DNA of 64,000 nt from Crocinitomicaceae bacterium (GTDB taxonomy: Bacteria > Bacteroidota > Bacteroidia > Flavobacteriales_D > Crocinitomicaceae). Shown here piece by piece: positions 1-64,000 of this stretch; within the stretch, counting starts at the first letter, position 1; the number at the start of each line of letters is the position of its first letter. The position numbers and the translations under genes are program-made. Below the pieces are notes generated by a model. That model did no database searches. It saw only the letters and a list, made by a program, of their open reading frames with translations, and was not told the DNA's origin. The stretch is from the NCBI GenBank assembly GCA_029254025.1, contig JAQWYK010000034.1:1-64000 (forward strand), in the 5' to 3' direction.

Positions 1-117
1 CATTCCTACGATTGCGAGAATCATGAGAAGAAATACAATTAAACCACCCCAGTTAAACCGAGGAGGACGAGGTTTAAAGTCGCCCGTTGGTTTATATTTT
101 TCGCTTGTGAATGGCAT
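1..117 (-). CDS. N-terminus of a small-N-domain membrane protein (cut by window edge)
   Basis: The reverse strand reads an open frame of 39 codons from ATG at 117 to the edge. It begins MPFTSEKYKPTGDF, continues with a basic, proline-rich stretch (KPRPPRFNW) and then a hydrophobic segment (about residues 25-39) that looks like a first membrane helix with a cytoplasmic N-terminus. This layout is seen in many Bacteroidota inner-membrane proteins, FtsH-type proteases among them, but the fragment is too short to name the family. It is transcribed away from the restriction cassette. Confidence 0.5.
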   Translation of the reverse strand, partial: MPFTSEKYKPTGDFKPRPPRFNWGGLIVFLLMILAIVGM

Positions 118-145
118 TGTTTGGGTTTAGAGTGGATAACGGTTT

Positions 146-257
146 GCAGCTACAAGAAGTTGGCGATTTCGAAGCACTAAACTGTCTGCCACCACAAAAC
201 TTGATACGAAGCACGAAGCTTCATTTAACCACTGAACCGCCAATTTTTTGTAGGTGC
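146..257. repeat. Imperfect inverted repeat, left flank of restriction cassette
   Basis: Positions 146-165 and 238-257 are 20-base arms that pair at 17 of 20 positions (GCAGCTACAAGAAGTTGGCG against the complement of the second arm), separated by 72 bases that contain smaller palindromes such as GAAGCTTC. Short open frames run through 111-469 on both strands, but none looks like a protein, so I treat 118-425 as a structured non-coding flank. Its function is unknown. Confidence 0.6.
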
Positions 258-328
258 TGTTATGTGCTGCCCTTCTGTCTTTTCGTAGGTCTGCTGTGTC
301 AAGTTTGCACTGTCCTTGTGCGGTTGCT

Positions 329-414
329 TGCAGGCTCTTTTGCTTTTTTAGCATTGGGTCAAGCTTTGGCAAAAAAGCAAATGTGCCTGCAAATGCGTGG
401 GCTGTATGTCGGCT
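329..414 (-). repeat. Hairpin repeat element, left copy
   Basis: Positions 329-352 and 368-391 form a 24-base stem (20 of 24 paired) with a 15-base loop; the stem contains TGCAGGC and a run TTTGCTTTTTT. Read on the minus strand, 414-368 (AGCCGACA..ACGC..TTTGCAGG..CACATTTGC) aligns with about 80% identity to 5621-5577 on the other side of the restriction genes, in the same orientation. The two copies thus form an imperfect direct repeat of about 46 bases bracketing 5 kb of DNA. Confidence 0.65.
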
Positions 415-425
415 GTGTCCTTTCA

Positions 426-2843
426 TTACGCTGCTTTCTGTTTGTATAAATGTTGTTGAAATTCTATAAACAGTCTGCTGATGTTTGCAACGTCACCCAA
501 AATTTCTTTCGCATCTTCTAACGATTGATATTTGTTTGTCAGCAAGATTGGTAGTTTCTCTTGGTCAAGTTCTTCTACACCTGTTTCAATGTATTTGCTC
601 AACACAAATTCAATAAACTCTTTTTGCTTGTTGTCAAGTAAGGCAAAAATTGTCGCTTGTGCTGCTGCAACTCTTGCTTCTCTTGTCATTGGTTTGGTGT
701 CGCTGTTAAACACATATTCCAACACATCAAACAAGTCGCTTTTTTCTGCGTCAATTAGTTTTTGTAAAGTGGTTAGTTCTTCTTTACCGAAACCTGCTTC
801 GTCCAGTTTTTCTAATAGTGTTCGTCTTGTGATTGGATTGCTCCAAAGTGTCCGCAATTCATCTTCGCTTTTGAAAAGGTTTGGCAATTCACCAAACAGA
901 TTATTCAAAAATTCTTCTGCTGAAATAGGTCTGCCGTCTGCACTCCAAAATGAAGTTGAAATCATTGATTGAATTTCACGTTCCTTGCCGTCTTTCAACT
1001 TCACTTTTATTTTTTGTCGCTTGTTGCAGTCGCAATTCATTTCACCACAAATTTCGCAAGGCTCTTTCGGTTTCTTTTCACAAACGCAAGGCGTCTGATT
1101 GCAAACTTTACAAGGCTTTGGTGGTGGCGTTTCGCAAACACAAGGAATTTGTCCGCATTTGGAGCAAGGGTCTTCTTCTTGTGGTTCTCCGTCCCATTCA
1201 GGGTCGGCAAAATGGTGATAAGCATCTACATAATCATAAATGGTAAAAAACTCTTTGCCATCAAACAACCGTGTTCCTCGTCCTACAATTTGTTTAAACT
1301 CTATCATTGAGTTTACTGGTCGCATTAAAACAATGTTGCGGATATTTCTTGCATCAACTCCTGTTGAGAGTTTTTGCGAAGTAGTTAAAATGGTCGGGAT
1401 TGTTTTTTCGTTTTCTTGAAACTCTCTTAAAAACTGTTCGCCAATTTCGCCATCGTTTGCAGTAACACGAACACAATAATTTGGGTCGGTGCTTTTTTTG
1501 TATTGGTTTACTAAATCTCTAACCAATGCAGCGTGTGGCTGATTGGCACAAAATATAATTGCCTTTTCTTTTTGGTTGGCTTCGTCTAAATAGATGTTTA
1601 CCCGCTTTGCTTCTCTTGCAACAATTTCAATGGTGCGGTTAAAATCTTTTTCTTCATAATTTTTGCCTTCTTCAATTTCGCCCTCAATTATTTGGTCATC
1701 GCTGGTGTAGATATAATCGTCAAGCGTTGTCTTGATGCGTTTTACTTTGAATGGCGTTAGGAAACCGTCATTGATACCTTCTTTCAAAGAATAGATGTAA
1801 ACAGGTTCGCCAAAATATTTGTAAGTATCTACATTGTCTTTGCGTTTGGGTGTGGCGGTTAAACCCAACTGAACGGCTGGCGAAAAATATTCTAAAATGC
1901 CTCTCCAGTTTCCTTCATCGTTTGCTCCGCCTCGGTGGCACTCGTCAATAATTATAAAGTCAAAATAGTCGGCTGGATATTGTCCAAAGTTTGGTTTCGG
2001 ATTTCCTTCTTTGTCTCTGCCACTCATAAACGATTGAAAAATGGTAAAAAAAATGCTTCCGTTTGTTGGCACTTTTCCATCTTTCTTTACTTCGCTTGGT
2101 TTAATTCTTACCAAAGCATCATCGGCAAAGGCAGAAAAAGCATTGAAGGCTTGGTCGGCTAAAATGTTTCTGTCTGCTAAAAATAAAATGCGTGGTCTGC
2201 GGCTTCCGTCTCGTTTTAAGTTCCAACGGGTTTGAAATAGTTTCCACGCTATTTGAAATGCAATAGCGGTTTTTCCTGTTCCTGTGGCAAGGGTTAATAA
2301 AATGCGTTGCTGATTGTTGGCAATGGCTTCAATGGTATTGCGAACTGCTATTTCCTGATAATAGCGAAGTTGCCAAGTGCCGCTTTTATCTTCATACGGA
2401 ACGGCTGCAAACTTCTCACGCCACTCATTTTCAATTGTCAATTGTCCATTGTCAATTGGATACGTTTTATTCCAAAGTTCTTCGGGTGTTAAATAATCTG
2501 CAACCAAACCTTCGGCACCTGTTTTCATACAGATGCTGTAAATCTCTTTTCCGTTGGTGCTGTAAGTAGTTTCTAATTTTAGTTTTTCTGCATATTGTTT
2601 GGCTTGTGCCACTCCTTCACCTACGCCCAAATCATCGCTTTTGGCTTCTACTACTGCAAGCTTAATTCCTTTGTAAACCAACACATAATCGGCAGTAAGT
2701 TTTTTTGCTCTTATTCCTCCTGTTTGTATTTTACCTGCGGTAATGTTGTATTCACGAAGGATTTTAGAACCCTCTACAACGCCCCAACCACAAGCTTTTA
2801 ACTTCGGGTCTATGAGTTCTGCTCTTGTTTCTGCTTCGTTCAT
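426..2843 (-). CDS. hsdR: Type I restriction enzyme, R subunit (HsdR)
   Basis: Motor and nuclease subunit of a type I restriction-modification complex: it translocates DNA with ATP and cuts unmodified DNA. Of 805 residues, the N-terminus holds a PD-(D/E)xK nuclease (D52, then E66-A-K68). The SF2 helicase core has Walker A ATGTGKT (186-192), DECH (300-303), LTATP (328-332) and motif VI QIVGRGTR (518-525). Between helicase and C-terminal domain, residues 560-606 hold three successive CxxCxxxxCxC motifs (12 cysteines), a probable zinc-binding insert that not all HsdR proteins have. It is the last gene of the hsdM-hsdS-hsdR operon; its ATG overlaps the hsdS stop by 4 bases. Length and motifs fit an intact EcoEI-like (type IB) R subunit. 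Confidence 0.93.
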   Translation of the reverse strand: MNEAETRAELIDPKLKACGWGVVEGSKILREYNITAGKIQTGGIRAKKLTADYVLVYKGIKLAVVEAKSDDLGVGEGVAQAKQYAEKLKLETTYSTNGKEIYSICMKTGAEGLVADYLTPEELWNKTYPIDNGQLTIENEWREKFAAVPYEDKSGTWQLRYYQEIAVRNTIEAIANNQQRILLTLATGTGKTAIAFQIAWKLFQTRWNLKRDGSRRPRILFLADRNILADQAFNAFSAFADDALVRIKPSEVKKDGKVPTNGSIFFTIFQSFMSGRDKEGNPKPNFGQYPADYFDFIIIDECHRGGANDEGNWRGILEYFSPAVQLGLTATPKRKDNVDTYKYFGEPVYIYSLKEGINDGFLTPFKVKRIKTTLDDYIYTSDDQIIEGEIEEGKNYEEKDFNRTIEIVAREAKRVNIYLDEANQKEKAIIFCANQPHAALVRDLVNQYKKSTDPNYCVRVTANDGEIGEQFLREFQENEKTIPTILTTSQKLSTGVDARNIRNIVLMRPVNSMIEFKQIVGRGTRLFDGKEFFTIYDYVDAYHHFADPEWDGEPQEEDPCSKCGQIPCVCETPPPKPCKVCNQTPCVCEKKPKEPCEICGEMNCDCNKRQKIKVKLKDGKEREIQSMISTSFWSADGRPISAEEFLNNLFGELPNLFKSEDELRTLWSNPITRRTLLEKLDEAGFGKEELTTLQKLIDAEKSDLFDVLEYVFNSDTKPMTREARVAAAQATIFALLDNKQKEFIEFVLSKYIETGVEELDQEKLPILLTNKYQSLEDAKEILGDVANISRLFIEFQQHLYKQKAA

Positions 2844-4003
2844 ACTACTACTGCTGTTGTTTTTAATTCTCCTGAAAACGCTTTTTGCAAAACGGATTTT
2901 TTGAGTTCTTCTAAGTCGCTTATTTTCTTTTGATAGATGGCTTCCAATTTTTGAGTTTCAATTCTCAATTCATCAATTCTGTCAATAATTTGCATCTGTT
3001 TCTTCACTGGTATAAATGGAATTTCAGCATCAGTAATTGCACCAATACCTACATTACCTTGACCAACTGTGCCAGTTTCATTAGCAAAATATTGGTCTTT
3101 GAAAATATTAGTCCAAGAAAAATAAAGGAAGAACTTAGGCAGATATTTATCTGAAAAACGTATTGATGCAATTCGTTGATTAAGCAAATAGTTTTCTTTT
3201 TCAATTATTACGGTGAAACCGTAATCTCTTTTCTTTTTTGTTCCTGTTTGAGTTATGATAACATCGTTTAATTGAAGAAGTGCTTTTGTTAGTGCCTTTT
3301 CATCAAGTTTATCAATAAAAACTGGACTTTCATTTTCTCTTATTACTCCTGGTCGAACATTGCCCATTCTAATAACTTGATATTTTCCTTTTGTAGTGAA
3401 GTCTGTGCTTTTAAATGAATAACCGCCAATAACTTTAGCTACATCTGAAATGATTTTCTTTTCGCTTGTATCAAATAGTTTAGTAAACAAATCGTCTAAG
3501 TAACTTTCAAAAAGTTCTTTGGCGTTTTGTAGGTTTTGTTGGGCATTGGTTTTTGCTTTGGCTATGGCGGCAAAGGCTTCGTCTAAGATTGATACTATGC
3601 GTTGTTGCTCGGGAAGTGAGGGAAGTGGGATTTCAATATCTTTGAAATCATTTTTTTGTAAGTGTTTTATTGTAGCACCTTTAAAATGTTTTTTTCCTAT
3701 TAGGTCTTCATTAAGTAATAGGAAAAAGAACAAATACTTAATGTCCGAATTATATTTTGTTCTAATTGACCATGTATCTGTTGAATAAGAAGCAGCACCA
3801 TCGTAAAAGTGAACATAAAAATTTCCTCCTGTTGGCAAGAAAATATTTCTACCATCAATTATACTTTGATTAATAGTTTTTATATTCTTACCACTGATAA
3901 AAAATGGAAATTCACCTCCTTCATTTCCTTTAGATTTGGTAGTGGATTTTTTATTTTCCACAATCACTTCCCCCAATTTTTTTATTTCCCAACCTTGTTT
4001 CAT
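2840..4003 (-). CDS. hsdS: Type I restriction enzyme, specificity subunit (HsdS)
   Basis: DNA-recognition subunit that determines the bipartite target of the HsdM/HsdR complex. The 387 residues show the expected order: first target-recognition domain (about 1-125), a conserved helical spacer starting PLPSLPEQQRIVSILDEA (about 127-175), a second recognition domain (about 185-320), and a second helical spacer with a matching IPVKKQMQIIDRIDEL segment and the terminal LKKSVLQKAFSGEL motif. Both spacers are present, so the gene looks full length. Start and stop each overlap a neighbour by 4 bases, implying translational coupling. I saw no second partial hsdS or inverted copy that would suggest phase-variable shuffling. 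Confidence 0.92.
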   Translation of the reverse strand: MKQGWEIKKLGEVIVENKKSTTKSKGNEGGEFPFFISGKNIKTINQSIIDGRNIFLPTGGNFYVHFYDGAASYSTDTWSIRTKYNSDIKYLFFFLLLNEDLIGKKHFKGATIKHLQKNDFKDIEIPLPSLPEQQRIVSILDEAFAAIAKAKTNAQQNLQNAKELFESYLDDLFTKLFDTSEKKIISDVAKVIGGYSFKSTDFTTKGKYQVIRMGNVRPGVIRENESPVFIDKLDEKALTKALLQLNDVIITQTGTKKKRDYGFTVIIEKENYLLNQRIASIRFSDKYLPKFFLYFSWTNIFKDQYFANETGTVGQGNVGIGAITDAEIPFIPVKKQMQIIDRIDELRIETQKLEAIYQKKISDLEELKKSVLQKAFSGELKTTAVVV

Positions 4004-5454
4004 ATCAGTTCCAAAATTGAGTTTAAAATATCGGCACTTTCTTCATCCAAGGCTTTCATTTCTTCTAAAATTTGTTGCGGTTGGCGTAAAGCGGCTTCTT
4101 CTTTTTTGTTGGGGTTTTTGGCACTTAGGTCAAAAGTGTTTTGGTCAATGTCTTTTACATTAATTGTCCAAGAGTTTTCGCTTTCGCCTTTTGTTTTTTG
4201 CAAGGCAACAAAATCTGCCAAATCGTTTTCGTTTAGTGGGTTTGTTTTGCCAAGGTTTCGGGCTAAATTCAGTTGGTAAAACCAAACCTTTTTGGTGCTG
4301 CTGCCTTTTTCAAAAAACAATACCACCGTTTTTACTCCTGCACCTGTAAAGGTTCCGCCTGGCAAATCTAACACGGTATGCAGGTTGCAATTTTCAAGAA
4401 TTAGTTTTCGTAAACTCACAGAAGCATTGTCGGTATTGCTCAAAAATGTATTTTTAATAACCACACCTGCTTTGCCACCTGCTTTCATAATCTTAATAAA
4501 ATGCTGCATAAACAAGGAGGCCGTTTCGCCCGTTTTTATTGGGAAGTTTTGCTGCACTTCGGCTCTTTCTTTTCCTCCAAATGGTGGGTTAGCCAATACA
4601 ATATCGTAGCGGTCTTTTTCTTGTATGTCGGCAAGGTTTTCGGCAAGTGTGTTTGTATGCACAATGTTTGGTGCTTCCACTCCGTGTAAAATCATATTCA
4701 TTGTGCCAATTATGTAAGCCAATGATTTTTTTTCTTTTCCGTAAAAGGTTTTTTTCTGTAAGGTTTCTACATCTTTGGTCGTAAGGTTTTTTGTGCTTCT
4801 TAAATAGTCGTAAGCCTCTACCAAGAAACCCGCTGAACCTACTGCACCGTCATAAATTTTATTTCCTATTTCGGGTGCTACCACTTTTACAATGGTTCTA
4901 ATCAATGGTCGTGGTGTGTAATATTCTCCACCGTTACGCCCAGCGTTGCCCATATTTTTAATCTTGTCCTCATAGAGGTGGCTCATTTCGTGCTTTTCAG
5001 CGTGGGTTCTAAAACGCAATTCGTCAATGCGGTTTATTACTTCACGCAAATTATAGCCGCTTTGTATTCGGTTTTTTAGTTCGCTAAAAATCTCCCCAAT
5101 TTTATATTCAATGGTGTCGGCACTTTCGGCATCGGCTTTAAACTTTTTGAGGTAGGGAAATAGTTTAATATTTACAAAGTCGGAAAGGTCGTCACCTGTC
5201 AACGCTTTGTGGTGGTCAAGTTTTCCTTCTTTGTCTTTGGGTGCAGCCCACTTGCTCCATTGGTATTCTTTGTCAATAATGTTCGTGTAAGACTTGCCAG
5301 TTAGTTCGGCTGCTGTGGCTTTGTCCTTTTCTAAGTCGTCCAAATATTTGAGGAACAAAACCCAAGAAGTCTGCTCTACATAATCTAATTCACTTCCGCA
5401 ACCTGCGTCTTTGTGCAGTATGTCGTCTATATTTTTAAAGGTTTGTTCAAACAT
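4000..5454 (-). CDS. hsdM: Type I restriction-modification N6-adenine methyltransferase (HsdM)
   Basis: Modification subunit; with HsdS it methylates adenine in the target using S-adenosylmethionine. Of 484 residues, about 1-140 form the N-terminal helical HsdM domain. EYYTPRPLI (177-185) precedes the SAM-binding motif I, here DGAVGSAGF (202-210) in place of the commoner DPACGTGGF; the catalytic motif IV NPPFGG lies at 289-294. It is the first gene of the operon. The ATG at 5454 follows a short A/T-rich leader beside the right-hand hairpin repeat. The motif I variant keeps the acidic residue and glycines, so activity is likely. Confidence 0.93.
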   Translation of the reverse strand: MFEQTFKNIDDILHKDAGCGSELDYVEQTSWVLFLKYLDDLEKDKATAAELTGKSYTNIIDKEYQWSKWAAPKDKEGKLDHHKALTGDDLSDFVNIKLFPYLKKFKADAESADTIEYKIGEIFSELKNRIQSGYNLREVINRIDELRFRTHAEKHEMSHLYEDKIKNMGNAGRNGGEYYTPRPLIRTIVKVVAPEIGNKIYDGAVGSAGFLVEAYDYLRSTKNLTTKDVETLQKKTFYGKEKKSLAYIIGTMNMILHGVEAPNIVHTNTLAENLADIQEKDRYDIVLANPPFGGKERAEVQQNFPIKTGETASLFMQHFIKIMKAGGKAGVVIKNTFLSNTDNASVSLRKLILENCNLHTVLDLPGGTFTGAGVKTVVLFFEKGSSTKKVWFYQLNLARNLGKTNPLNENDLADFVALQKTKGESENSWTINVKDIDQNTFDLSAKNPNKKEEAALRQPQQILEEMKALDEESADILNSILELI

Positions 5455-5576
5455 ATTTTATTTCTCTTATTTATTGGTCGTAAAGGTAAATTTTTAAAGC
5501 CTGTTATTGTCAAAAGTTGCTCTCAAATTGTCACCTGTCCACTTGTCGGGTGGTGGGTGGGCTTTGGGTGCGGTTG

Positions 5577-5641
5577 GGCAAAATTAAATGTGCTGCAAAA
5601 GCGTTGGCTCGTGTGTCGGCTTGCAGCTCTTTTAATTTTGC
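5577..5641 (-). repeat. Hairpin repeat element, right copy
   Basis: Positions 5578-5598 and 5621-5641 form a 21-base stem with 19 pairs and a 22-base loop (GCAAAATTAAATGTGCTGCAA against its partner). The 5577-5621 part aligns on the minus strand with 368-414 on the left flank, including the two TGTG/GAGA-type mismatches at equivalent stem positions. The order of the two arms is permuted relative to the left copy: there the CTGCA end is at the stem base, here it is next to the loop. The remainder of 5455-5841 holds GCGTTGGC repeats and no convincing gene. Confidence 0.65.
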
Positions 5642-5841
5642 GAAGCGTTGGCAGTCTTTCGTCTGTCTGTCCAATGTTAGCACTGTCTGTCGTTTTAGGG
5701 TTGCACATAACTTATATATAACCGCCACAAAAGTGCACATATCCATCCACCGTCAGCTGGATAAGCGCACCTTTTTGGCGCATTATTCGTTTTTAAAATT
5801 AACAAAAAAAAGATGCTCTAGCCCTCTTTCTTTATCCTTTG

Positions 5842-8382
5842 CTAAAAACTTCGCAACACCTTGTGGGTTGGATAGCGTTCTTCCTGCATCCATTGCTTCA
5901 ACTGATCCAGCGATACATTCTTGACCTCAATCACTTTGGATGCTCCTGGCAAGAGGTCGAAATAGTTATCGGAAAAATCGCCTTTCAGCAGTTCTAAATA
6001 AATGTCTTTCGCTAAATGTCCGTTATTGCTGATGAGCAATACGCCTGGCGATTGCCATTGCAGGGTGAGAGAGGGTTCTTCCAACTTCATTTCCTTTGGT
6101 GGTACAAAGTAGTGGAGCGTTTCGGCCAGGTCTTTTTCGTTATTGCGCAAGGTAACCCGAAGCAGACTCTTCTGTTTTTTTCTGCGTCCGCCAGAGATCC
6201 ATCTCCTTGGTAAAACATCCAGGATAGTCGATGAATTCGGCGAGAGCTGAACAAGGAAATGTCGGGTTTTTAAGACTGCACCTTCAAAGTCTACCCAATC
6301 AATTACGAGATAGTTCACTTCATGCGAATCACCCTCATTTACTAAATGTATAGCGTAACTATCGTTTTGTTCCTCCACCGTCAACATTAAAGGCTCAAAC
6401 GCTCGTTTCACCACATAATGACTGGCTTTGGGCACACCAAAGTAATCAACACTTGACCAAGATACTACTGGCCAACAATCGTTGAACTGCCAATACAAGG
6501 AACCCATACAATAAGGCTGTCGCGTGCGCTGTGCTTCAATAGCGATTTGCATGCCACGTGCTTGCACCAATTGTGAGACATAGGCATAATCGTCGAGGTT
6601 CTTCGGGACAGGGTAATCGCGCGCCATGTATTCATCAATGGTTTCGAAACCTACGGGGTGCTTTTGGTGATTTTTCCATTCAGCGGAAGTAAGGTCGTTG
6701 TTTCCTGCTCCGACAAACTCCTCAAAATGAAGTGGACTCGGAAAACTTTGGAAGCCAAACTCCGACGCAAAGCGCCCTACTTTCTCGCGGTAGCGTTCAA
6801 ACGGTTCTTTCCCCCACCAAACTCCCCAATAGTGCTGGTCGCCAGAAACGTAGCTCTCTGCTCTCCCCCATCCGTAGGTAGGTGAAGAAGGATGATACGA
6901 GCGACTCGGGTCTTCTCGTTGCAGAACAGCCGGAATCAAATCATGAAACAAGCGTTGATAGTCGGCATAAATCTTTAGCGAATCTTCTTTGGAATAGTTG
7001 TGCTGCTTTTGCCAGCCCCAATTGTGCCAGGCTTCATCTACTTCGTTATTACCGCACCACAATACGATACTGGGATGATTTCGGAGTCGCCGCACTTGCT
7101 CTTCCACCTCATAACGCACCGTTGACAAAAACGAACTGTCCCCGGGATACAAGGCACACGCAAACATAAAGTCTTGCCAGACCATTATGCCTTTTTCGTC
7201 GCAGAGGTCGTAGAAATAATCGTCTTCATACACCCCACCTCCCCAAACGCGCAACATGTTGAAATTGGCATCCAATGCCCGATCGATGAGTTGCTCGTAC
7301 CCTTCTTTTTTTACCCGAGGTAAGAAAACGTCCAACGGAATCATGTTGGCTCCTTTGGCATAGACCGGCGTATCATTCAGGGAAAAGTAAAAGGATGTGC
7401 CCAACGAATCTGGCGCTTGCACGAGTTCGGCCGTTCTTAAGCCTATCAGTTCTGTGCGCTGATCAATCAATTGATTGTCTTGATAAAGTGCGAAGTCTAT
7501 CGTGTATAAATTTGGATTTCCATAACCATTGCAATTCCAGCGCTTGGGATTTTCTATTTCTACGTCGAACGAAAAATCATTCGGATAACCACCTAACTCA
7601 GTATTCTTCGACTGACCTGTTTCATGCACAAACGCATGCATCATGTATTTTCCTGGCTCCAACAGGTCAATAGTAAAATTCGCTTGAATAACTGCTTTAT
7701 CCTTGGAAAGTTCTTGTTGTTTCAGTTGAATGTTGTCAATTTTCCCAACATCGTAATACTCAATATACACTGGTTTCCAAATCCCTACCGTGGGAAAACG
7801 CGGACCCCAGTCCCAACCAAAATGATATTGTGCTTTACGTGCAAAATTAGCTTCTCCACTGGGAAGAAAGTACGGAAGTTCTTTGGCTTTTTCCGCCACA
7901 ACGTGCTTCGCCGGATGAAAAACGACTTTCACATGATTATCTCCCGGATGGAGTTTTCCATTTAACGAAACAGTCCAGCTCCGGAACATGTTATCCGTCC
8001 TTCTTACGCGCTTATTATTGACATAAATATCGGCATACGTATCGAGTCCCTCAAAAATCAAATTGATGCGTTTGGAGTTCATCACCTCCTTGGGCAAATC
8101 GATGGTCGTTTCGTATACCCACGTCTGGTCTTCTATCCAAGTTAACTGGTGTTCGTTGTTTCCAAAAAACGGGTCAGGTATGCGGTCGTTGCGATAAAGA
8201 TCGGTATGAATCGTTCCTGGGATATCCGCTGGCAGCGTATCTATATCCGAATTATTCAGCGCATAAACACGCCAATTAGTTGATAGCGGGAGTTGTATAT
8301 GCATTTTCTTGGCATCCATTAGTTGACCCAAAGAAGGCGTCCATCCTAATAAAATCATCCCTATGACAACAATCCACTTCAT
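5842..8382 (-). CDS. Beta-mannosidase, glycoside hydrolase family 2
   Basis: Hydrolyses terminal beta-mannosyl residues, such as the Man-beta-1,4-GlcNAc bond of the N-glycan core. The 846 residues start with a signal peptide (cleavage after about SLGQ, residue 20), followed by the GH2 sugar-binding domain (LTWIEDQTWVYET, about 80-92), an immunoglobulin-like domain and the TIM barrel. The acid/base glutamate is E447 in WCGNNE and the nucleophile E541 in ASEFGFQSFP. Length matches beta-mannosidases rather than the longer beta-galactosidases. It is the last gene of the GH20-glycosylasparaginase-CutC-GH2 operon and overlaps cutC by 4 bases. No membrane anchor is visible, so a periplasmic location is likely. 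Confidence 0.9.
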   Translation of the reverse strand: MKWIVVIGMILLGWTPSLGQLMDAKKMHIQLPLSTNWRVYALNNSDIDTLPADIPGTIHTDLYRNDRIPDPFFGNNEHQLTWIEDQTWVYETTIDLPKEVMNSKRINLIFEGLDTYADIYVNNKRVRRTDNMFRSWTVSLNGKLHPGDNHVKVVFHPAKHVVAEKAKELPYFLPSGEANFARKAQYHFGWDWGPRFPTVGIWKPVYIEYYDVGKIDNIQLKQQELSKDKAVIQANFTIDLLEPGKYMMHAFVHETGQSKNTELGGYPNDFSFDVEIENPKRWNCNGYGNPNLYTIDFALYQDNQLIDQRTELIGLRTAELVQAPDSLGTSFYFSLNDTPVYAKGANMIPLDVFLPRVKKEGYEQLIDRALDANFNMLRVWGGGVYEDDYFYDLCDEKGIMVWQDFMFACALYPGDSSFLSTVRYEVEEQVRRLRNHPSIVLWCGNNEVDEAWHNWGWQKQHNYSKEDSLKIYADYQRLFHDLIPAVLQREDPSRSYHPSSPTYGWGRAESYVSGDQHYWGVWWGKEPFERYREKVGRFASEFGFQSFPSPLHFEEFVGAGNNDLTSAEWKNHQKHPVGFETIDEYMARDYPVPKNLDDYAYVSQLVQARGMQIAIEAQRTRQPYCMGSLYWQFNDCWPVVSWSSVDYFGVPKASHYVVKRAFEPLMLTVEEQNDSYAIHLVNEGDSHEVNYLVIDWVDFEGAVLKTRHFLVQLSPNSSTILDVLPRRWISGGRRKKQKSLLRVTLRNNEKDLAETLHYFVPPKEMKLEEPSLTLQWQSPGVLLISNNGHLAKDIYLELLKGDFSDNYFDLLPGASKVIEVKNVSLDQLKQWMQEERYPTHKVLRSF

Positions 8383-9092
8383 GTATTCAATAGCTCTAAG
8401 ATACGCTTTATTTCCTGTTCATCTGCTTCTCCACCAACTTGGGTAATGCACGCTGAATGATAGAAATTAGCGCTTAAAGCAGAGTTCAGTCTAGCTATAT
8501 TCTCCGAACGAACACCGCCGCCCACAATAATGGTTAAACGATTTCCTGCTTGTTGGTGGAGTGATTTCAGTCTTTCTGTTCCTTCCAATGCACTTTTCTT
8601 TGCACCTGACGTGAGAATGGCGGAGCAACCTAATTCAACGACTTGATCCAAGGCGATGGCATAATCCTCTACCTCATCAAAGGCACGGTGAAATGTTACT
8701 GGTTTTCCTTGAGCCGCTTTGAGTAATCGCTTGTTGGCAGTAATATCAATTTGGCGATCGGGAGTTAAGCATCCAATTACAAACCCGTCGGCACCATGAT
8801 CAAAGAACAACTGAATATCTTTTTCCATTTGCGTCAATTCCAATTCGGAATGACAAAAATCTCCTCCACGTGGACGCACCAACACATAAACAGGGATTTC
8901 AGTTGTTTTCCGCAGTGCGACAAAGTCCTCCAATTTAGGAGTGACTCCTCCGAGCGCATAATTCTCTGTAAACTCAATGCGATCGGCACCAGCACGAACG
9001 GCTGTCAACGCAGATTCCAGGGTAAAGCAAGCGATTTCTAATCTTGTTCTTGGATTCGTCGGTTCGGGGTTCGAGGTTTGCCGTTCATTCAT
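8379..9092 (-). CDS. cutC: CutC family protein
   Basis: A 237-residue TIM-barrel protein of the CutC family. Recognisable segments are LEIACFTLESALTAVRAGADRIEF near the N-terminus (shown by LTAVRAGADRIEF), YALGGVTP, VYVLVRPRGGDF, GADGFVIGCL and TIIVGGGVRSENI. The family was named for a copper-tolerance phenotype in E. coli, but a copper role is doubtful. Here it is sandwiched between glycosylasparaginase and beta-mannosidase in a glycan-degradation operon, which argues for a sugar-related or housekeeping role (inference). No signal peptide is visible, so it is probably cytoplasmic, unlike its neighbours. Residues 1-17 (rich in N, P, T) are atypical and the true start could be the L-E-I-A region if a non-ATG codon is used. 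Confidence 0.88.
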   Translation of the reverse strand: MNERQTSNPEPTNPRTRLEIACFTLESALTAVRAGADRIEFTENYALGGVTPKLEDFVALRKTTEIPVYVLVRPRGGDFCHSELELTQMEKDIQLFFDHGADGFVIGCLTPDRQIDITANKRLLKAAQGKPVTFHRAFDEVEDYAIALDQVVELGCSAILTSGAKKSALEGTERLKSLHQQAGNRLTIIVGGGVRSENIARLNSALSANFYHSACITQVGGEADEQEIKRILELLNT

Positions 9093-9124
9093 GATTTTTG
9101 TCTTTCGTCTTAACGTTTAATAGC

Positions 9125-10126
9125 TTAATGTCTTAAAGCCTCCGCATCCTCCAACGTATTCCCTTCAGCATCCTTTACCGCGTAATTAAATCCTTTGTTC
9201 AACGCGTAGGCACCGTGTTCTCCTTTTTTATTCAAGGCGATAAATCCGATTTGGGTTTCTTCGAGGTTCCCGTTGCGTAATTCCAATTTGTGTTTGATGA
9301 GTTCAACCGCTTCCTTGCAGGCCGCGTGGGGACTTTTCCCTTGGCGCATGAGGTGAACGACTAAATGCGTACCTACGACGCGAATAACTTCCTCGCCGTG
9401 ACCAGTGGCCGTAGCTGCACCTACTTCATTGTCTACGTATAGTCCTGCGCCAATGATGGGGGAATCTCCTACTCTTCCATGCATTTTAAAGGCCATTCCA
9501 CTTGTCGTGCAGGCACCAGAAAGGTTACCGTGCTCATCCAAGGCAATCATCCCTATTGTATCGTGATTTTCGATGTTGACAATGGGCTTATATTCCGAAT
9601 TCACTAACCACTCTTTCCATTCTGCCTCAGATTCGGGTGTTAACAAATTTTCTTTTGGAAATCCTTGTTCCAATGCGAATTGAAGTGCCCCGTCTCCTAC
9701 TAACATCACATGGGGTGTTTGTTCCATCACTGCACGGGCAACCGAAACAGGATGTTTGATGTGCTCCAAACTAGCTACCGATCCGATGTTCGCATTATGG
9801 TCCATGATGCAGGCGTCTAATGTCACACGTCCATCTCGGTCTGGACGCCCACCATAACCAACACTGCGTTCATTGGGATCCGCTTCAACTAATTTTACGC
9901 CGCGTTCCACAGCATCCAGTGCACTTCCGGATTCTCCTAGTAATTTCCAGGCCTCCTCATTGGCCTCGATGCCAAAGCGCCAGGTCGAAAGAACGACCGG
10001 TTTTCTTTCCTGAAAAGTCGCTTCTTCCTCCTTTTCAATAGATTCCGCGCAGGATTTCAATGGATTTGCAGCGACCACAACGCCTAGCGCGAGTCCCGAC
10101 TTGATAAAGTTTCTACGTTTGGTCAT
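9125..10126 (-). CDS. N4-(beta-N-acetylglucosaminyl)-L-asparaginase (glycosylasparaginase)
   Basis: Ntn hydrolase that splits the amide bond between GlcNAc and asparagine, releasing the sugar from a glyco-asparagine. It is made as a precursor that cleaves itself before the catalytic threonine, here T190 in NHDTIGM. Other family features are the STWRFG segment at about 47-52 and ATATGHGEE in the second subunit. I chose the ATG at 10126, not an upstream one at 10168: it gives a 4-base overlap with the GH20 stop and a twin-arginine-like signal (MTKRRNFIKSGLALG) followed by a cysteine (NPLKSC). Export to the periplasm fits the periplasmic enzymes of the same operon and the known export of the flavobacterial enzyme. 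Confidence 0.92.
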   Translation of the reverse strand: MTKRRNFIKSGLALGVVVAANPLKSCAESIEKEEEATFQERKPVVLSTWRFGIEANEEAWKLLGESGSALDAVERGVKLVEADPNERSVGYGGRPDRDGRVTLDACIMDHNANIGSVASLEHIKHPVSVARAVMEQTPHVMLVGDGALQFALEQGFPKENLLTPESEAEWKEWLVNSEYKPIVNIENHDTIGMIALDEHGNLSGACTTSGMAFKMHGRVGDSPIIGAGLYVDNEVGAATATGHGEEVIRVVGTHLVVHLMRQGKSPHAACKEAVELIKHKLELRNGNLEETQIGFIALNKKGEHGAYALNKGFNYAVKDAEGNTLEDAEALRH

Positions 10127-11730
10127 CTCGTTTCGTGTAAAAAATGGGTGCAATAATTCGTGTTCCAATAATCAAGTAGGTGGACCTGCGTCTCTAAACG
10201 CTTTACGAAATTAGTATAATCCTTTTGTTTCGGGTTAGTCCAGAGCACTTCCGCCAATGCGGCCATACGCGGCAACGCCATATATTCGACGTGAGCAAAC
10301 GACAACATATATTCGGTCCACACATTAGCTTGTGCTCCAAGAATAAACCTATGCTTCTCTTCAGTCAACTCCGAAGGAACTGGATGGTAATTATAGACAG
10401 CTTCTAAGGTATTCAACCCACCAATTGCCAGTGGTTCATTTTCTTTTTCGGCATGTTGATAGTGATCAAAATAGCAAGGACTCCCAGGGGACATCACCAC
10501 CTCATGTTCTGCCCCGGCAGCTGCAATCCCTCCTGCTTCGCCACGCCAACTCATCACGGCAGCATTGGGTGCCAATCCGCCTTCTAGAATTTCGTCCCAA
10601 CCAATAATTTTCTTTCCTTTTCCGTTGAGGTAGCGTTCCATACGCTGGATAAAATAGCTTTGCAGTTCGTGTTCATCCTTTAATCCTTCATCTACCATGC
10701 GCTGCTGGCATTTGGCACAGGATTCCCACCGTGTTTTGGGACATTCATCTCCCCCAATGTGTACAAAATCTCCCGGAAAAAGAGCAACAACTTCCTCCAA
10801 AACATCTTCTAAAAACTCAAACACTTGATCATTCCCTGCACAATATACATCCTCGTATACACCCCATTGTTGTCCTACCTCAAAAGAGTCGCCTGTACAC
10901 GATAAATTAGGGTAAGCAGCTAAAGCGGCTAAAGCATGTCCAGGCATTTCAATTTCTGGAACAACCGTGATATGCCGTTTTGCAGCGTAAGCCACGACTT
11001 CTTTTATCTGTTCTTGCGTATAATAGCCACCATATCGAATCGTATCAAATTCATGATTACTGTGCGGCCCAACCATTGTTCCTGCACGCCATGCCCCTAT
11101 TTCTGTTAGGTGCGGATATTTCTTTATTTCAATTCGCCATCCTTGATCTTCTGTCAAATGCCAATGAAAGGTATTCATCTTATAAAGTGCTAGATAATCG
11201 ATGTAGCGCTTCACCTCTTCAGTAGTGAAAAAATGACGACAAACATCTAAGTGCATACCTCTCCACTGAAAATTAGGGAAATCATATACATCCAAATAAG
11301 GTAGCAAAACTCCATCTGATTCATTTTCTTCATTGAGTCTTTCGTGTACCACCTGCAAAAGGGATTGAATTCCGTGAAAGATTCCTTCCGCCGAAACTGC
11401 GCTTATCTCAATACCCGTAACATCAATCTGAATTCGATATTCATCGGGATGATTTCCTTTTCGAAATACCAAACGAATAGCTCCTTTCGCGTTTTTTGTT
11501 TTCGAAGAAATGGGTAAATGGTAACCCGATATATTATCCAGTCGATCTTGTAAAAACTCCGCTTCGAACTCGAGACCTTCACCAGGTGCTAAGAGTATAC
11601 GTGTTTTGTTGTTCAACGCAAAAAACTCTGTCCCGAGAGAAACCTCTTTGGGCTGAGGAATAATTGCTAACTCTTGTTGGCCATACACGCCAAACAGCAT
11701 AAAAAAAATAACGAATAAACTTAACCTCAT
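10123..11730 (-). CDS. Beta-N-acetylhexosaminidase, glycoside hydrolase family 20
   Basis: Removes terminal GlcNAc or GalNAc from glycans by substrate-assisted catalysis. Of 535 residues, about 1-17 are a signal peptide ending VYGQ; an N-terminal GH20b domain follows, then the catalytic barrel starting near WRGMHLDVCRHFF (156-168). The catalytic pair is D328-E329 in HIGGDEC; HWHLTEDQGWRIE (189-201) is also typical. It is the first gene of the four-gene glycan operon. The start is preceded by AGGAGG seven bases upstream, an unusually strong Shine-Dalgarno match for Bacteroidota, where such sites are uncommon. Confidence 0.93.
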   Translation of the reverse strand: MRLSLFVIFFMLFGVYGQQELAIIPQPKEVSLGTEFFALNNKTRILLAPGEGLEFEAEFLQDRLDNISGYHLPISSKTKNAKGAIRLVFRKGNHPDEYRIQIDVTGIEISAVSAEGIFHGIQSLLQVVHERLNEENESDGVLLPYLDVYDFPNFQWRGMHLDVCRHFFTTEEVKRYIDYLALYKMNTFHWHLTEDQGWRIEIKKYPHLTEIGAWRAGTMVGPHSNHEFDTIRYGGYYTQEQIKEVVAYAAKRHITVVPEIEMPGHALAALAAYPNLSCTGDSFEVGQQWGVYEDVYCAGNDQVFEFLEDVLEEVVALFPGDFVHIGGDECPKTRWESCAKCQQRMVDEGLKDEHELQSYFIQRMERYLNGKGKKIIGWDEILEGGLAPNAAVMSWRGEAGGIAAAGAEHEVVMSPGSPCYFDHYQHAEKENEPLAIGGLNTLEAVYNYHPVPSELTEEKHRFILGAQANVWTEYMLSFAHVEYMALPRMAALAEVLWTNPKQKDYTNFVKRLETQVHLLDYWNTNYCTHFLHETR

Positions 11731-11758
11731 ACTTACCTCCTAATAAATCAACTGTTGT

Positions 11759-11766
11759 CAAAGTTA
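11759..11766 (-). promoter_or_regulatory. Bacteroidota -7 box for the glycan operon
   Basis: The minus strand reads TAACTTTG, matching TAnnTTTG, about 28 bases upstream of the GH20 start. No clear TTG -33 element at the usual spacing was found. Confidence 0.45.
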
Positions 11767-11797
11767 TGGAAATGTTTTTGTAAAACACAGGCAATAA

Positions 11798-12195
11798 ATC
11801 ATACCCGCTCAAATTGCAGAATTCGCAACTCATGATTTCGCAGGAGCATTAACAGGCTCCTTAGGGTATGAATTCAAACTAGGGGAACGACTCTCATTAG
11901 AAACCAGGTTAAAATACTTATCGCGCGGATACCGGAACGTTGGAGATTACCGAGAAGAGCGTAAAATAGATTACTATCAAGAAAACTATGAAAGTACATT
12001 TAAAGTAAACTATATTGATGTACCTTTAGTTCTAAACATTGCCATATTGGTAGGAGATATTCGGGCATACGCGTGAAAAGAGTATATGCTGGATTTATGC
12101 TAGGATTGAAAAGTGAAGAAAAACAGACCTATTCATCTTCCGGAGGAGACATATGTCAATTCGGAGTTAGAGGAATAATTCATAGGCCAATTTAA
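11798..12195 (+). pseudogene. Remnant of an outer-membrane beta-barrel protein gene
   Basis: The plus strand encodes a PorT/OMP_b-brl-like sequence (GALTGSLGYEFKLGE, then LSLETRLKYLSRGYR, then NYIDVPLVLNI). It has no start codon (a stop precedes it at 11795), breaks at about 12070 by a frameshift (TGA at 12074 in the first frame), and continues in another frame as VYAGFMLGLKSEEKQ to TAA at 12195. The alternating aromatic strands and the IDVPLVL motif suggest the family. The 5' part is missing, so this is a decayed fragment between the glycan operon and a membrane-protein gene. Confidence 0.6.
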
Positions 12196-12866
12196 AGCTC
12201 TTCATAATCATCAAAATCATCCTCTTTTCGCTTCCGTTGCCCAATGTTATTTGAAGGTGGTCGTACAGCACCTCCGCTTAGCAACGTCATAAAACCATTC
12301 GTAAATTTCATAAGTATGCTTAACATAAAGAAGAAACCGACAACCTTAAACACAAACCCAAATACGGGGGTATCTTCAATATCCACAATACTTTCAAAAA
12401 ACCATTCGCTGATTGGATTAAAAGCAAAAGAGGGAAAAAACATAAATAAAGTGAAGAATCCGAGCGCAAGAAGCATCACAATGAGCTCCGCTTGAAAATT
12501 AAATACAGGTTTAAACTGATTTAACAACTGGGCGTTTCCGTACATTTTGAATGAAAACAGCTGTTTTCTCAACTGGCCAGACTGCAGTTTACCCAAGAAG
12601 TAGGTCAATAGAATCAACCCTGTAATGATTGTATTTTGTAGGTCAACAATATTATTGGCTTGATTCAAACAAAATAGAAATGCGACATCTACCAAGAAAA
12701 AGTAACGTACCATTCGTATAATATAGGTTTCTGCAGTTGACGCAGGCCTCCCTCCTCGCAAAATCATGATTCCCGCATTGATCAGCCACCACAGAAATCC
12801 GAAGATGGCAAAAACAACTCCTAATCGAAAAATAAAGTTCAATATATCCACACTGCAAAAGTGCAA
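12192..12866 (-). CDS. Conserved-looking polytopic membrane protein, function unknown
   Basis: A 224-residue protein I do not recognise. Hydrophobic segments at about 8-32, 50-65, 73-90, 128-150 and 165-190 suggest four to five membrane helices; the C-terminus is a polar tail with a basic stretch (QRKRK) followed by an acidic one (DDFDDYEEL). No signal peptide or catalytic motif is evident. It stands alone, divergent from the S46 peptidase gene with about 90 bases between the two starts. The stop codon abuts the 3' end of the barrel remnant on the other strand. Confidence 0.75.
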   Translation of the reverse strand: MHFCSVDILNFIFRLGVVFAIFGFLWWLINAGIMILRGGRPASTAETYIIRMVRYFFLVDVAFLFCLNQANNIVDLQNTIITGLILLTYFLGKLQSGQLRKQLFSFKMYGNAQLLNQFKPVFNFQAELIVMLLALGFFTLFMFFPSFAFNPISEWFFESIVDIEDTPVFGFVFKVVGFFFMLSILMKFTNGFMTLLSGGAVRPPSNNIGQRKRKEDDFDDYEEL

Positions 12867-12930
12867 ATTATTTTGTGAATTTAGTTACAGGACGGATGTA
12901 ACAGCGAAGATGAAACCTCCAACTTTTTTC

Positions 12931-12938
12931 TATCTTTG
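12931..12938 (+). promoter_or_regulatory. Bacteroidota -7 box for the S46 peptidase gene
   Basis: TATCTTTG matches TAnnTTTG exactly and lies 18 bases before the ATG at 12957, giving a short leader. No consensus -33 element is obvious. Confidence 0.55.
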
Positions 12939-12956
12939 GGCTTCAAAAAATATTCT

Positions 12957-15086
12957 ATGAAAAAGATTGCCCTACTTTTAATATTGATTTCACAAATATT
13001 TATTTCCCGCTCAGAAGAGGGAATGCTCATCCCTACGCTACTTTCTGCGTTCGAGTCAGACATGCAAGCAATGGGAATGAAACTAAGTGCTTCTGATATT
13101 TACGATGCGAATAACGCAAGTATAAAAGATGCCATCATTCATTTTGGAGGGGGATGTACTGCTGAAATCGTGTCGGAAAAATCATTGCTATTAACGAACC
13201 ACCACTGTGGTTTCTCTCAAATCTACAGTCATTCCAGTGTTGAAAACAATCGTGCTAAGAATGGTTGGTGGGCAAAGAATCTAAGTGAAGAGCTCCCGAA
13301 TCCTGGTTTAACTGCAGCACGAATGGTCCGCATTGAAGACGTAACTTCTCGCGTTTTAGAAGGAACTGAAGGCAAGTCTCAACAAGAAATGAATACGATT
13401 ATCATGGCAAACATTGACAAATTGAAAGCAGAAGCAACGAATGGGAATCATTACGAAGCAGACATCAAACCTTTTGATTTTGGAAATAGCTATTACCTAT
13501 TGGTAAAAGAGACGTTTAGAGATATTCGCTTAGTAGGAACACCACCGAACACGGTTGGTAAATTCGGTGGAGATACCGATAACTGGGTATGGCCGAGACA
13601 CACGGGAGATTTTTCAGTTTTCCGTATTTATGCTGATCAGAACAATCTTCCAGCCGATTACAACGAAAACAATCGTCCCTACGAGCCATTACATTTCTTG
13701 CCAGTTTCCTTAAAACCACGTCAAGAAAACGATTTCACGATGGTCTTTGGATTTCCCGGTACTACTGAACAACACACCATTTCCAATGAATTGGAATACA
13801 TTATTAACGAATTACGTCCGGCTCAAATCCGGATGCGTGACTTATCGCTTTCTGCGATCAATGCTGCTATGAAAAAATCAGAGGTAACAACCATCAATTA
13901 CGCTCCGAAACAAGCGCGCATTGCGAATGCATGGAAGAAATGGATTGGACAAATCGACGGATTAAAGCGTGGTGATGCTATTACTGTGAAACGAACTTAC
14001 GAAAAGCAATATACCACCGATGCCACGAGCAAACCAGAATGGAAAACGGCCTACGCTGTTGTTGTAGAAGCCCTGAACACCTCCGCGGAAAAAGGAAAGG
14101 AAGCTGATTTTGCATATAACATGTTCATTGAATATGCGTATGTAGGAGCCGAATTTTTCAAACTCACACGCGCTTTAGAAGATGAGCTGGAAAAATTAGA
14201 AACATCTGAAGAAAAGGCCAGCACAGAACAAATTGAAAAACTGGTGCAGCAAGCTACTAATTTTTTCGAAAAATACGACGCTTCTATCGACCGTGAAATT
14301 TTCCAATTACAAACGGACTATTACATTTCTGTCATGAAAGAAGAATACCTAGCAGAGGTGTTAAAAAAGGGAAATAGTCCGGCATTGACGAGTGCGATTT
14401 TTGACAAATCAATTTTTACTGATCTAGGACGATACACGAAATTCGTATCCAAATTAAGTGCGAAATCTCGTAAAAAACTGATGAAAGATGCAGGGTTCAA
14501 TTTACACACAGAATTGACCAACGTATTCGGAGAAAAAGTAAGAACTGGGGTACAACAATATTTCGGAGAGAAAAATTACCTCATGAAAACCTATGTAAAA
14601 GGTAAATACGAAATGTACCCTAACCACAAACATTGGTCGGATGCCAACAGCACGTTACGTGTGACTTATGGTAAGTTGGAAGGAAGTCAACCAGCGGATG
14701 GAATGAAATACTTATCTCATACGACCATCGATGGAATCATTGAAAAATACAACACAGGGCAAGCAGACTTCGACTTACTTCCACGCATGCTTGAATTGTA
14801 TAAGAACAAAGAATTTGGTGATTACTTGCAAGACGGAGAATTGTGGGTCTGCTTCACAGGATCGAACCATACGACTGGTGGTAACTCTGGCTCTCCCGTC
14901 ATCGATGCAGAAGGCAACTTGTTAGGATTGAATTTTGACAGAAGTTGGGAAAGTACAATGAGTGATTACATGTTCGACGCTTCACGTTGTCGAAACATCA
15001 CCGTAGATATGCATTACGTTCTTTGGATGATTGACATTTATGGAGGTGCAAAGCACATTGTAGACGAAATGAAGATTGTTCGCTAA
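12957..15086 (+). CDS. S46 family dipeptidyl-peptidase, DPP11-type
   Basis: Periplasmic serine exopeptidase that removes dipeptides from peptide N-termini, feeding amino-acid catabolism. I start it at the ATG at 12957, which begins a signal peptide (MKKIALLLILISQIF); an earlier ATG at 12936 adds seven residues and lies within the promoter region. The catalytic histidine is in TNHHCGF (residues 80-86), the aspartate probably in NWVWPRHTGDF, and the serine is S644 in GGNSGSP. Arginine sits 18 residues after that serine (NFDR, R662), the position that in Porphyromonas DPP11 selects Asp/Glu at P1, whereas DPP7 has glycine there. Length (709 residues) is normal for the family. It is a single gene. 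Confidence 0.92.
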   Translation: MKKIALLLILISQIFISRSEEGMLIPTLLSAFESDMQAMGMKLSASDIYDANNASIKDAIIHFGGGCTAEIVSEKSLLLTNHHCGFSQIYSHSSVENNRAKNGWWAKNLSEELPNPGLTAARMVRIEDVTSRVLEGTEGKSQQEMNTIIMANIDKLKAEATNGNHYEADIKPFDFGNSYYLLVKETFRDIRLVGTPPNTVGKFGGDTDNWVWPRHTGDFSVFRIYADQNNLPADYNENNRPYEPLHFLPVSLKPRQENDFTMVFGFPGTTEQHTISNELEYIINELRPAQIRMRDLSLSAINAAMKKSEVTTINYAPKQARIANAWKKWIGQIDGLKRGDAITVKRTYEKQYTTDATSKPEWKTAYAVVVEALNTSAEKGKEADFAYNMFIEYAYVGAEFFKLTRALEDELEKLETSEEKASTEQIEKLVQQATNFFEKYDASIDREIFQLQTDYYISVMKEEYLAEVLKKGNSPALTSAIFDKSIFTDLGRYTKFVSKLSAKSRKKLMKDAGFNLHTELTNVFGEKVRTGVQQYFGEKNYLMKTYVKGKYEMYPNHKHWSDANSTLRVTYGKLEGSQPADGMKYLSHTTIDGIIEKYNTGQADFDLLPRMLELYKNKEFGDYLQDGELWVCFTGSNHTTGGNSGSPVIDAEGNLLGLNFDRSWESTMSDYMFDASRCRNITVDMHYVLWMIDIYGGAKHIVDEMKIVR

Positions 15087-15154
15087 AAAGAATTCAATCA
15101 ACGTACAATAAAAAGCACAAAAACGTGTTAATTGAGCACCATTAAGAGAAAAAA

Positions 15155-16144
15155 ATGAAGGAATCCAATCAAAAATACGCCTCGAACGAGTTACTTATTT
15201 TTTTATGGAAGAAACGTAAACCGTTGATTTCAATTACCGTTCTAGCTGGAGTCGTGGGTATTGTAGTATCCTTGTTATTGCCCGTTCTCTATGAATCGAG
15301 CGCTATTGTCTTCCCTGCCGCTACGAGCACCGTTTCGTTCTCCGAACAGCGCAATGCAAAGGCGAATTCCATGGACTTTGGTGAGGAAGAGCATGCTGAG
15401 CAATTGATTCAGATTCTACAATCTTCGCGGATTAAAAGCAAAATCATACAGCAATTTGATTTGGCCAAAGAATATGAGTTGGAGCCTACGGAACCAAACT
15501 TCTTATACAAATTGGGACAGGCATATGACAGTCATATTTCTTTTGAGCGCACACGTTATGGTTCCATTAAAATTTCCGTTCTCGATAAAAAACCACAGCA
15601 GGCCGCTGACATCACTAATAAAATTGTGCAATTGATTGACACCGTAAAAAACGACCTCATCAAAGAACGAACAATTCCTGCATATGAAGTCAACAAACGT
15701 AAGATGGATAAACTAAACCAAGATCAGCAGGATCTGATCTCGCAGATGGACAGTCTTTCCCGTTTAGGAGTAGTGAATGCCGAAGCACGTGCGAATTTGT
15801 TCTCTGCATTGAATGAAGCTAAAACACCTGCTGACCGTGATTTCTTCCGTCAAAAAATCGATGTGAACTTAAAAAATGGAGCCTTGTATGATGGATTAGC
15901 TAAACTTCGTGAGTTTCGAATTGAAAAGCTGACTACACAAGAAATGGCCTATGAACAAGCAGAAGCCGATGCCTATGAAAACTTCAATCATAAATTCGTT
16001 GTGGAGGAAGCTGTAGCAGCAGATAAAAAAGCGAAACCGAAGCGCGCCGTGATTGTAATCATCATCACCTTGGCAACGTTGATTTTCGCAATCATCAGTT
16101 TATTGATTGCTGAACGACTGAAAGAGCTTAAGAAAATCGCGTAA
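15155..16144 (+). CDS. Wzz-like polysaccharide chain-length/co-polymerase protein
   Basis: Inner-membrane protein with a short cytoplasmic N-terminus, a first membrane helix at about 28-48 (ISITVLAGVVGIVVSLLLP region), a large periplasmic coiled domain with a polar helical region (about 165-260), and a second helix near the C-terminus (VIVIIITLATLIFAIIS, about 293-318). This is the Wzz/PCP topology of proteins that control O-antigen or exopolysaccharide chain length. No kinase domain is fused. It is followed after one base by an O-antigen-ligase-like gene, supporting a role in surface polysaccharide assembly. Confidence 0.8.
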   Translation: MKESNQKYASNELLIFLWKKRKPLISITVLAGVVGIVVSLLLPVLYESSAIVFPAATSTVSFSEQRNAKANSMDFGEEEHAEQLIQILQSSRIKSKIIQQFDLAKEYELEPTEPNFLYKLGQAYDSHISFERTRYGSIKISVLDKKPQQAADITNKIVQLIDTVKNDLIKERTIPAYEVNKRKMDKLNQDQQDLISQMDSLSRLGVVNAEARANLFSALNEAKTPADRDFFRQKIDVNLKNGALYDGLAKLREFRIEKLTTQEMAYEQAEADAYENFNHKFVVEEAVAADKKAKPKRAVIVIIITLATLIFAIISLLIAERLKELKKIA

Positions 16145-16145
16145 C

Positions 16146-17588
16146 TTGGATTTCATCAAGAAACATCCGTTTGTTTTTTCCTTGTCCTTACTTTTCTTAG
16201 GGATACTGGCTGTTCTTGTCTATTTTGAAAATTATTATTTCGCGGTGCTACCGGTAGCACTTATCGTGATTTATTGTTCGATTTACTATCCCAATGAAAC
16301 ATTTCTGAGCATTGCCTTTTTTACGCCAATATCAATCAATTTAGAGGAGTTTACTGATGGAAGAATAGGGTTATTCCTCCCTACAGAACCAATGTTATTT
16401 GGACTGATGCTGCTCACCATTATTCATCAAATTCGTTTCAACTACATCCCTAAAATGACCTGGAGACACCCCATTGTATGGGCGATCGGCATTTATTTAC
16501 TTTGGGTATTTATGACTTCCATCACGAGTACCCACGTGGGAGTTTCGTTCAAGTTCTTACTCATGAAGCTATGGTTCATCATACCTGTTCTTTTATTTGG
16601 TACTGTAGTGTTCAAAAATCATAAAAACATTACCCGATTCTTATGGTTATTTAGTGTTAGTATGACAGTCGCTATAGTTTATACACTTATTCGTCATTGG
16701 GGTTATAGTTTTGGCGAAAAAGAAGGCCACTGGGTTATGTCGCCCCTTTTTAAAGATCACACTATTTATGGTGCTATCGTTGCCATCAACCTTTTTTTCC
16801 TACTAGGGCTGTATCTTTCTAAGAAACATAACCCTTTGACCCAGGTAACCCTGATTATCTTACTAACGATTACGCTCATAGGCTTGTATTTCAGTTACAC
16901 CCGCGGAGCATGGCTAAGTGTTGTCGCTGCACTTGCCGTTTGGTTATTCATACATTACAAGGTAAAGTTTAAGTATTTATTGACAATCGGGATTTCCGCA
17001 TTACTCATTCTTTTTATAAGTTGGGATAAAATTCAAATGGAATTGGCGCGTAACAGTGCAGAGCATACCACCGAACAGTTTGACGAGCGCCTTCGGTCCG
17101 CTGCAAACATTACCTCTGACGCTTCCAACCTTGAACGACTTAACCGCTGGTCAGCAGCTTGGGAAATGTTTAAAGAACGACCTGTTTTCGGTTTCGGACC
17201 GGCGACTTATGCGTTTGAATATGCCCCTTATCAAGACCCCGAGAAACTGACAATTATTTCCACAAACTTCGGAAATATGGGGAACACCCATTCTGAGTAT
17301 TTAGGTCCACTCGCGGAAATGGGCATCCTTGGATTTATAAGTATGGTATTGATCGTTATTGCGATCTTTTATTCGGCTGTAACATTATACATACGCTATC
17401 CTAAAGAGGATAAAGAAATGCGTACGTTGATCTTGTTTATGACGTTAGCGTTAGTGACCTATTTCTTTCATGGAATTCTGAACAATTACCTGGATACTGA
17501 TAAAGCAGCTGTACCAGTATATGCTGTTTGCGCTGCGATTATTGCTTTGAGTCAAAAAGACAGTAGACTTCTAGACGAGAGAAATTAG
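16146..17588 (+). CDS. O-antigen ligase/polymerase family membrane protein
   Basis: A 480-residue polytopic protein with about ten to twelve membrane helices and a large periplasmic loop (about 300-385) containing RLNRWSAAWEMFKERPVFGFGPATY. This loop, with its R-x-x-x-W-x-x-A motif and the following NTHSEYLGPLAEMGI, is typical of the Wzy/WaaL O-antigen polymerase and ligase superfamily. The only plausible start is TTG at 16146, one base after the stop of the Wzz-like gene, so the two are translated from one message. Whether it polymerises or ligates cannot be decided from sequence. Confidence 0.85.
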   Translation: MDFIKKHPFVFSLSLLFLGILAVLVYFENYYFAVLPVALIVIYCSIYYPNETFLSIAFFTPISINLEEFTDGRIGLFLPTEPMLFGLMLLTIIHQIRFNYIPKMTWRHPIVWAIGIYLLWVFMTSITSTHVGVSFKFLLMKLWFIIPVLLFGTVVFKNHKNITRFLWLFSVSMTVAIVYTLIRHWGYSFGEKEGHWVMSPLFKDHTIYGAIVAINLFFLLGLYLSKKHNPLTQVTLIILLTITLIGLYFSYTRGAWLSVVAALAVWLFIHYKVKFKYLLTIGISALLILFISWDKIQMELARNSAEHTTEQFDERLRSAANITSDASNLERLNRWSAAWEMFKERPVFGFGPATYAFEYAPYQDPEKLTIISTNFGNMGNTHSEYLGPLAEMGILGFISMVLIVIAIFYSAVTLYIRYPKEDKEMRTLILFMTLALVTYFFHGILNNYLDTDKAAVPVYAVCAAIIALSQKDSRLLDERN

Positions 17589-17667
17589 GTTGCTTTTCAA
17601 TCCAATTATTCCTTTCCAATCTCTCGACGTGCAGTTAGGAGAGATAATGTACCTTTGACTTCTTGTT

Positions 17668-18459
17668 CTACTTCACCTCATTCTCCACTTGTAAATAGCG
17701 TCTCAAAAAACGTGTCCCAATATAGAATGGAATTGTATCCAAAAGAGCAACAACAACTTTGAACAAATAAGCACTTAGAACGAAATAGAACAATTGATTT
17801 GCGACTGGGTCATTCTCTTTTATGGGCAGCCCATCTGCTAAATAGTGCGTAATCAATATTACTGCAATAGAATCCACCAATTGACTGACCAGGGTACTTC
17901 CATTATTTCTCAACCAGAGTTGTTTCCCTTGAGTTTTTTGTTTGAGGTAATGAAAGATATGCACGTCAACAAACTGAGCAGTTAAATAAGCTATCATAGA
18001 AGCAAATGTAGCCCCAAATGTTAGACTGCGTATTTCATAAAACGCATAACCATGCGGAACCACGGCTTCATTATTCACGATTTGAATAGCGAGCCCACCT
18101 GCGGCATCGAGTTCTTCGGGAGCATTTAACCAACCGCCAAACCATATAACTAAGAGTACCCAGAAATTCAATAACAACCCAACCCAAACTACACGATTAG
18201 CACGTTTCCTTCCGTATATTTCTGAAATGAAATCCGTACAAAGAAAAGTGATAGGGTAAGGTAATACGCCTATAGCAAGGGAGAAAGTAACATTGCTTCC
18301 TTCAGGAATTCCTATCCAACCTGACAAATCAATAAATCGCGATACTCCAAGAATATTGAGCATCACTAATGAGCCCAAAAAGAGTCCTGCTAAAAGAAGA
18401 AATACAACCTCTCTACGACGTTGTATTTTTAGACTTATATGTGCGTCGTGTATTAACAT
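17668..18459 (-). CDS. Queuosine precursor transporter (YhhQ/VUT family)
   Basis: Membrane protein of the DUF165/QPTR family that imports queuosine precursors. The diagnostic segment is FLCTDFISEIYGRKRANR (about 72-89), and six hydrophobic segments are present over 263 residues; VVALLDTIPFYIGT near the C-terminus is also characteristic. It is monocistronic and points towards the O-antigen-ligase gene. The window also holds QueE (30825-31466), so this organism may both make and import precursors. Confidence 0.88.
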   Translation of the reverse strand: MLIHDAHISLKIQRRREVVFLLLAGLFLGSLVMLNILGVSRFIDLSGWIGIPEGSNVTFSLAIGVLPYPITFLCTDFISEIYGRKRANRVVWVGLLLNFWVLLVIWFGGWLNAPEELDAAGGLAIQIVNNEAVVPHGYAFYEIRSLTFGATFASMIAYLTAQFVDVHIFHYLKQKTQGKQLWLRNNGSTLVSQLVDSIAVILITHYLADGLPIKENDPVANQLFYFVLSAYLFKVVVALLDTIPFYIGTRFLRRYLQVENEVK

Positions 18460-18508
18460 ACTTCGAGCAACAATTCAATAAATGGTATTGTTTAGCTTAC
18501 GGTAAGGA

Positions 18509-18841
18509 TTAATCTTCTTCGTCATCCTCTGAAGGTTCATCTTCTTCCTCCTCGATGTCATCAAACTTCTCCTCATATTCTTCACGCACATCATCTTTCA
18601 AGAATCCGTCGTCATCGTAGTCCTCATCATCTTCGATAATTTCTTGCGCCTCGAGCACAGTCATACGAATCAGGTAATACACTTCTTCTGTTTCAAAAGG
18701 AAGCGCACTCACTGTTTTCCCCTCTTTATTTTGAAATTGAACCAGGTTCCCCTCAAAACCGGAAGGATAATGTAACTTAATCTGTTGTTTCACAGATTCG
18801 TCTAGCTTGTCATAGTCTTTTACAAGTCTCGGTTTGCTCAT
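18509..18841 (-). CDS. Small protein with strongly acidic C-terminal tail
   Basis: A 110-residue protein of unknown function. Residues 1-65 form a compact polar domain (SKPRLVKDYDKLDESVKQQ, then YPSGFEGNLVQF and FETEEVYYLIRMTVLEAQ). From residue 70 on, about half of the positions are Asp or Glu, ending EEEEDEPSEDDEED. Such tails occur in DNA- or protein-mimic proteins, but here this is only an analogy. It stands alone with its own leader; no signal peptide. Confidence 0.75.
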   Translation of the reverse strand: MSKPRLVKDYDKLDESVKQQIKLHYPSGFEGNLVQFQNKEGKTVSALPFETEEVYYLIRMTVLEAQEIIEDDEDYDDDGFLKDDVREEYEEKFDDIEEEEDEPSEDDEED

Positions 18842-19012
18842 GGTCTTTATTTAAGCGGATAGAATTTGAGGTAAATGTATTAAAAACATAAAGACCAACA
18901 AATTTAGCAATTAAAAAAGTTGGAAAAAATCAGATTACCGTGTAAAAGATAATATAACTGCAGCTTCAATGGATACTACTAAACTAAATCTCATTTGTTT
19001 TGTTTAGTTCAT

Positions 19013-20179
19013 ATGAGTTACTTTAAGAAGCTCAACAAATTGGTAAGAATGATGCATTACCCCCAAAAAAAGAGACCAGAAGGAATAACTTTCACGCTTT
19101 TTCAAGCAGAAGAAAAGTCAGACTTTGAGCGCTTACTAGATGTATTCCAAGAAATCATTGTCCACACAGCTGGAGACGTTGATGAAGCGTGGGAATGGAT
19201 GAATGAGTTAGACAAGGAGTACAAACTCTTTTCAAGCGAATATTCCATGGAAGATTTTGTGGAAGATCTCAAAAAGCATGGTTACTTGAAAGATGATGAG
19301 GACAAACCAAATGGAAAAGGATTAGCCATTACCGCAAAAACAGAACAAGTGATTCGACAACGGGCACTCGATCAGATTTTTGGAGATTTGAAAAAATCGG
19401 AAAAAGGAAATCATAAAACCAAACATATTGGCGCTGGAACAGATAGTACAGGAGACCTGCGCAATTATTCCTTTGGGGACGGTATCGATCAAATTTCCGT
19501 CACGGAAAGTGTGAAAAATGCCTTTACCAACAATGGGATGGATGACTTTAAATTAACTGAGCAAGATTTAGTGGTTAACGACACGCATCACAGTGCGCAG
19601 ATGAGCACGGTATTAATGATTGACATCAGCCACAGTATGATTTTATATGGCGAAGATCGTATCACTCCTGCTAAAAAAGTAGCTATGGCTTTAGCAGAAT
19701 TAATTAAGACCAGATATGCTAAAGACAGCATAGACATCATTGTATTTGGAAATGATGCCTGGCCAATCACCTTAAAAGATTTGCCCTATTTAAAAGTAGG
19801 ACCTTACCATACTAATACGGTAGCTGGATTGAATCTTGCGTTGGACATTTTGCGCAAGAAAAAACAGGCGAACCGTCAGATTTTTATGATTACTGATGGG
19901 AAGCCTAGTTGTTTGAACCTTCCAAATGGCGAATACTATATGAACAGTAACGGACTCGATTCTTACATTACAGGGAAATGCATGAACAAAGCCAAGGAAG
20001 CACGAAAACTAGGAATTCCAATCACAACATTTATGATTGCGCAGGACCCTTATCTGCGGTCATTTGTGGAAGAGTTTACAGAAGCCAATCAAGGCAAAGC
20101 ATTTTACACGGGTCTAAAAGGATTAGGTCAAATGATATTTGAAGATTACGAAAAGAACAAAAAGAAAAATATTCGATAG
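19013..20179 (+). CDS. Von Willebrand factor A domain protein of a MoxR/VWA-type module
   Basis: Cytoplasmic protein with an N-terminal helical region (1-190) and a C-terminal VWA domain with an intact metal-ion-dependent adhesion site: DISHS (about 204-208), threonine in TNTVAGL, and aspartate in FMITDGKPS. I start at ATG 19013 (MSYFKKLNK), not 18995. Two bases separate its stop from an AAA+ ATPase gene that is followed by a small helical protein. VWA proteins paired with MoxR/ChlI-type ATPases act as substrate adaptors in metal insertion or protein remodelling (family knowledge); the substrate here is unknown. No membrane helix is seen, unlike BatA/BatB proteins. Confidence 0.85.
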   Translation: MSYFKKLNKLVRMMHYPQKKRPEGITFTLFQAEEKSDFERLLDVFQEIIVHTAGDVDEAWEWMNELDKEYKLFSSEYSMEDFVEDLKKHGYLKDDEDKPNGKGLAITAKTEQVIRQRALDQIFGDLKKSEKGNHKTKHIGAGTDSTGDLRNYSFGDGIDQISVTESVKNAFTNNGMDDFKLTEQDLVVNDTHHSAQMSTVLMIDISHSMILYGEDRITPAKKVAMALAELIKTRYAKDSIDIIVFGNDAWPITLKDLPYLKVGPYHTNTVAGLNLALDILRKKKQANRQIFMITDGKPSCLNLPNGEYYMNSNGLDSYITGKCMNKAKEARKLGIPITTFMIAQDPYLRSFVEEFTEANQGKAFYTGLKGLGQMIFEDYEKNKKKNIR

Positions 20180-20181
20180 CT

Positions 20182-21645
20182 ATGGAATGGACAGCACTAA
20201 AAACAGTTGGAGAACTTGAAAAATCGGGATATCAATCTCGGTCAATAAAGGATGAATTACGCGACAACTTGCAAACGAAATTGATCAATAAAACTTCCAT
20301 CTTCCAAGGGATAATTGGATACGAAGACACGGTGATACCTCAAATCAAGCGCGCAATTTTATCCAAACACGACATCAACTTATTAGGATTACGGGGTCAA
20401 GCTAAAACACGAATTGCCCGATCCATGATTGAATTACTCGATGAATACATTCCAATCATCGCCGGTTCAGACATTAACGACGATCCATTCTGTCCGATTT
20501 CTCATTTTGGAAAATCGCTGAAGGCCGAAAAAGGTAAAGAGACACCTATTGAATGGGTGCACCGGAGTGAACGCTTTTTTGAAAAATTAGCGACACCTGA
20601 TGTAACCGTTGCCGACTTAATTGGTGACATTGACCCAATCAAAGCTGCTACCTTGAAACTATCCTATGCGGACGAAAGAGTCATCCACTTCGGAATGATT
20701 CCACGAGCAAATCGCTGTATCTTTGTCATTAATGAAATCCCCGATTTACAAGCACGCATTCAGGTCGCATTATTCAACATATTGCAAGAAGGAGATATAC
20801 AAATCCGAGGATTTAAAATGCGTTTACCTCTAGATGTCAACTTCATTTTTACTGCAAATCCGGAAGATTATACTAATCGAGGAAGCATTGTTACTCCATT
20901 AAAAGATAGAATTGGTTCTCAAATTCTTACCCACTATCCGTTGAGTATCGAAATTGGCAAACAAATTACGGCACAAGAAGTAATTCGAGAGGTTACATCA
21001 GATACCATTAAAGTCCCTGAAAGCTCGAAAACGCTATTAGAACAAATTGTTTTTGAAGCGCGTGAGTCTCCGTACATTGACGCCAACAGTGGTGTTTCTG
21101 CACGAATGAGTATCACCATGTATGAAAACCTTGTCTCCGCTGCACATTTGCGCATGCTCCAAAACGGTGAAAAAACCACAGTAGTTCGCTTGTCGGATTT
21201 CGACGCCATCATTCCGTCAATTACAGGAAAGGTAGAACTCGTTTATGAGGGCGAACAATTGGGTGCAGAACAAGTAGCGCATCAGCTAATAGGTTCTGCC
21301 ATAAAAACACTATTTAATCAGGAATTCAGACCCATTAAAAAACTAAAAAAGCCAGGGGTGTCAGATGAATTCGACAGTATTGTGCAATGGTTTATGGAGA
21401 CCGAAAACTTCGAGTTAATCACAGGGGCGCTTGATAAAAAATATGCAGAACAATTGAATCAAATCACTCCTCTAAACGCGGTTATCGACCAATATCATCC
21501 AACATCCGATGAAGTTGAGCGCACTTTCCTAAAAGAATTGCTGCTCTGGGGGTTGGTAGAATATCAGCTTCTTTCCAAATACAAGAACCCAGCTGGAATA
21601 AGTTTTGCAGACGAAATTTTAGGATCGATTTATGGAAGAGAATAA
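20182..21645 (+). CDS. AAA+ ATPase, magnesium-chelatase subunit I / MoxR-like
   Basis: A 487-residue ATPase. The nucleotide site is GLRGQAKTR (about 70-78, a GxxGxxKT variant), Walker B is in CIFVINEIPDL (about 176-186), and sensor 1 in IFTANPEDYTNRG. An inserted segment with EWVHRSERFFEKLATPDVTV follows Walker A, as in ChlI-type proteins with their extra hairpins. The C-terminal 150 residues form a helical domain. The gene lies between the VWA gene and a small helical gene with which it overlaps by 14 bases, so all three are probably co-translated and form one complex (inference). Confidence 0.87.
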   Translation: MEWTALKTVGELEKSGYQSRSIKDELRDNLQTKLINKTSIFQGIIGYEDTVIPQIKRAILSKHDINLLGLRGQAKTRIARSMIELLDEYIPIIAGSDINDDPFCPISHFGKSLKAEKGKETPIEWVHRSERFFEKLATPDVTVADLIGDIDPIKAATLKLSYADERVIHFGMIPRANRCIFVINEIPDLQARIQVALFNILQEGDIQIRGFKMRLPLDVNFIFTANPEDYTNRGSIVTPLKDRIGSQILTHYPLSIEIGKQITAQEVIREVTSDTIKVPESSKTLLEQIVFEARESPYIDANSGVSARMSITMYENLVSAAHLRMLQNGEKTTVVRLSDFDAIIPSITGKVELVYEGEQLGAEQVAHQLIGSAIKTLFNQEFRPIKKLKKPGVSDEFDSIVQWFMETENFELITGALDKKYAEQLNQITPLNAVIDQYHPTSDEVERTFLKELLLWGLVEYQLLSKYKNPAGISFADEILGSIYGRE

Positions 21646-22009
21646 AACAGAACGACCAAGTTTACCTAGCCACATTTTAGAAGGCACATTAACAGAAACG
21701 GAGGATTACCAAAATAGAATCCTCCGTCCGTTAATAAAGATGCAAAGTGACTTATTGATGGCACACTTAAATGCAAAATTAGTGTTGCTTAGAACAGACT
21801 TTACAGTATTAAATAAAGACCAACAAATCGACACTTTAAATCAGTTATATACCAAAGACCAAGCCTTCCGACGCGAAGTCATTGGAATGATCATTGGACA
21901 TCTAAGGTTGGAAGAATATGACCGCTACGTGCAACACTCCAAAGAATTAAACAGAAGAATTACACAAATAATTCTTCAACGCGCGATTGATCTCAACGTC
22001 TTGAAATAA
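21632..22009 (+). CDS. Small helical protein, third gene of the VWA/AAA module
   Basis: A 125-residue soluble protein predicted to be almost wholly alpha-helical (YQNRILRPLIKMQSDLLMA, FRREVIGMIIGHLRLEE). I do not recognise a family. Its ATG lies 14 bases inside the ATPase gene, so expression is coupled. The obvious hypothesis is an accessory or regulatory subunit of the ATPase-VWA pair. No signal peptide, metal motif or membrane segment. Confidence 0.75.
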   Translation: MEENKTERPSLPSHILEGTLTETEDYQNRILRPLIKMQSDLLMAHLNAKLVLLRTDFTVLNKDQQIDTLNQLYTKDQAFRREVIGMIIGHLRLEEYDRYVQHSKELNRRITQIILQRAIDLNVLK

Positions 22010-22012
22010 TAC

Positions 22013-23623
22013 TTATTCTTTAATCAGTTTCTCGTAAAAAAAGTGAACGTTATCTACTGAAACTGTTAAGAAAAGTATCTGTGGGCAAATGTTTTTATTC
22101 AGCTTTATCGAGTACGTTTTTGTACCGTTTTTTACTTTATCAAACTCTCCTGTTTGTAAAACTTGACCATTCACTGATGTGATATGATATTCAATCCAAT
22201 TCCCATCTTGAATATTCATCTCCAAACTAATTTTATCCTTCACCGGATTTGGAAAAGCAGATAATGTATGAGGGTTCGATTGCTCAATCGGGGCTGAACT
22301 CAACGACGCATCATAAATTAACTTTACGGCATAAATGGAAGCATCTGCGCTCGTAGTTTCCGTTACATTGTTTGAGAACGGATTCAATGTAGGACTGAGT
22401 ATACCTCCTACAATGTGTCCGACAAGAATGGTATCTGAAATGCCAGCCGCCTCATTCAGTTTGATGATTTTTTCCGCGTAATGAGGTACTGCAAGATTCA
22501 TAATGAATTCCGAACTTGCTCCTTTCAATGCGGGCATCTCCACTGGCAATACAAACTCTTGTAGACTACCATCTGAATAACGAGATAGTCGACTTATTGT
22601 CTTAACGAACGGAACTTGATCGTCTTGCACCAACGTACCATTGTCATAATAATACTGGCTCATTCCTCCGAAAAACAAATTATGTGTTTGATTATTCGCA
22701 GCATCATGAATCGCCACTTTCGACCCATGGTAATTTGACAAGTACTGATTAAAAGACGTGTTTGGCGTATGCCCTGAAGGTTTGATATCTACCGGGTACA
22801 AAAATGGCAAATCAATGGTTTCTTGAAAAACACCAGAAGAAATCGTGTACCCCATAGTTCCATCTTCAAAAATTTGAGGTAACAAATTATAATCTCTTCT
22901 TCTTAAGTGAACAGCATCAATTATTTCAGCGTAATTTGAAAACGATAATTGAGTTCCAGCATTATTCACCTCAAAAGAGCGAATAGCATTAGTATAAGTT
23001 TGTACGTATGTTGCATGCCCCATTGGATTATAACGTCCGTCAAAACGATGTCCACCAATAATCATCAGTTTACCATCCATTTCTCCCATTTGCCCTCCTG
23101 TGACAGCAAAAACATCATCGTCTATCTGCTTAAAAAAGGGAGTTATATCTCCAGCATTGATAATGGCATCCATTACCTCTGAAACCATAATTGTTGTCAT
23201 GCTTGGAAAAGTGATGTGATCCTGAGCCGCATTGGAATAGGCATAGCCTCCAATAAAATAGAGCGTATCATCCACTTGATAGAAGTTCATATTGGTACTT
23301 TGCATCTGTTCAAAAATAGACACTGGAAGCACGTCCAAGTTTGCAGACCAAAAAGTTTGATTTTCATAATCAATTACAAATGCTTCTTTATTATTTTGAT
23401 TCTCTGGGAAGGCATTAAACGGCTGTCGCGCATGAATCCCATCTAATCTACCTCCCAGAATCAACCACTTTCCGTCGTGTTGTGCATAAGCAAATGAATG
23501 CATCCCAGGTAAATTGGGAACAACGACTGGCTCTAATTCAATACGGTAAAGAAAACTGTCTTGGGCGCCTGAAGACATAACCAATAAGGTCATCAGTAGT
23601 AAAGCGAATAGATTCTTTTTCAT
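22013..23623 (-). CDS. Secreted kelch-like propeller protein with T9SS sorting domain
   Basis: A 536-residue exported protein: signal peptide 1-20 (ending SSGAQ), then a region with recurring GG motifs (WLILGGRLDG, LYFIGGYAY, KLMIIGGHRFDG, LFFGGMSQYY) typical of kelch-type beta-propellers, and a C-terminal sorting domain (about 450-536) opening with LSAFPNPVKDKISLEM. The latter directs secretion by the type IX system and surface attachment or release. It is downstream of the M28 peptidase with a three-base gap, so the two are probably co-transcribed. Ligand unknown. Confidence 0.8.
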   Translation of the reverse strand: MKKNLFALLLMTLLVMSSGAQDSFLYRIELEPVVVPNLPGMHSFAYAQHDGKWLILGGRLDGIHARQPFNAFPENQNNKEAFVIDYENQTFWSANLDVLPVSIFEQMQSTNMNFYQVDDTLYFIGGYAYSNAAQDHITFPSMTTIMVSEVMDAIINAGDITPFFKQIDDDVFAVTGGQMGEMDGKLMIIGGHRFDGRYNPMGHATYVQTYTNAIRSFEVNNAGTQLSFSNYAEIIDAVHLRRRDYNLLPQIFEDGTMGYTISSGVFQETIDLPFLYPVDIKPSGHTPNTSFNQYLSNYHGSKVAIHDAANNQTHNLFFGGMSQYYYDNGTLVQDDQVPFVKTISRLSRYSDGSLQEFVLPVEMPALKGASSEFIMNLAVPHYAEKIIKLNEAAGISDTILVGHIVGGILSPTLNPFSNNVTETTSADASIYAVKLIYDASLSSAPIEQSNPHTLSAFPNPVKDKISLEMNIQDGNWIEYHITSVNGQVLQTGEFDKVKNGTKTYSIKLNKNICPQILFLTVSVDNVHFFYEKLIKE

Positions 23624-23626
23624 AAT

Positions 23627-24841
23627 TTATAGATTAATATTAAGTAAAACTTTTGTATCATTTCTTTTTACGATAACTTCCATTTGCTCTCCTGGTGATA
23701 GTTTACCGAGAACTTCCATATACGTGTAGATATCCGCTATATCTTGACCGTTCATCGTTAGGATAATATCTCCGTCTTGCATTCCAGACAAAGCCGCAGG
23801 TTTGCCGTCAATAACCGCATCCACTTTCAATCCAGGACCAGGATAGCCATAGCTCGGCATCACTCCTAAGGTCACTTTTAATTTAGTGCGCTTGGATTGC
23901 ATTTTATTTGTTGTCGGAAGGAACTTCATATCTCCCTCTTGCGCAATATCATCAATAACGAGAGTCAGGTACTGATGAATTTCGAGCATTCCCTCATAAT
24001 TAATTTTCTCCTGCGTATCTGTTGACGTATGATAGTCCTCATGCTGACCGGTAAAAAAGTGCACAGCTGGAATATTTTCTAAATAAAAAGAAGCATGATC
24101 ACTTGGCCCTATGCCACTGGAGTCTTTGACCAACTCAAAACGCGTATTGTGCTGATCTAGCACATCATTCCAATGATTAGAAGTACCTGTTCCAAAAACA
24201 AAAAGTTCTTTGGTTGAAGGATCAAGGCGCCCTACCATGTCCAAGTTAATCATAGCTTTAATTGATTTAAGATCGAAGCCTGAATTCTCACACCAGAATT
24301 TTGAACCTATGAGGCCTATTTCCTCTGCAGAAAAAGCGATAAAAACGAAGTTCGTTAACTCAACCACCTCATTATTCTCAAAGTAATCTGCCAAATTCAA
24401 CATAAGCGCTACACCACTGGCATTATCATCGGCCCCATAATGAATTTTATCCGTGGGATCAGCTTCTCTGCTCGAGGTGTGGAACCCTCTTCCCAAATGG
24501 TCGTAATGTGCTCCAATCACGATGGTTTCTTCCTTATCGTTATCAATAAAACCGATTACATTTTTGGCCGTCAATGAATTCTTCTGCGTATCAAGTGAAT
24601 CTTGAGCAGAGGGAATGCTAAAGGACTGATAATAACGAGGTGTCAATGGAGTTAAACCTATGCTTTGAAATTGAGATTTTATATAATCCGCAGCTAACTT
24701 CTCCCCTTCTGTACCCGCTCTTCGACCTCCCATTTCAGGAGAACTTAGCTGGAATACATGTTGTTCCATGGCTTCATACGACTGTTGACCGAAGGAATTC
24801 ACCAGTTGGAAAAAGAAACAGAGAAAGAGTACAGATTTCAT
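23627..24841 (-). CDS. M28 family zinc aminopeptidase with C-terminal PDZ domain
   Basis: Exported metallopeptidase of 404 residues. Signal peptide 1-18 (ending SFGQ). Zinc-site motifs appear in order: GAHYDHLG (about 109-116), DDNASGVA (about 137-144), SAEEIGL with the catalytic glutamate pair, NLDMVGR and SDHASF. A PDZ domain occupies about 310-404 (GYPGPGLKVDAVI, LSGMQDGDIILTMNGQDI). The M28-PDZ fusion is common in Bacteroidota. It heads a two-gene unit with the kelch-like T9SS protein and has its own promoter box. It likely acts in the periplasm on peptides made by other secreted proteases. Confidence 0.92.
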   Translation of the reverse strand: MKSVLFLCFFFQLVNSFGQQSYEAMEQHVFQLSSPEMGGRRAGTEGEKLAADYIKSQFQSIGLTPLTPRYYQSFSIPSAQDSLDTQKNSLTAKNVIGFIDNDKEETIVIGAHYDHLGRGFHTSSREADPTDKIHYGADDNASGVALMLNLADYFENNEVVELTNFVFIAFSAEEIGLIGSKFWCENSGFDLKSIKAMINLDMVGRLDPSTKELFVFGTGTSNHWNDVLDQHNTRFELVKDSSGIGPSDHASFYLENIPAVHFFTGQHEDYHTSTDTQEKINYEGMLEIHQYLTLVIDDIAQEGDMKFLPTTNKMQSKRTKLKVTLGVMPSYGYPGPGLKVDAVIDGKPAALSGMQDGDIILTMNGQDIADIYTYMEVLGKLSPGEQMEVIVKRNDTKVLLNINL

Positions 24842-24855
24842 GAATCAATTTTCAT

Positions 24856-24863
24856 CAAATTTA
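24856..24863 (-). promoter_or_regulatory. Bacteroidota -7 box for the M28 peptidase gene
   Basis: The minus strand reads TAAATTTG, an exact TAnnTTTG match, 14 bases upstream of the ATG at 24841. Confidence 0.5.
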
Positions 24864-24970
24864 CCCATCTCCGCCATGTAATCATGTAACAAATGTTACG
24901 CGCATGACAATATAGAAACTATCTAAATAATTCGATCACTTTTATCGAAGTCAACAGATAAAATCAAAGC

Positions 24971-25090
24971 TACAAAATAGTAAATTCAACTCTACGGTTC
25001 TCTGATCGACCTTCATCTGTTCCGTTATTATCAACAGGGCGTTCTTCACCATATCCCTTGGAAGATAAACGATTTTCTCTGATCCAAGTT
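24971..25090 (-). pseudogene. 3' remnant of an OmpA-family gene
   Basis: The minus strand encodes about 39 residues ending in a stop at 24971: ENRLSSKGYGEERPVDNN, then EGRSENRRVEFTIL. This is the very end of an OmpA C-terminal peptidoglycan-binding domain (compare LSYKGYGQTQP in the intact PorE-like gene in this window). A stop codon lies directly upstream at about 25091 and no start is available. The rest of 24842-25190 holds no other recognisable gene. Confidence 0.6.
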
Positions 25091-25192
25091 TACTCCGATA
25101 ACATATTAATTTCGAATAAAATCTGTACTAATTATAGGAAAAGGGTCAGAAAATAACAAGGGCTTAAAAAATCCTATCACCGGTTTTGAAAC

Positions 25193-25222
25193 AAAAAAGC
25201 TCCTCGAAAATTTCGCGGAGCC
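25193..25222 (-). terminator. Terminator of the tmRNA gene
   Basis: GGCTCC..GGAGC hairpin extended by CGAAA/TTTCG pairs, followed on the minus strand by six T. It lies just past the tmRNA 3' end. Confidence 0.7.
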
Positions 25223-25233
25223 TTTCATTTAAA

Positions 25234-25637
25234 TGGTGGAGCTGGAGGGGTTCGAACCCTCGTCCAAACAAAGCAAAAACTAGCCTTCTACATGTTTAGT
25301 TTATGATTGGGTTTTCGACTGTAACCTGGACATAAACACCCCAGTTACAACTTAGCCTCTTAGAGTTTCACACACCATCAGAAGCCGACGATGTACTAGC
25401 TTTTTATTGTTGATTTCCCGGGATCCAGTTCTCAAAAAGCGGGAGATCCGGCGGGAAACTCGTCCCTCTTACTATTATTCGGAGTGGATAAAGCGTAATA
25501 ACATTCAGTTATTAGGCTGCGAGAGCATATGACGTATTGTCAATTATAGTTTGTGACCAGAGATTAACGAGACTCACCACATGGCTCGACATGCTTACAC
25601 TAATCATCACGAATGCTGTCAAATCCAAGTCAGCCCC
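25234..25637 (-). ncRNA. ssrA: Transfer-messenger RNA (tmRNA)
   Basis: Rescues stalled ribosomes by trans-translation. The 5' end GGGGCTG pairs with CAGCTCC before an encoded CCA; the T-arm reads GGGTTCGAACCC. The tag frame ends YALAA followed by TAA at about 25514, close to the expected place. Nine codons before the stop read DNTSYALAA, so the tag is probably (A)DNTSYALAA; the resume codon would be GAC instead of the glycine or alanine codon more usual in related species. Total length is about 404 bases, within the normal range. It stands alone, with its own promoter box and terminator. Confidence 0.93.
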
Positions 25638-25653
25638 ATTCAAATCAGAAATA

Positions 25654-25661
25654 CAAAGATA
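25654..25661 (-). promoter_or_regulatory. Promoter -7 box for ssrA
   Basis: TATCTTTG on the minus strand, 16 bases upstream of the mature tmRNA 5' end, leaving a short leader for RNase P to remove. Confidence 0.55.
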
Positions 25662-25708
25662 CAAAACAAACATCCCATTCACGCATAAATTCACGAATTT
25701 TAATGGTC

Positions 25709-26398
25709 TTACATGATTGACCAATAATAACTCAATTTGGTCCATAAGCGCTGGCGAAAACGCGGATCGAAATGAGCATCTGTTCGAAGGTCAATTGATA
25801 ATTCAATTTTATGTTTATTGTTGAAATAGTAACCGACACCAGCAACGTATCGATTCTCAACTTCGAAATAAGGCTGTACAAAACCAACAATCGTTTCGAG
25901 CGAGCCTGTTAGGTACGTTTCACCAGGATCTAAAGAAGCTCCTTGCAATGGAAAATCGGTACTCAATCGGTAACGCAAACGCCAGAGAAGAGGCTTATCA
26001 CCCTCTATTGTTTGGTCGGTACGTAAGCGGTGACCAAAGCGAAAATTCTTCCAGAAATTCAACCAAGCATATTGCTGAATAAAGCGATGCGAAGGACCGT
26101 TTTCTATTCGATATTGATAGCCTCCGTCAATTTTCGCGATCGGATTCAACCGATAACTGGCAAAAAATTGAATATCTGTTCGATAATGAAAATACCCTAC
26201 CTCATCGAATTTCATAGCTTCGTCTCGTCGGTATAAACCATGTTGAGATTCTATCTTTTGAATTAACTTCCAATTGTCGTTGATTTTATAGCTGAGCGCA
26301 TGTTCTGGAAATAAACCGATAATTGTCCTGCGCTCTTGGGAAAAATGAGAACTAGATATGAATGTAAGAGCGAACCAGAAGAAATGCTTATATTCCAT
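25709..26398 (-). CDS. DUF2490 family outer-membrane barrel-like protein
   Basis: A 229-residue exported protein (signal peptide 1-20, ending SSSHFSQ). The rest alternates hydrophobic and polar residues in short strands rich in aromatic and Arg residues (FFASYRLNPIAKIDGGYQYR, FRFGHRLRTDQ, YLTGSLETIVGF), as in DUF2490 proteins, which are predicted outer-membrane barrels. Biochemical role unknown. Its ATG overlaps the stop of the upstream gene by one base, so the pair forms an operon. The tmRNA gene begins 72 bases downstream on the same strand. Confidence 0.8.
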   Translation of the reverse strand: MEYKHFFWFALTFISSSHFSQERRTIIGLFPEHALSYKINDNWKLIQKIESQHGLYRRDEAMKFDEVGYFHYRTDIQFFASYRLNPIAKIDGGYQYRIENGPSHRFIQQYAWLNFWKNFRFGHRLRTDQTIEGDKPLLWRLRYRLSTDFPLQGASLDPGETYLTGSLETIVGFVQPYFEVENRYVAGVGYYFNNKHKIELSIDLRTDAHFDPRFRQRLWTKLSYYWSIM

Positions 26399-26967
26399 TA
26401 ATACATTAAGTTTTCTGATGAGCGCACAATAACTTCATGTGATGAAAGAATCTCACCCCTGTTTGACAGCAAATATTCCATCAACCGTTTCGAGGCATCC
26501 CTTTTTGTAAAAAGCTCAATTTCATACTTAATGCTGCTATTTTGGGCGGAAAGCTCTGTCAATACAACCTTTTCACTTCTCAACTCCGTAAACTGAATTT
26601 GTGTTTTTACAATCTTATAGGACCCCAACTGCGCTCCTAAAGATTGCTTCAGGACAGACTGAATATTTGGAGGCAACCTATTAAACTTTACCATTTTTTC
26701 AATATCTTCCAACCTGCCAAGACTGTCAAACTCTATACTGTAGAGAAATTTCTCTACTTTTATTTTCGCCTCAAAAGAGGTTCTGTGCTCCTGAACTTCT
26801 TTAAACCATTTCACCTTTTTAAAGGGTAAGTCCAGTTGATTTAAAAACTCCAGCGCTTCTTCAGGGAAGTCCGTTTGATCAATGCGAAATTCCCGTTCCA
26901 TTTTTTGGGCATTTAGCAACATCGTGGAACAGACCATTACCCAAAACAACATCACAATCCATCGCAT
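26398..26967 (-). CDS. Secreted PepSY-like hypothetical protein
   Basis: A 189-residue exported protein (signal peptide 1-20, ending LLNAQ). The segment VKWFKEVQEHRTSFEAKIK followed by YSIEFDSLGRLEDIEK resembles the beta-alpha-beta pattern of the PepSY-like putative inhibitor family of Bacteroidota, but the match is weak. First gene of a two-gene unit with the DUF2490 protein. TAATTTTG 16 bases upstream (26984-26991, minus) fits a -7 box. Confidence 0.6.
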   Translation of the reverse strand: MRWIVMLFWVMVCSTMLLNAQKMEREFRIDQTDFPEEALEFLNQLDLPFKKVKWFKEVQEHRTSFEAKIKVEKFLYSIEFDSLGRLEDIEKMVKFNRLPPNIQSVLKQSLGAQLGSYKIVKTQIQFTELRSEKVVLTELSAQNSSIKYEIELFTKRDASKRLMEYLLSNRGEILSSHEVIVRSSENLMY

Positions 26968-27060
26968 CCTACTTTCTTTTTATCAAAATTAAGGAATTAC
27001 AATAAAATCGGGAACATCCGTTGTTATAAAAAGATTAAATTCGCATCAAGATAAATTGAC

Positions 27061-28509
27061 TTGAAAAAACTTAGTAAATTCTTTATAAGGTCGTTCATTG
27101 GTCCATTTCTAGCGACGTTTTTCATTTCCATGTTCATGTTAGTGATGCAGTTCCTATGGAAATACATTGACGACCTTATGGGAAAAGGACTAGAGCTCTC
27201 GATTATTTTGGAATTATTATTTTACGTTTCTGCAAGTTTATTGCCGCTTGCACTTCCCTTGGCAATATTACTTTCTTCAATAATCACACTCGGAAACCTT
27301 GGTGAAAACAATGAACTTACGGCACTTAAATCATCTGGTTTATCCATTTATCGTATCCTTCGACCGCTGAGCGTCGTCATTTTCGGTATTGCCATCGGAA
27401 CATTCTATTTTTCAAACTATGTTATTCCTGTGGCCAATTTCAAATGGCACTCAATCATATGGGACATACAAGAAACAAAACTGAGTGCATTTCTCAAACC
27501 CGGTGCTTATACCCAAGAGATCGATGGTTTTAGTATAAAAATCAAAGAAGGAAATAACAGTCGATTTAAAAATATTATAATCCATGATCGGAGGGACGCC
27601 AGCGCCTTAAAAACTGTTACCGCCGACTCTGGAGAATTCTACAAGTCTGTTAATGGCGACTACCTCTTCTTCAAGTTATATAATGGTGAATCTATTGAGG
27701 AGTTGGCTGAAAAAACCTCTGTAGGATTTCGGGACAAAAAGAAATCGAACAACCAACAACATTTTCTAGGTCGGAAATCGACCTTTCAAACAGCGACCTA
27801 CAAAATGAATCTCACCGGGTTTCAAGTCAATCGTTCGCAAGACGATATGTTCAAAAATGACTTTGAGATGTTAAATGTCTTCCAAATCGACAAAACGGTT
27901 GATTCATTGAAAAAAAATTACATCGAGGTCAATAAAGGTTTATCTCAAAACACCTTAGCCAAGCATGCATATTTTCAAGCAACTGGATATCATCCACTTG
28001 TTATTGACTCAGTAGAAACTATTCCCTTTGACAATGTCCCCATATTTTCCGTGAGTGAAATTTCGGATTACGACAAAAAACAAATGTTTGATGAACTCAA
28101 AACACAGTTAAGAACGAAAATCAATTCGTTAGATAATCAGTTGGACATCGAGCAATCGAAAAATTTAAACCTTCGGAAATTTGAAGTCGAATTTCACCGC
28201 AAGTTTTCTCTGTCTTTCTCTATTATTATCTTGTTCTTTATCGGTGCTCCACTTGGAGCTATTGTAAAAAAAGGTGGATTCGGAGCACCCGTAGTTATCG
28301 CCGCTCTTTTGTTCATGATTTATTTTGTACTAATTAGCGTGGGAGATAATATGGCTAAAGAAGAGGTGATTTCACCATTTTGGGGGATGTGGGGTCCGAA
28401 CTTCATACTTGCTCCATTCGCTGTTACACTTATGCGGGCAGCTGCGCTTGATAAAGAAGTACGGGACTTATTTAAGCTCAACTTTTATATTAAACGAAGA
28501 GGAGTATAA
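27061..28509 (+). CDS. LptF/LptG family lipopolysaccharide export permease
   Basis: Inner-membrane permease of the LptB2FG transporter that extracts lipopolysaccharide and passes it to the periplasmic bridge. Of 482 residues, the first about 105 hold three helices (FFISMFMLVMQFLWKYIDDL, then the LLPLALPLAILLSSI segment), a periplasmic beta-jellyroll (about 135-370) follows, and three further helices end the protein. The start is TTG at 27061; no ATG fits. The jellyroll is long for LptF/G, with a lysine-rich stretch near 225-235. First gene of the operon that continues with glycosyltransferases. Confidence 0.88.
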   Translation: MKKLSKFFIRSFIGPFLATFFISMFMLVMQFLWKYIDDLMGKGLELSIILELLFYVSASLLPLALPLAILLSSIITLGNLGENNELTALKSSGLSIYRILRPLSVVIFGIAIGTFYFSNYVIPVANFKWHSIIWDIQETKLSAFLKPGAYTQEIDGFSIKIKEGNNSRFKNIIIHDRRDASALKTVTADSGEFYKSVNGDYLFFKLYNGESIEELAEKTSVGFRDKKKSNNQQHFLGRKSTFQTATYKMNLTGFQVNRSQDDMFKNDFEMLNVFQIDKTVDSLKKNYIEVNKGLSQNTLAKHAYFQATGYHPLVIDSVETIPFDNVPIFSVSEISDYDKKQMFDELKTQLRTKINSLDNQLDIEQSKNLNLRKFEVEFHRKFSLSFSIIILFFIGAPLGAIVKKGGFGAPVVIAALLFMIYFVLISVGDNMAKEEVISPFWGMWGPNFILAPFAVTLMRAAALDKEVRDLFKLNFYIKRRGV

Positions 28510-29675
28510 TGAAAGTATTGCACGTTTCTAATAAACCCGCATATCCCAAAATTGATGGAGGAGCAATAGCTATTAGTCAATTACTTTTAGGCCTAATAGC
28601 TAACGATCAAACGGACGTCACTCATTTTACGCTTTCAACGCATAAACATCCTTTTGACATGCGCAATTACCCAACAGCTTTGTCTCACCAAAAGATAGTA
28701 AATTTTCCAATAAATACCGCAGTATCAATTTCTGGGGCACTTTGGTCTCTCATAAAAAACGAATCCTATAACGTGGTGCGTTTTTATGACCCAAGCGTCT
28801 CAAAAAAAATGGAGAATTACCTCACTGAACATTCCTTCGATTATGTTATCTTAGAGAGCATTTTCTTGCTCCCCTACGCAGAACTCTTTCGCTCAAAAGG
28901 AATTAAAGTTATTTTGCGCGCTCACAACGTGGAGCATCACATTTGGGAACAACAAGCAAAACGCTGCCGGTCATTCTTAAAAAAAGTATACTTCAACAAG
29001 CTGGCGAAACAACTGAAGTTATATGAGTTAAACGCATTAAAAGAGGTAGATGGTATAATGGTCATTTCCGATCAAGATGCACGTTATTTTCAGAATCTAT
29101 TCCGAGAGAAACCAATAACGACTATACCTACTTCCTTTTCAAGCGTGAATGAAACTTCCGATTACACTAAGAATGATTTTTATTTTCTTGGTGCAATGGA
29201 CTGGACACCTAATGAAGAAGGTGTTGACTGGCTTTTGAAAAAAGTGTTACCTATGGCGCACTCTTCACTAAAAATACACCTAGCAGGAAAAAGCATGAAT
29301 TGTGCGCGACTTTCTTCAACACAGATACATTGCCACGGTGAAGTGGATGATGCTAAGTCATTTATTCTCTCTCACGGGATATGTCTCATTCCCATTCAAT
29401 CTGGTAGCGGAATAAAAATTAAGCTTTTAGAAAATATGGCGTTGGGAAAGCCCATTATTACCACGTCGGAAGGAGCTCGTGGAGTTAACGTGATACACGA
29501 TGTACATGTAATCATTGCGGATTCTCCTAAGGATTTTGTTGATGCCATGCTCGAATTAAACAACAATACAGAAAAAAGAATTCGCCTTGGAACTGCAGCG
29601 CGAGACTTTGTCATTGATAACTTTAGCGAAGAAATAATCTCCACACGTATTCTTGAATTCATCACCTCCATATAA
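28509..29675 (+). CDS. Glycosyltransferase, family 4-like
   Basis: A 388-residue GT-B glycosyltransferase. N-terminal domain with DGGAIAISQLLLG near residue 18; the middle RAHNVEHHIWE (about 141-151) is typical of a GT4 subgroup; C-terminal nucleotide-sugar domain with FLGAMDWTPNEEGVDWLL, PIQSGSGIKIKLLENMALGKPIITT (conserved Glu in LLENMA). Adds a sugar to a lipid- or polysaccharide-linked acceptor; substrate unknown. Its ATG overlaps the LptF/G stop by one base, and the next gene is a related transferase. Confidence 0.87.
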   Translation: MKVLHVSNKPAYPKIDGGAIAISQLLLGLIANDQTDVTHFTLSTHKHPFDMRNYPTALSHQKIVNFPINTAVSISGALWSLIKNESYNVVRFYDPSVSKKMENYLTEHSFDYVILESIFLLPYAELFRSKGIKVILRAHNVEHHIWEQQAKRCRSFLKKVYFNKLAKQLKLYELNALKEVDGIMVISDQDARYFQNLFREKPITTIPTSFSSVNETSDYTKNDFYFLGAMDWTPNEEGVDWLLKKVLPMAHSSLKIHLAGKSMNCARLSSTQIHCHGEVDDAKSFILSHGICLIPIQSGSGIKIKLLENMALGKPIITTSEGARGVNVIHDVHVIIADSPKDFVDAMLELNNNTEKRIRLGTAARDFVIDNFSEEIISTRILEFITSI

Positions 29676-30828
29676 AAAGCTCGTTGTGATCACCTCACGA
29701 TTTCCATTCCCTTTGGAAAAGGGGGATAAACTGCGTGCCTTCTTCCAGATTCAAGAGCTTTCGAAATCATTTGACGTACACCTTATTTCATTATCCGAGT
29801 TCACGGTTACTGATGCTCAAAGAAAAGAATTAACTCCATTACTCGCTTCTCTAACAGTTTATCGAATCAACCCGATTGAAAAATGGCTCGGAGCATTTTT
29901 ACAGCTATTTGGTAAAAAGCCAATCCAAGTGGGGTATTTTCACAATTGGAGAACACAGCGGAAAGTAAATCGACTTCTTGATGACATAGCTCCCGATCAT
30001 ATTTATTGTCAATTAATTCGCGTGGCGGAATACGTTAAAAACTACCACCATTGTAGTAAGACAATTGATTACATGGATGCCCTTTCCAAAGGAATTGAAC
30101 GACGAGTAGAGAAAGAAAAAGCCTCACGAAAGTGGTTGTTTCAGCTCGAATACAAACGGCTTTTGAATTATGAGAATTCAATTTTCTCTTATTTTGAGTA
30201 CCATACGATTATCTCCGAACAAGACAGGCAACACATTTTTCACACCCTGCGAAACTCCATTACCGTTGTCCCAAACGGCGTCAACGAAATGTTTTTTGCC
30301 CCCTATCCACATGAGAAAACAGTTGAAATCGTTTTTACGGGAAACATGAGTTATCCTCCAAATGTGGAAGCAGCTCAATACATCGTTCACGAAATATTAC
30401 CGGAACTTCCGCAATCGGTTCAGTTGCTGCTATCTGGAGCCACACCGACACCTGAAGTAAGAGCACTCAGCAGAGAACGTGTGAAAATTACAGGATGGGT
30501 AGACGATATTAGAGACAGTTACGCACAGGGACGGATATTTATCGCGCCGATGTTCATCGGTACTGGTTTACAAAATAAACTGTTGGAAGCGATGGCAATG
30601 GGGTTACCATGCATCACAACAACTCTTGCAAATAACGCATTAAAAGCCACTCCAGATGAGTCTATCTTAATTGCAGATGACAAAGCTACATTTGTTCATC
30701 ACGTTTTACGACTGCTTGAACAAAACGATTTTTACACTAAAATTGCCACCAATGGAAAGCAATTCATTCAGACGAATTATCGCTGGTCTGAATGCACCAA
30801 AGAATTGGTTGAAATCCTAAAGAAATGA
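29653..30828 (+). CDS. Glycosyltransferase, family 4-like (second copy in tandem)
   Basis: A 391-residue GT-B enzyme related to its upstream neighbour. Begins LVVITSRFPFPLEKGDKLRA; C-terminal half has VFTGNMSYPPNVEAAQYIV, APMFIGTGLQNKLLEAMAMG with the conserved glutamate in LLEAMA. The annotated TTG start at 29653 overlaps the upstream gene by 23 bases; a GTG at about 29686 would also work and would remove about 11 residues. Similar order and spacing to its neighbour suggest two successive sugar additions on one glycan (inference). Confidence 0.85.
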   Translation: MNSSPPYKKLVVITSRFPFPLEKGDKLRAFFQIQELSKSFDVHLISLSEFTVTDAQRKELTPLLASLTVYRINPIEKWLGAFLQLFGKKPIQVGYFHNWRTQRKVNRLLDDIAPDHIYCQLIRVAEYVKNYHHCSKTIDYMDALSKGIERRVEKEKASRKWLFQLEYKRLLNYENSIFSYFEYHTIISEQDRQHIFHTLRNSITVVPNGVNEMFFAPYPHEKTVEIVFTGNMSYPPNVEAAQYIVHEILPELPQSVQLLLSGATPTPEVRALSRERVKITGWVDDIRDSYAQGRIFIAPMFIGTGLQNKLLEAMAMGLPCITTTLANNALKATPDESILIADDKATFVHHVLRLLEQNDFYTKIATNGKQFIQTNYRWSECTKELVEILKK

Positions 30829-31466
30829 TTAATTTTGAGGTAATGGAAACACAGACCAATCAAATGCGTTCTTCGTGGCCCGTAATGGAGAAATTCTATA
30901 CCATACAAGGAGAAGGATACTACTCTGGTCGTGCTGCTTACTTTATTCGAACGGGAGGTTGTGACGTAGGTTGCGTTTGGTGTGATGTCAGAGAAAGTTG
31001 GGAAGCGGAGAAACACCCCTCAACAGATTTAGATACGCTGTTAAAGGAAGTTAAAGCAAGTGGGACAGATTTTGTTGTAATAACCGGTGGTGAGCCTGCA
31101 ATGTATGACCTGACCTCCCTGGTTTTAGGGCTTCATGAGGTTGAAATTGAGGTAGCTATTGAAACCTCTGGTTGTTATCCTTTATCAGCCCCAATTAATT
31201 GGTATTGCTTTTCTCCAAAGAAATTTAAAGCTCCCTGTAATGAAGCGTATAAAAAAGCTGATGAACTTAAAGTGGTTATTTTTCATACCAGTGACTTTGT
31301 TTGGGCGGAAGGACATGCTGAACACGTGGGAAAGGATTGTCAACTTTATCTTCAACCTGAATGGTCAAAACAGGCACAACTCTTGCCTATCATTATTGAC
31401 TACGTGAAACGTAACCCGAAATGGCGAATATCGTTACAAACGCATAAATTCATGAATATACCCTAA
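30825..31466 (+). CDS. queE: 7-carboxy-7-deazaguanine synthase
   Basis: Radical SAM enzyme that converts carboxytetrahydropterin to 7-carboxy-7-deazaguanine in queuosine synthesis. Of 213 residues, KFYTIQGEGYYSGRAAYFIR is followed by the CDVGCVWC cluster motif (CxxxCxxC), a form typical of QueE, and FVVITGGEPAMYDL. ATG at 30825 overlaps the glycosyltransferase stop by 4 bases; an ATG at 30843 (METQTNQ) is also possible. It is embedded in an envelope operon with no other queuosine gene nearby. Confidence 0.92.
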   Translation: MINFEVMETQTNQMRSSWPVMEKFYTIQGEGYYSGRAAYFIRTGGCDVGCVWCDVRESWEAEKHPSTDLDTLLKEVKASGTDFVVITGGEPAMYDLTSLVLGLHEVEIEVAIETSGCYPLSAPINWYCFSPKKFKAPCNEAYKKADELKVVIFHTSDFVWAEGHAEHVGKDCQLYLQPEWSKQAQLLPIIIDYVKRNPKWRISLQTHKFMNIP

Positions 31467-31468
31467 TT

Positions 31469-33490
31469 ATGAACAATATTTTATTTCTCCTTATTTCAAC
31501 GATTATTTTATTCAACTCGTCCTGTTCAACGGCGCAGATGGGATATTCAACGAAAAATAAAAAGGCTATCAAGCAATATGAAGAAGCTAAGAAGTTGCCA
31601 AATGCTCAGTTGGATGCTTACGGTCGACCTGACTATGCTGGAGGTATTGATCTACTAAAAAAAGCATTAGAACGTGACCCAAACTTCTTGGAAGCGAATC
31701 AATTAATTGGAGAATTTTATCGTATCTCCAGAGATAGCGAAAATGCCGTTATACATTTCAAAAAATCGCTCGAGATAAATCCATCCGCAAATCTAAATGG
31801 TATTCTTTATTTTGATTTAGGTGAGCTCCAAATGCAAAACGGAGAATATGAAGATGCTGTCACGTATTTTGACCTCATCCTCAACAGCCGCAGTAGAGCG
31901 ATTACAGAAGAATTGGCATGGGCTGCGGACAAAATGAAAAAGAATGCACTTTTTTCAATCGATGCGAAAAATAACCCCGCTAAAATAGACCCGATTAACA
32001 TAGGTCCGGGGATCAATACCGAACACCCAGAATACTTCCCTACAATCACGGTAGATGGACGAACCTTGCTTTTTACACGACTGATACCCTCACGTGAAAA
32101 TGCCCGCGGTCAAGAAGACTTTTATGTTTCTCAACTCAGTGAGAAAAATATATGGATGAAAGCTGTTGCGATGCCACAAAACATCAACACGAACCTGAAT
32201 GAAGGAGCACCCACTCTATCGGCAGATGGTCGCACCTTGATATTTGTTGCATGCTCTGACGAAACAGGCTACTATTATGGTCCTAATCGAGAAGGTATGG
32301 GGAGCTGTGACATGTTTATCACCAAGCGCATTGGATCTCAATGGATGAATCCTAAAAACCTTCCTGGAGAAGTTAACTCAGGCAATTGGGAATCCCAGCC
32401 TTCGCTTTCAGCAGATGGTAAATCGTTATATTTTGTGCGTAGAGTTGGGCGTCAAGGAACCATGCGTAGCGACATCTTCGTGAGTAAAAAAGATTCCAAA
32501 GGCAATTGGGGCAGACCAACCCCTTTATCCGCTAACATAAATACTCCCTACATGGAGACTTCAGTGCTCATCCACCCCGATGGAAGAACCCTTTATTTCT
32601 CCTCGAATGGCCACACGGGACTCGGCGGCTATGATATCTACATGTCGCGAATGGATGCGCTTGGAAATTGGGGTGACCCAATCAACTTGGGATATCCCAT
32701 TAATACAGAAAATGATGAAAATTCATTATTAGTAGGACCAGATGGAGAGGTAGCGTTTTTTGCGTCCGACAGACCTGGAGGATACGGTGGACTAGATATC
32801 TACTACTTTGCTATGCCAGAAGAGTTTAGACCTATAAAAACGACCTACTTTGAAGGATTAGTGTATGATGCAACCACAAAAAAACCGTTAGGTGGACGCT
32901 TTGAATTAATTGACTTATCGACTGGGGAAAAAGTAATTGAAGCAGAAGCGGATCAACTCACCGGTGAATTCCTCGTTGCATTACCCACTAAACGCGAATA
33001 TGCATTAAACGTTTCCTTTCCCGGCTACTCATTTTTCAGTAAAAACTTTAACATGACAGAACCTGAAAATGGTTTAGAGGCACTGCAAATGGATGTTCCG
33101 TTAATCCCGATTGATCAAGGTGGAAGTGTTACACTTGCCAATGTTTTCTTTGATTTAAATAAATCAACATTGCGCAAAGAGTCGTTTGTTGAACTTAACA
33201 AACTCTTTGAGTTCTTAGATGAAAATAAATTAACGAAAATAGAAATCGGAGGACATACGGATACCCGAGGAAATGCGAAAGACAATCAAATCTTATCTGA
33301 GAATAGGGCCCGCTCGGTATATGAATACCTCCTTGAAAAAGGAATAGACAAAAGTCGTTTATCCTACAAAGGTTACGGCCAAACACAACCAAAAATAAGC
33401 GATTCAGAAATAGCCAAGATGGCTTCTGATAAAGAAAAAGAAGCTGCGCACCAAACGAACCGAAGAACAGAATATAAAATTGTACCATGA
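31469..33490 (+). CDS. porE: PorE-like T9SS lipoprotein (TPR, PD40 propeller, CRD, OmpA)
   Basis: A 673-residue protein with a lipoprotein signal (FNSSCS, Cys19), then TPR repeats (about 30-155: LDAYGRPDYAGGIDLLKKAL and following), a propeller built from PD40/WD40-like blades with FTRLI, TLSADGRTLIF, SLSADGKSLYF and HPDGRTLYFSSNG (about 185-455), a carboxypeptidase-regulatory-like domain (YFEGLVYDATTKKPLGG, about 465-545), and an OmpA C-terminal domain (IGGHTDTRGNAKDNQILSENRA, about 590-612). This order is that of PorE, the lipoprotein thought to link the T9SS to peptidoglycan. Two bases separate it from queE. Confidence 0.85.
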   Translation: MNNILFLLISTIILFNSSCSTAQMGYSTKNKKAIKQYEEAKKLPNAQLDAYGRPDYAGGIDLLKKALERDPNFLEANQLIGEFYRISRDSENAVIHFKKSLEINPSANLNGILYFDLGELQMQNGEYEDAVTYFDLILNSRSRAITEELAWAADKMKKNALFSIDAKNNPAKIDPINIGPGINTEHPEYFPTITVDGRTLLFTRLIPSRENARGQEDFYVSQLSEKNIWMKAVAMPQNINTNLNEGAPTLSADGRTLIFVACSDETGYYYGPNREGMGSCDMFITKRIGSQWMNPKNLPGEVNSGNWESQPSLSADGKSLYFVRRVGRQGTMRSDIFVSKKDSKGNWGRPTPLSANINTPYMETSVLIHPDGRTLYFSSNGHTGLGGYDIYMSRMDALGNWGDPINLGYPINTENDENSLLVGPDGEVAFFASDRPGGYGGLDIYYFAMPEEFRPIKTTYFEGLVYDATTKKPLGGRFELIDLSTGEKVIEAEADQLTGEFLVALPTKREYALNVSFPGYSFFSKNFNMTEPENGLEALQMDVPLIPIDQGGSVTLANVFFDLNKSTLRKESFVELNKLFEFLDENKLTKIEIGGHTDTRGNAKDNQILSENRARSVYEYLLEKGIDKSRLSYKGYGQTQPKISDSEIAKMASDKEKEAAHQTNRRTEYKIVP

Positions 33491-34470
33491 TCCATTTTTT
33501 GAGATTAACGCGTCCGTTTAACCTACTCGTAGTTGCCCTTACCATGTATAGTCTTGCGTGGTATTTTGACAGTGTCTTTCTGCTGGATGCACGATACGGA
33601 GCGGTGGCTACAGTTGATTTCTTTATACTTGTTTTATCGACAGTAATCATTGCAGCAGCAGGAAATATCATCAACGACTATTTTGACATCAAAGCGGATC
33701 GTGTAAATCGGCCAGAACGCATAATCATTGCGCGACACATCAAGCCTAGGGTGGCTATTCTCGCCCATTGGATCATGAACCTTATTGCTTTTTCGATGGC
33801 CATTTACTTGAGTTATAAAAATAATTCCTTTTGGTATTTATTCATTCACCTCTTCTCCATCAATTTGTTGTGGTTTTATTCGATGCAATTTAAGCGCAGT
33901 TTATACATTGGAAATATCGCAGTAGCGATTTTAACAGGACTTGTGCCTGTTCTTGTGGGTATTTATTACAATCAACAACTTGACTTTGATGCGATTGTTT
34001 CGGGAGTTTCTAACGGCGAGAAAGTCACCATCTTTCCATTTGAGATAGTTCATCCAGAGCAATTTTCGCTCATTTTAGGTTTTGTTTTTGGAAGTTTTGC
34101 TTTCCTTTTAAACTGGGCTAGAGAAATCGTGAAGGACATGGAAGACACCGCAGGAGACAAAAAGCTCGGAGCCCGAACGATTCCGTTAGTATTTGGGTAT
34201 CGACGTGCAAAAAACTGGGCAGCCGTATTACTTTTTTTATCGGCAGCAGGAACCCTAACTTTAGTAGCCATAAACAAAGGGATTTTAGATGATTGGTTTT
34301 CTTTTCTACCGCTCTTGCCAGCCGCAGTGAGTTCTATCGCAACTATAATCATGTTATTCAAGGCGAATGATAAACTTGCCTATCGAAAAACACATAAAAG
34401 CATAAAAGTAATCATGATTTTTGGAATGCTGCTACCACTCTGGTGGGGGATTTTGTTGAGTTTAGCATAA
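33487..34470 (+). CDS. UbiA family prenyltransferase
   Basis: Integral membrane enzyme (327 residues, about nine helices) that transfers a prenyl chain to an aromatic or polar acceptor. Both aspartate motifs are seen: NDYFDIKADRVNRPER (about 59-74) and DMEDTAGDKKLGARTIPL (about 218-235). The motifs resemble the Bacteroidota proteins often called geranylgeranylglycerol-phosphate geranylgeranyltransferases, but MenA- or UbiA-type substrates are possible. ATGA overlap with the PorE-like gene. Last gene of the operon; converges on the ABC exporter after 27 bases. Confidence 0.88.
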   Translation: MIHFLRLTRPFNLLVVALTMYSLAWYFDSVFLLDARYGAVATVDFFILVLSTVIIAAAGNIINDYFDIKADRVNRPERIIIARHIKPRVAILAHWIMNLIAFSMAIYLSYKNNSFWYLFIHLFSINLLWFYSMQFKRSLYIGNIAVAILTGLVPVLVGIYYNQQLDFDAIVSGVSNGEKVTIFPFEIVHPEQFSLILGFVFGSFAFLLNWAREIVKDMEDTAGDKKLGARTIPLVFGYRRAKNWAAVLLFLSAAGTLTLVAINKGILDDWFSFLPLLPAAVSSIATIIMLFKANDKLAYRKTHKSIKVIMIFGMLLPLWWGILLSLA

Positions 34471-34497
34471 CCCACACAAATTTCGGTCTAATACCAT

Positions 34498-36240
34498 CTA
34501 AATTCTACTTTGATACTTATGCAGCGCATTATAACGTCCTTTCGCAGCCAATAGATCTTCATGTGTTCCACGTTCGCATATGGCACCATCTTCAATCACC
34601 AAAATTTGATTTGCTTTACGAATCGTACTTAGTCGATGGGCAATTACAAATGTAGTTCGATTCTTCATCAGTTCATGTAAACTTTGTTGGATGAACGTCT
34701 CGCTCTCCGTATCTAAATTAGAAGTGGCTTCGTCCAAAATAATAATTTTAGGATTGGCCAAAATAGCTCGTGCTATGGAGATACGTTGACATTGTCCTCC
34801 CGATAATTTTACTCCACGCTCTCCAATTACGGTATCCAGTCCTAATTCGAAACGATCGGCAAACTCATCTACATAAGCTCCTTTCACTGCTTGAAGCAAT
34901 TCCTCTTCCGAAGCATTTGGTCTCGGAAAAAGAATATTTTCTCGGATTGTTCCTTCAAACAAAAAATCATCTTGAAGAACTACTGCCAAATGCTGTCTAT
35001 AACTGCTCAAATTTACAGTAGTGATGTCTACCCCATCGATGGTGATTTTCCCAGCGGACGGATTTAAAAAGGTAGCCACTAACCCTGCTATAGTCGACTT
35101 TCCAGATCCTGAAGAACCTACTAGAGCAGTTACACTTCCTGGCTCAGCACCGAAAGAAATACTGTGCAGCACTTCTTTGTTCTCCTCATAACTAAACGAC
35201 ACCTCCTTAAACTCGATTGCTCCTTTTATCGTTTGCAAATTTTCCGTCCGAACATCCGGGTTGTCCTCTTCCGCCATATTCATAAGTTCTTGAGTTCGAT
35301 CCAATCCAGCCATGGCATCCGTTAATTGACTCCCAATATTTCCCATCTGAACAATCGGAGCAATCATAAATCCAAGCAACAAGGTAAAGGATAAAAACTC
35401 CCCCATGGTCAATGTTTTCTCCATCATGAAATAACCACCAATCCCCATAATTCCCGTAGATGCTAGACCGATTAAGAAAATGGAAGAGCTACTAATAAGT
35501 GCCGTAGCAGTGAGACTTCTTTTGACGTTTTGATACAAGCGTGTCACTCCTTGAGCAAAGCTATCGCTTACTTGCTTTTCCGCATTAAATGCCTTTACTA
35601 CACGGACACCTCCTAGCGTCTCAGTTAAGCTTCCTTGAACCTCAGCATTGATTTTTCCACGATCTCTAAAAATGGGACGTACGTATCCAAAAGCCTTTAG
35701 CATGACAAACCCAAAAATCAGAATAGGTATCAATACAGAACCTGTCATGATCGGACTAATCTGTACCAGCAAAATGATAGATGCTATTGAGGTTAACGTC
35801 CCCCCAATTAATTGAACAAACCCAGTACCTACAAGATTTCGAACACCCTCTACATCTGTCATCACACGGGAAACGAGTGCTCCGGACTTATGATTATCAA
35901 AAAATCCAATTGGCAGCCTAAGTAACTTTTGTTGAACTTGCACCCTCATTTGTGAAATCATATGTTGCGCTTGTACACTCAACAATCGAGCAAGGCTAAA
36001 TGAGGTAAGGGACCGAACAAGAATAGATCCTGCCACAACTGCTAAAAGTACCCAAAGTCCATTGATGTCCTTGTTTGGCAGAATGTCATCAAACAAGAAT
36101 CTACTTGCATAAGGAGCTATGAGTCCTGCAGCACTTTGAACCAAAATAAGGAGTAATCCTACCCCTAACATCCCTCTTCGAGGCCAAATATATTCTTTGA
36201 ACGCCCATTTAAAGGACACTGAACTTTTATCTTTTTTCAT
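34498..36240 (-). CDS. ABC exporter, fused membrane and ATPase domains (MsbA-like)
   Basis: A 580-residue half-transporter. Six-helix exporter domain (about 20-310), then nucleotide-binding domain with Walker A GSSGSGKST, the signature LSGGQCQRIS, Walker B IIILDEATS and H-loop VIAHRLST. Related to MsbA and to multidrug/lipid exporters; closeness to MsbA makes lipid flipping plausible but not shown. Single gene. Confidence 0.92.
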   Translation of the reverse strand: MKKDKSSVSFKWAFKEYIWPRRGMLGVGLLLILVQSAAGLIAPYASRFLFDDILPNKDINGLWVLLAVVAGSILVRSLTSFSLARLLSVQAQHMISQMRVQVQQKLLRLPIGFFDNHKSGALVSRVMTDVEGVRNLVGTGFVQLIGGTLTSIASIILLVQISPIMTGSVLIPILIFGFVMLKAFGYVRPIFRDRGKINAEVQGSLTETLGGVRVVKAFNAEKQVSDSFAQGVTRLYQNVKRSLTATALISSSSIFLIGLASTGIMGIGGYFMMEKTLTMGEFLSFTLLLGFMIAPIVQMGNIGSQLTDAMAGLDRTQELMNMAEEDNPDVRTENLQTIKGAIEFKEVSFSYEENKEVLHSISFGAEPGSVTALVGSSGSGKSTIAGLVATFLNPSAGKITIDGVDITTVNLSSYRQHLAVVLQDDFLFEGTIRENILFPRPNASEEELLQAVKGAYVDEFADRFELGLDTVIGERGVKLSGGQCQRISIARAILANPKIIILDEATSNLDTESETFIQQSLHELMKNRTTFVIAHRLSTIRKANQILVIEDGAICERGTHEDLLAAKGRYNALHKYQSRI

Positions 36241-36327
36241 AATACCCTCTGGACGAAAATTGAACCATTTTTAATTCTCTGCCAATAAGACAGCATTCAC
36301 ATGTATCCACTGAAATCAATAGAAATT

Positions 36328-36360
36328 AAAAAAGGGCTAACTCTTTCGAATTAGCCCTTT
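36328..36360 (-). terminator. Terminator downstream of tRNA-His
   Basis: Perfect ten-base stem AAAGGGCTAA/TTAGCCCTTT at 36331-36360 followed on the minus strand by a run of six T. Confidence 0.8.
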
Positions 36361-36364
36361 TAAG

Positions 36365-36439
36365 GGTGGATGATGGGGTTCGAACCCACGACCCTCGGTA
36401 CCACAAACCGATGCTCTAACCAGCTGAGCTACAACCACC
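36365..36439 (-). tRNA. tRNA-His (GTG)
   Basis: Cloverleaf on the minus strand with D-arm GCTCAGCTGGTTAGAGC, anticodon loop TTTGTGG (anticodon GTG), T-loop TTCGAAC. The extra 5' G (position -1) typical of tRNA-His pairs with C73. One U-U mismatch in the acceptor stem is seen. CCA is not encoded. The minus strand reads TATATTTG at 36503-36510, a likely promoter -7 box. Confidence 0.93.
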
Positions 36440-36589
36440 ATTCATCCAACATAAAGCAATCAATTAAACGCAGTTTAACCGAAATACTTCGCGTTGGGAC
36501 GGCAAATATAGTCAAAAAGAAAATGAGACCACACTTGGGATTGGATTTTTTTTTCTTAACTTAAGACATTCAAAAAAAAAGCAGAATCA

Positions 36590-37102
36590 ATGGAACCAAG
36601 TAGATTGATTATCAATGAATTTCGTAGACGCATATACGATGAATCCTTCCCTAGAATATACAAATGTTTAGGAATGCTCACGCACGAGGAGCTTTGGTAT
36701 TGCGTAAATAAACAAACTCCCTCGATCGGTTCCTTGGTTCTTCATTTATGCGGAAACGCGCGTCAATGGGTTGTTGCAGGAATCGGTGGAAAAGAGGATA
36801 TACGTGACCGTGCAAGTGAATTTATACCTCACCCTTCTATCCGAAGAACCGACCTCATTTTCGTGTTGGAAAACTTAAAGATTCAAATGAACACCGCGTT
36901 AAAAAACATTACTCCCGACAACCTTCAACAGCCCATCACCATCCAAGGATTTGAGGAAACCTACTTTTCTGTGATTATCCACGTGTTGGAACATTTTTCT
37001 TATCATACTGGACAAATTACAACGCTTACAAAAATTCTGACACAAAAGCCTACGCATTACTATGATGAGTCCAAACTCAATAACAAATACAAGGCAAATT
37101 AA
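36590..37102 (+). CDS. DinB-like four-helix metal-binding protein (DUF1572)
   Basis: A 170-residue protein of the DinB/YfiT superfamily. Helical, with histidines positioned as metal ligands: GSLVLHLCGNARQW (about 46-59) and HVLEHFSYHTGQI (about 129-141). The N-terminal and middle helices are predicted as the four-helix bundle. Members are thiol- or cofactor-dependent transferases or hydrolases; substrate not predictable. Alone after the tRNA-His gene. Confidence 0.85.
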   Translation: MEPSRLIINEFRRRIYDESFPRIYKCLGMLTHEELWYCVNKQTPSIGSLVLHLCGNARQWVVAGIGGKEDIRDRASEFIPHPSIRRTDLIFVLENLKIQMNTALKNITPDNLQQPITIQGFEETYFSVIIHVLEHFSYHTGQITTLTKILTQKPTHYYDESKLNNKYKAN

Positions 37103-37159
37103 CCTGAGAACGTTATCTTATATCTATGTCGCTATTGAAATCTCAATTGATTGAACGTA

Positions 37160-39013
37160 CTACTTTAGAACAGGAAATACTATCCTACTTGTACCAAATA
37201 CTCTATGTTCGGCAGGCTCAAAATTTTCGAGTTCCGCATCAAAGGTGTTTTCAATATATTTTTGCGGGTTCAACTCAAACAATGGAAACATAGAACTTTG
37301 AATTTGAATCATGATTCGATGTCCAGGTAAGAATGTGTGTCTCACCTCCAGCAAAGGTACTTCCACTTCGGTTTTCTTATTCTTCTTAAAAGGCTTGGGA
37401 GCATCAAATCCTTCACGATAACGGCCTCGAATATAGCCCTGTCTGACTAATTTTTGATAACCATTCATTTTTAAACTGGGAGCATCAGTTGGCAATGACT
37501 TCCTATCCATAGGAAGAATATCGATAATTTTAATATAGATATCCGCATCTCCATGATCCGTAGAGAAATCGATAAACGCCTGAATAAGTCCACTAATATC
37601 AACAGTATCCTTCAAAATTGGACTTACGAAAGAAAGAACGTCAGGACGCTTAGAAACAAAACGCTGGTCATCATTCATATAGTGTTTGGGAGCCATCCTG
37701 TAGAAATCATCCTCTTGAATAAATGGTACGGGAGTATTCGGGTCAGAAACAAATGACCGATAACCTTTACTCGGAGTGTCTGATAACACAGCGGTTTCTG
37801 TCAAATACAATGTTATACTATCGCTCGCTTGAGTGAAGCCATTATCCGCATAAGTCTCCCATTGGTGCGTTCCCATGTTAAATACTTTAGCACTGAAATC
37901 TGGTGCTTCACCCTTGTTTTTAAGGTACTTCTCAAAGTAAGGAAACTCAATATCACGTTGAAAATCTTCTGAAATACTATCTCCGTAATAAATATTCCCG
38001 AGACGATACTGTCCATCACGTCGTTTGTTGTGGCCATGAGACCAAGGACCAATAACTAGTTGAGGAGTTAAATCTGGTTTTTTTTTCATCAATTCGCGAT
38101 AGGAATTGAGTATTCCATACAAATTCTGTTCATCATTCCATCCCCCTACGATCATCACCTTACACTTGGCACTGTCTAAATATTGAATCCAACCTCGTTG
38201 CTGTCTAAACTCGTCATAATCTCGATGTTCGCGCAACTCTTTCCAAAAGAAATTCTCCGGGTGAAGTATATCTTCCATGCTTTTAATATTCTTCCGTTTC
38301 AAGAAAAAATCGTAATAATCATCATATAACTCTTTTTCCTTATCTATAAGATATGGTGTTCGGTAGGTAATTGAACGCCAGTCATTGAAGGGACCTGATC
38401 TCGGGTGACCAAACATATCGATGACGGGAAAGTAGTTCAGCGCAAAAATGCCATACCGGCTAAAATCCTCAAAATAAAAGTCCGTTACAGGCGCCATAGG
38501 CATAACAGCCTTCAGAGCTGGATGTCCTGTTGTACTTGCCAGCAAGGCCGTAAATCCAAGATAGGAATTTCCATATTGACCAATATTTCCGTTAAACCCT
38601 TCTAAATTATCTACTAACCATTGATAGGTATCCCAGGAATCAGTCACCTCATCCGTTTTAGTGGTATCCCAAAATGAATACGGCGGCTTTGTATTTTCAA
38701 AATCTCCTTCGCTCATGAATCGTCCACGCATATCTTGGAATACGAAGATATACCCAGAAGAAATTAAGTCCGGATTATGGCTAACAGCCTTCATTAATTG
38801 ATCACCGTATGGTGCAATGCTGTAAGGAGTTCGTTTTATAATTACAGGAAGATCCTCGGTTGCACCAACCGGACGATAGATAGAAGTGAATAAACGCACT
38901 CCGTCACGCATAGTAATATACAACTCTTCTTTCTCATAATCCGCATTCGTAAAAGCCTGAGCACGGACGCCCGGCGCCATCAGTACAAGCGCTATTATCA
39001 CTATTATTTTCAT
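37160..39013 (-). CDS. CocE/NonD family (X-Pro dipeptidyl-peptidase-like) hydrolase
   Basis: Secreted alpha/beta-hydrolase of the S15/CocE type that cleaves esters or X-Pro dipeptides. Start taken at 39013 (MKIIVIIALVLMAPGVRA, a signal peptide), which overlaps the WD40 stop by 4 bases; a longer frame would begin at 39040. Nucleophile serine in GQYGNSYLGF (about 152-161), histidine in GPWSHGHNK, and the C-terminal jelly-roll domain (about 410 onwards). The family has few substrate clues. It is the last gene of the TPR-ComA-WD40-hydrolase operon. Confidence 0.85.
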   Translation of the reverse strand: MKIIVIIALVLMAPGVRAQAFTNADYEKEELYITMRDGVRLFTSIYRPVGATEDLPVIIKRTPYSIAPYGDQLMKAVSHNPDLISSGYIFVFQDMRGRFMSEGDFENTKPPYSFWDTTKTDEVTDSWDTYQWLVDNLEGFNGNIGQYGNSYLGFTALLASTTGHPALKAVMPMAPVTDFYFEDFSRYGIFALNYFPVIDMFGHPRSGPFNDWRSITYRTPYLIDKEKELYDDYYDFFLKRKNIKSMEDILHPENFFWKELREHRDYDEFRQQRGWIQYLDSAKCKVMIVGGWNDEQNLYGILNSYRELMKKKPDLTPQLVIGPWSHGHNKRRDGQYRLGNIYYGDSISEDFQRDIEFPYFEKYLKNKGEAPDFSAKVFNMGTHQWETYADNGFTQASDSITLYLTETAVLSDTPSKGYRSFVSDPNTPVPFIQEDDFYRMAPKHYMNDDQRFVSKRPDVLSFVSPILKDTVDISGLIQAFIDFSTDHGDADIYIKIIDILPMDRKSLPTDAPSLKMNGYQKLVRQGYIRGRYREGFDAPKPFKKNKKTEVEVPLLEVRHTFLPGHRIMIQIQSSMFPLFELNPQKYIENTFDAELENFEPAEHRVFGTSRIVFPVLK

Positions 39014-39915
39014 CCTTGTTCTTTTTCGTTTATTTCCCAAACAATTAGTTGTCTATCATCTCCAACAGAGACAAACCTACTCTCATTTAATTTAGCCAAT
39101 CGATTCACCACGTGGGAGTGTCCTCCATCTCTTTTTTCCAACCGCTTCAGCACCGTTAGTGTATCAGCACTCCATAGTTTAATTGTTTTATCAAAACTTG
39201 CTGAAACCAGAATTTGGCCATCTTGAAGTAAAAGAAAGTCATAAACCGCAAAATTATGAGCAGGTACACTTTTTAGGAGTAATTCGGATTTCCAGTCCCA
39301 CAGTCTAATGTGCGCATCTTTAGCCCCAGAATACAATTGGTCACCACTGAATATCGCGCAATTCGCACCATCTTTGTGACCTCTTAATGTTGCGACTTCA
39401 TTAAAAAACCGTGTTTCTAAAATACGGACATTTCCATCTTGACAACTTAGTGCTACATGTGAACCATCCTCATTGACTGAAATTGTTCTGATCTTACCAC
39501 AATTGAATGGAAGTGTTAATTTTAAATCAAATGTATCTCCGTTCCAAACACAAAAGTATCCATCAGCATCACCTGAGTAAAACTCATTGTTTTCAGCGCA
39601 ATATGTTATTGAAAAAACGGCCGATTGATGTTGTGACAATAAGCGAACTTCTTGTTTTAGAGATAAATCTATAACATGAATGCCACCACGTGAATTACCC
39701 ACAGCGAGAAGATTTTTAGCAGAATTTAGCGCTATTCGGTAACCGGAAAAGTCAAGTTTGGCAGCAAATTTATCTTGAACTCCTTCATTGAGTTTCCATT
39801 TCACGACGTACTTATCAGCCGCAGTCGTAAAGCAAGAATTCTCATCTGTTAAAACAACATCGTAAATAGACCCAGCGTGTCCAGAAATTGATTTAATTGC
39901 AGATACGTTCAGCAT
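39010..39915 (-). CDS. WD40 repeat protein
   Basis: A 301-residue cytoplasmic protein without signal peptide made of seven WD40-like repeats (SGHAGSIYDVVLTDEN, SQHQSAVFSITYCAEN, RGHKDGANCAIFSG, SFDKTIKLWS, DDRQLIVWEI). It probably forms one beta-propeller used for protein interaction. It overlaps ComA by one base and the hydrolase by four. It has no catalytic motif. Confidence 0.85.
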   Translation of the reverse strand: MLNVSAIKSISGHAGSIYDVVLTDENSCFTTAADKYVVKWKLNEGVQDKFAAKLDFSGYRIALNSAKNLLAVGNSRGGIHVIDLSLKQEVRLLSQHQSAVFSITYCAENNEFYSGDADGYFCVWNGDTFDLKLTLPFNCGKIRTISVNEDGSHVALSCQDGNVRILETRFFNEVATLRGHKDGANCAIFSGDQLYSGAKDAHIRLWDWKSELLLKSVPAHNFAVYDFLLLQDGQILVSASFDKTIKLWSADTLTVLKRLEKRDGGHSHVVNRLAKLNESRFVSVGDDRQLIVWEINEKEQG

Positions 39916-40739
39916 TATTCATCCTCATCTTGAACTTGCTTCAGACGCTCTTCATAATCCGCAGGCAAATTTTCAAAGAATGTATCCCCTCGCAGTCCAA
40001 GTCGCAAACATTCCAATGGAATCATTTCATTGGGTGCAATATTTCCTAGGTTTACGTTGGCACCAAACAACTTAATAAACCATACTTGCTGGTTTTTTTG
40101 AGGGGCCTCCCAGAGGATATCCTCTGGTTTTACTTTCGCAATAATCTTATTGATAAGGTATGTATGCGCCGTTCCATTTGGTCGGAAGACCCCAACATTT
40201 CCACTTTCTCTGCCCTCCGCGATTACTTTCCACGAACCAGCTTCCAACTCCGTACTCATCATTTTAATCCATTTTGCAGGAGAAATGATAATTCCAGAAT
40301 CCTTCGATCCTACTTCCGAAAGGACTGTTCTGTCTTTCGCCATGCGGGCAATTAACTCACACTTTTCATCATGGGGAATAATTACAGATCCGTCAGAAAT
40401 CTCGGCTAAATCCATGTTGTACTTATCCAACAGCCTCAAGTAGTCTTCGAACATTCCGCGTGCATAAAACGCCTCAAATAAAGTACCTCCAAAGTATGGA
40501 CGAATATCGTTTTCACGATACAGCTTCAATTTGGCTTCCAGATCCTTTGAGACGAATGCTGTTCCAAAACCAAACTTGGCAACATCTGTAAGGTGGCCTG
40601 ATGCCTCTATAAAGTTCTCTACTTCACGCAGGCTAAGCCCTTTGTCCATCATCATAGTGAGTCCACTGTTACGTGGCTTCGCAGTTCTCTCTGGAATAAA
40701 TGGTAGTTCGAAATTCCTCATGGTCCTATTCTTCTTCAA
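39915..40739 (-). CDS. comA: Phosphosulfolactate synthase (ComA family)
   Basis: Adds sulfite to phosphoenolpyruvate to give phosphosulfolactate, the first step to coenzyme M in archaea and a likely route to sulfonates in bacteria. A 274-residue TIM barrel with GLTMMMDKGLS (about 26-36), AKFGFGTAFVS (about 54-64), IRPYFGGTLFEAFY (about 77-90) and the C-terminal RLGLRGDTFF. The ATG at 40739 overlaps the TPR gene; an ATG at 40721 (MRNFELPF) may be preferred since it begins the conserved part. Located between TPR and WD40 genes. Confidence 0.9.
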   Translation of the reverse strand: MKKNRTMRNFELPFIPERTAKPRNSGLTMMMDKGLSLREVENFIEASGHLTDVAKFGFGTAFVSKDLEAKLKLYRENDIRPYFGGTLFEAFYARGMFEDYLRLLDKYNMDLAEISDGSVIIPHDEKCELIARMAKDRTVLSEVGSKDSGIIISPAKWIKMMSTELEAGSWKVIAEGRESGNVGVFRPNGTAHTYLINKIIAKVKPEDILWEAPQKNQQVWFIKLFGANVNLGNIAPNEMIPLECLRLGLRGDTFFENLPADYEERLKQVQDEDE

Positions 40740-42132
40740 TGCGTGACGTAAATTCGTCGTATTCTTTTAAGTCTTCAAAGTGCAAAAATAAACTTTTTGC
40801 AAGACTCAAACTAGTAATCATCAATTCATCTAACAACTCCAATGCTTCTGTCCGCTTATTCATAGTCCAAAACTCGTTAACCAAAAATAAATTTGTCGCG
40901 TCACTTTTGTTAATAATTTCATTCTGTTCAATCACCTCAAACAGTTCTTCGTTAAATTCTTTACTGAAAAATGATAAGTAGTCGATGATCAAGTCATCAT
41001 CGCTAGCATTGGCTAATAATTCAATCGCTCTTTCATAAGCTATGCGAGCTTCACTAGTTTCGCCATGCTTTTCCAAAATACCTGCTAAGACATGATGGTA
41101 ACCATATATTGTATTATCCAAATCAATAGCCATTCGGACTGCACTCAAGGCACTTGGGTAGTCTCCCATTGCCTCAAAAACAACACCTTTCCCTAACCAA
41201 GCATCTGAAAAGCTCGGCATCAGCACCAAACACTTTTCGTAATAATGAATGGCCTCGTCGCAGCGCTCCAGCTCTTCATAACATTCTCCAAGAGAGCAAA
41301 ATGTAAGTGCATCATCTCCATCAATACCGATGCATTTTTGATAAAATTCAATCGCTTTATTATACTCTTCAAGTTCAACATACGTATTCGCTGTATTGTA
41401 ATACGCAGGAACAAAATCATCGTTAATTACTATACAGTAATCGTAAGCCTGAAGCGCTTTGTCAAATTTTTTCAGTTTAACGTAGGCATTGCCTAAATTA
41501 TACCATGCTGTGTATGAATAAGGGTCTTCATCTAGAAACTTTAAAAAACAATCGATGGACTTTTCATAATCCTTTACTTGATCGTAACAATAGGCTAATT
41601 CGTAAACTATCGATTCATTCAGAGGCTGCTCTGACATAGCTTTTTCCAAAATTTTGACAGCACTCACATAATCCTTAGAACTCTCAAACTCCATGGCAAT
41701 ATCGATGTAAATATCGGCACGCTCCTCTTCCTCCGCTAAGTCTAGTGCCTTTGTAAAATACTTTATTGCAGACTCACTGTCTCTTAGTTGACTAAAGCTT
41801 GAGGCCAATGTAAGGTAAAGATCCAAACTTGGAGTATCCATTTTTTCCAAATGACTCAGCATCTTTAAGGACTCCTTGATGTCCCCCATCAAAGACATTG
41901 CTTGGGCCTGACGAAGATAAAATAAGTTATTAAAAGGAAAATGTTCACGTGCCATCTCTGCAGCCCATTTTGCCTTTTTAAATTGATTAGTCACCAATAA
42001 ATGGTCGATTAATGCTTCAATCCTATCCGCATCAAAATACCCGTAGTCATTCTTTTCATACATTGTATTGAAGAGAACCAAGTCATCATTGACATCACCA
42101 CCATATATTTCCTCGTCTTCGTCATCGAACAT
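40726..42132 (-). CDS. TPR repeat protein
   Basis: Cytoplasmic helical protein of about 468 residues built from at least ten tetratricopeptide repeats (AWYNLGNAYVKLKKFDKALQ, AYYNTANTYVELEEYNKAIE, and so on). The start is taken at 42132 (MFDDEDEEIYGGD), since the upstream 19 residues in the same frame look non-coding and the -7 box TAAATTTG lies only 5 bases before it. It is the first gene of a four-gene operon. TPRs mediate protein contacts; partner unknown. Acidic N-terminus. Confidence 0.88.
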   Translation of the reverse strand: MFDDEDEEIYGGDVNDDLVLFNTMYEKNDYGYFDADRIEALIDHLLVTNQFKKAKWAAEMAREHFPFNNLFYLRQAQAMSLMGDIKESLKMLSHLEKMDTPSLDLYLTLASSFSQLRDSESAIKYFTKALDLAEEEERADIYIDIAMEFESSKDYVSAVKILEKAMSEQPLNESIVYELAYCYDQVKDYEKSIDCFLKFLDEDPYSYTAWYNLGNAYVKLKKFDKALQAYDYCIVINDDFVPAYYNTANTYVELEEYNKAIEFYQKCIGIDGDDALTFCSLGECYEELERCDEAIHYYEKCLVLMPSFSDAWLGKGVVFEAMGDYPSALSAVRMAIDLDNTIYGYHHVLAGILEKHGETSEARIAYERAIELLANASDDDLIIDYLSFFSKEFNEELFEVIEQNEIINKSDATNLFLVNEFWTMNKRTEALELLDELMITSLSLAKSLFLHFEDLKEYDEFTSRIEEE

Positions 42133-42137
42133 GGCTA

Positions 42138-42145
42138 CAAATTTA
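42138..42145 (-). promoter_or_regulatory. -7 box of TPR-ComA-WD40-hydrolase operon
   Basis: TAAATTTG on the minus strand, ending 5 bases before ATG 42132. The expected start of transcription falls at or next to the ATG, so the message may be leaderless. Confidence 0.5.
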
Positions 42146-42213
42146 CAAATAAAAATACGAAGATTTCGGATAATTACTCCAAAACACAATTACTTTTTCA
42201 ACAATTTATTGCA

Positions 42214-42245
42214 CAAAAAAAGGAGGTCGTTTGACCTCCTTTTTT
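42214..42245 (-). terminator. Terminator of the subtilisin-like protease gene
   Basis: Eight-base stem AGGAGGTC/GACCTCCT with a four-base loop, flanked by A and T runs, so it can work in both directions. Confidence 0.8.
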
Positions 42246-42260
42246 CAAATACATTCAGGA

Positions 42261-45200
42261 TTATCTTATAAACTTAAGCGTTTGGGTCTGACTAGCCGTT
42301 GATAAAACAACCATATACATACCCGGAGCCAATTGTTTTAAATCAATCTCATTCATTTGTCCAAAAAGATCATTTTGACTGTGAACAAGTTGACCTGCAA
42401 GAGATGTAATGTAAAGACTACCCTTTGATTGCACTCCAGATAAATCTATGTTCAATACGGCATCATTTATATCGTAGAACATAGGTACATTTGACGCTTC
42501 ATTCTCCGTCAAATTAGCGGTACAAATTGCCGTTGATAAAACAACTATTTGCTGGGAGTTGTTATCCGTTTGACCACAGCTGTTTTCAATGGATAAATCG
42601 ACTGTATAAACACCTGCCGTAGGGTATTCAACCTCAACAATTGCTCCTGACGCAGTTGAAGGAGATGCTCCATTTAATCCCCAAGTAAACACAGACCCTC
42701 CATCGGAAATCGCTCCATTGAATGAAACTAAATCCCCTTCGCAAAGTGTGTCAGAACTCATTAAAAACTCAGCAATAGGAGCGCTATTATCCACTACTAA
42801 AGTGTAGTATGTATCAGAGGAACATCCCCCTGCAGTTCCGGTCACAGTATATGTGGTATTTACTGCTGGCGTAGCCGTTGGATTGGGACACGTGGTACAA
42901 GAAAGAGAAGCTCCAGGATTCCAAGAATAACTGGTAGCTCCAGATGCTGTCAATACAGCCGAACCTCCTGGACAAATGGAATCGGAAACCACTGAAGAAG
43001 TTAACGTTACAGTTGGAGTTGGGTTTACAATTACTTGAATACTATCAATATGATAATAACCACAGTAATTTTCAGCTAACATATAGGCCCAATGGATACC
43101 ATCGTTGTTCATAATGACATTTGGAGCGCTTCCTGATGGGTATGGTGTACTTGTACCATTTATGGCCCATTCCCAGTTAACTGTATTTGGTGAAGAAGTT
43201 CCGTCAAAAGTAATAAACCCTCCTTGACATACCGTTCCAGGCGTTGGATTTATAATTGCTGTTGGAGGAGCACTTGTTATTCTTGGATATACATGCATAG
43301 CTAATTCTATCGTACCGATATCTGAAACTTGCTGCCAACCTGTTGTCGGTATTCCTAATGGATTATCAGCTGGATTTACAAACACCCACACCGAATTCGG
43401 CCGCGTTGCGTCCGCTGTCAAATTCCCCGATGCGGCACACGTGATTGTATCTCCCCCACCTACTCTATACGCATATTCATAACCTACAAAAAAGTTAGCT
43501 CCGGCAACTGCTACGGGTAAATCAAAGTCAACAACTGTTGGAAAAAAACCAGTTGGTGTAATATTATCCGCGATTTCACTAATACGAATCGTTTCTGAAT
43601 ACAGTTCAGCACCAGGGTTTCCCGCAGCATCATCCCAAACTTTAATTGCAATGGTTGTATTTGGATCAACAAAAGCTGCCTCTAGAAAGAAAAAGTCTGC
43701 TCCCATAATGGTTGTTGGTCCAACCGCAGTAAACCTTTCTGCAACTCTATTGTAGCGTGTATAATTGTGACCCATTATATATCCATTAGGGGCTCCCCAC
43801 GTCCAAACATTGTTAGGGTCTGCCGGCAATGTATTAGAAATTTCATCACAACCAGTAAGGGCATTCACCGTGACATAGGCCGTTTTCGTTTCTGTATCTG
43901 TTCCATTTGCATTGGTTACCGTTAATGAAACAGCATAGGTGCCAGCCGTGTTATACGTAATTGGACCTGGTGTTTGACCGTTAAACGTAGCCGGTGTTCC
44001 ACCTGTAAACGTCCATGTCCAAGAAGTAGGATTATAGATAGAAAGATCGGTAAATGTAACTGTTTGCCCTTCAAGAATATTAACAGAACTTGCGATAAAA
44101 TCAGCTTGAGGTGCCCAATTCAATGTTGCTGAAACACAATTCATTGCTTGAAAAGCGTTAATTCTTCCAGCACCCAACTCTCCAACATACGATGGGTTTG
44201 CCGATTCAATATCATCAGCTGTAGATAATATACATGTTTTTACATCTTCAGGAGACAAACTAGGGTTAAGAGAAAGCATGAGACCCGCTAACCCAGCCAC
44301 CATAGGACTCGCCATAGATGTTCCTTGTTTGATTTGATAACCACCGCCAGGAACAGTTGAGTATATAGCGCTTCCTGGTGCAGAGACATCAATCCAAGCA
44401 CCATAATTTGAAAATGAAGATTTACTATCTCCAAACGTAGTGGATGCCACTGCGATCACCTCTGGGTAACCAGCAGGATAGAAAACAGACGAAACGTTAT
44501 CATTACCTGCTGCTGCCACCAAAACGATTCCTTGATTGGAGGCATACGTAATGATATTTTGACCAGTCGTTGATGATCCGCCTCCACCCCAAGACATATT
44601 GATGACATCAGCACCAGCTGCAACGGAATAAAGCACTCCTTCATATCCGTGGGTCACGAAACTAGCAGAATTCGTCGATTTCACCGGTAAGAGGGTCAAA
44701 TTGTGACCAATTGACGCTACTCCAACGCCATTATTTGTGGCAGCACCGGAAATTCCAGCAACATGAGTACCGTGATCATAACTTGATACAGGTGCATCTG
44801 GATTCGGGTTATTGTCGTTATTCGCCACGTCAAACCCATTCACATCGTCAACATAACCGTTGTTATCGTCATCAATTCCATTTCCAGGAATCTCACCAGT
44901 ATTTGTCCAAATCACAGGTGCTAAATCCGGGTGTGTAATCTCAACGGCGTCGTCCACAATGGCAACCTTTACATCCGCATTACCCAGAGACACATCCCAT
45001 GCTGTGGTAGCATTCACTTGAAAAAGATTCCATTGAGTTGAACTGTTATAACTAGGATCATTCGGAGTAATTGTTTTTTTCAATAGAGGAATTCGCTCAG
45101 CATAGACCACTTGGGGATGACGACTCAACGCAGCAATCAAATCATCTACGGCATAGATATCTTCAATTTCAATTCTAAGAATATTCTTTAATTTCTCATC

Positions 45201-45452
45201 ACGAATATAATGAAACGGCTTTTTGAGTGCCTTAATCTTATGTCCACTAATCAATTCCTTGAAAGGTAACTCACTCGGCAAAACAAAAGCTCCATCCCTT
45301 ACCGAACCATTTAAGCTAGCAGAAGGATAATTTAAGGCGGTTGACTTAAGATTTACCCAAATTGCACCATCTAGATAGTCCGGATGGACGGCTTGTCCTA
45401 TCGCTATGTAGGATAAAACTAAAGCGCAAATAGAAAGTATTCGTTTTTTCAT
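42261..45452 (-). CDS. Subtilisin-like S8 protease with PKD domains and T9SS sorting domain
   Basis: Exported protease of 1063 residues. Signal peptide (1-19, ending AIGQ), an inhibitor-like prodomain (about 20-130), then the S8 catalytic domain with D167 (AIVDDAVEITHPDL), H227 (DHGTHVAGI) and S379 (GTSMASPMVAGL). PKD domains follow (about 450-530: VNILEGQTVTFTDLS, AGTYAVSLTVTNANG) and further Ig-like parts. The last about 80 residues are a type A sorting domain for T9SS export. It acts outside the cell on proteins and would feed the peptidases encoded elsewhere here. Single gene. Confidence 0.92.
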   Translation of the reverse strand: MKKRILSICALVLSYIAIGQAVHPDYLDGAIWVNLKSTALNYPSASLNGSVRDGAFVLPSELPFKELISGHKIKALKKPFHYIRDEKLKNILRIEIEDIYAVDDLIAALSRHPQVVYAERIPLLKKTITPNDPSYNSSTQWNLFQVNATTAWDVSLGNADVKVAIVDDAVEITHPDLAPVIWTNTGEIPGNGIDDDNNGYVDDVNGFDVANNDNNPNPDAPVSSYDHGTHVAGISGAATNNGVGVASIGHNLTLLPVKSTNSASFVTHGYEGVLYSVAAGADVINMSWGGGGSSTTGQNIITYASNQGIVLVAAAGNDNVSSVFYPAGYPEVIAVASTTFGDSKSSFSNYGAWIDVSAPGSAIYSTVPGGGYQIKQGTSMASPMVAGLAGLMLSLNPSLSPEDVKTCILSTADDIESANPSYVGELGAGRINAFQAMNCVSATLNWAPQADFIASSVNILEGQTVTFTDLSIYNPTSWTWTFTGGTPATFNGQTPGPITYNTAGTYAVSLTVTNANGTDTETKTAYVTVNALTGCDEISNTLPADPNNVWTWGAPNGYIMGHNYTRYNRVAERFTAVGPTTIMGADFFFLEAAFVDPNTTIAIKVWDDAAGNPGAELYSETIRISEIADNITPTGFFPTVVDFDLPVAVAGANFFVGYEYAYRVGGGDTITCAASGNLTADATRPNSVWVFVNPADNPLGIPTTGWQQVSDIGTIELAMHVYPRITSAPPTAIINPTPGTVCQGGFITFDGTSSPNTVNWEWAINGTSTPYPSGSAPNVIMNNDGIHWAYMLAENYCGYYHIDSIQVIVNPTPTVTLTSSVVSDSICPGGSAVLTASGATSYSWNPGASLSCTTCPNPTATPAVNTTYTVTGTAGGCSSDTYYTLVVDNSAPIAEFLMSSDTLCEGDLVSFNGAISDGGSVFTWGLNGASPSTASGAIVEVEYPTAGVYTVDLSIENSCGQTDNNSQQIVVLSTAICTANLTENEASNVPMFYDINDAVLNIDLSGVQSKGSLYITSLAGQLVHSQNDLFGQMNEIDLKQLAPGMYMVVLSTASQTQTLKFIR

Positions 45453-45714
45453 AGTATTAATGGTTTAGACGAGCAAGTTCTTGCTATTTATTGAAATAAA
45501 CAAGGAAATGACTTTAAAAAAAAGGAAAAATTAAAGCGGCCTTCAAGTCCCACAGAACTACTTTAACCTTCTCAATATCAATCTCCAACACCAATAACAA
45601 GATAAACCTGTGCATCCTATTGATGATCATTCCACCTCTTTCTCACAAAAAACATTATTAAGGGTTCTTTACGTGAATATGGACTTACGATGAGGCTTTC
45701 TTAGAGGAATGGCC
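45453..45714. other. Intergenic stretch without a recognised gene
   Basis: Between the S8 protease start and the tRNA-Asn terminator I found no frame with protein character and no RNA motif; it probably carries the protease promoter, but no exact TAnnTTTG box was found at a useful position. Confidence 0.4.
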
Positions 45715-45754
45715 AAAAAAAAAGAGCGAGATGATTGATCTATCTCGCTCTTTT
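45715..45754 (-). terminator. Terminator of tRNA-Asn
   Basis: Eleven-base stem AAAGAGCGAGA/TCTCGCTCTTT with an 11-base loop and a long T run on the minus strand. Confidence 0.8.
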
Positions 45755-45762
45755 ATTTCAAG

Positions 45763-45836
45763 CTCCCCCTCTTGGGCTCGAACCAAGGACCCTCTGATTA
45801 ACAGTCAGATGCTCTAACCAACTGAGCTAAGGAGGA
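45763..45836 (-). tRNA. tRNA-Asn (GTT)
   Basis: Minus-strand cloverleaf: acceptor TCCTCCT pairs with AGGGGGA, D-arm GCTCAGTTGGTTAGAGC, anticodon loop CTGTTAA with anticodon GTT, T-arm CTTGGTTCGAGCCCAAG. 74 bases; CCA not encoded. Confidence 0.95.
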
Positions 45837-45875
45837 GTGTTGACTTCAACAATCACTAAATTTCTTTAGCGAATG

Positions 45876-45905
45876 CAAATATAATTATTTAATAAATCAC
45901 TGCAA
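45876..45905 (-). promoter_or_regulatory. Promoter of tRNA-Asn
   Basis: On the minus strand TTG (45903-45905) is followed after 19 bases by TATATTTG (45876-45883), a full Bacteroidota TTG/TAnnTTTG promoter, about 40 bases upstream of the tRNA. The same -7 octamer precedes tRNA-His. Confidence 0.65.
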
Positions 45906-45969
45906 GAAAAAAATAAAAAAAGTAAGAAACATTTTTATTGATCTTTCCTACCTCTTAAAAATCAAAGAA

Positions 45970-46811
45970 TTAATCCAGCTCAATTTTGGAAGTCAATACG
46001 GGGACACCAGATTTTATTGACAAGTTTTCCGTAATTGAACAGTTCAGCAACCTCGCTAGTCCTCGTCTTCCATGCCTTTCGGTTGCAACAAGATCCGCGT
46101 GAATAAGTTCCGCAAACTCGTTAATGCCTTCTTGAACATTTTCAGCATTGAAAACATGACATTCGTAATTCTCAATCCCCTGATATTTGGCAAATTCGTC
46201 CATAATTTCTAACAAGGGCTTCGAAAAATAAAAATCATCCCGCGTTACAATCCGAACCAAGTGAAGCTTCGCAGAAAGCGACTCAACAATAGTTCTAATC
46301 TTAGTAAATGCCTCAGGGATTCCTAAATCAAAGTCAGCCGAAAAAACAATGTTTTTCACATCAGAAATAGACACTTTCCCTCTACCAGTAAGGACAGGTA
46401 TCTTCGATCTTCTCACCATTTTATCCGTATTACTTCCAATAAAAAATTGATTAATCATTCCCGAAGTACCGTGAGTCCCCACGACAATTAACTCTACGCC
46501 GATCTCACTCCCATATTCCTATGCTGCAGTAAAAATATCATCAAATTTCACTATTTCATACACAGTTAATCCCTTCAAGAATTCTTGACTCTTTAGAGCC
46601 ACAAATTTTTCCTTAATAAAATTCAGGATAAACAAACCCTCTGTTAAATTTTGTGTATTCTGAAATGGAAGGATTCCCACTTCATGAGAATGTATATTTA
46701 CTACGTGTAATAAATGAAATCCGCATCGCTTTTTCTTGCGATATTGGCAGCACACTTAACAGCATTCATTGAGAACAAAGAGAAATCAGCTAGGACCAAA
46801 ATATGCTTCAT
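45970..46811 (-). pseudogene. Universal stress protein (tandem UspA), broken
   Basis: Encoded as MKHILVLADFSLFSMNAVKC from ATG 46811, about 32 residues in, then a frameshift near 46715 where the sequence moves to another frame (HLLHVVNIHSHEVG). That frame meets an in-frame TAG at 46519-46521 (after DDIFTAA), then continues as EYGSEIGVELIVVGTHGTSGM to the end at 45970. Joined, it gives about 280 residues, the length of a two-domain UspA; the second-domain nucleotide motif variant is GRRGLARLL. Two independent lesions suggest decay, although sequence errors cannot be excluded. Confidence 0.8.
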
Positions 46812-46856
46812 AATTTACTTTTTTCGTATACGTACCCTACACGGTACACGTAAAAA

Positions 46857-46870
46857 ATGATATACATCAT
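46857..46870. promoter_or_regulatory. Possible CRP/FNR-family site upstream of uspA
   Basis: ATGATATACATCAT: TGAT and ATCA arms with a four-base spacer, near the FNR consensus TTGATnnnnATCAA. It is 46 bases upstream of the broken universal-stress gene. A second inverted repeat, GTACCC..GGTAC, lies at 46831-46848. Universal stress genes are often under such control. Confidence 0.35.
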
Positions 46871-46908
46871 ATTTCGCGGATTAAGTGCTTTTCCTGATTC
46901 CTCTTAAT

Positions 46909-47754
46909 TTATTTTTTGGCGCGAAGGAGCAATCCGAAATACAAGTCCTTTTGAGTTGTAGTTTGCATCCATAATTCACTCACATGACACTTGTTCTCAC
47001 CAAAGAACAATCCCGATAGACCGGCTATATCTTCACTGCTTACTTTTGGAGTGTACGTATTCATAATCAGGCCTCCTTTATCAGCTACTAATTGGTATGC
47101 CAAATCAATAAGCTCCGGCAATTTATCCTCGATTTTCCATTTTTCATTTTTAACACCAACTCCCCAAGCAGGAGGATCCATAATAACCAAATCATAGGTA
47201 TTACATCTTTTGACTTCGCGCTGTGCAAATTTCAATGCATCGTCATGCACCCATCGAATATCTTGCAAACCAGATAGCTCCATGTTTCGTTTTGCCCAAG
47301 AAATTAATTGTTTTACCGAATCAACATGCAATACCTCCCCACCGCTTGCACGGGCAACAGCAGAAGCCGCACCTGTATAAGCAAATAAGTTCAATACCCT
47401 CTTTCCTCCTGAGAAGTGTTCAGAAATGTGTTGCCAATTGACGGCCTGTTCAGGAAACAATCCAATATGCTTAAATTTCGTGAGTGCTAATTCAAATGTT
47501 AAGTTCTTATAACCTATGGTCCACACCTCAGGAGCATCAGGCTTCAACTTCTTCCACTTCCCAATACCCTTCTCATTCTCCTTATACTCCCAATGAGCAA
47601 GGTCATTCCACTTTGGAAAAGGCAATCCCGATTTAAAATACGCTTGCAATTCAGGGCGAATTGTGATGACATTTCCCCATCGTTCAAGTTTTTTTCCACC
47701 TCCCGCATCGATAAGCTCATAATCTTTCCAGCCCTTGGTATACAGCTTCTCCAT
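46909..47754 (-). CDS. Class I SAM-dependent methyltransferase (RlmI/RlmK-like)
   Basis: A 281-residue methyltransferase. Motif I VLNLFAYTGAASAVA (about 120-134), acidic loop GGEVLHVDSVK, and catalytic-motif-like DLVIMDPPAWG (about 190-200). The motifs match the COG1092 group of RNA m5C/m2G methyltransferases (RlmI family). The N-terminal PUA domain of RlmI is absent or much reduced; the substrate is thus inferred as rRNA only by family. One-base overlap with the DUF3109 gene; probably one message. Confidence 0.85.
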   Translation of the reverse strand: MEKLYTKGWKDYELIDAGGGKKLERWGNVITIRPELQAYFKSGLPFPKWNDLAHWEYKENEKGIGKWKKLKPDAPEVWTIGYKNLTFELALTKFKHIGLFPEQAVNWQHISEHFSGGKRVLNLFAYTGAASAVARASGGEVLHVDSVKQLISWAKRNMELSGLQDIRWVHDDALKFAQREVKRCNTYDLVIMDPPAWGVGVKNEKWKIEDKLPELIDLAYQLVADKGGLIMNTYTPKVSSEDIAGLSGLFFGENKCHVSELWMQTTTQKDLYFGLLLRAKK

Positions 47755-48338
47755 TACTCATCTTTTTCGTTTGACAATAGTTTCTCTGCCTCTACCAATT
47801 CATTAAAAAATTCTTCTCCGAAACCTCTAATGATTGGTGCTTTCAAGAATCTGTATACAGGAATATTCAATTTTTCTCCGCACGAACAAGCTGGCTTACA
47901 AATATCAATTTCTTCGAAGTTAACAGCCGTAAATTGAGTATATTCCTTGACTCTAATCGGAAATAACTCACAGGACAAAGGTTTCTTCCATTTTATTTCC
48001 TTATCGTAATAAGCCTTCTCAATACCACATTTCGCAGTACCGTCTTCCTCAAACACCGTAAAAGCGCAAGCACCGCCGTCCATCAAAGTTGTTACAGGAT
48101 CGTTATCCTCATCCATGTAAAATACACCCGTGTTTTCAACCGCTTCAATACCTTTTTCAGTCATATATGGCTTAACCTTTTCCAAAATCGACTCTAGCAT
48201 TGATATTTCTGCTAAGGTAACTGGCGCTCCAGCATCTCCTTCTACACAACAAGCCCCTTTGCATGCATTTAAGTCGCAAACGAAACGCCTCTCTAATAAA
48301 CTTGCTGAAACTAATTTATTTCCTATTTCTACAATCAT
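47754..48338 (-). CDS. DUF3109 family cysteine-rich protein
   Basis: A 194-residue protein with conserved cysteines: CDLNACKGACC (about 21-31), CAFTVFEEDGTAKCGIE, LSCELFPIRV and CKPACSCGE. The pattern fits the DUF3109/YkgJ-like zinc or iron-sulfur cluster-binding family. No signal peptide; cytoplasmic. It is transcribed with the methyltransferase, its stop and the following ATG overlapping by one base. Function unknown. The -7 box is only 5 bases upstream of its ATG. Confidence 0.88.
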   Translation of the reverse strand: MIVEIGNKLVSASLLERRFVCDLNACKGACCVEGDAGAPVTLAEISMLESILEKVKPYMTEKGIEAVENTGVFYMDEDNDPVTTLMDGGACAFTVFEEDGTAKCGIEKAYYDKEIKWKKPLSCELFPIRVKEYTQFTAVNFEEIDICKPACSCGEKLNIPVYRFLKAPIIRGFGEEFFNELVEAEKLLSNEKDE

Positions 48339-48343
48339 TGATG

Positions 48344-48351
48344 CAAAGATA
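48344..48351 (-). promoter_or_regulatory. -7 box of the DUF3109 gene
   Basis: TATCTTTG on the minus strand ends 5 bases before the ATG at 48338, so the message is likely leaderless or nearly so. Confidence 0.5.
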
Positions 48352-48676
48352 CACTTTATTCCATGTTGTATTATGCCTCAATTTTAGGAGATATATTCAT
48401 TCTAAATCCTTTCAAAATCAACAGCTGCAGCTTTTAGTTGGCTCCATTCTTCATTAGAGAATTCATCCAATGTTAATACACGCCCCTTTTTCTCCTAAAC
48501 CAATAATTGAAATTTTCATTGCTATATCCATCATTCATATCTAAAGTAGAACATCTGAGAAAGTAAAAAAATGAGTTTTATCAATCCATTAGTTCTTTCA
48601 CCAAATCCCAGATACTTTCACCACAAAAAAAACGGGCATCCAGGAAGATGTACGTTTCAAACAAATTAATCGTAAA
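48352..48676. other. Intergenic stretch with a possible decayed reading frame
   Basis: On the minus strand a frame ending near 48412 reads KGRVLTLDEFSNEEWSQLK with a protein-like look, but has no start and is preceded by a stop at about 48498; another frame begins MKISIIGLGEKG just upstream. This could be the remnant of a small gene broken by a frameshift. No RNA gene or repeat was seen. Confidence 0.3.
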
Positions 48677-49546
48677 CTAACCAAGGTAGGTTTTCAGCAT
48701 TTTACTTCTTGAATTATGCTTTAACCTTCTAATTGCTTTTTCTTTGATTTGCCGCACACGCTCTCGGGTAAGGTCAAATCGTGCCCCGATTTCATCCAAG
48801 CTCATCGGAGAATAACCGTCTAATCCAAAAAATAACTTCACGACATCTCCTTCTCTAGGAGTTAGTGTTGAAATTGATCGGTTAATTTCTTTCTTGAGCG
48901 AATCATTCATTAAATTCAGCTCAGGAGTGGGTAACGTATTTATTTGCAGTACGTCATACATGCTCGAACTTGATTCATCGTCATCTCGCAATGGCGCATC
49001 CATAGAAACGTGTCGACCAGCAGATGCCAATGCTTGTTTCACTTCGGCCGTTGATACTTCAAGCGCTTCTGCTAATTCATCTGCACTTGGAGCTCTCTCT
49101 AAACGTTGTTCAAGTTCAGAATATGCTTTATTAATTTTAGAAATTGAACCAATTTTGTTTAATGGTAACCTCACAATTCTAGCTTGCTCGGCTAATGCTT
49201 GTAATATAGATTGACGTATCCACCAAACGGCATAGGAAATAAATTTAAACCCTCGCGTTTCATCAAAACGTTGTGCCGCCTTAATCAAACCAAGATTACC
49301 TTCATTGATTAAATCTGGAAGCGTAAGTCCTTGATTTTGGTACTGTTTAGCAACCGAAACAACAAAACGTAAATTGGCCCGTGTTAAGCGATCCAATGCT
49401 TTTTGGTCGCCCATTCGAATGCGCTGTGCAAGCACTACTTCTTCCTCCGCCGAAATAAGTTCCACACGACCAATTTCCAACAGATACTTGTCTAACGAAG
49501 CGTTTTCTCTATTGGTAACTTGTTTTGAAATTTTTAGTTGTCTCAT
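48677..49546 (-). CDS. rpoD: Principal RNA polymerase sigma factor (RpoD/SigA)
   Basis: Housekeeping sigma factor. The start at 49546 gives [17 protein letters not shown], the usual N-terminus of the short Bacteroidota factor, which lacks region 1.1. Region 1.2 ([15 protein letters not shown]), region 2 ([48 protein letters not shown]), region 3 and region 4 ([35 protein letters not shown]) are all complete. It recognises the TTG/TAnnTTTG promoters noted in this window. Single gene with 195 bases of A/T-rich upstream sequence. Confidence 0.96.
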
Positions 49547-49741
49547 GCCTAACAAAGTTTAAATCAACAGTGAAAGACTAACAATAATCATCCCTTCACA
49601 TTCTGTTAGACGTAATTTTCACTAAAAAGTTGGCTTTCTTTATTTTTTTTGTTCGAAATCTTTTCAACCACCTCCAATAAACAGATTGACTTTAGACAAA
49701 GCGCGGCATAACTCTACTCAATTTAACTAAGATTGATCCAC

Positions 49742-50398
49742 TCAGCGATTACCTTTCTGATAATCTGCCAAGAACTGGGCCAAGCCACTATCCGTAAGTG
49801 GGTGATTTGCTAACTGCAAAATTGCCTTCAATGGCCCCGTCATTACGTCAGCTCCAATTTCAGCACAATCCATAATATGCATAGGGTGGCGAACGGATGC
49901 TGCTAATATCTGAGTGTCAAAAGCGTAATTATCAAAAACACGTCGGATTTGCGCAATCAACCCTATCCCATCTGCCGATATATCGTCTAATCGACCGACG
50001 AAAGGCGATACATAAGTTGCTCCTGCCTTGGCAGCCAGCAACGCCTGTCCTGCAGAGAATATAAGTGTACAATTCGTTCGGATTTTGTGCTCCGAAAAAT
50101 AGTTAATTGCCTTTATCCCATCTATCGTCATGGGTATTTTAACCACGATGTTATCATGAAGATTTGCTAAGAAATTTCCTTCTTCAATCATTCCTTTGTA
50201 ATCTGTCGCAATGACCTCTGCAGAAACAGGGCCATTTACAATATGACAGATATCTCTATAATGCTTCAGAATATTCTCTTTCCCAGTAATATTCTCCTTC
50301 GCCATTAGTGATGGATTGGTGGTCACGCCATCCAAAATCCCTATATCATTCGCTTCTTTAATTTCTGCAAGGTTCGCTGTATCGATAAAAAACTTCAT
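49742..50398 (-). CDS. Transaldolase (fructose-6-phosphate aldolase/TalC-like)
   Basis: Short single-domain transaldolase of the pentose phosphate pathway. The 218 residues begin [28 protein letters not shown] at 24-35; the Schiff-base lysine is in NIVVKIPMT (about 83-91); [30 protein letters not shown] is characteristic. Length matches the 210-220-residue MipB/TalC subfamily, which includes both transaldolases and F6P aldolases. Single gene. Confidence 0.93.
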
Positions 50399-50525
50399 AC
50401 CATATTTCTATTTGTTACGAAAATAATTTTTTTTTACAAGAAACACTGTAATTACCAACTAAATCCAACAGAAAGACGTTACATGATGAAGAATACATTT
50501 TGTTTCCAAAAACAATAAGCGTAAA

Positions 50526-51140
50526 TTGCAAAAGGAAGATAAAATAAAGACGTTGGGGAAATACACTAATATAACGGTGGAATTAATTTCTGAGTGTGCG
50601 AACAACGATCGCAAAGCTCAGGAAACGTTATATGAGGTCTGCTTTCGTTTTCTTATGCCGTTGTGCATGCGGTACAACACCAATGAAGAAGATGCGCGTG
50701 CCACCTTCAACATCGGGTTCATGAAAATTTTAAAAAATATTGGTTCTATAGAGCCAGAAATAGGCTCTTTTATTGCCTGGTCTAGGAGAATAATGAACAA
50801 TACACTCATTGATGAATACCGAAAAAACAAAAACTATAAAGAACGTGTAACTAGTCGAGAGCACGATCGTGAATTGGAATTTCATTCGAACAACACATCG
50901 AATCAGGCTTATAATGATTTTAATGAAAATAGTGTTTTAAGGTTACTTGAGTACCTTAAACCTGCTACGAAACAGGTATTTGTTTTGTATGTAATTGAAG
51001 GTTACAATCACCGGGAAATAGGCGATTTACTTAAGATGTCTGAAGGAACATCTAAGTGGCATTTATCAACAGCTCGAAAAGAACTTCAAGCATTGCTTGA
51101 ACAACAAGAAAAGAACAATAGGTCACGTATTGCAATATGA
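50526..51140 (+). CDS. ECF-type RNA polymerase sigma factor
   Basis: A 204-residue sigma-70 family protein with region 2 (LYEVCFRFLMPLCMRYNTN, ATFNIGFMKILKNI, FIAWSRRIMNNTLIDEYRK) and region 4 (LKPATKQVFVLYVIEGYN, REIGDLLKMSEGTSKWHL). The start is TTG at 50526; no ATG fits well, and TACATTTTG lies 24 bases before. Its stop overlaps the next gene by 4 bases. That gene has a single membrane helix and could be the partner that controls this sigma factor. Confidence 0.88.
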   Translation: MQKEDKIKTLGKYTNITVELISECANNDRKAQETLYEVCFRFLMPLCMRYNTNEEDARATFNIGFMKILKNIGSIEPEIGSFIAWSRRIMNNTLIDEYRKNKNYKERVTSREHDRELEFHSNNTSNQAYNDFNENSVLRLLEYLKPATKQVFVLYVIEGYNHREIGDLLKMSEGTSKWHLSTARKELQALLEQQEKNNRSRIAI

Positions 51141-52306
51141 ATTTGAACGACCAACATATCGACGATTTATTTCGTAAGGCTGCAGACACTTCAAAAAGCC
51201 CTGCTTACAACCCAAGTTATTGGAGTGAAATGGAGCAATTGTTGAATGCCGAACGTAAGAGTAGAAAAGGATTGATTGCTTGGTCCGTATTCGGTATGAT
51301 CTTATTGTTTGGTCTTCTTTCCACGGCGGTAACCATTGATCGCGAACATCCTTTAACCTATGCAAAAATAGGCCTTAGCGTTGAGCTGAACCCTGATTAT
51401 CTTTTAGAAATAAAAAGTGATTTTGAGGAATTTATTGCTTCACAAAAAGTCATTTCATCAGAAGCTCCCTCGATTAATCCTTTTGTTATTCCACATATTA
51501 AACTCTCAGCTGAGCAAAAATCTGCAAACGAACCTAATAAGATACACCAAACTAATAAAGCTCTTACTTCGAATCCATTAACGGTTAGATCGATTGAAAT
51601 TGACAAACTCACCTCTAACAATTTAACAGAATTACCCAATACTTACACTTCAGGAATTGAGGAGCTTGGTGCCTTTTCTAAACTAACATCATTTACTCGA
51701 CAGCTTCCCGCTTTCAGTCCTTTCTGCAATACCTTTGAAGTTGGAACTGGTCTTTCCCAAGCATATGCGGAGAACTCTCAAAATCCAAGAATTTTAAGTG
51801 TTGAATGGAAATTAAACTATAAAATGAATCGCTTTGAGCTCAGTTCTGGATTAGGTCTAACTTTAGAAAAAAATCCAGGTATAACTGTTTCGGAACGAGC
51901 GAGAGTGTATGGTTTTGGGGTAACTAATTTTGAAAATAGCCTGAACTATAAAACACTTTTAGATATCTCTATTCCAGTTCAACTCGCTGTTATACATCGA
52001 AAAAATAAATTTGGTGCTGGACTCCAGCTTCGATTCTTAGCGAATTCTTCGATGTTATTTGAATCCAAAGCAAACGGTGAAACTATGGAAGCAAAAAACT
52101 TAAGCGGCTTGACTACTGGACTGAACCCGCTGAATGTTGATACATATGTATTCTATGAACGAGGTTTGTCTGAAAACATTCAAATCGGTGCGAGATTAAC
52201 TCAACAACTAACTTCTCGAATTGCGAATGACCAGTACTTTAACAACTTGTATAGAAAGAGTGTGATGAACGCACAGATTTATTTTAAATACACGCTTTTT
52301 AATTGA
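51137..52306 (+). CDS. Membrane-anchored protein with predicted barrel-like domain, sigma partner
   Basis: A 389-residue protein. Residues 1-40 are a polar cytoplasmic stretch (MNLNDQHIDDLFRKAAD, YWSEMEQLL), one hydrophobic helix lies at 47-66 (IAWSVFGMILLFGLLS), a low-complexity linker (about 70-180) follows, and the last about 190 residues alternate in a way typical of outer-membrane barrels (RFELSSGLGLTLEK, KFGAGLQLRFLANSS, NIQIGARLTQQL). The ATG overlaps the ECF gene by 4 bases. An N-terminal cytoplasmic tail plus one helix, coupled to an ECF sigma, fits an anti-sigma-like role (inference). I do not recognise a family. Confidence 0.75.
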   Translation: MNLNDQHIDDLFRKAADTSKSPAYNPSYWSEMEQLLNAERKSRKGLIAWSVFGMILLFGLLSTAVTIDREHPLTYAKIGLSVELNPDYLLEIKSDFEEFIASQKVISSEAPSINPFVIPHIKLSAEQKSANEPNKIHQTNKALTSNPLTVRSIEIDKLTSNNLTELPNTYTSGIEELGAFSKLTSFTRQLPAFSPFCNTFEVGTGLSQAYAENSQNPRILSVEWKLNYKMNRFELSSGLGLTLEKNPGITVSERARVYGFGVTNFENSLNYKTLLDISIPVQLAVIHRKNKFGAGLQLRFLANSSMLFESKANGETMEAKNLSGLTTGLNPLNVDTYVFYERGLSENIQIGARLTQQLTSRIANDQYFNNLYRKSVMNAQIYFKYTLFN

Positions 52307-52309
52307 TAA

Positions 52310-53371
52310 ATGAGATATATTGCTTACATAATTTTTCCATTACTTTTTGTATCATGTGAGAAAGAAGTTTTACCTGAACTCCCCCCTAACAATAGTCCCA
52401 TTTTTTCAATTGAGGGGAATATCGATGGTCAACAAGTTACAGTTTCTGCAGGAGATAATGACTATTTCATGCACTCTGAGAACTTTTTATTACGTGGTGT
52501 TACACAATGGAAAGGAACACTTGCTAACAACCAAAGCTCCTTCGAGTTAATTTTGAGCGATGGAATAGTTGACGTACCAAATTCTACCTACGATATATCA
52601 ACTTCAAATTACCTTTCATTTACTGAGATTCCTACTACCCCATTGCTAACCCTCCATAAAAACCAGTTCTCAAATAGTGAATACATTCAATCGATCAGTT
52701 GGGTTGTCAATGGAGAGCTTTATTCAAGTCCTGATTCATTAACGATTTATGAACCAGGGAAATACTCGATTTGTGCCACTATAACTTTCTATAATCAGAC
52801 CCAAGCAACAAGTTGTAACGAGCTCATACTAGGATACGACAGAAATGCGAAAGGCACCCTTAAGTTCATCCTTGGTCAAAATGATAACTTAATTGCGTTT
52901 TTTGACACTCCTGAATATGAAATTGATCACGTGGAATGGTACTATAATGACTCATTAATAAGCGCAAATAAAGTTAATCTCTCCACTCATATGAACACCA
53001 ACACATGCCACCTTCGCGGCGTAGTGCATTATGCGAATGGAGTTGTACGCAGTCGCGCCGTTCATATCGACAAATTGTCTCAAGAACACTATATTCAAGA
53101 CCTTACCTCTTTCGAAGATCAAACCAGTACGAGTTGGGATTTTAAATTACGCATGCACATCAACCACAATGGACAACATTATCGAAGCATTGAGAGTACT
53201 ACTTTAGCTACTCAATTAGAAATTATTTCAATCAGTGAGTTCGGTTACAACAGCAATGGAGATAAAGTAATGCTCGTTCGCGGACATATTACCGCACCAT
53301 TCTATCACGAGGAGAGTGAAACAATTGTGAATACGGATCTCACAATAAGCTTCGCCTTACCTTACAAATAA
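52310..53371 (+). CDS. Lipoprotein of unknown function
   Basis: Signal peptide with lipobox LLFVSC (Cys16), then 337 residues of beta-rich sequence without a clear domain (YIQSISWVVNGELYSSPD and IDHVEWYYNDSLIS look like two immunoglobulin-like modules). Three bases after the stop of the membrane-anchored sigma partner, so it is probably its operon partner. Location in the periplasmic or surface leaflet of the outer membrane. Function unknown. Confidence 0.7.
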   Translation: MRYIAYIIFPLLFVSCEKEVLPELPPNNSPIFSIEGNIDGQQVTVSAGDNDYFMHSENFLLRGVTQWKGTLANNQSSFELILSDGIVDVPNSTYDISTSNYLSFTEIPTTPLLTLHKNQFSNSEYIQSISWVVNGELYSSPDSLTIYEPGKYSICATITFYNQTQATSCNELILGYDRNAKGTLKFILGQNDNLIAFFDTPEYEIDHVEWYYNDSLISANKVNLSTHMNTNTCHLRGVVHYANGVVRSRAVHIDKLSQEHYIQDLTSFEDQTSTSWDFKLRMHINHNGQHYRSIESTTLATQLEIISISEFGYNSNGDKVMLVRGHITAPFYHEESETIVNTDLTISFALPYK

Positions 53372-53375
53372 TCCT

Positions 53376-53383
53376 TACATTTG
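53376..53383 (+). promoter_or_regulatory. -7 box of the T9SS protein gene
   Basis: TACATTTG, exact TAnnTTTG match, 16 bases before the ATG at 53400. It suggests that the T9SS gene has its own promoter, besides read-through from the ECF operon. Confidence 0.5.
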
Positions 53384-53399
53384 CATAAATTCTACTACT

Positions 53400-54494
53400 A
53401 TGCGTAAACTAGGATTTCTATTGAGCTTCTATTGGAGTTTCACATCTATTGGTCAGATTACACTTGAAAGTACAGACTACCTTCAAGCTGGGGATACAGT
53501 GCGACTATCGCAAGCAACGGATGCTGCCACAGACTTCACCTCTACAGGTATGAATTCCGTTTGGGACTTCTCCTATTTACAAGCGGAAACACAAACACTT
53601 GTGGATCCATATTTAGTAGCCAATGCGGGGTTCTTAATTCAAATGCGATTTGGAAATTTTGCTCCAGTCGAATATATGTCAGACTACTATTCCTCATTTT
53701 CAGGACTGCCATTTGATCAATTTGGGTCTTTTCTTCCCGTTAACATTGAAGACGTATTTCGATTTACGAAAATCACTCAGGACTCAATTTCATACACTGG
53801 TTACTCAATGCTCGTAGATGGTAATGAAGTTCCTTTTCAATCTGACACAATTGAAGTAGCGATGAAATATCCCATGAGTTTTGGTGATGCCTATAGTGGT
53901 CGGGCATACTCGAAAGTAGATTTTAACCCAATATTCAATGGGATTTTCATTCAATACCGACAACGAGAAACAGTGGTTGACGGTTATGGTTCTTTAATCA
54001 CACCTTACGGAAGCTTCAATACCATTCGCGTTAAACACACCATTCAAGAACTCGATTCACTCTATGCAGATTTATTCGGTTTTGCCACGTGGATTCCTCT
54101 GCAATTGCCCACGCAAAACATTTATGAATGGTGGGCTAAAGATGAACTCGTACCAGTTATGAAAATTGAAACCCAACTCATTAATGGAGACGAAGTGGTT
54201 TCACTCATTGAATACAAAGACACGTATTTAGGACTTACGAATTCCCTATTTTCTAATGATATAAACTTCGAATTATACCCTAACCCAAGCAATGACGAAC
54301 TTTACATTGAGGCTGAAATGGCTATACAATCGATTACTATTTATAGCGCAGATGGTAGACGTATAATAGAAGAAGTGGGGAATTTGGACACAAAACTCAG
54401 AATTGACACATCTTCAATTGAAGGAGGAAACTATATCGTTCTTGTCACAACTAAGGCAGGGCAAAAGATGGAGCGAATCTTAATTCAACACTAA
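53400..54494 (+). CDS. Secreted protein with T9SS type A sorting domain
   Basis: A 364-residue exported protein: signal peptide 1-19 (ending SIGQ), a beta-rich middle region (residues 20-275) I do not recognise, and a C-terminal sorting domain beginning INFELYPNPSNDELYIEA and ending MERILIQH. The middle part contains MNSVWDFSYLQAETQ and YGSFNTIRVKHTIQELDS, similar to a group of Bacteroidota surface proteins of unknown role. Secreted by T9SS. Confidence 0.8.
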   Translation: MRKLGFLLSFYWSFTSIGQITLESTDYLQAGDTVRLSQATDAATDFTSTGMNSVWDFSYLQAETQTLVDPYLVANAGFLIQMRFGNFAPVEYMSDYYSSFSGLPFDQFGSFLPVNIEDVFRFTKITQDSISYTGYSMLVDGNEVPFQSDTIEVAMKYPMSFGDAYSGRAYSKVDFNPIFNGIFIQYRQRETVVDGYGSLITPYGSFNTIRVKHTIQELDSLYADLFGFATWIPLQLPTQNIYEWWAKDELVPVMKIETQLINGDEVVSLIEYKDTYLGLTNSLFSNDINFELYPNPSNDELYIEAEMAIQSITIYSADGRRIIEEVGNLDTKLRIDTSSIEGGNYIVLVTTKAGQKMERILIQH

Positions 54495-54552
54495 GTAATC
54501 GTGTTGCAGGTATTTAATTTCCTTATATAAAAATTAGCCCTATCTTTACAAA

Positions 54553-54936
54553 AAGGTAAATCAGTTTGTCGCTGTTCGTCATGACGAAAAGAGGAAAGTC
54601 CGGGCAGTACAGAGCACCGTACTTCTTAACGAGAAGGTCTTCATATGTAATGTATGAGGAACAGAAAGTGCCACAGAAATTATACCGCCTGTCCTATGAC
54701 GGGTAAGGGTGAAAAGGCGAGGTAAGAGCTCACCGCAGCTTTAGTGATAAAGTTGGCAGGGTAAACCTTACGGACTGAAAGACCATGTAAACCGGGGATT
54801 CTCACTTATGGGAAAGAGGGCTGCTCGCTTGACTCGGAGGGTAGGTCGATGGATTCCAACTGTGAAGTTGGAGCTAGATAAATGACAGACAACTCAGGCA
54901 ACTGAGTTAACAGAACCCGGCTTATGATTTACCTTT
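54553..54936 (+). ncRNA. rnpB: RNase P RNA
   Basis: Catalytic RNA that removes tRNA 5' leaders. The universal motif GAGGAAAGTCCGGGC (near 54589) and the terminal ACAGAACCCGGCTTA (near 54910) are present, with GTAAACC and AGAGGGCTGC between. P1 is AGGTAAATCA (54554-54563) pairing with TGATTTACCT (54925-54934), followed by a T run. Length about 384 bases, normal for the bacterial A type. TATCTTTA at 54541-54548 is a good -7 candidate. Confidence 0.96.
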
Positions 54937-55029
54937 TTATTTTTCTTCGTCCCTACAAGAGGCACCTTCATACGATTCTGCTCGGTAATTAATTGTTCAG
55001 CCGAACATCCAATAAAATCAAACGTTTTT

Positions 55030-55353
55030 TTACCATACTAAACGAACGAGAACAATCGTAAACTTTAATTTTCCGAAGAGCGAGACAGTTTTAAAAGCCA
55101 CTCCATTTAGCGGAGTAATGATTTTCTTTCCCTGTAATGGGTTATTGATCAGTATACCAGAAAGAAAATAACCACCGGAAATTCTCGCTCCCAATAGTGT
55201 AAGCCCCACTAGGGAACTAGTTAACAACGAAAAAAATAGAAATTTCGAGAAATACGTCTCAACCAAAAGATGAATACCAATCGCAAAACACAAAAAACAA
55301 AGTCCGACAAGACCAAAATAAACAACTTTTATCCATAAAAATGAGCTATTCAT
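55030..55353 (-). CDS. Small membrane protein, hypothetical
   Basis: A 107-residue protein with two hydrophobic stretches at about 8-30 and 36-56 (VVYFGLVGLCFLCFAIGIHL, LFFSLLTSSLVGLTLL) followed by a basic C-terminal half. Not recognised. It sits between the RNase P RNA and the 55548 gene with no close partner except a 33-codon frame upstream. Could be spurious, though amino-acid use looks protein-like. Confidence 0.5.
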   Translation of the reverse strand: MNSSFLWIKVVYFGLVGLCFLCFAIGIHLLVETYFSKFLFFSLLTSSLVGLTLLGARISGGYFLSGILINNPLQGKKIITPLNGVAFKTVSLFGKLKFTIVLVRLVW

Positions 55354-55361
55354 CTGGCATA

Positions 55362-55463
55362 CTATTTCATTTTCATCTTCAATAATGTATTAAACTTCTC
55401 TGGTTCAAAGCAATTCTTTTTCAACTCCCAATCAAACTCGTTAGTTACAGACAATTCATGCAT
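55362..55463 (-). CDS. Possible 33-residue small protein
   Basis: A frame MHELSVTNEFDWELKKNC...MKMK with a complete start and stop, eight bases upstream of the membrane-protein gene at 55353 and on the same strand. No recognisable family. It could be a small protein, a leader peptide or chance. Confidence 0.25.
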   Translation of the reverse strand: MHELSVTNEFDWELKKNCFEPEKFNTLLKMKMK

Positions 55464-55517
55464 GAATGATTAAACAGTATTCACACCTTTTTTCCGAATC
55501 ATTCTCCGTTAATTTCA

Positions 55518-55525
55518 TACTTTTG
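55518..55525 (+). promoter_or_regulatory. -7 box of the HEAT-like protein gene
   Basis: TACTTTTG matches TAnnTTTG, 22 bases before the ATG at 55548. Confidence 0.45.
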
Positions 55526-55547
55526 TAATCCAAAAAAAATCATTTAT

Positions 55548-56108
55548 ATGAGTGCGTCAAGTAAATCTTCCCCCAATAAAAAAGTTCAACAGCTACTACT
55601 AGACATTCAAAATGGAGACGCATCAAAGGTCATTAAGGCGATAAAAGCACTTGAAGCACATGGAAACACTTCTGCACTTGAGCCGCTTATAAACTATTGG
55701 AAGAATGTCACTGACCCTTCTTTAGATCGTGAACTCGGAGAGTTTTTTGCAGCGCTAAAAGACACAGACTCACGTCATCCAATTATGAAAATGCTGGAGG
55801 AGGATGAAGATACTGAATTCAGAATTAAATTACTAACAGCTATTTGGAATTGCAAAGTTGATTACTCTGATTATTTAGCTGAATTTGTTCAAATTGCGGC
55901 CGACGGTACTTTTATGGAAACCTTAGAATGCCTAACAATTATTGAAAATTTAGACGGTCCATTTGAGGAAGAACAGTTTTTCGAATCACAAATTGCTTTG
56001 AAAAGTTACCTTGATCAGCGCGAGAATGGTGACGACCAAAAAGCTCAATTAATGAGTGAAATTGCCGTAATCATCAAAGACCTCGAAAGTAATGATATTG
56101 ACTTTTAG
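55548..56108 (+). CDS. Helical-repeat (HEAT-like) cytoplasmic protein
   Basis: A 186-residue acidic protein with helix pairs such as KVIKAIKALEAHGNTSALEP and KLLTAIWNCKVDYSDYLAEF that resemble HEAT repeats. No enzyme motif or signal peptide. Function unknown. Its last four bases overlap the 3' end of the converging kinase gene. Confidence 0.75.
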   Translation: MSASSKSSPNKKVQQLLLDIQNGDASKVIKAIKALEAHGNTSALEPLINYWKNVTDPSLDRELGEFFAALKDTDSRHPIMKMLEEDEDTEFRIKLLTAIWNCKVDYSDYLAEFVQIAADGTFMETLECLTIIENLDGPFEEEQFFESQIALKSYLDQRENGDDQKAQLMSEIAVIIKDLESNDIDF

Positions 56109-56722
56109 AAAAGACCATTAATTTCTGCGTCAATGGAACTAATGATTTTTCCTAAATCCTCGGGATTCTCATTATAGTTGTTGTTATCAACATCTACAAT
56201 CAGTAATTTTCCTTTATCATATGTACTGATCCATGCTTCATAACGCTCGTTAAGCCGTTTCAAGTAATCTAAGCGAATACTCTCTTCATAATTCCTACCA
56301 CGTGTTTGAATTTGATTGACCAACGTTGGAACACTTGCTCTCAAATAGATTAACAAATCTGGCGCTGATACGAAGGATTCGATGAGGCTGAACAATGAAA
56401 AATAATTTTCAAAATCACGTGTCGTCATTAACCCCATGGAGTGAAGATTGGGCGCGAAAATAAAAGCATCCTCGTAAATCGTTCTATCCTGAATGACGAT
56501 TTTATCGCTCTGCTGTTTAATCTCCTGGATTTGAGTAAACCGATTATTTAAATAATACACCTGAAGGTTAAACGACCATCGCTGCATATCTTCATAGAAG
56601 TCATTCAAATATGGATTGTGTTCTACATCCTCAAAATGCATTTCCCAACCATAATGTTTTCCCAATAACCCCGTTAACGTAGTTTTTCCCGAACCTATAT
56701 TTCCAGCTACAGCAATATGCAT
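56105..56722 (-). CDS. Deoxynucleoside kinase
   Basis: Phosphorylates deoxynucleosides in the salvage pathway. Of 205 residues, P-loop GNIGSGKTT (7-15), the substrate-site EDVEHNPYLNDFYED (about 31-45), and catalytic QDRTIYEDAFIFA (about 78-90) with the DRS/DRT motif; LID-type arginines are in RGRNYEESIRLDYL. The family is known in Flavobacteriales as deoxyadenosine/deoxycytidine/thymidine kinase. Links to the secreted nuclease and nucleotidase genes at the right of the window are only functional. Single gene. Confidence 0.92.
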   Translation of the reverse strand: MHIAVAGNIGSGKTTLTGLLGKHYGWEMHFEDVEHNPYLNDFYEDMQRWSFNLQVYYLNNRFTQIQEIKQQSDKIVIQDRTIYEDAFIFAPNLHSMGLMTTRDFENYFSLFSLIESFVSAPDLLIYLRASVPTLVNQIQTRGRNYEESIRLDYLKRLNERYEAWISTYDKGKLLIVDVDNNNYNENPEDLGKIISSIDAEINGLF

Positions 56723-56782
56723 GACTTATTTATTTAGATGGACTAAAATACAAATAAAGTACAGATAGCCGACGAAACCACC

Positions 56783-57577
56783 TTATTTTAATAAATATTT
56801 TTTAATGCCCTCAGCGGTTCTTAAGTAAATCGATTCTCCGACAATTCGAAAATCAATCACTTCATTATCAGGTAAGCGAAAGAGTATTTCATCTCGACTC
56901 CGCACATCGAATCTAACCAAGGCCTCCGTTGTCAAATAAAATACAAATCCTTTAACTAAGGATACGCTCATAGCTCCACCTGTCTCTACCAAATCAATCA
57001 ATGTACCATAGTAGTCGAAGAGATAAATGCCTTTGCTCCTATCAAGGACAAGCAAGGTGTTTTCCATTTCACGAAGATCGTTTACTACCAATTCTCCCAT
57101 AATACCCGCCAAATTTTCGATTACCATGGGTTGATGCTGCATTTCATCAAAGAGCATTAGCTTAGAATTATCTGTATCGTACACCCAGTAACGATTTGAC
57201 TGAGCGGAATAACTCGCATTCGTGCTATATGAAACATTAGACCCACTTAAATCATGTACCGATTGATGAAATGTCAATGTATTATCCAAGAAGGCAATGG
57301 CTTGCTGCTCCTCCGAAAAAATAAGCGTCTTTAAGGCGTGCCTTGCATCTATGATCTGAATTGCCCCGACTCCTTTTAGGCTTTGCCGAAACATAACTCG
57401 AAAATTAGAGTCGAGTTTTATTAACACATCCTTCTTAGAATATATAACCTTTCCCATAGGATCTACGTCCCAGCTGTCAATGTCCTTAGCAGGAAAAGAT
57501 TGTACTAACCTCCATTCTTGCGCGGAAAGCAACGTAAATAGAAAGAAACTAAACAAGCACAAGAATATTCGATTCAT
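56783..57577 (-). CDS. Secreted propeller-like hypothetical protein
   Basis: A 264-residue exported protein: signal peptide 1-19 (ending LLSAQ) followed by repeated strands of the type YRVYDTDNSKLMLFDE, NTLLVLDRSKGIYLFDYYG and YLRTAEGIKKYLLK, which look like blades of a beta-propeller. No catalytic motif. It sits five bases downstream of the GH3 gene; probable operon. Function unknown. Confidence 0.7.
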   Translation of the reverse strand: MNRIFLCLFSFFLFTLLSAQEWRLVQSFPAKDIDSWDVDPMGKVIYSKKDVLIKLDSNFRVMFRQSLKGVGAIQIIDARHALKTLIFSEEQQAIAFLDNTLTFHQSVHDLSGSNVSYSTNASYSAQSNRYWVYDTDNSKLMLFDEMQHQPMVIENLAGIMGELVVNDLREMENTLLVLDRSKGIYLFDYYGTLIDLVETGGAMSVSLVKGFVFYLTTEALVRFDVRSRDEILFRLPDNEVIDFRIVGESIYLRTAEGIKKYLLK

Positions 57578-57582
57578 ACTTC

Positions 57583-59109
57583 TTATTTATCAAACATCAT
57601 ACCCTCTTCTAACGCCATAATATCCTCAAATATTACTCGATTATTCGATAGTCTCGGAACCTTATGTTGACCGCCCAGCTTCCCTTTCTGCTTTAGCCAT
57701 CGGTCAAAACAACCCTGTTTGGCTTGATGAACAATAGGAACATTCAAAGACAAGTTATTGGTTCGCTTCGCGTCATAATCAGAATTGACTTCACGTAATT
57801 TCTGATCTAATGCTTCTACAAAATGCTCCATATCCTGAGGAGGGGTAGAAAACTCAATAAGCCACTCATGACCTCCTTGGGCAGCATTTTCCATGTAAAT
57901 TGGACAGGCCGTATAATCGCGAATCTCCGAATCTGACTGCTTGCAAGCAAAAGCGATCGCCTCATCTGCATTCTCTATAACCATTTCTTCTCCAAATGTG
58001 TTAATGAAGTGCTTTGTTCTACCCGTAACCTTAACACGGAACGGGTACAAACTTGTGAATTTAACCGTATCTCCAATAATATAACGCCATAATCCGCCAT
58101 TTGTTGAAATAACCACGGCATAGTTTTTATCCAATTCAACCTCTGCAAGACCTACGCAAACTTTCGAATCAATTCCATCGAAGGCTTCCATAGGAATAAA
58201 TTCAAAAAATATTCCATAATCCAACATTAACAACAAGTCGCCATCTTGATGGTCTTGAATGGCGAAAAAACCTTCTGAAGCGTTGTAGGACTCTAAATAA
58301 TGCATGGAAGAAGAAGGAATAATTCGCTCGAATTCCTTGCGATAAGGTTCGAAGCTTACTCCTCCGTGCATGAATAGCTCTAGATTTGGCCAAACATCTA
58401 AGATCGATTCTTTTTGTTTTAATTCCAGAATACGATTTAACAAAACTAAGGTCCAACTGGGAACCCCAGACATACTTGTTACATCTTCATTCATTGTAGA
58501 GATGGCCAATTTATCAATCTTCTCTTCCCAATTGCTCATTAGGGCAATTTCCTTAGAGGGCGTCCGCTTAATCTCTGCCCACCAAGGGAGATTTTTCATA
58601 ATAATTGCGGATAAATCTCCCGTATAACTATCCGGACGCACTTGATGATAATCTGCTGAACCACCAACAACCAAGTGTTTTCCATTGTACAATTTAGTAG
58701 TCGGATATAGCTTATAATTAATTGCTAATAAATCCTTCCCACCTTTATAGTGACAGTCCTCTAGGGAGTCTTTGGTAACTGGAATATATTTACTTCGATC
58801 AGAAGTTGTTCCTGAGCTTTTCGCAAACCAACGCGTTTCTCCTGGCCATAGGACAGATGTTTCTCCATTGACCGCCCGATCAATCCAAGACTTAATTTCC
58901 TCATATGTATGCAGAGGAACACGTTGCTTATAGTCTTCGTAGGATTGAATCCCATCCAATTGATAGTGCTGACCAAAGACGGTTGAGCGCCCCTGTTCCA
59001 CCAAACGTTCAAACCATTCCATTTGAACCTCAACAGGATGCTTCTTAAATAAATCAATCTGATGATTTCGCTTTTTCAGTAACCACCCGAAAATCGCATT
59101 AAACGCCAT
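57583..59109 (-). CDS. GH3 family acyl-adenylating protein
   Basis: A 508-residue protein of the GH3 (auxin-responsive promoter) family, ANL-fold adenylating enzymes that join amino acids or amines to carboxylic acids. The ATP motif FAKSSGTTSDRSKYIPVT (about 109-126) and YNASEGFFAIQ, LMLDYGIFFEFI in the middle are characteristic. The bacterial members' substrates are mostly unknown. First gene of the pair with 56783-57577. Confidence 0.88.
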   Translation of the reverse strand: MAFNAIFGWLLKKRNHQIDLFKKHPVEVQMEWFERLVEQGRSTVFGQHYQLDGIQSYEDYKQRVPLHTYEEIKSWIDRAVNGETSVLWPGETRWFAKSSGTTSDRSKYIPVTKDSLEDCHYKGGKDLLAINYKLYPTTKLYNGKHLVVGGSADYHQVRPDSYTGDLSAIIMKNLPWWAEIKRTPSKEIALMSNWEEKIDKLAISTMNEDVTSMSGVPSWTLVLLNRILELKQKESILDVWPNLELFMHGGVSFEPYRKEFERIIPSSSMHYLESYNASEGFFAIQDHQDGDLLLMLDYGIFFEFIPMEAFDGIDSKVCVGLAEVELDKNYAVVISTNGGLWRYIIGDTVKFTSLYPFRVKVTGRTKHFINTFGEEMVIENADEAIAFACKQSDSEIRDYTACPIYMENAAQGGHEWLIEFSTPPQDMEHFVEALDQKLREVNSDYDAKRTNNLSLNVPIVHQAKQGCFDRWLKQKGKLGGQHKVPRLSNNRVIFEDIMALEEGMMFDK

Positions 59110-59240
59110 TGAAAAAGGTATTTAAATTGTTTCTTTTTATAAATCTTGTTAAAGGTACGAAAAAAACATATTTCGCTTCCAACCTTTTCGGGTTTCCAAA
59201 CGTTATGTATCTGAATTTCTGGTTGGTTTATTATTGGTTT

Positions 59241-59272
59241 AAAAGTGGTGCTTCCTGGCGCCACTTTTTTTT
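59241..59272 (-). terminator. Bidirectional hairpin terminator
   Basis: GTGGTGC/GCGCCAC stem (59245-59251, 59258-59264) with A and T runs on both sides, downstream of the 59271 gene. The remainder of 59110-59270 shows nothing recognisable. Confidence 0.6.
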
Positions 59273-60179
59273 ATACTGGGATTAATTGAAATCCCTTATG
59301 CTTCTTTCTTTCTCCGAGATAGAAGTCTATACGTCCAAGTGCCAGTCCTGCCCAACCGACTTGATTAATAAGCACAAGACTTCCGGCTAGATTCTTCGTA
59401 TAGCTTGGCTTATCTAGAAATGTGTGCGTATGACCACCAATGATTAGGTCAATATTCTCTGTAGCTGATGCCAGCACTATATCTGAAACTTTATTCTGAC
59501 GATATTGATAGCCTAAATGGGAAAGGCAAATCACTAAATCACACTCCTCTTCCATACGTAAGTGTCTTGCTTGTCTGTTCGCCATTTCAATAGGATCAAG
59601 ATAGCGCGTCTCCCCGTAATTTGCTTTCATAATTAAACCTTCCAACTCCACACCAAGTCCAAAAACACCTACTTTAATATCTTCTTTCAAAAATGTCATA
59701 TATGGAAGCGTCTCATCGCGCAATTCGGTGTTTGAAAAATCATAATTACTGCATACGAAAGGAAAGTTTGCATATCGTTTAGCATTCAGAAAACCGTCGA
59801 GTCCGATATCGAAATCATGATTTCCCATTGTGGCGCAATCGTAACCAAGCATCGACATCAATTTCATTTCCAAGGTTCCGTTAAACTTATTAAAATAGGG
59901 CGTTCCTTGAAAAATATCTCCTGCATCAAAAAGCAATACGTTCTTTTCTTCTCTACGAATCTGTTGAATGAGCGTATGTCGAAGAGCAACCCCTCCTCTT
60001 CCAGGAAAAGTCGCATGAGTTACTGGAAACGTCTCAATATTCGAATGAGTATCATTCGTATGCAGAATGGTGATTTTCCGAAGAGAATCCGGTCTTTTAG
60101 GATCAGCCAATACCGAAGGACTCAAGGCCACCCCTGCTCCTAAGACGGCACTCTGTTGTAGAAATTTTCTTCGTTCCAT
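59271..60179 (-). CDS. 5'-nucleotidase, metallophosphatase domain only
   Basis: The N-terminal half of a UshA/CpdB-type 5'-nucleotidase as a separate gene: 302 residues with a twin-arginine-type signal (MERRKFLQQSAVLGAGVAL) and the dimetal motifs ILHTNDTHSN (about 33-42), DAGDIFQG (about 86-93), GNHDFDIG (about 117-124), and GGHTHTFLDKP. The C-terminal nucleotide-binding domain is coded by the upstream gene, with stop and start overlapping (60179). Together the two make a normal-length enzyme. Periplasmic. Confidence 0.88.
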   Translation of the reverse strand: MERRKFLQQSAVLGAGVALSPSVLADPKRPDSLRKITILHTNDTHSNIETFPVTHATFPGRGGVALRHTLIQQIRREEKNVLLFDAGDIFQGTPYFNKFNGTLEMKLMSMLGYDCATMGNHDFDIGLDGFLNAKRYANFPFVCSNYDFSNTELRDETLPYMTFLKEDIKVGVFGLGVELEGLIMKANYGETRYLDPIEMANRQARHLRMEEECDLVICLSHLGYQYRQNKVSDIVLASATENIDLIIGGHTHTFLDKPSYTKNLAGSLVLINQVGWAGLALGRIDFYLGERKKHKGFQLIPV

Positions 60180-60901
60180 TATTCCTGCGTTTCAAATCTA
60201 ATACGCCCATTCACCAAAGGAACTATGGTATCTGTCGCTTCAACATATTCAATGATGATGTCTCTCAACAATTTAGGATGGTCTATTTTTGAAATCGGAT
60301 GCTTGAAAAAATCCATATTATCCCCTCCCAGCGCTAAATAGTTACTGGTAACAACAGTGATCACTTCATAATTACCAATACCTACGAGCTGATCATTCGT
60401 TACTTCAAATCCTGAGATAGGTTCGCCACCTGATTGTTTTAAATAAGCATGTATTTCCGGAAGTACTGAACGATTTAATTTAAGCACAACTAATGTATTA
60501 TCGAACGGCATCAATTTATAAATATCACCAACGGTCACCGGACCTGCGCTGATGGGAGAACGGAGCCCACCATGGTTTAATAGACAAATGGGGTGCTCTG
60601 TTACATCTACAAGTTCATGATCCAATGCGTAATGAAGAGATAAATCAGCTAATAAATTCCCAAGTGCTCCCTCTGGACGTGCTCGCTCAAAATTAGCAGT
60701 TGCAAAACCAATCACTTGACTCATCTCCAATTCTAAAGAGTCTCCGTAAGGGGCGACAAAAGCCTCTACTTCTTTAGATGGCTGAACATAATTATTCGAT
60801 ACTACTATTTCACTGCGATGGACGTATCTTTTGGAAACAGAAGAGCAGGCCCAAAGACCTGCTCCAATGATTATAAAGATACCGTAACCAATACTCTTCA
60901 T
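60179..60901 (-). CDS. 5'-nucleotidase C-terminal domain lipoprotein
   Basis: A 240-residue lipoprotein (lipobox LWACSS, Cys19) made only of the 5'-nucleotidase C-terminal domain: GFATANFERARPEGALGNLLAD (about 66-87), LLNHGGLRSPISAGPVTVGD (about 108-127), MPFDNTLVVLKL and ISGFEVTND. It gives substrate specificity in the single-chain enzyme. It overlaps the catalytic-domain gene by one base. Two separate chains that work together is common in Bacteroidota, so it is probably not a frameshift: both halves have a complete export signal of different type. Confidence 0.87.
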   Translation of the reverse strand: MKSIGYGIFIIIGAGLWACSSVSKRYVHRSEIVVSNNYVQPSKEVEAFVAPYGDSLELEMSQVIGFATANFERARPEGALGNLLADLSLHYALDHELVDVTEHPICLLNHGGLRSPISAGPVTVGDIYKLMPFDNTLVVLKLNRSVLPEIHAYLKQSGGEPISGFEVTNDQLVGIGNYEVITVVTSNYLALGGDNMDFFKHPISKIDHPKLLRDIIIEYVEATDTIVPLVNGRIRFETQE

Positions 60902-60910
60902 TGATACAAC

Positions 60911-63208
60911 TTATTGTACAATCAACTTACGTTGTGCATTTCCAGTAGCTGTAGCAACATTCACAATGTAGGTTCCAGCGGTCAAATCTGCCGTAATAAC
61001 TTCTACGAGGTTAGCAGCAGAAGTCGACAAATACACCTGCCGTCCTGTCATATCTGTAATTGATAAACGCTCTATCACTTGTCCATTCACTTGAACATAA
61101 ACGATATCATCTGATGGGTTTGGGAATACAACTAGCTGGTTGTCAATATCATTCTCGCTAACAGACAATTGGCATCCGACCGCATCGTAACTCATGTTTG
61201 AGAAATCAATGTAACATGCAAAATCTACACTATCAATGAACGGATTTCTGTTACCTTGAGTATCAAAAATTAATTCATGACGCGCAATTTCATAAGAGTC
61301 AGGAAGATCACCAAAATGCCAAGACTTAAGCACCTCTTGACTTTGCAGAATTGAAGATTGATTAAAGTTAGGAGGTAATTGCCAGCTATATCCTCCTTCA
61401 TTATTGTAGGCAACAGCCATATAGAACATAGCGCGTGCAGCATTTCCTTTGTTAGCGTCTCTTGGCTCGTATAATAAAGCCCCATTCGGTCCATATCCAA
61501 CAGACCCTTCCAAGTAATTATACACCGTATTTCCAGTAATCTCTCCTAATGGAAGGTTGCTACGTGGAGTATTTGCCTTCGTTAAATTCGCAGGATACAA
61601 GTTATGATAGTCTGTATATTCAGGTTGCTCTGGGTTATCAGCTGGGAAAGTAGCCATCCAGGAATGTGCATAAGTATGCTCACGAGAGTATCCTGTGGCC
61701 GTCCAATCAAAAGGACCCGCAAATACAAATCGTTCACCGGAGTAGGCACATTCAACTAAAGACTCACCGTTAATCGTATCGCGAATTTCAAATTGGTCCA
61801 TCACTATTGTCTTGTACAAGAAATACGAATAAAATTGATGTGGATTAATTAATGCTGTCAAATCATCTACAAGCGTTGTAGAAGAGCTATTGATTCCGTT
61901 ATAATAGGTACCAATGTTGCTGCCTGTAGAAGTGACATCGTTGGAAACGACCTGTCCCTCAGCGTAATTAACATAGTTACCAAAACCATTGTATGCATAT
62001 ACTGCAAAATGGTAATTTTTATCCGCTCGGATTCCACGAGGAGTAAAAGAAGTTCCTGGACCAACATAAGCTACTTGTCCATCTCCTACAAGATCTCCTC
62101 TTAAGTATTCAACCCCGTCGGTAGGTGCAGATGATGGAGCACTACCTTCTTTCCATACTACTAAGTAATTTTCTGCATCCGCCGAAGGCGCATAACTAGC
62201 ACTCAAAGTATATGCTTTTACATTAGAAAATGTCAATGCTGAAGCTCCTGAACTTGGCTCAGTAGCTAAACCGTCGTTCCCAATCGCATATAAGTTCAAA
62301 GTAAATATCGGTACGTCTGGGTCATCAGACTCAATGGACAAGACTCCTGTACGCGAACCATTACCTTGTGCATTGAATGTAATTTCATTATTAGTCTGAC
62401 TAAAACCAGCTATAGCTCCAGGAACTATGTTTACTGAAAAATCTCCGCTAGAAGGACCTGTAATAGTGAAGTTGGAAACAGTTAAATTGTTTGTCCCAAT
62501 GTTTTTAATAGTCAATGGTGTTGTGATCGTTGTACCAATGAAAGCAGTACTTCCATTCAAAACACTTACACCATTTACCTCAACATCAATTTTTTTGTCT
62601 GGTGCCGCATATGGAAAGATATCGTTAGCATCTCTTGGAATAACTTGATAGGTTGCATTAAATTGACTATGCAAAGCAACAAGCGATTGAGGTCCGGAAG
62701 GAATTGGCGTTCCAACCAAGTTAGTTCCAGAGTAAACGCGTAACTGACCAGTATTCGTCCCGTCGGTAAAGTTATAGTTCGTATTTCCAGCAAATGTACC
62801 TCCAGCGTCGGGGAAAGTAATATTGTCAAACTGCACCAAACGTCCTTCAAACGTTTCACCCATATTCGCAATGGAAATTACCCAGGGAGCTACTTCTGAA
62901 CCAACACCTTCATCCGTCCAGGAATTAATTGGGTCAATTTCTAAAAGTCCATTAAAATCCTTAATTACACCAGTTACAGTAACAGAGTCACCTCGTCCAA
63001 CACTGTTAATTGTCGCACCATAAACAGGCAAACCTCCCGTTGCATCTTGGATATAACGAATAGGACCGAATTCTCCTGCATTGGAAGACACTCCTTTGAT
63101 CGTTACTGTCTGCCCAACAGAAAAATTCTGTCGTGCATCATTTATGTTTGTTTGCGCGACTGCTACCGAAGCGAACGACACACTTAAAATAATTAATCCT
63201 TTTTTCAT
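60911..63208 (-). CDS. Secreted endonuclease I with OB-like domain and T9SS sorting domain
   Basis: A 765-residue exported nuclease. Signal peptide 1-18 (ending VAVAQ); an OB-like domain (NFSVGQTVTIKGV... about 28-210); a choice-of-anchor domain (about 215-320: IGTTITTPLTIKNIGTNNL); a fibronectin-like part (about 320-430); then the endonuclease I domain with REHTYAHSWMATF and DYHNLYPANLTKANTPRSN (about 505-550), where the His and Asn residues are catalytic or metal ligands in the family. C-terminal sorting domain opens with VVFPNPSDDIVYVQVN. Degrades extracellular DNA or RNA; the next gene is the nucleotidase pair, nine bases downstream. Confidence 0.88.
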   Translation of the reverse strand: MKKGLIILSVSFASVAVAQTNINDARQNFSVGQTVTIKGVSSNAGEFGPIRYIQDATGGLPVYGATINSVGRGDSVTVTGVIKDFNGLLEIDPINSWTDEGVGSEVAPWVISIANMGETFEGRLVQFDNITFPDAGGTFAGNTNYNFTDGTNTGQLRVYSGTNLVGTPIPSGPQSLVALHSQFNATYQVIPRDANDIFPYAAPDKKIDVEVNGVSVLNGSTAFIGTTITTPLTIKNIGTNNLTVSNFTITGPSSGDFSVNIVPGAIAGFSQTNNEITFNAQGNGSRTGVLSIESDDPDVPIFTLNLYAIGNDGLATEPSSGASALTFSNVKAYTLSASYAPSADAENYLVVWKEGSAPSSAPTDGVEYLRGDLVGDGQVAYVGPGTSFTPRGIRADKNYHFAVYAYNGFGNYVNYAEGQVVSNDVTSTGSNIGTYYNGINSSSTTLVDDLTALINPHQFYSYFLYKTIVMDQFEIRDTINGESLVECAYSGERFVFAGPFDWTATGYSREHTYAHSWMATFPADNPEQPEYTDYHNLYPANLTKANTPRSNLPLGEITGNTVYNYLEGSVGYGPNGALLYEPRDANKGNAARAMFYMAVAYNNEGGYSWQLPPNFNQSSILQSQEVLKSWHFGDLPDSYEIARHELIFDTQGNRNPFIDSVDFACYIDFSNMSYDAVGCQLSVSENDIDNQLVVFPNPSDDIVYVQVNGQVIERLSITDMTGRQVYLSTSAANLVEVITADLTAGTYIVNVATATGNAQRKLIVQ

Positions 63209-63229
63209 CTATCTTGTATTAAAACTAGT

Positions 63230-64000
63230 TTAAAATTCAAATCCTACGGAAAAGTTAAATCGTAGACCTTGTCCAAAAAATACGCCTGAAGAGGTTGCAT
63301 CAAATGCACTTCCATTTTGGTTATTCCGCGCATCGGAAACATACATCACATTGGTTGCATTGAACAAGTTTGCCTTAAAATTAAGGTTTGATTTATCCAT
63401 TTTGTGACGATAACCAGCACTAATGTCAATTAAACCGTAACCCGTTCCAAAAAAATTATTAAACGCGTTATGTGAATCATTGAAATTGTAATTCGTTATT
63501 CTCCAAGACTCACGACCGCCATTTCCATTAGCCACATTCAAACTGAACGGATCAAAATCACTATAGTATCGGTCGAAATAAGTATATCGAACACGCAAAT
63601 ATGCATTCTTCACAAACTCATACCTTACAGAAGCAGAGAAGGTTGTTTGTGCTGCGTCACCTACATGTACCCCGCGCGCATCAAACTCAAACTGAGTTCC
63701 AACAACATCAATTATCTCACTAGACTGCCAGGTCCAATCTCCAATAGAAATCATCCCCTCAAGAGAAACGCGTTTGTGAATTTTGTAGACTCCATCAAAC
63801 TCAATCCCAATATGCAAAGCATCCATTCCATTAACATTCGCCCGGATAAATTGAGTTGGATCCTGTGGGTCAGGAACGGCTACCCCAAATGGGAACGGCT
63901 TATTTTGCCAATACGTAAAGTAACTATTTACATTAAAACTAAATTTCTTTGAACGGTATCCGTACCCCATTTCAAAGGCATAAATGTTCTCATTTAGAAT
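63230..64000 (-). CDS. TonB-dependent receptor, C-terminal part (cut by window edge)
   Basis: The last 257 codons of an outer-membrane barrel, open to the right edge (ILNENIYAFEMGYGYRS reads through 64000). Repeated barrel strands such as FSFNVNSYFTYWQN, VRYEFVKNAYLRVRYTYFD, LIDISAGYRHKMDKSN and a final LRFNFSVGFEF with terminal phenylalanine are typical of TonB-dependent receptors. The plug domain lies outside the window. It lies 21 bases upstream of the nuclease, suggesting joint expression. Confidence 0.85.
   Translation of the reverse strand: MLNENIYAFEMGYGYRSKKFSFNVNSYFTYWQNKPFPFGVAVPDPQDPTQFIRANVNGMDALHIGIEFDGVYKIHKRVSLEGMISIGDWTWQSSEIIDVVGTQFEFDARGVHVGDAAQTTFSASVRYEFVKNAYLRVRYTYFDRYYSDFDPFSLNVANGNGGRESWRITNYNFNDSHNAFNNFFGTGYGLIDISAGYRHKMDKSNLNFKANLFNATNVMYVSDARNNQNGSAFDATSSGVFFGQGLRFNFSVGFEF

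Follow-up and report, generated by a model that had tools for sequence, protein, structure and literature searches.

A ComA-family gene conserved beside a TPR gene in Bacteroidota and its possible role in cysteate supply for sulfonolipids

The locus considered here is a minus-strand unit of four genes, all of which we confirmed in the genome of a Crocinitomicaceae-like bacterium; it lies in a window of 64,000 nucleotides (i.e., the whole stretch of DNA that was analysed). The first gene encodes a TPR-repeat protein of 468 amino acids (40726..42132; PF00515, 147.7 bits). It is followed by ComA, a member of the phosphosulfolactate synthase family (39915..40721), by a WD40 beta-propeller protein of 301 amino acids (39010..39915; PF00400, 104.7 bits with a cut-off of 27) and by a CocE/NonD family hydrolase (37160..39013). 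The hydrolase, whose start looks signal-peptide-like by eye, matched TIGR00976 with 209.5 bits (cut-off 66.3) and PF02129 with 185 bits when queried from one codon before its ATG. As originally predicted, the genes form a tight operon: 4 bases separate the TPR stop codon from the ATG of ComA at 40721, the sequence TAATG is common to ComA and WD40, and ATGA is common to WD40 and CocE. The gene below CocE is convergent. At the other end, a subtilase-like gene lies upstream; the interval between it and the TPR gene holds a terminator-like palindrome followed by a T-run on the minus strand (about 42215..42245), which was seen by eye only and was absent from the pattern-scan listing.

The ComA protein matched all 243 positions of the PF02679 profile (1-243; 291.8 bits, cut-off 25.2), and its frame is also open from a TTG at 40739, ahead of the ATG. 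Compared with solved structures, it aligned along its full length with the ComA/YitD proteins of Bacillus subtilis (1u83, 170.7 bits, the closest) and M. jannaschii (1qwg, 157.4 bits), and it carries the conserved blocks GGTLFE, EISDGS, EGRESG, EAPQK.QQ and LRLGLRGDTF. Against TIGR03849, the NCBI equivalog for archaeal ComA, it scored 242.2 bits, below the cut-off of 280, as did two other Bacteroidota ComA proteins (252.0 and 268.2 bits); we thus file it as a member of the ComA family and not as the archaeal equivalog, an assignment made from sequence. Plant HSA32 is a ComA homologue of unknown chemistry, and more distant ComA-like paralogues are present in the phylum. Together with the sub-threshold equivalog score, these paralogues would be consistent with a ComA-fold protein of some other activity, but the full-length structural matches, the conserved motifs and the co-occurrence with ComB (see below) make that reading very unlikely.

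The original prediction had treated the whole four-gene unit as one functional module and had named the ComA neighbours in other genomes as a check. That comparison upheld only the first two genes. Specifically, among the 76 named loci whose upstream flank reached 1.5 kb or more, 75 had a TPR gene immediately before ComA, as did 23 of the 28 class loci, making TPR-ComA a conserved pair. WD40 adjoined ComA in most named loci (70 of 74) but in a single one of the 28 class loci; since it is restricted to close relatives, we ruled it out as a core part. CocE adjoins ComA in this genome only: of the 120 other loci, none had it in the 3.5 kb downstream of ComA, and for this reason we ruled it out as part of the system. 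Elsewhere, the genes downstream of ComA included one for an undecaprenyl-phosphate-translocase-like protein and one with a shikimate dehydrogenase N domain, the latter of which looks like ordinary housekeeping.

It had also been noted that neither ComB nor ComC was seen in the window, and that a lack of any other sulfonate pathway gene would count against the idea. For the window the statement on ComB stands, as none was found in its 64,000 nucleotides; for the genome it does not, given that ComB is encoded there (G000:C6:63430-64056; PF04029, 255.6 bits; PDB 1vr0, 147.7 bits). The genome also encodes a CFAT of the SulA type, which scored 601 bits to the solved SulA structure (PDB 7u7h), 581 to 28eh and 232 to serine palmitoyltransferase, so other sulfonate pathway genes are indeed present. 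ComA, ComB and CFAT do not share an operon here. The diagnostic lysine of CFAT is Lys281 (PMC9304779), and the protein has a lysine at the corresponding residue 283. In a comparison of 59 loci (some genomes being represented twice), a lysine occupied this position in all 43 loci with CFAT matches of at least 368 bits, and an alanine in all 15 with matches of 192-228 bits. PF02615, the family of ComC, gave no match at E 0.001 in the 2.70 Mb assembly (99.9% complete), while 4 of 14 control genomes matched.

We know of no coenzyme M use in such aerobic Bacteroidota, which, along with the missing ComC family, counts against reading the ComA and ComB genes as coenzyme M biosynthesis. We give that reading next to no credence, even though ComA and ComB are described as the first two enzymes of the pathway in some methanogens (PMC5695019). 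With the methanogen system the present one shares both enzyme families and the proposed first product, phosphosulfolactate formed from phosphoenolpyruvate and sulfite (PMC5695019). It differs in lacking ComC's family, in the position of ComA, which sits with the TPR gene in an operon that does not include ComB, and in leading, as proposed, to cysteate for lipid rather than to coenzyme M.

The search for cysteate-forming genes, the remaining part of the genome check, gave no recognisable CapA. The best candidate for the CapA model NF053679 was a cystathionine beta-synthase (CBS)-like protein, L158 (G000:C31:16543-17427), at 468 bits with a cut-off of 600, and nothing in the genome matched at 1e-150. 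L158 might nevertheless make cysteate from O-phosphoserine and sulfite, leaving ComA to serve something else. Indeed, over the catalytic domain it shares 50-54% identity with six CapA proteins, and it scored higher against the CapA-like PDB entry 9k2p (408 bits) than against M. tuberculosis CBS (360 bits). Against this, L158 slightly prefers the cystathionine beta-synthase model (488 vs. 468 bits for CapA; a true CapA gave 394 vs. 663), has a C-terminal extension not found in CapA, and carries EGTSGNTG and GNSAG where CapA has ETTSGNTG and GYTSG. Moreover, L158 is probably needed for cysteine, as the genome's five PF00291 genes revealed no further cysteine synthase. As this explanation also leaves the distribution of ComA unaccounted for, we regard it as distinctly improbable.

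That distribution was assessed across the class, in 295 genomes. Both ComA and CFAT occurred in 233, ComA only in 11, CFAT only in 25 and neither in 26 (Fisher 6e-15, a value inflated by relatedness); in the 253 better genomes the counts were 205, 4, 21 and 23, respectively. CapA-type proteins were found in 11 of the 295 genomes, every one of which had CFAT and none ComA. The 8 genomes with CapA above the cut-off all belong to one family, so the replacement of ComA by CapA is possibly a single switch. Outside the class we tested 80 genomes: 24 of 47 with ComA (12 of 35 in family f23), 43 of the 85 that have ComB but not ComA, and 13 of the 112 lacking both. CFAT was present in 14 of the 24 ComA genomes and in 1 of the 56 others; conversely, ComA was present in 14 of the 15 CFAT genomes. 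The ComA group of 24 includes G019, with a 19-bit match below the cut-off, G200, whose match is a paralogue at 127 bits, and at least one genome (G050) in which the ComA is a paralogue of 26% identity. Family-level tables were used in place of a phylogenetic correction (families with neither gene being those among the rows listed), and by family CFAT was found in 3 of 5 with ComA vs. 1 of 31 others (p 0.005). Positional linkage between ComA and CFAT is weak: among the 81 listed genomes with both, 12 had them on the same contig, 6 within 34 kb (four of these in families f77 and f58) and 3, from two families, within 8 kb (5.7-8.0 kb apart). The proposal that ComA feeds sulfonolipid supply is thus borne out as a link between genes, in that ComB and CFAT are present in the genome and ComA accompanies CFAT, never CapA, among the 295.

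There are counter-cases. Within the class, 14 CFAT genomes have neither ComA nor CapA (10 of high quality), including G261 and G538, which keep ComB and CFAT; outside it, G254 has CFAT without ComA. Eleven class genomes carry ComA without CFAT, and four of these, being of high quality, together with families f13 and f35 outside the class, where ComA occurs without SulA-type CFAT, favour a different account. Under this account the route would stop at sulfolactate, which ComA and ComB would make as a solute or for excretion; the cysteate for CFAT would come from elsewhere (e.g., cysteine oxidation), and the co-occurrence with CFAT would reflect shared ancestry. Bacillus subtilis spores offer a precedent, as sulfolactate synthesised by YitD/YitC is an end product there, although here CFAT co-occurs with ComA. 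The absence of ComC's family also fits, and ComA and ComB co-occur independently (both in 232 of the 295 class genomes, ComA only in 12, ComB only in 9, neither in 42; ComB without ComA in 86 of 296 genomes of the phylum). What this account does not predict is the joint absence of ComA and CFAT from G002 (family f3) and G422 (family f87), whose families otherwise have both, and from families f61, f11 and f91, nor the lack of ComA in every CapA-type genome. We therefore hold it to be rather unlikely.

We consider it reasonably likely, judging from gene content and distribution, that ComA and ComB supply sulfolactate, and through it cysteate, for CFAT and the sulfonolipid backbone. In this scheme, the ComA-type phosphosulfolactate synthase would join sulfite to phosphoenolpyruvate, and ComB would take the phosphate off to give sulfolactate. 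A putative dehydrogenase, not of ComC's family, would oxidise sulfolactate to sulfopyruvate, which a general transaminase (e.g., aspartate aminotransferase) could convert to cysteate. Finally, CFAT of the SulA/CapB type would condense cysteate with acyl-ACP to 3-ketocapnine, and the cells would be predicted to produce sulfonolipids. The last step would be common to the CapA-CapB-CapC (Cys-CFAT-KCR) pathway of Capnocytophaga and Chryseobacterium, given the same CFAT family and diagnostic lysine, and to the SulA pathway of Alistipes finegoldii. The cysteate source would differ. CapA and ComA share no genome among the 295, and the archaeal-type cysteate synthase described in Alistipes and Odoribacter (PMC10191378) was not among the best 25 families for any of the five PF00291 proteins here. 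ComA-ComB would thus take the role that CapA or the Alistipes enzyme has in known producers. In the openly licensed literature (5.39 million papers), we found no paper linking ComA or a sulfolactate route to sulfonolipids or capnine; papers there naming sulfonolipid and sulfolactate together concern sulfoquinovosyl lipids.

More broadly, and here we judge the balance to be even, most sulfonolipid-capable Bacteroidota may derive cysteate from phosphoenolpyruvate and sulfite via ComA/ComB, with CapA as a minority replacement and the TPR protein as a dedicated partner of ComA. As part of the same evenly balanced reading, the alternation of ComA and CapA may mirror, by analogy, a swap in methanogens, which are described as reaching sulfopyruvate either by ComABC or by cysteate synthase and a transaminase (PMC5695019, PMC12068725).

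Sulfonolipids rank among the main lipids of the outer membrane in some Bacteroidota, and links to gliding, to the development of choanoflagellates and to inflammation in the host have been described (PMC9304779). CapA, the described source of cysteate, covers just 8 to 11 of the 258 sampled CFAT genomes of the class, compared with 233 for ComA. The ComA gene is best known from methane-making microbes; if the proposed route is true, a widespread lipid pathway would begin with a gene whose annotation is coenzyme M biosynthesis.

The window carries a compact minus-strand unit of four genes, encoding a TPR protein (40726-42132), a phosphosulfolactate synthase family protein (ComA; 39915-40721), a WD40 protein (39010-39915) and a CocE/NonD hydrolase (37160-39013). 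The tight arrangement claimed in the original prediction was upheld: Pfam and NCBIfam agree with all four names, and the sequence reads as a 4-base gap between TPR and ComA, a shared TAATG between ComA and WD40 and a shared ATGA between WD40 and CocE. The window's ComA aligned over its length to the solved structures 1u83 (B. subtilis) and 1qwg (M. jannaschii), and scored 242 bits against the archaeal equivalog model (under the cut-off of 280); its nearest named relatives were records of Fluviicola, Brumimicrobium and Lishizhenia, which marks the source organism as a Crocinitomicaceae-like Bacteroidota member. Elsewhere in the window (426-5454, minus strand), three successive genes resemble, by eye, a type I restriction-modification system.

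We checked adjacency to ComA in 120 other ComA loci, where the predicted neighbourhood held only in part. A TPR gene lay directly 5' of ComA at 75 of the 76 named loci whose flank reached 1.5 kb or more, at 23 of 28 loci sampled across the class, and in 6/6 family or order loci and 6/6 other loci. The named loci, all near kin by ComA identity, had WD40 directly 3' in 70 of 74 cases, against just 1 of the 28 class loci; CocE was near ComA in none of the 120. Given these counts, the pairing of TPR with ComA is old, WD40 joined it in this lineage and CocE is incidental. The ComA of one complete chromosome titled Glaciecola amylolytica (CP034120.1; locus L145) shares 81% identity with the window's and has this lineage's TPR and WD40 neighbours, and the species name on that record therefore looks doubtful. 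A divergent paralogue, sharing 22-23% identity with the window's ComA, adjoins an MmgE/PrpD-family protein (L069:7768-9988, called by Pfam; L075, ~6540-8786, called by similarity of the protein start); the two may form a separate sulfonate pathway, with the second enzyme eliminating phosphate or water. In genome G200, a ComA-like gene (126.8 bits; L076:6343-9990) lies between GNAT-fold and ATP-grasp-like proteins in a cluster that also includes other, unassigned genes.

Of the suggested partners of ComA, the window's own genome (2.70 Mb, 99.9% complete) has a single ComB phosphatase (PF04029, 255.6 bits; PDB 1vr0, 147.7 bits) and no gene of the ComC (sulfolactate dehydrogenase) family PF02615. 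It also encodes a CFAT/SulA-like cysteate acyltransferase (L168; G000:C27:14350-15612), whose matches to the solved enzymes 7u7h (601 bits) and 28eh (581 bits) far exceed its 232 bits to serine palmitoyltransferase. SulA is described as forming 3-ketocapnine from cysteate and acyl-ACP, and Lys281 in place of Ala may separate it from serine palmitoyltransferase (PMC9304779). The aligned residue 283 of L168 is Lys. Among 59 loci compared (one without a match, some genomes present twice), this Lys occurred in 43/43 with CFAT matches of at least 368 bits, and Ala in 15/15 with matches of 192-228 bits.

Several variant contexts were seen. CFAT forms the C-terminal part of ~1100-aa proteins at L241:9570-12896 (G219) and L240:2145-5576 (G254), where an AMP-binding ligase and a phosphopantetheine (ACP-like) domain lie N-terminal to it and would give CFAT its own acyl-ACP; at G179:C1:441586-442788 it is likewise C-terminal, in a 1171-codon frame. 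In several families (L225, L227, L264-L266, L269) CFAT neighbours a conserved string of lipoprotein, small-protein and CoaBC-like genes, which we take, from N-termini read by eye, to be BamD, RpoZ and CoaBC. ComB adjoins or lies near a gene belonging to one cluster (identified as gcvT in L259) in 16 of 20 ComB loci (L247-L261, L263); this neighbour is absent at the own-family loci L244-L246.

Together, these enzymes are proposed to form a route in which ComA would join phosphoenolpyruvate and sulfite into phosphosulfolactate, ComB would release sulfolactate, a putative dehydrogenase would oxidise it to sulfopyruvate, a transaminase would yield cysteate, and CFAT would convert cysteate to 3-ketocapnine; we infer all these reactions in the source organism from homology. 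Cysteate sources named for Bacteroidota are CapA (cysteate synthase) and, in Alistipes and Odoribacter, an archaeal-type cysteate synthase (PMC10191378). The window's genome has no recognisable CapA. Five PF00291 genes are present, read by NCBIfam as threonine ammonia-lyase, tryptophan synthase beta, CBS-like (L158), hydroxyaspartate-dehydratase-like and ACC-deaminase-like. L158 is 50-54% identical to CapA and for this reason stays as a rival candidate for the genome's cysteate maker, although it falls under the CapA cut-off (468 vs 600 bits) and scores higher on the cystathionine beta-synthase model (488 bits); a real CapA gave 663 and 394 bits, respectively.

The proposed supply through ComA is consistent with gene distribution. 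Across 295 class genomes (CFAT called at E <=1e-95, CapA-type at E <=1e-150) we found ComA in 244, ComB in 241, CFAT in 258 and CapA-type genes in 11 (8 above the curated cut-off, the other three at 508-548 bits). ComA and ComB occurred together in 232, with ComA alone in 12, ComB alone in 9 and neither in 42. For ComA and CFAT the counts were 233 with both, 11 with ComA alone, 25 with CFAT alone and 26 with neither (Fisher 6e-15, kinship ignored), and 205, 4, 21 and 23 among the 253 genomes with completeness of 90% or higher and contamination of no more than 5%. By family, 56 had both, 6 had CFAT without ComA and 2 ComA without CFAT; at least 5 families, counting those in the listed rows, had neither (p 0.0007, kinship between families ignored). 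Neither gene is present in G002 or G422, though fellow family members have both. Every one of the 11 CapA-type genomes carries CFAT but lacks ComA, an exclusion that may reflect a single evolutionary switch; they make up 11 of the 21 high-quality CFAT-only genomes, leaving 10 without ComA or CapA. ComA or CapA was found in 244 of 258 CFAT genomes. Two of those 10, the near-complete G261 and G538, keep ComB and CFAT and lack ComA and CapA, in a genus that otherwise has ComA. An archaeal-type cysteate synthase could explain some exceptions to the ComA-CFAT pattern.

In 80 further phylum genomes outside the class, CFAT scores had a bimodal distribution: 377-488 bits in 15 genomes, and ~232 bits or less, or no listing, in the others. 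ComA was present in 14 of these 15, the exception being G254, and CFAT in 14/24 ComA genomes vs 1/56 others. By family this became 3/5 with ComA vs 1/31 without (p 0.005, kinship ignored), and one family holds 12 of the 14 genomes with both. ComA occurred without CFAT in family f13 (five genomes), in family f35 (three) and in G200 and G019, whose ComA matches are only distant or below threshold. Salinibacter ruber is described as having sulfonolipids of its own kind (PMC2596770); that f13 is its group is only a guess. Across 296 phylum genomes, 86 have ComB without ComA, and ComB therefore has other roles. Gene positions are suggestive only: among 81 genomes with both positions listed, 12 have ComA and CFAT on one contig, including pairs 5.7, 6.4 and 8.0 kb apart in G357, G524 and G373 (two families) and 17, 31 and 34 kb apart in G402, G346 and G550.

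In 5.39 million openly licensed papers, we found sulfolactate or phosphosulfolactate tied to capnine or such sulfonolipids nowhere; open texts pairing sulfonolipid with sulfolactate concerned sulfoquinovosyl lipids only. Methanogens are described as making sulfopyruvate via ComA-ComB-ComC in some cases and via cysteate synthase and aspartate transaminase in others (PMC5695019; PMC12068725), alternatives that offer a precedent for the proposed ComA/CapA swap. The enzymes belong to known families, and it is their combination that is new.
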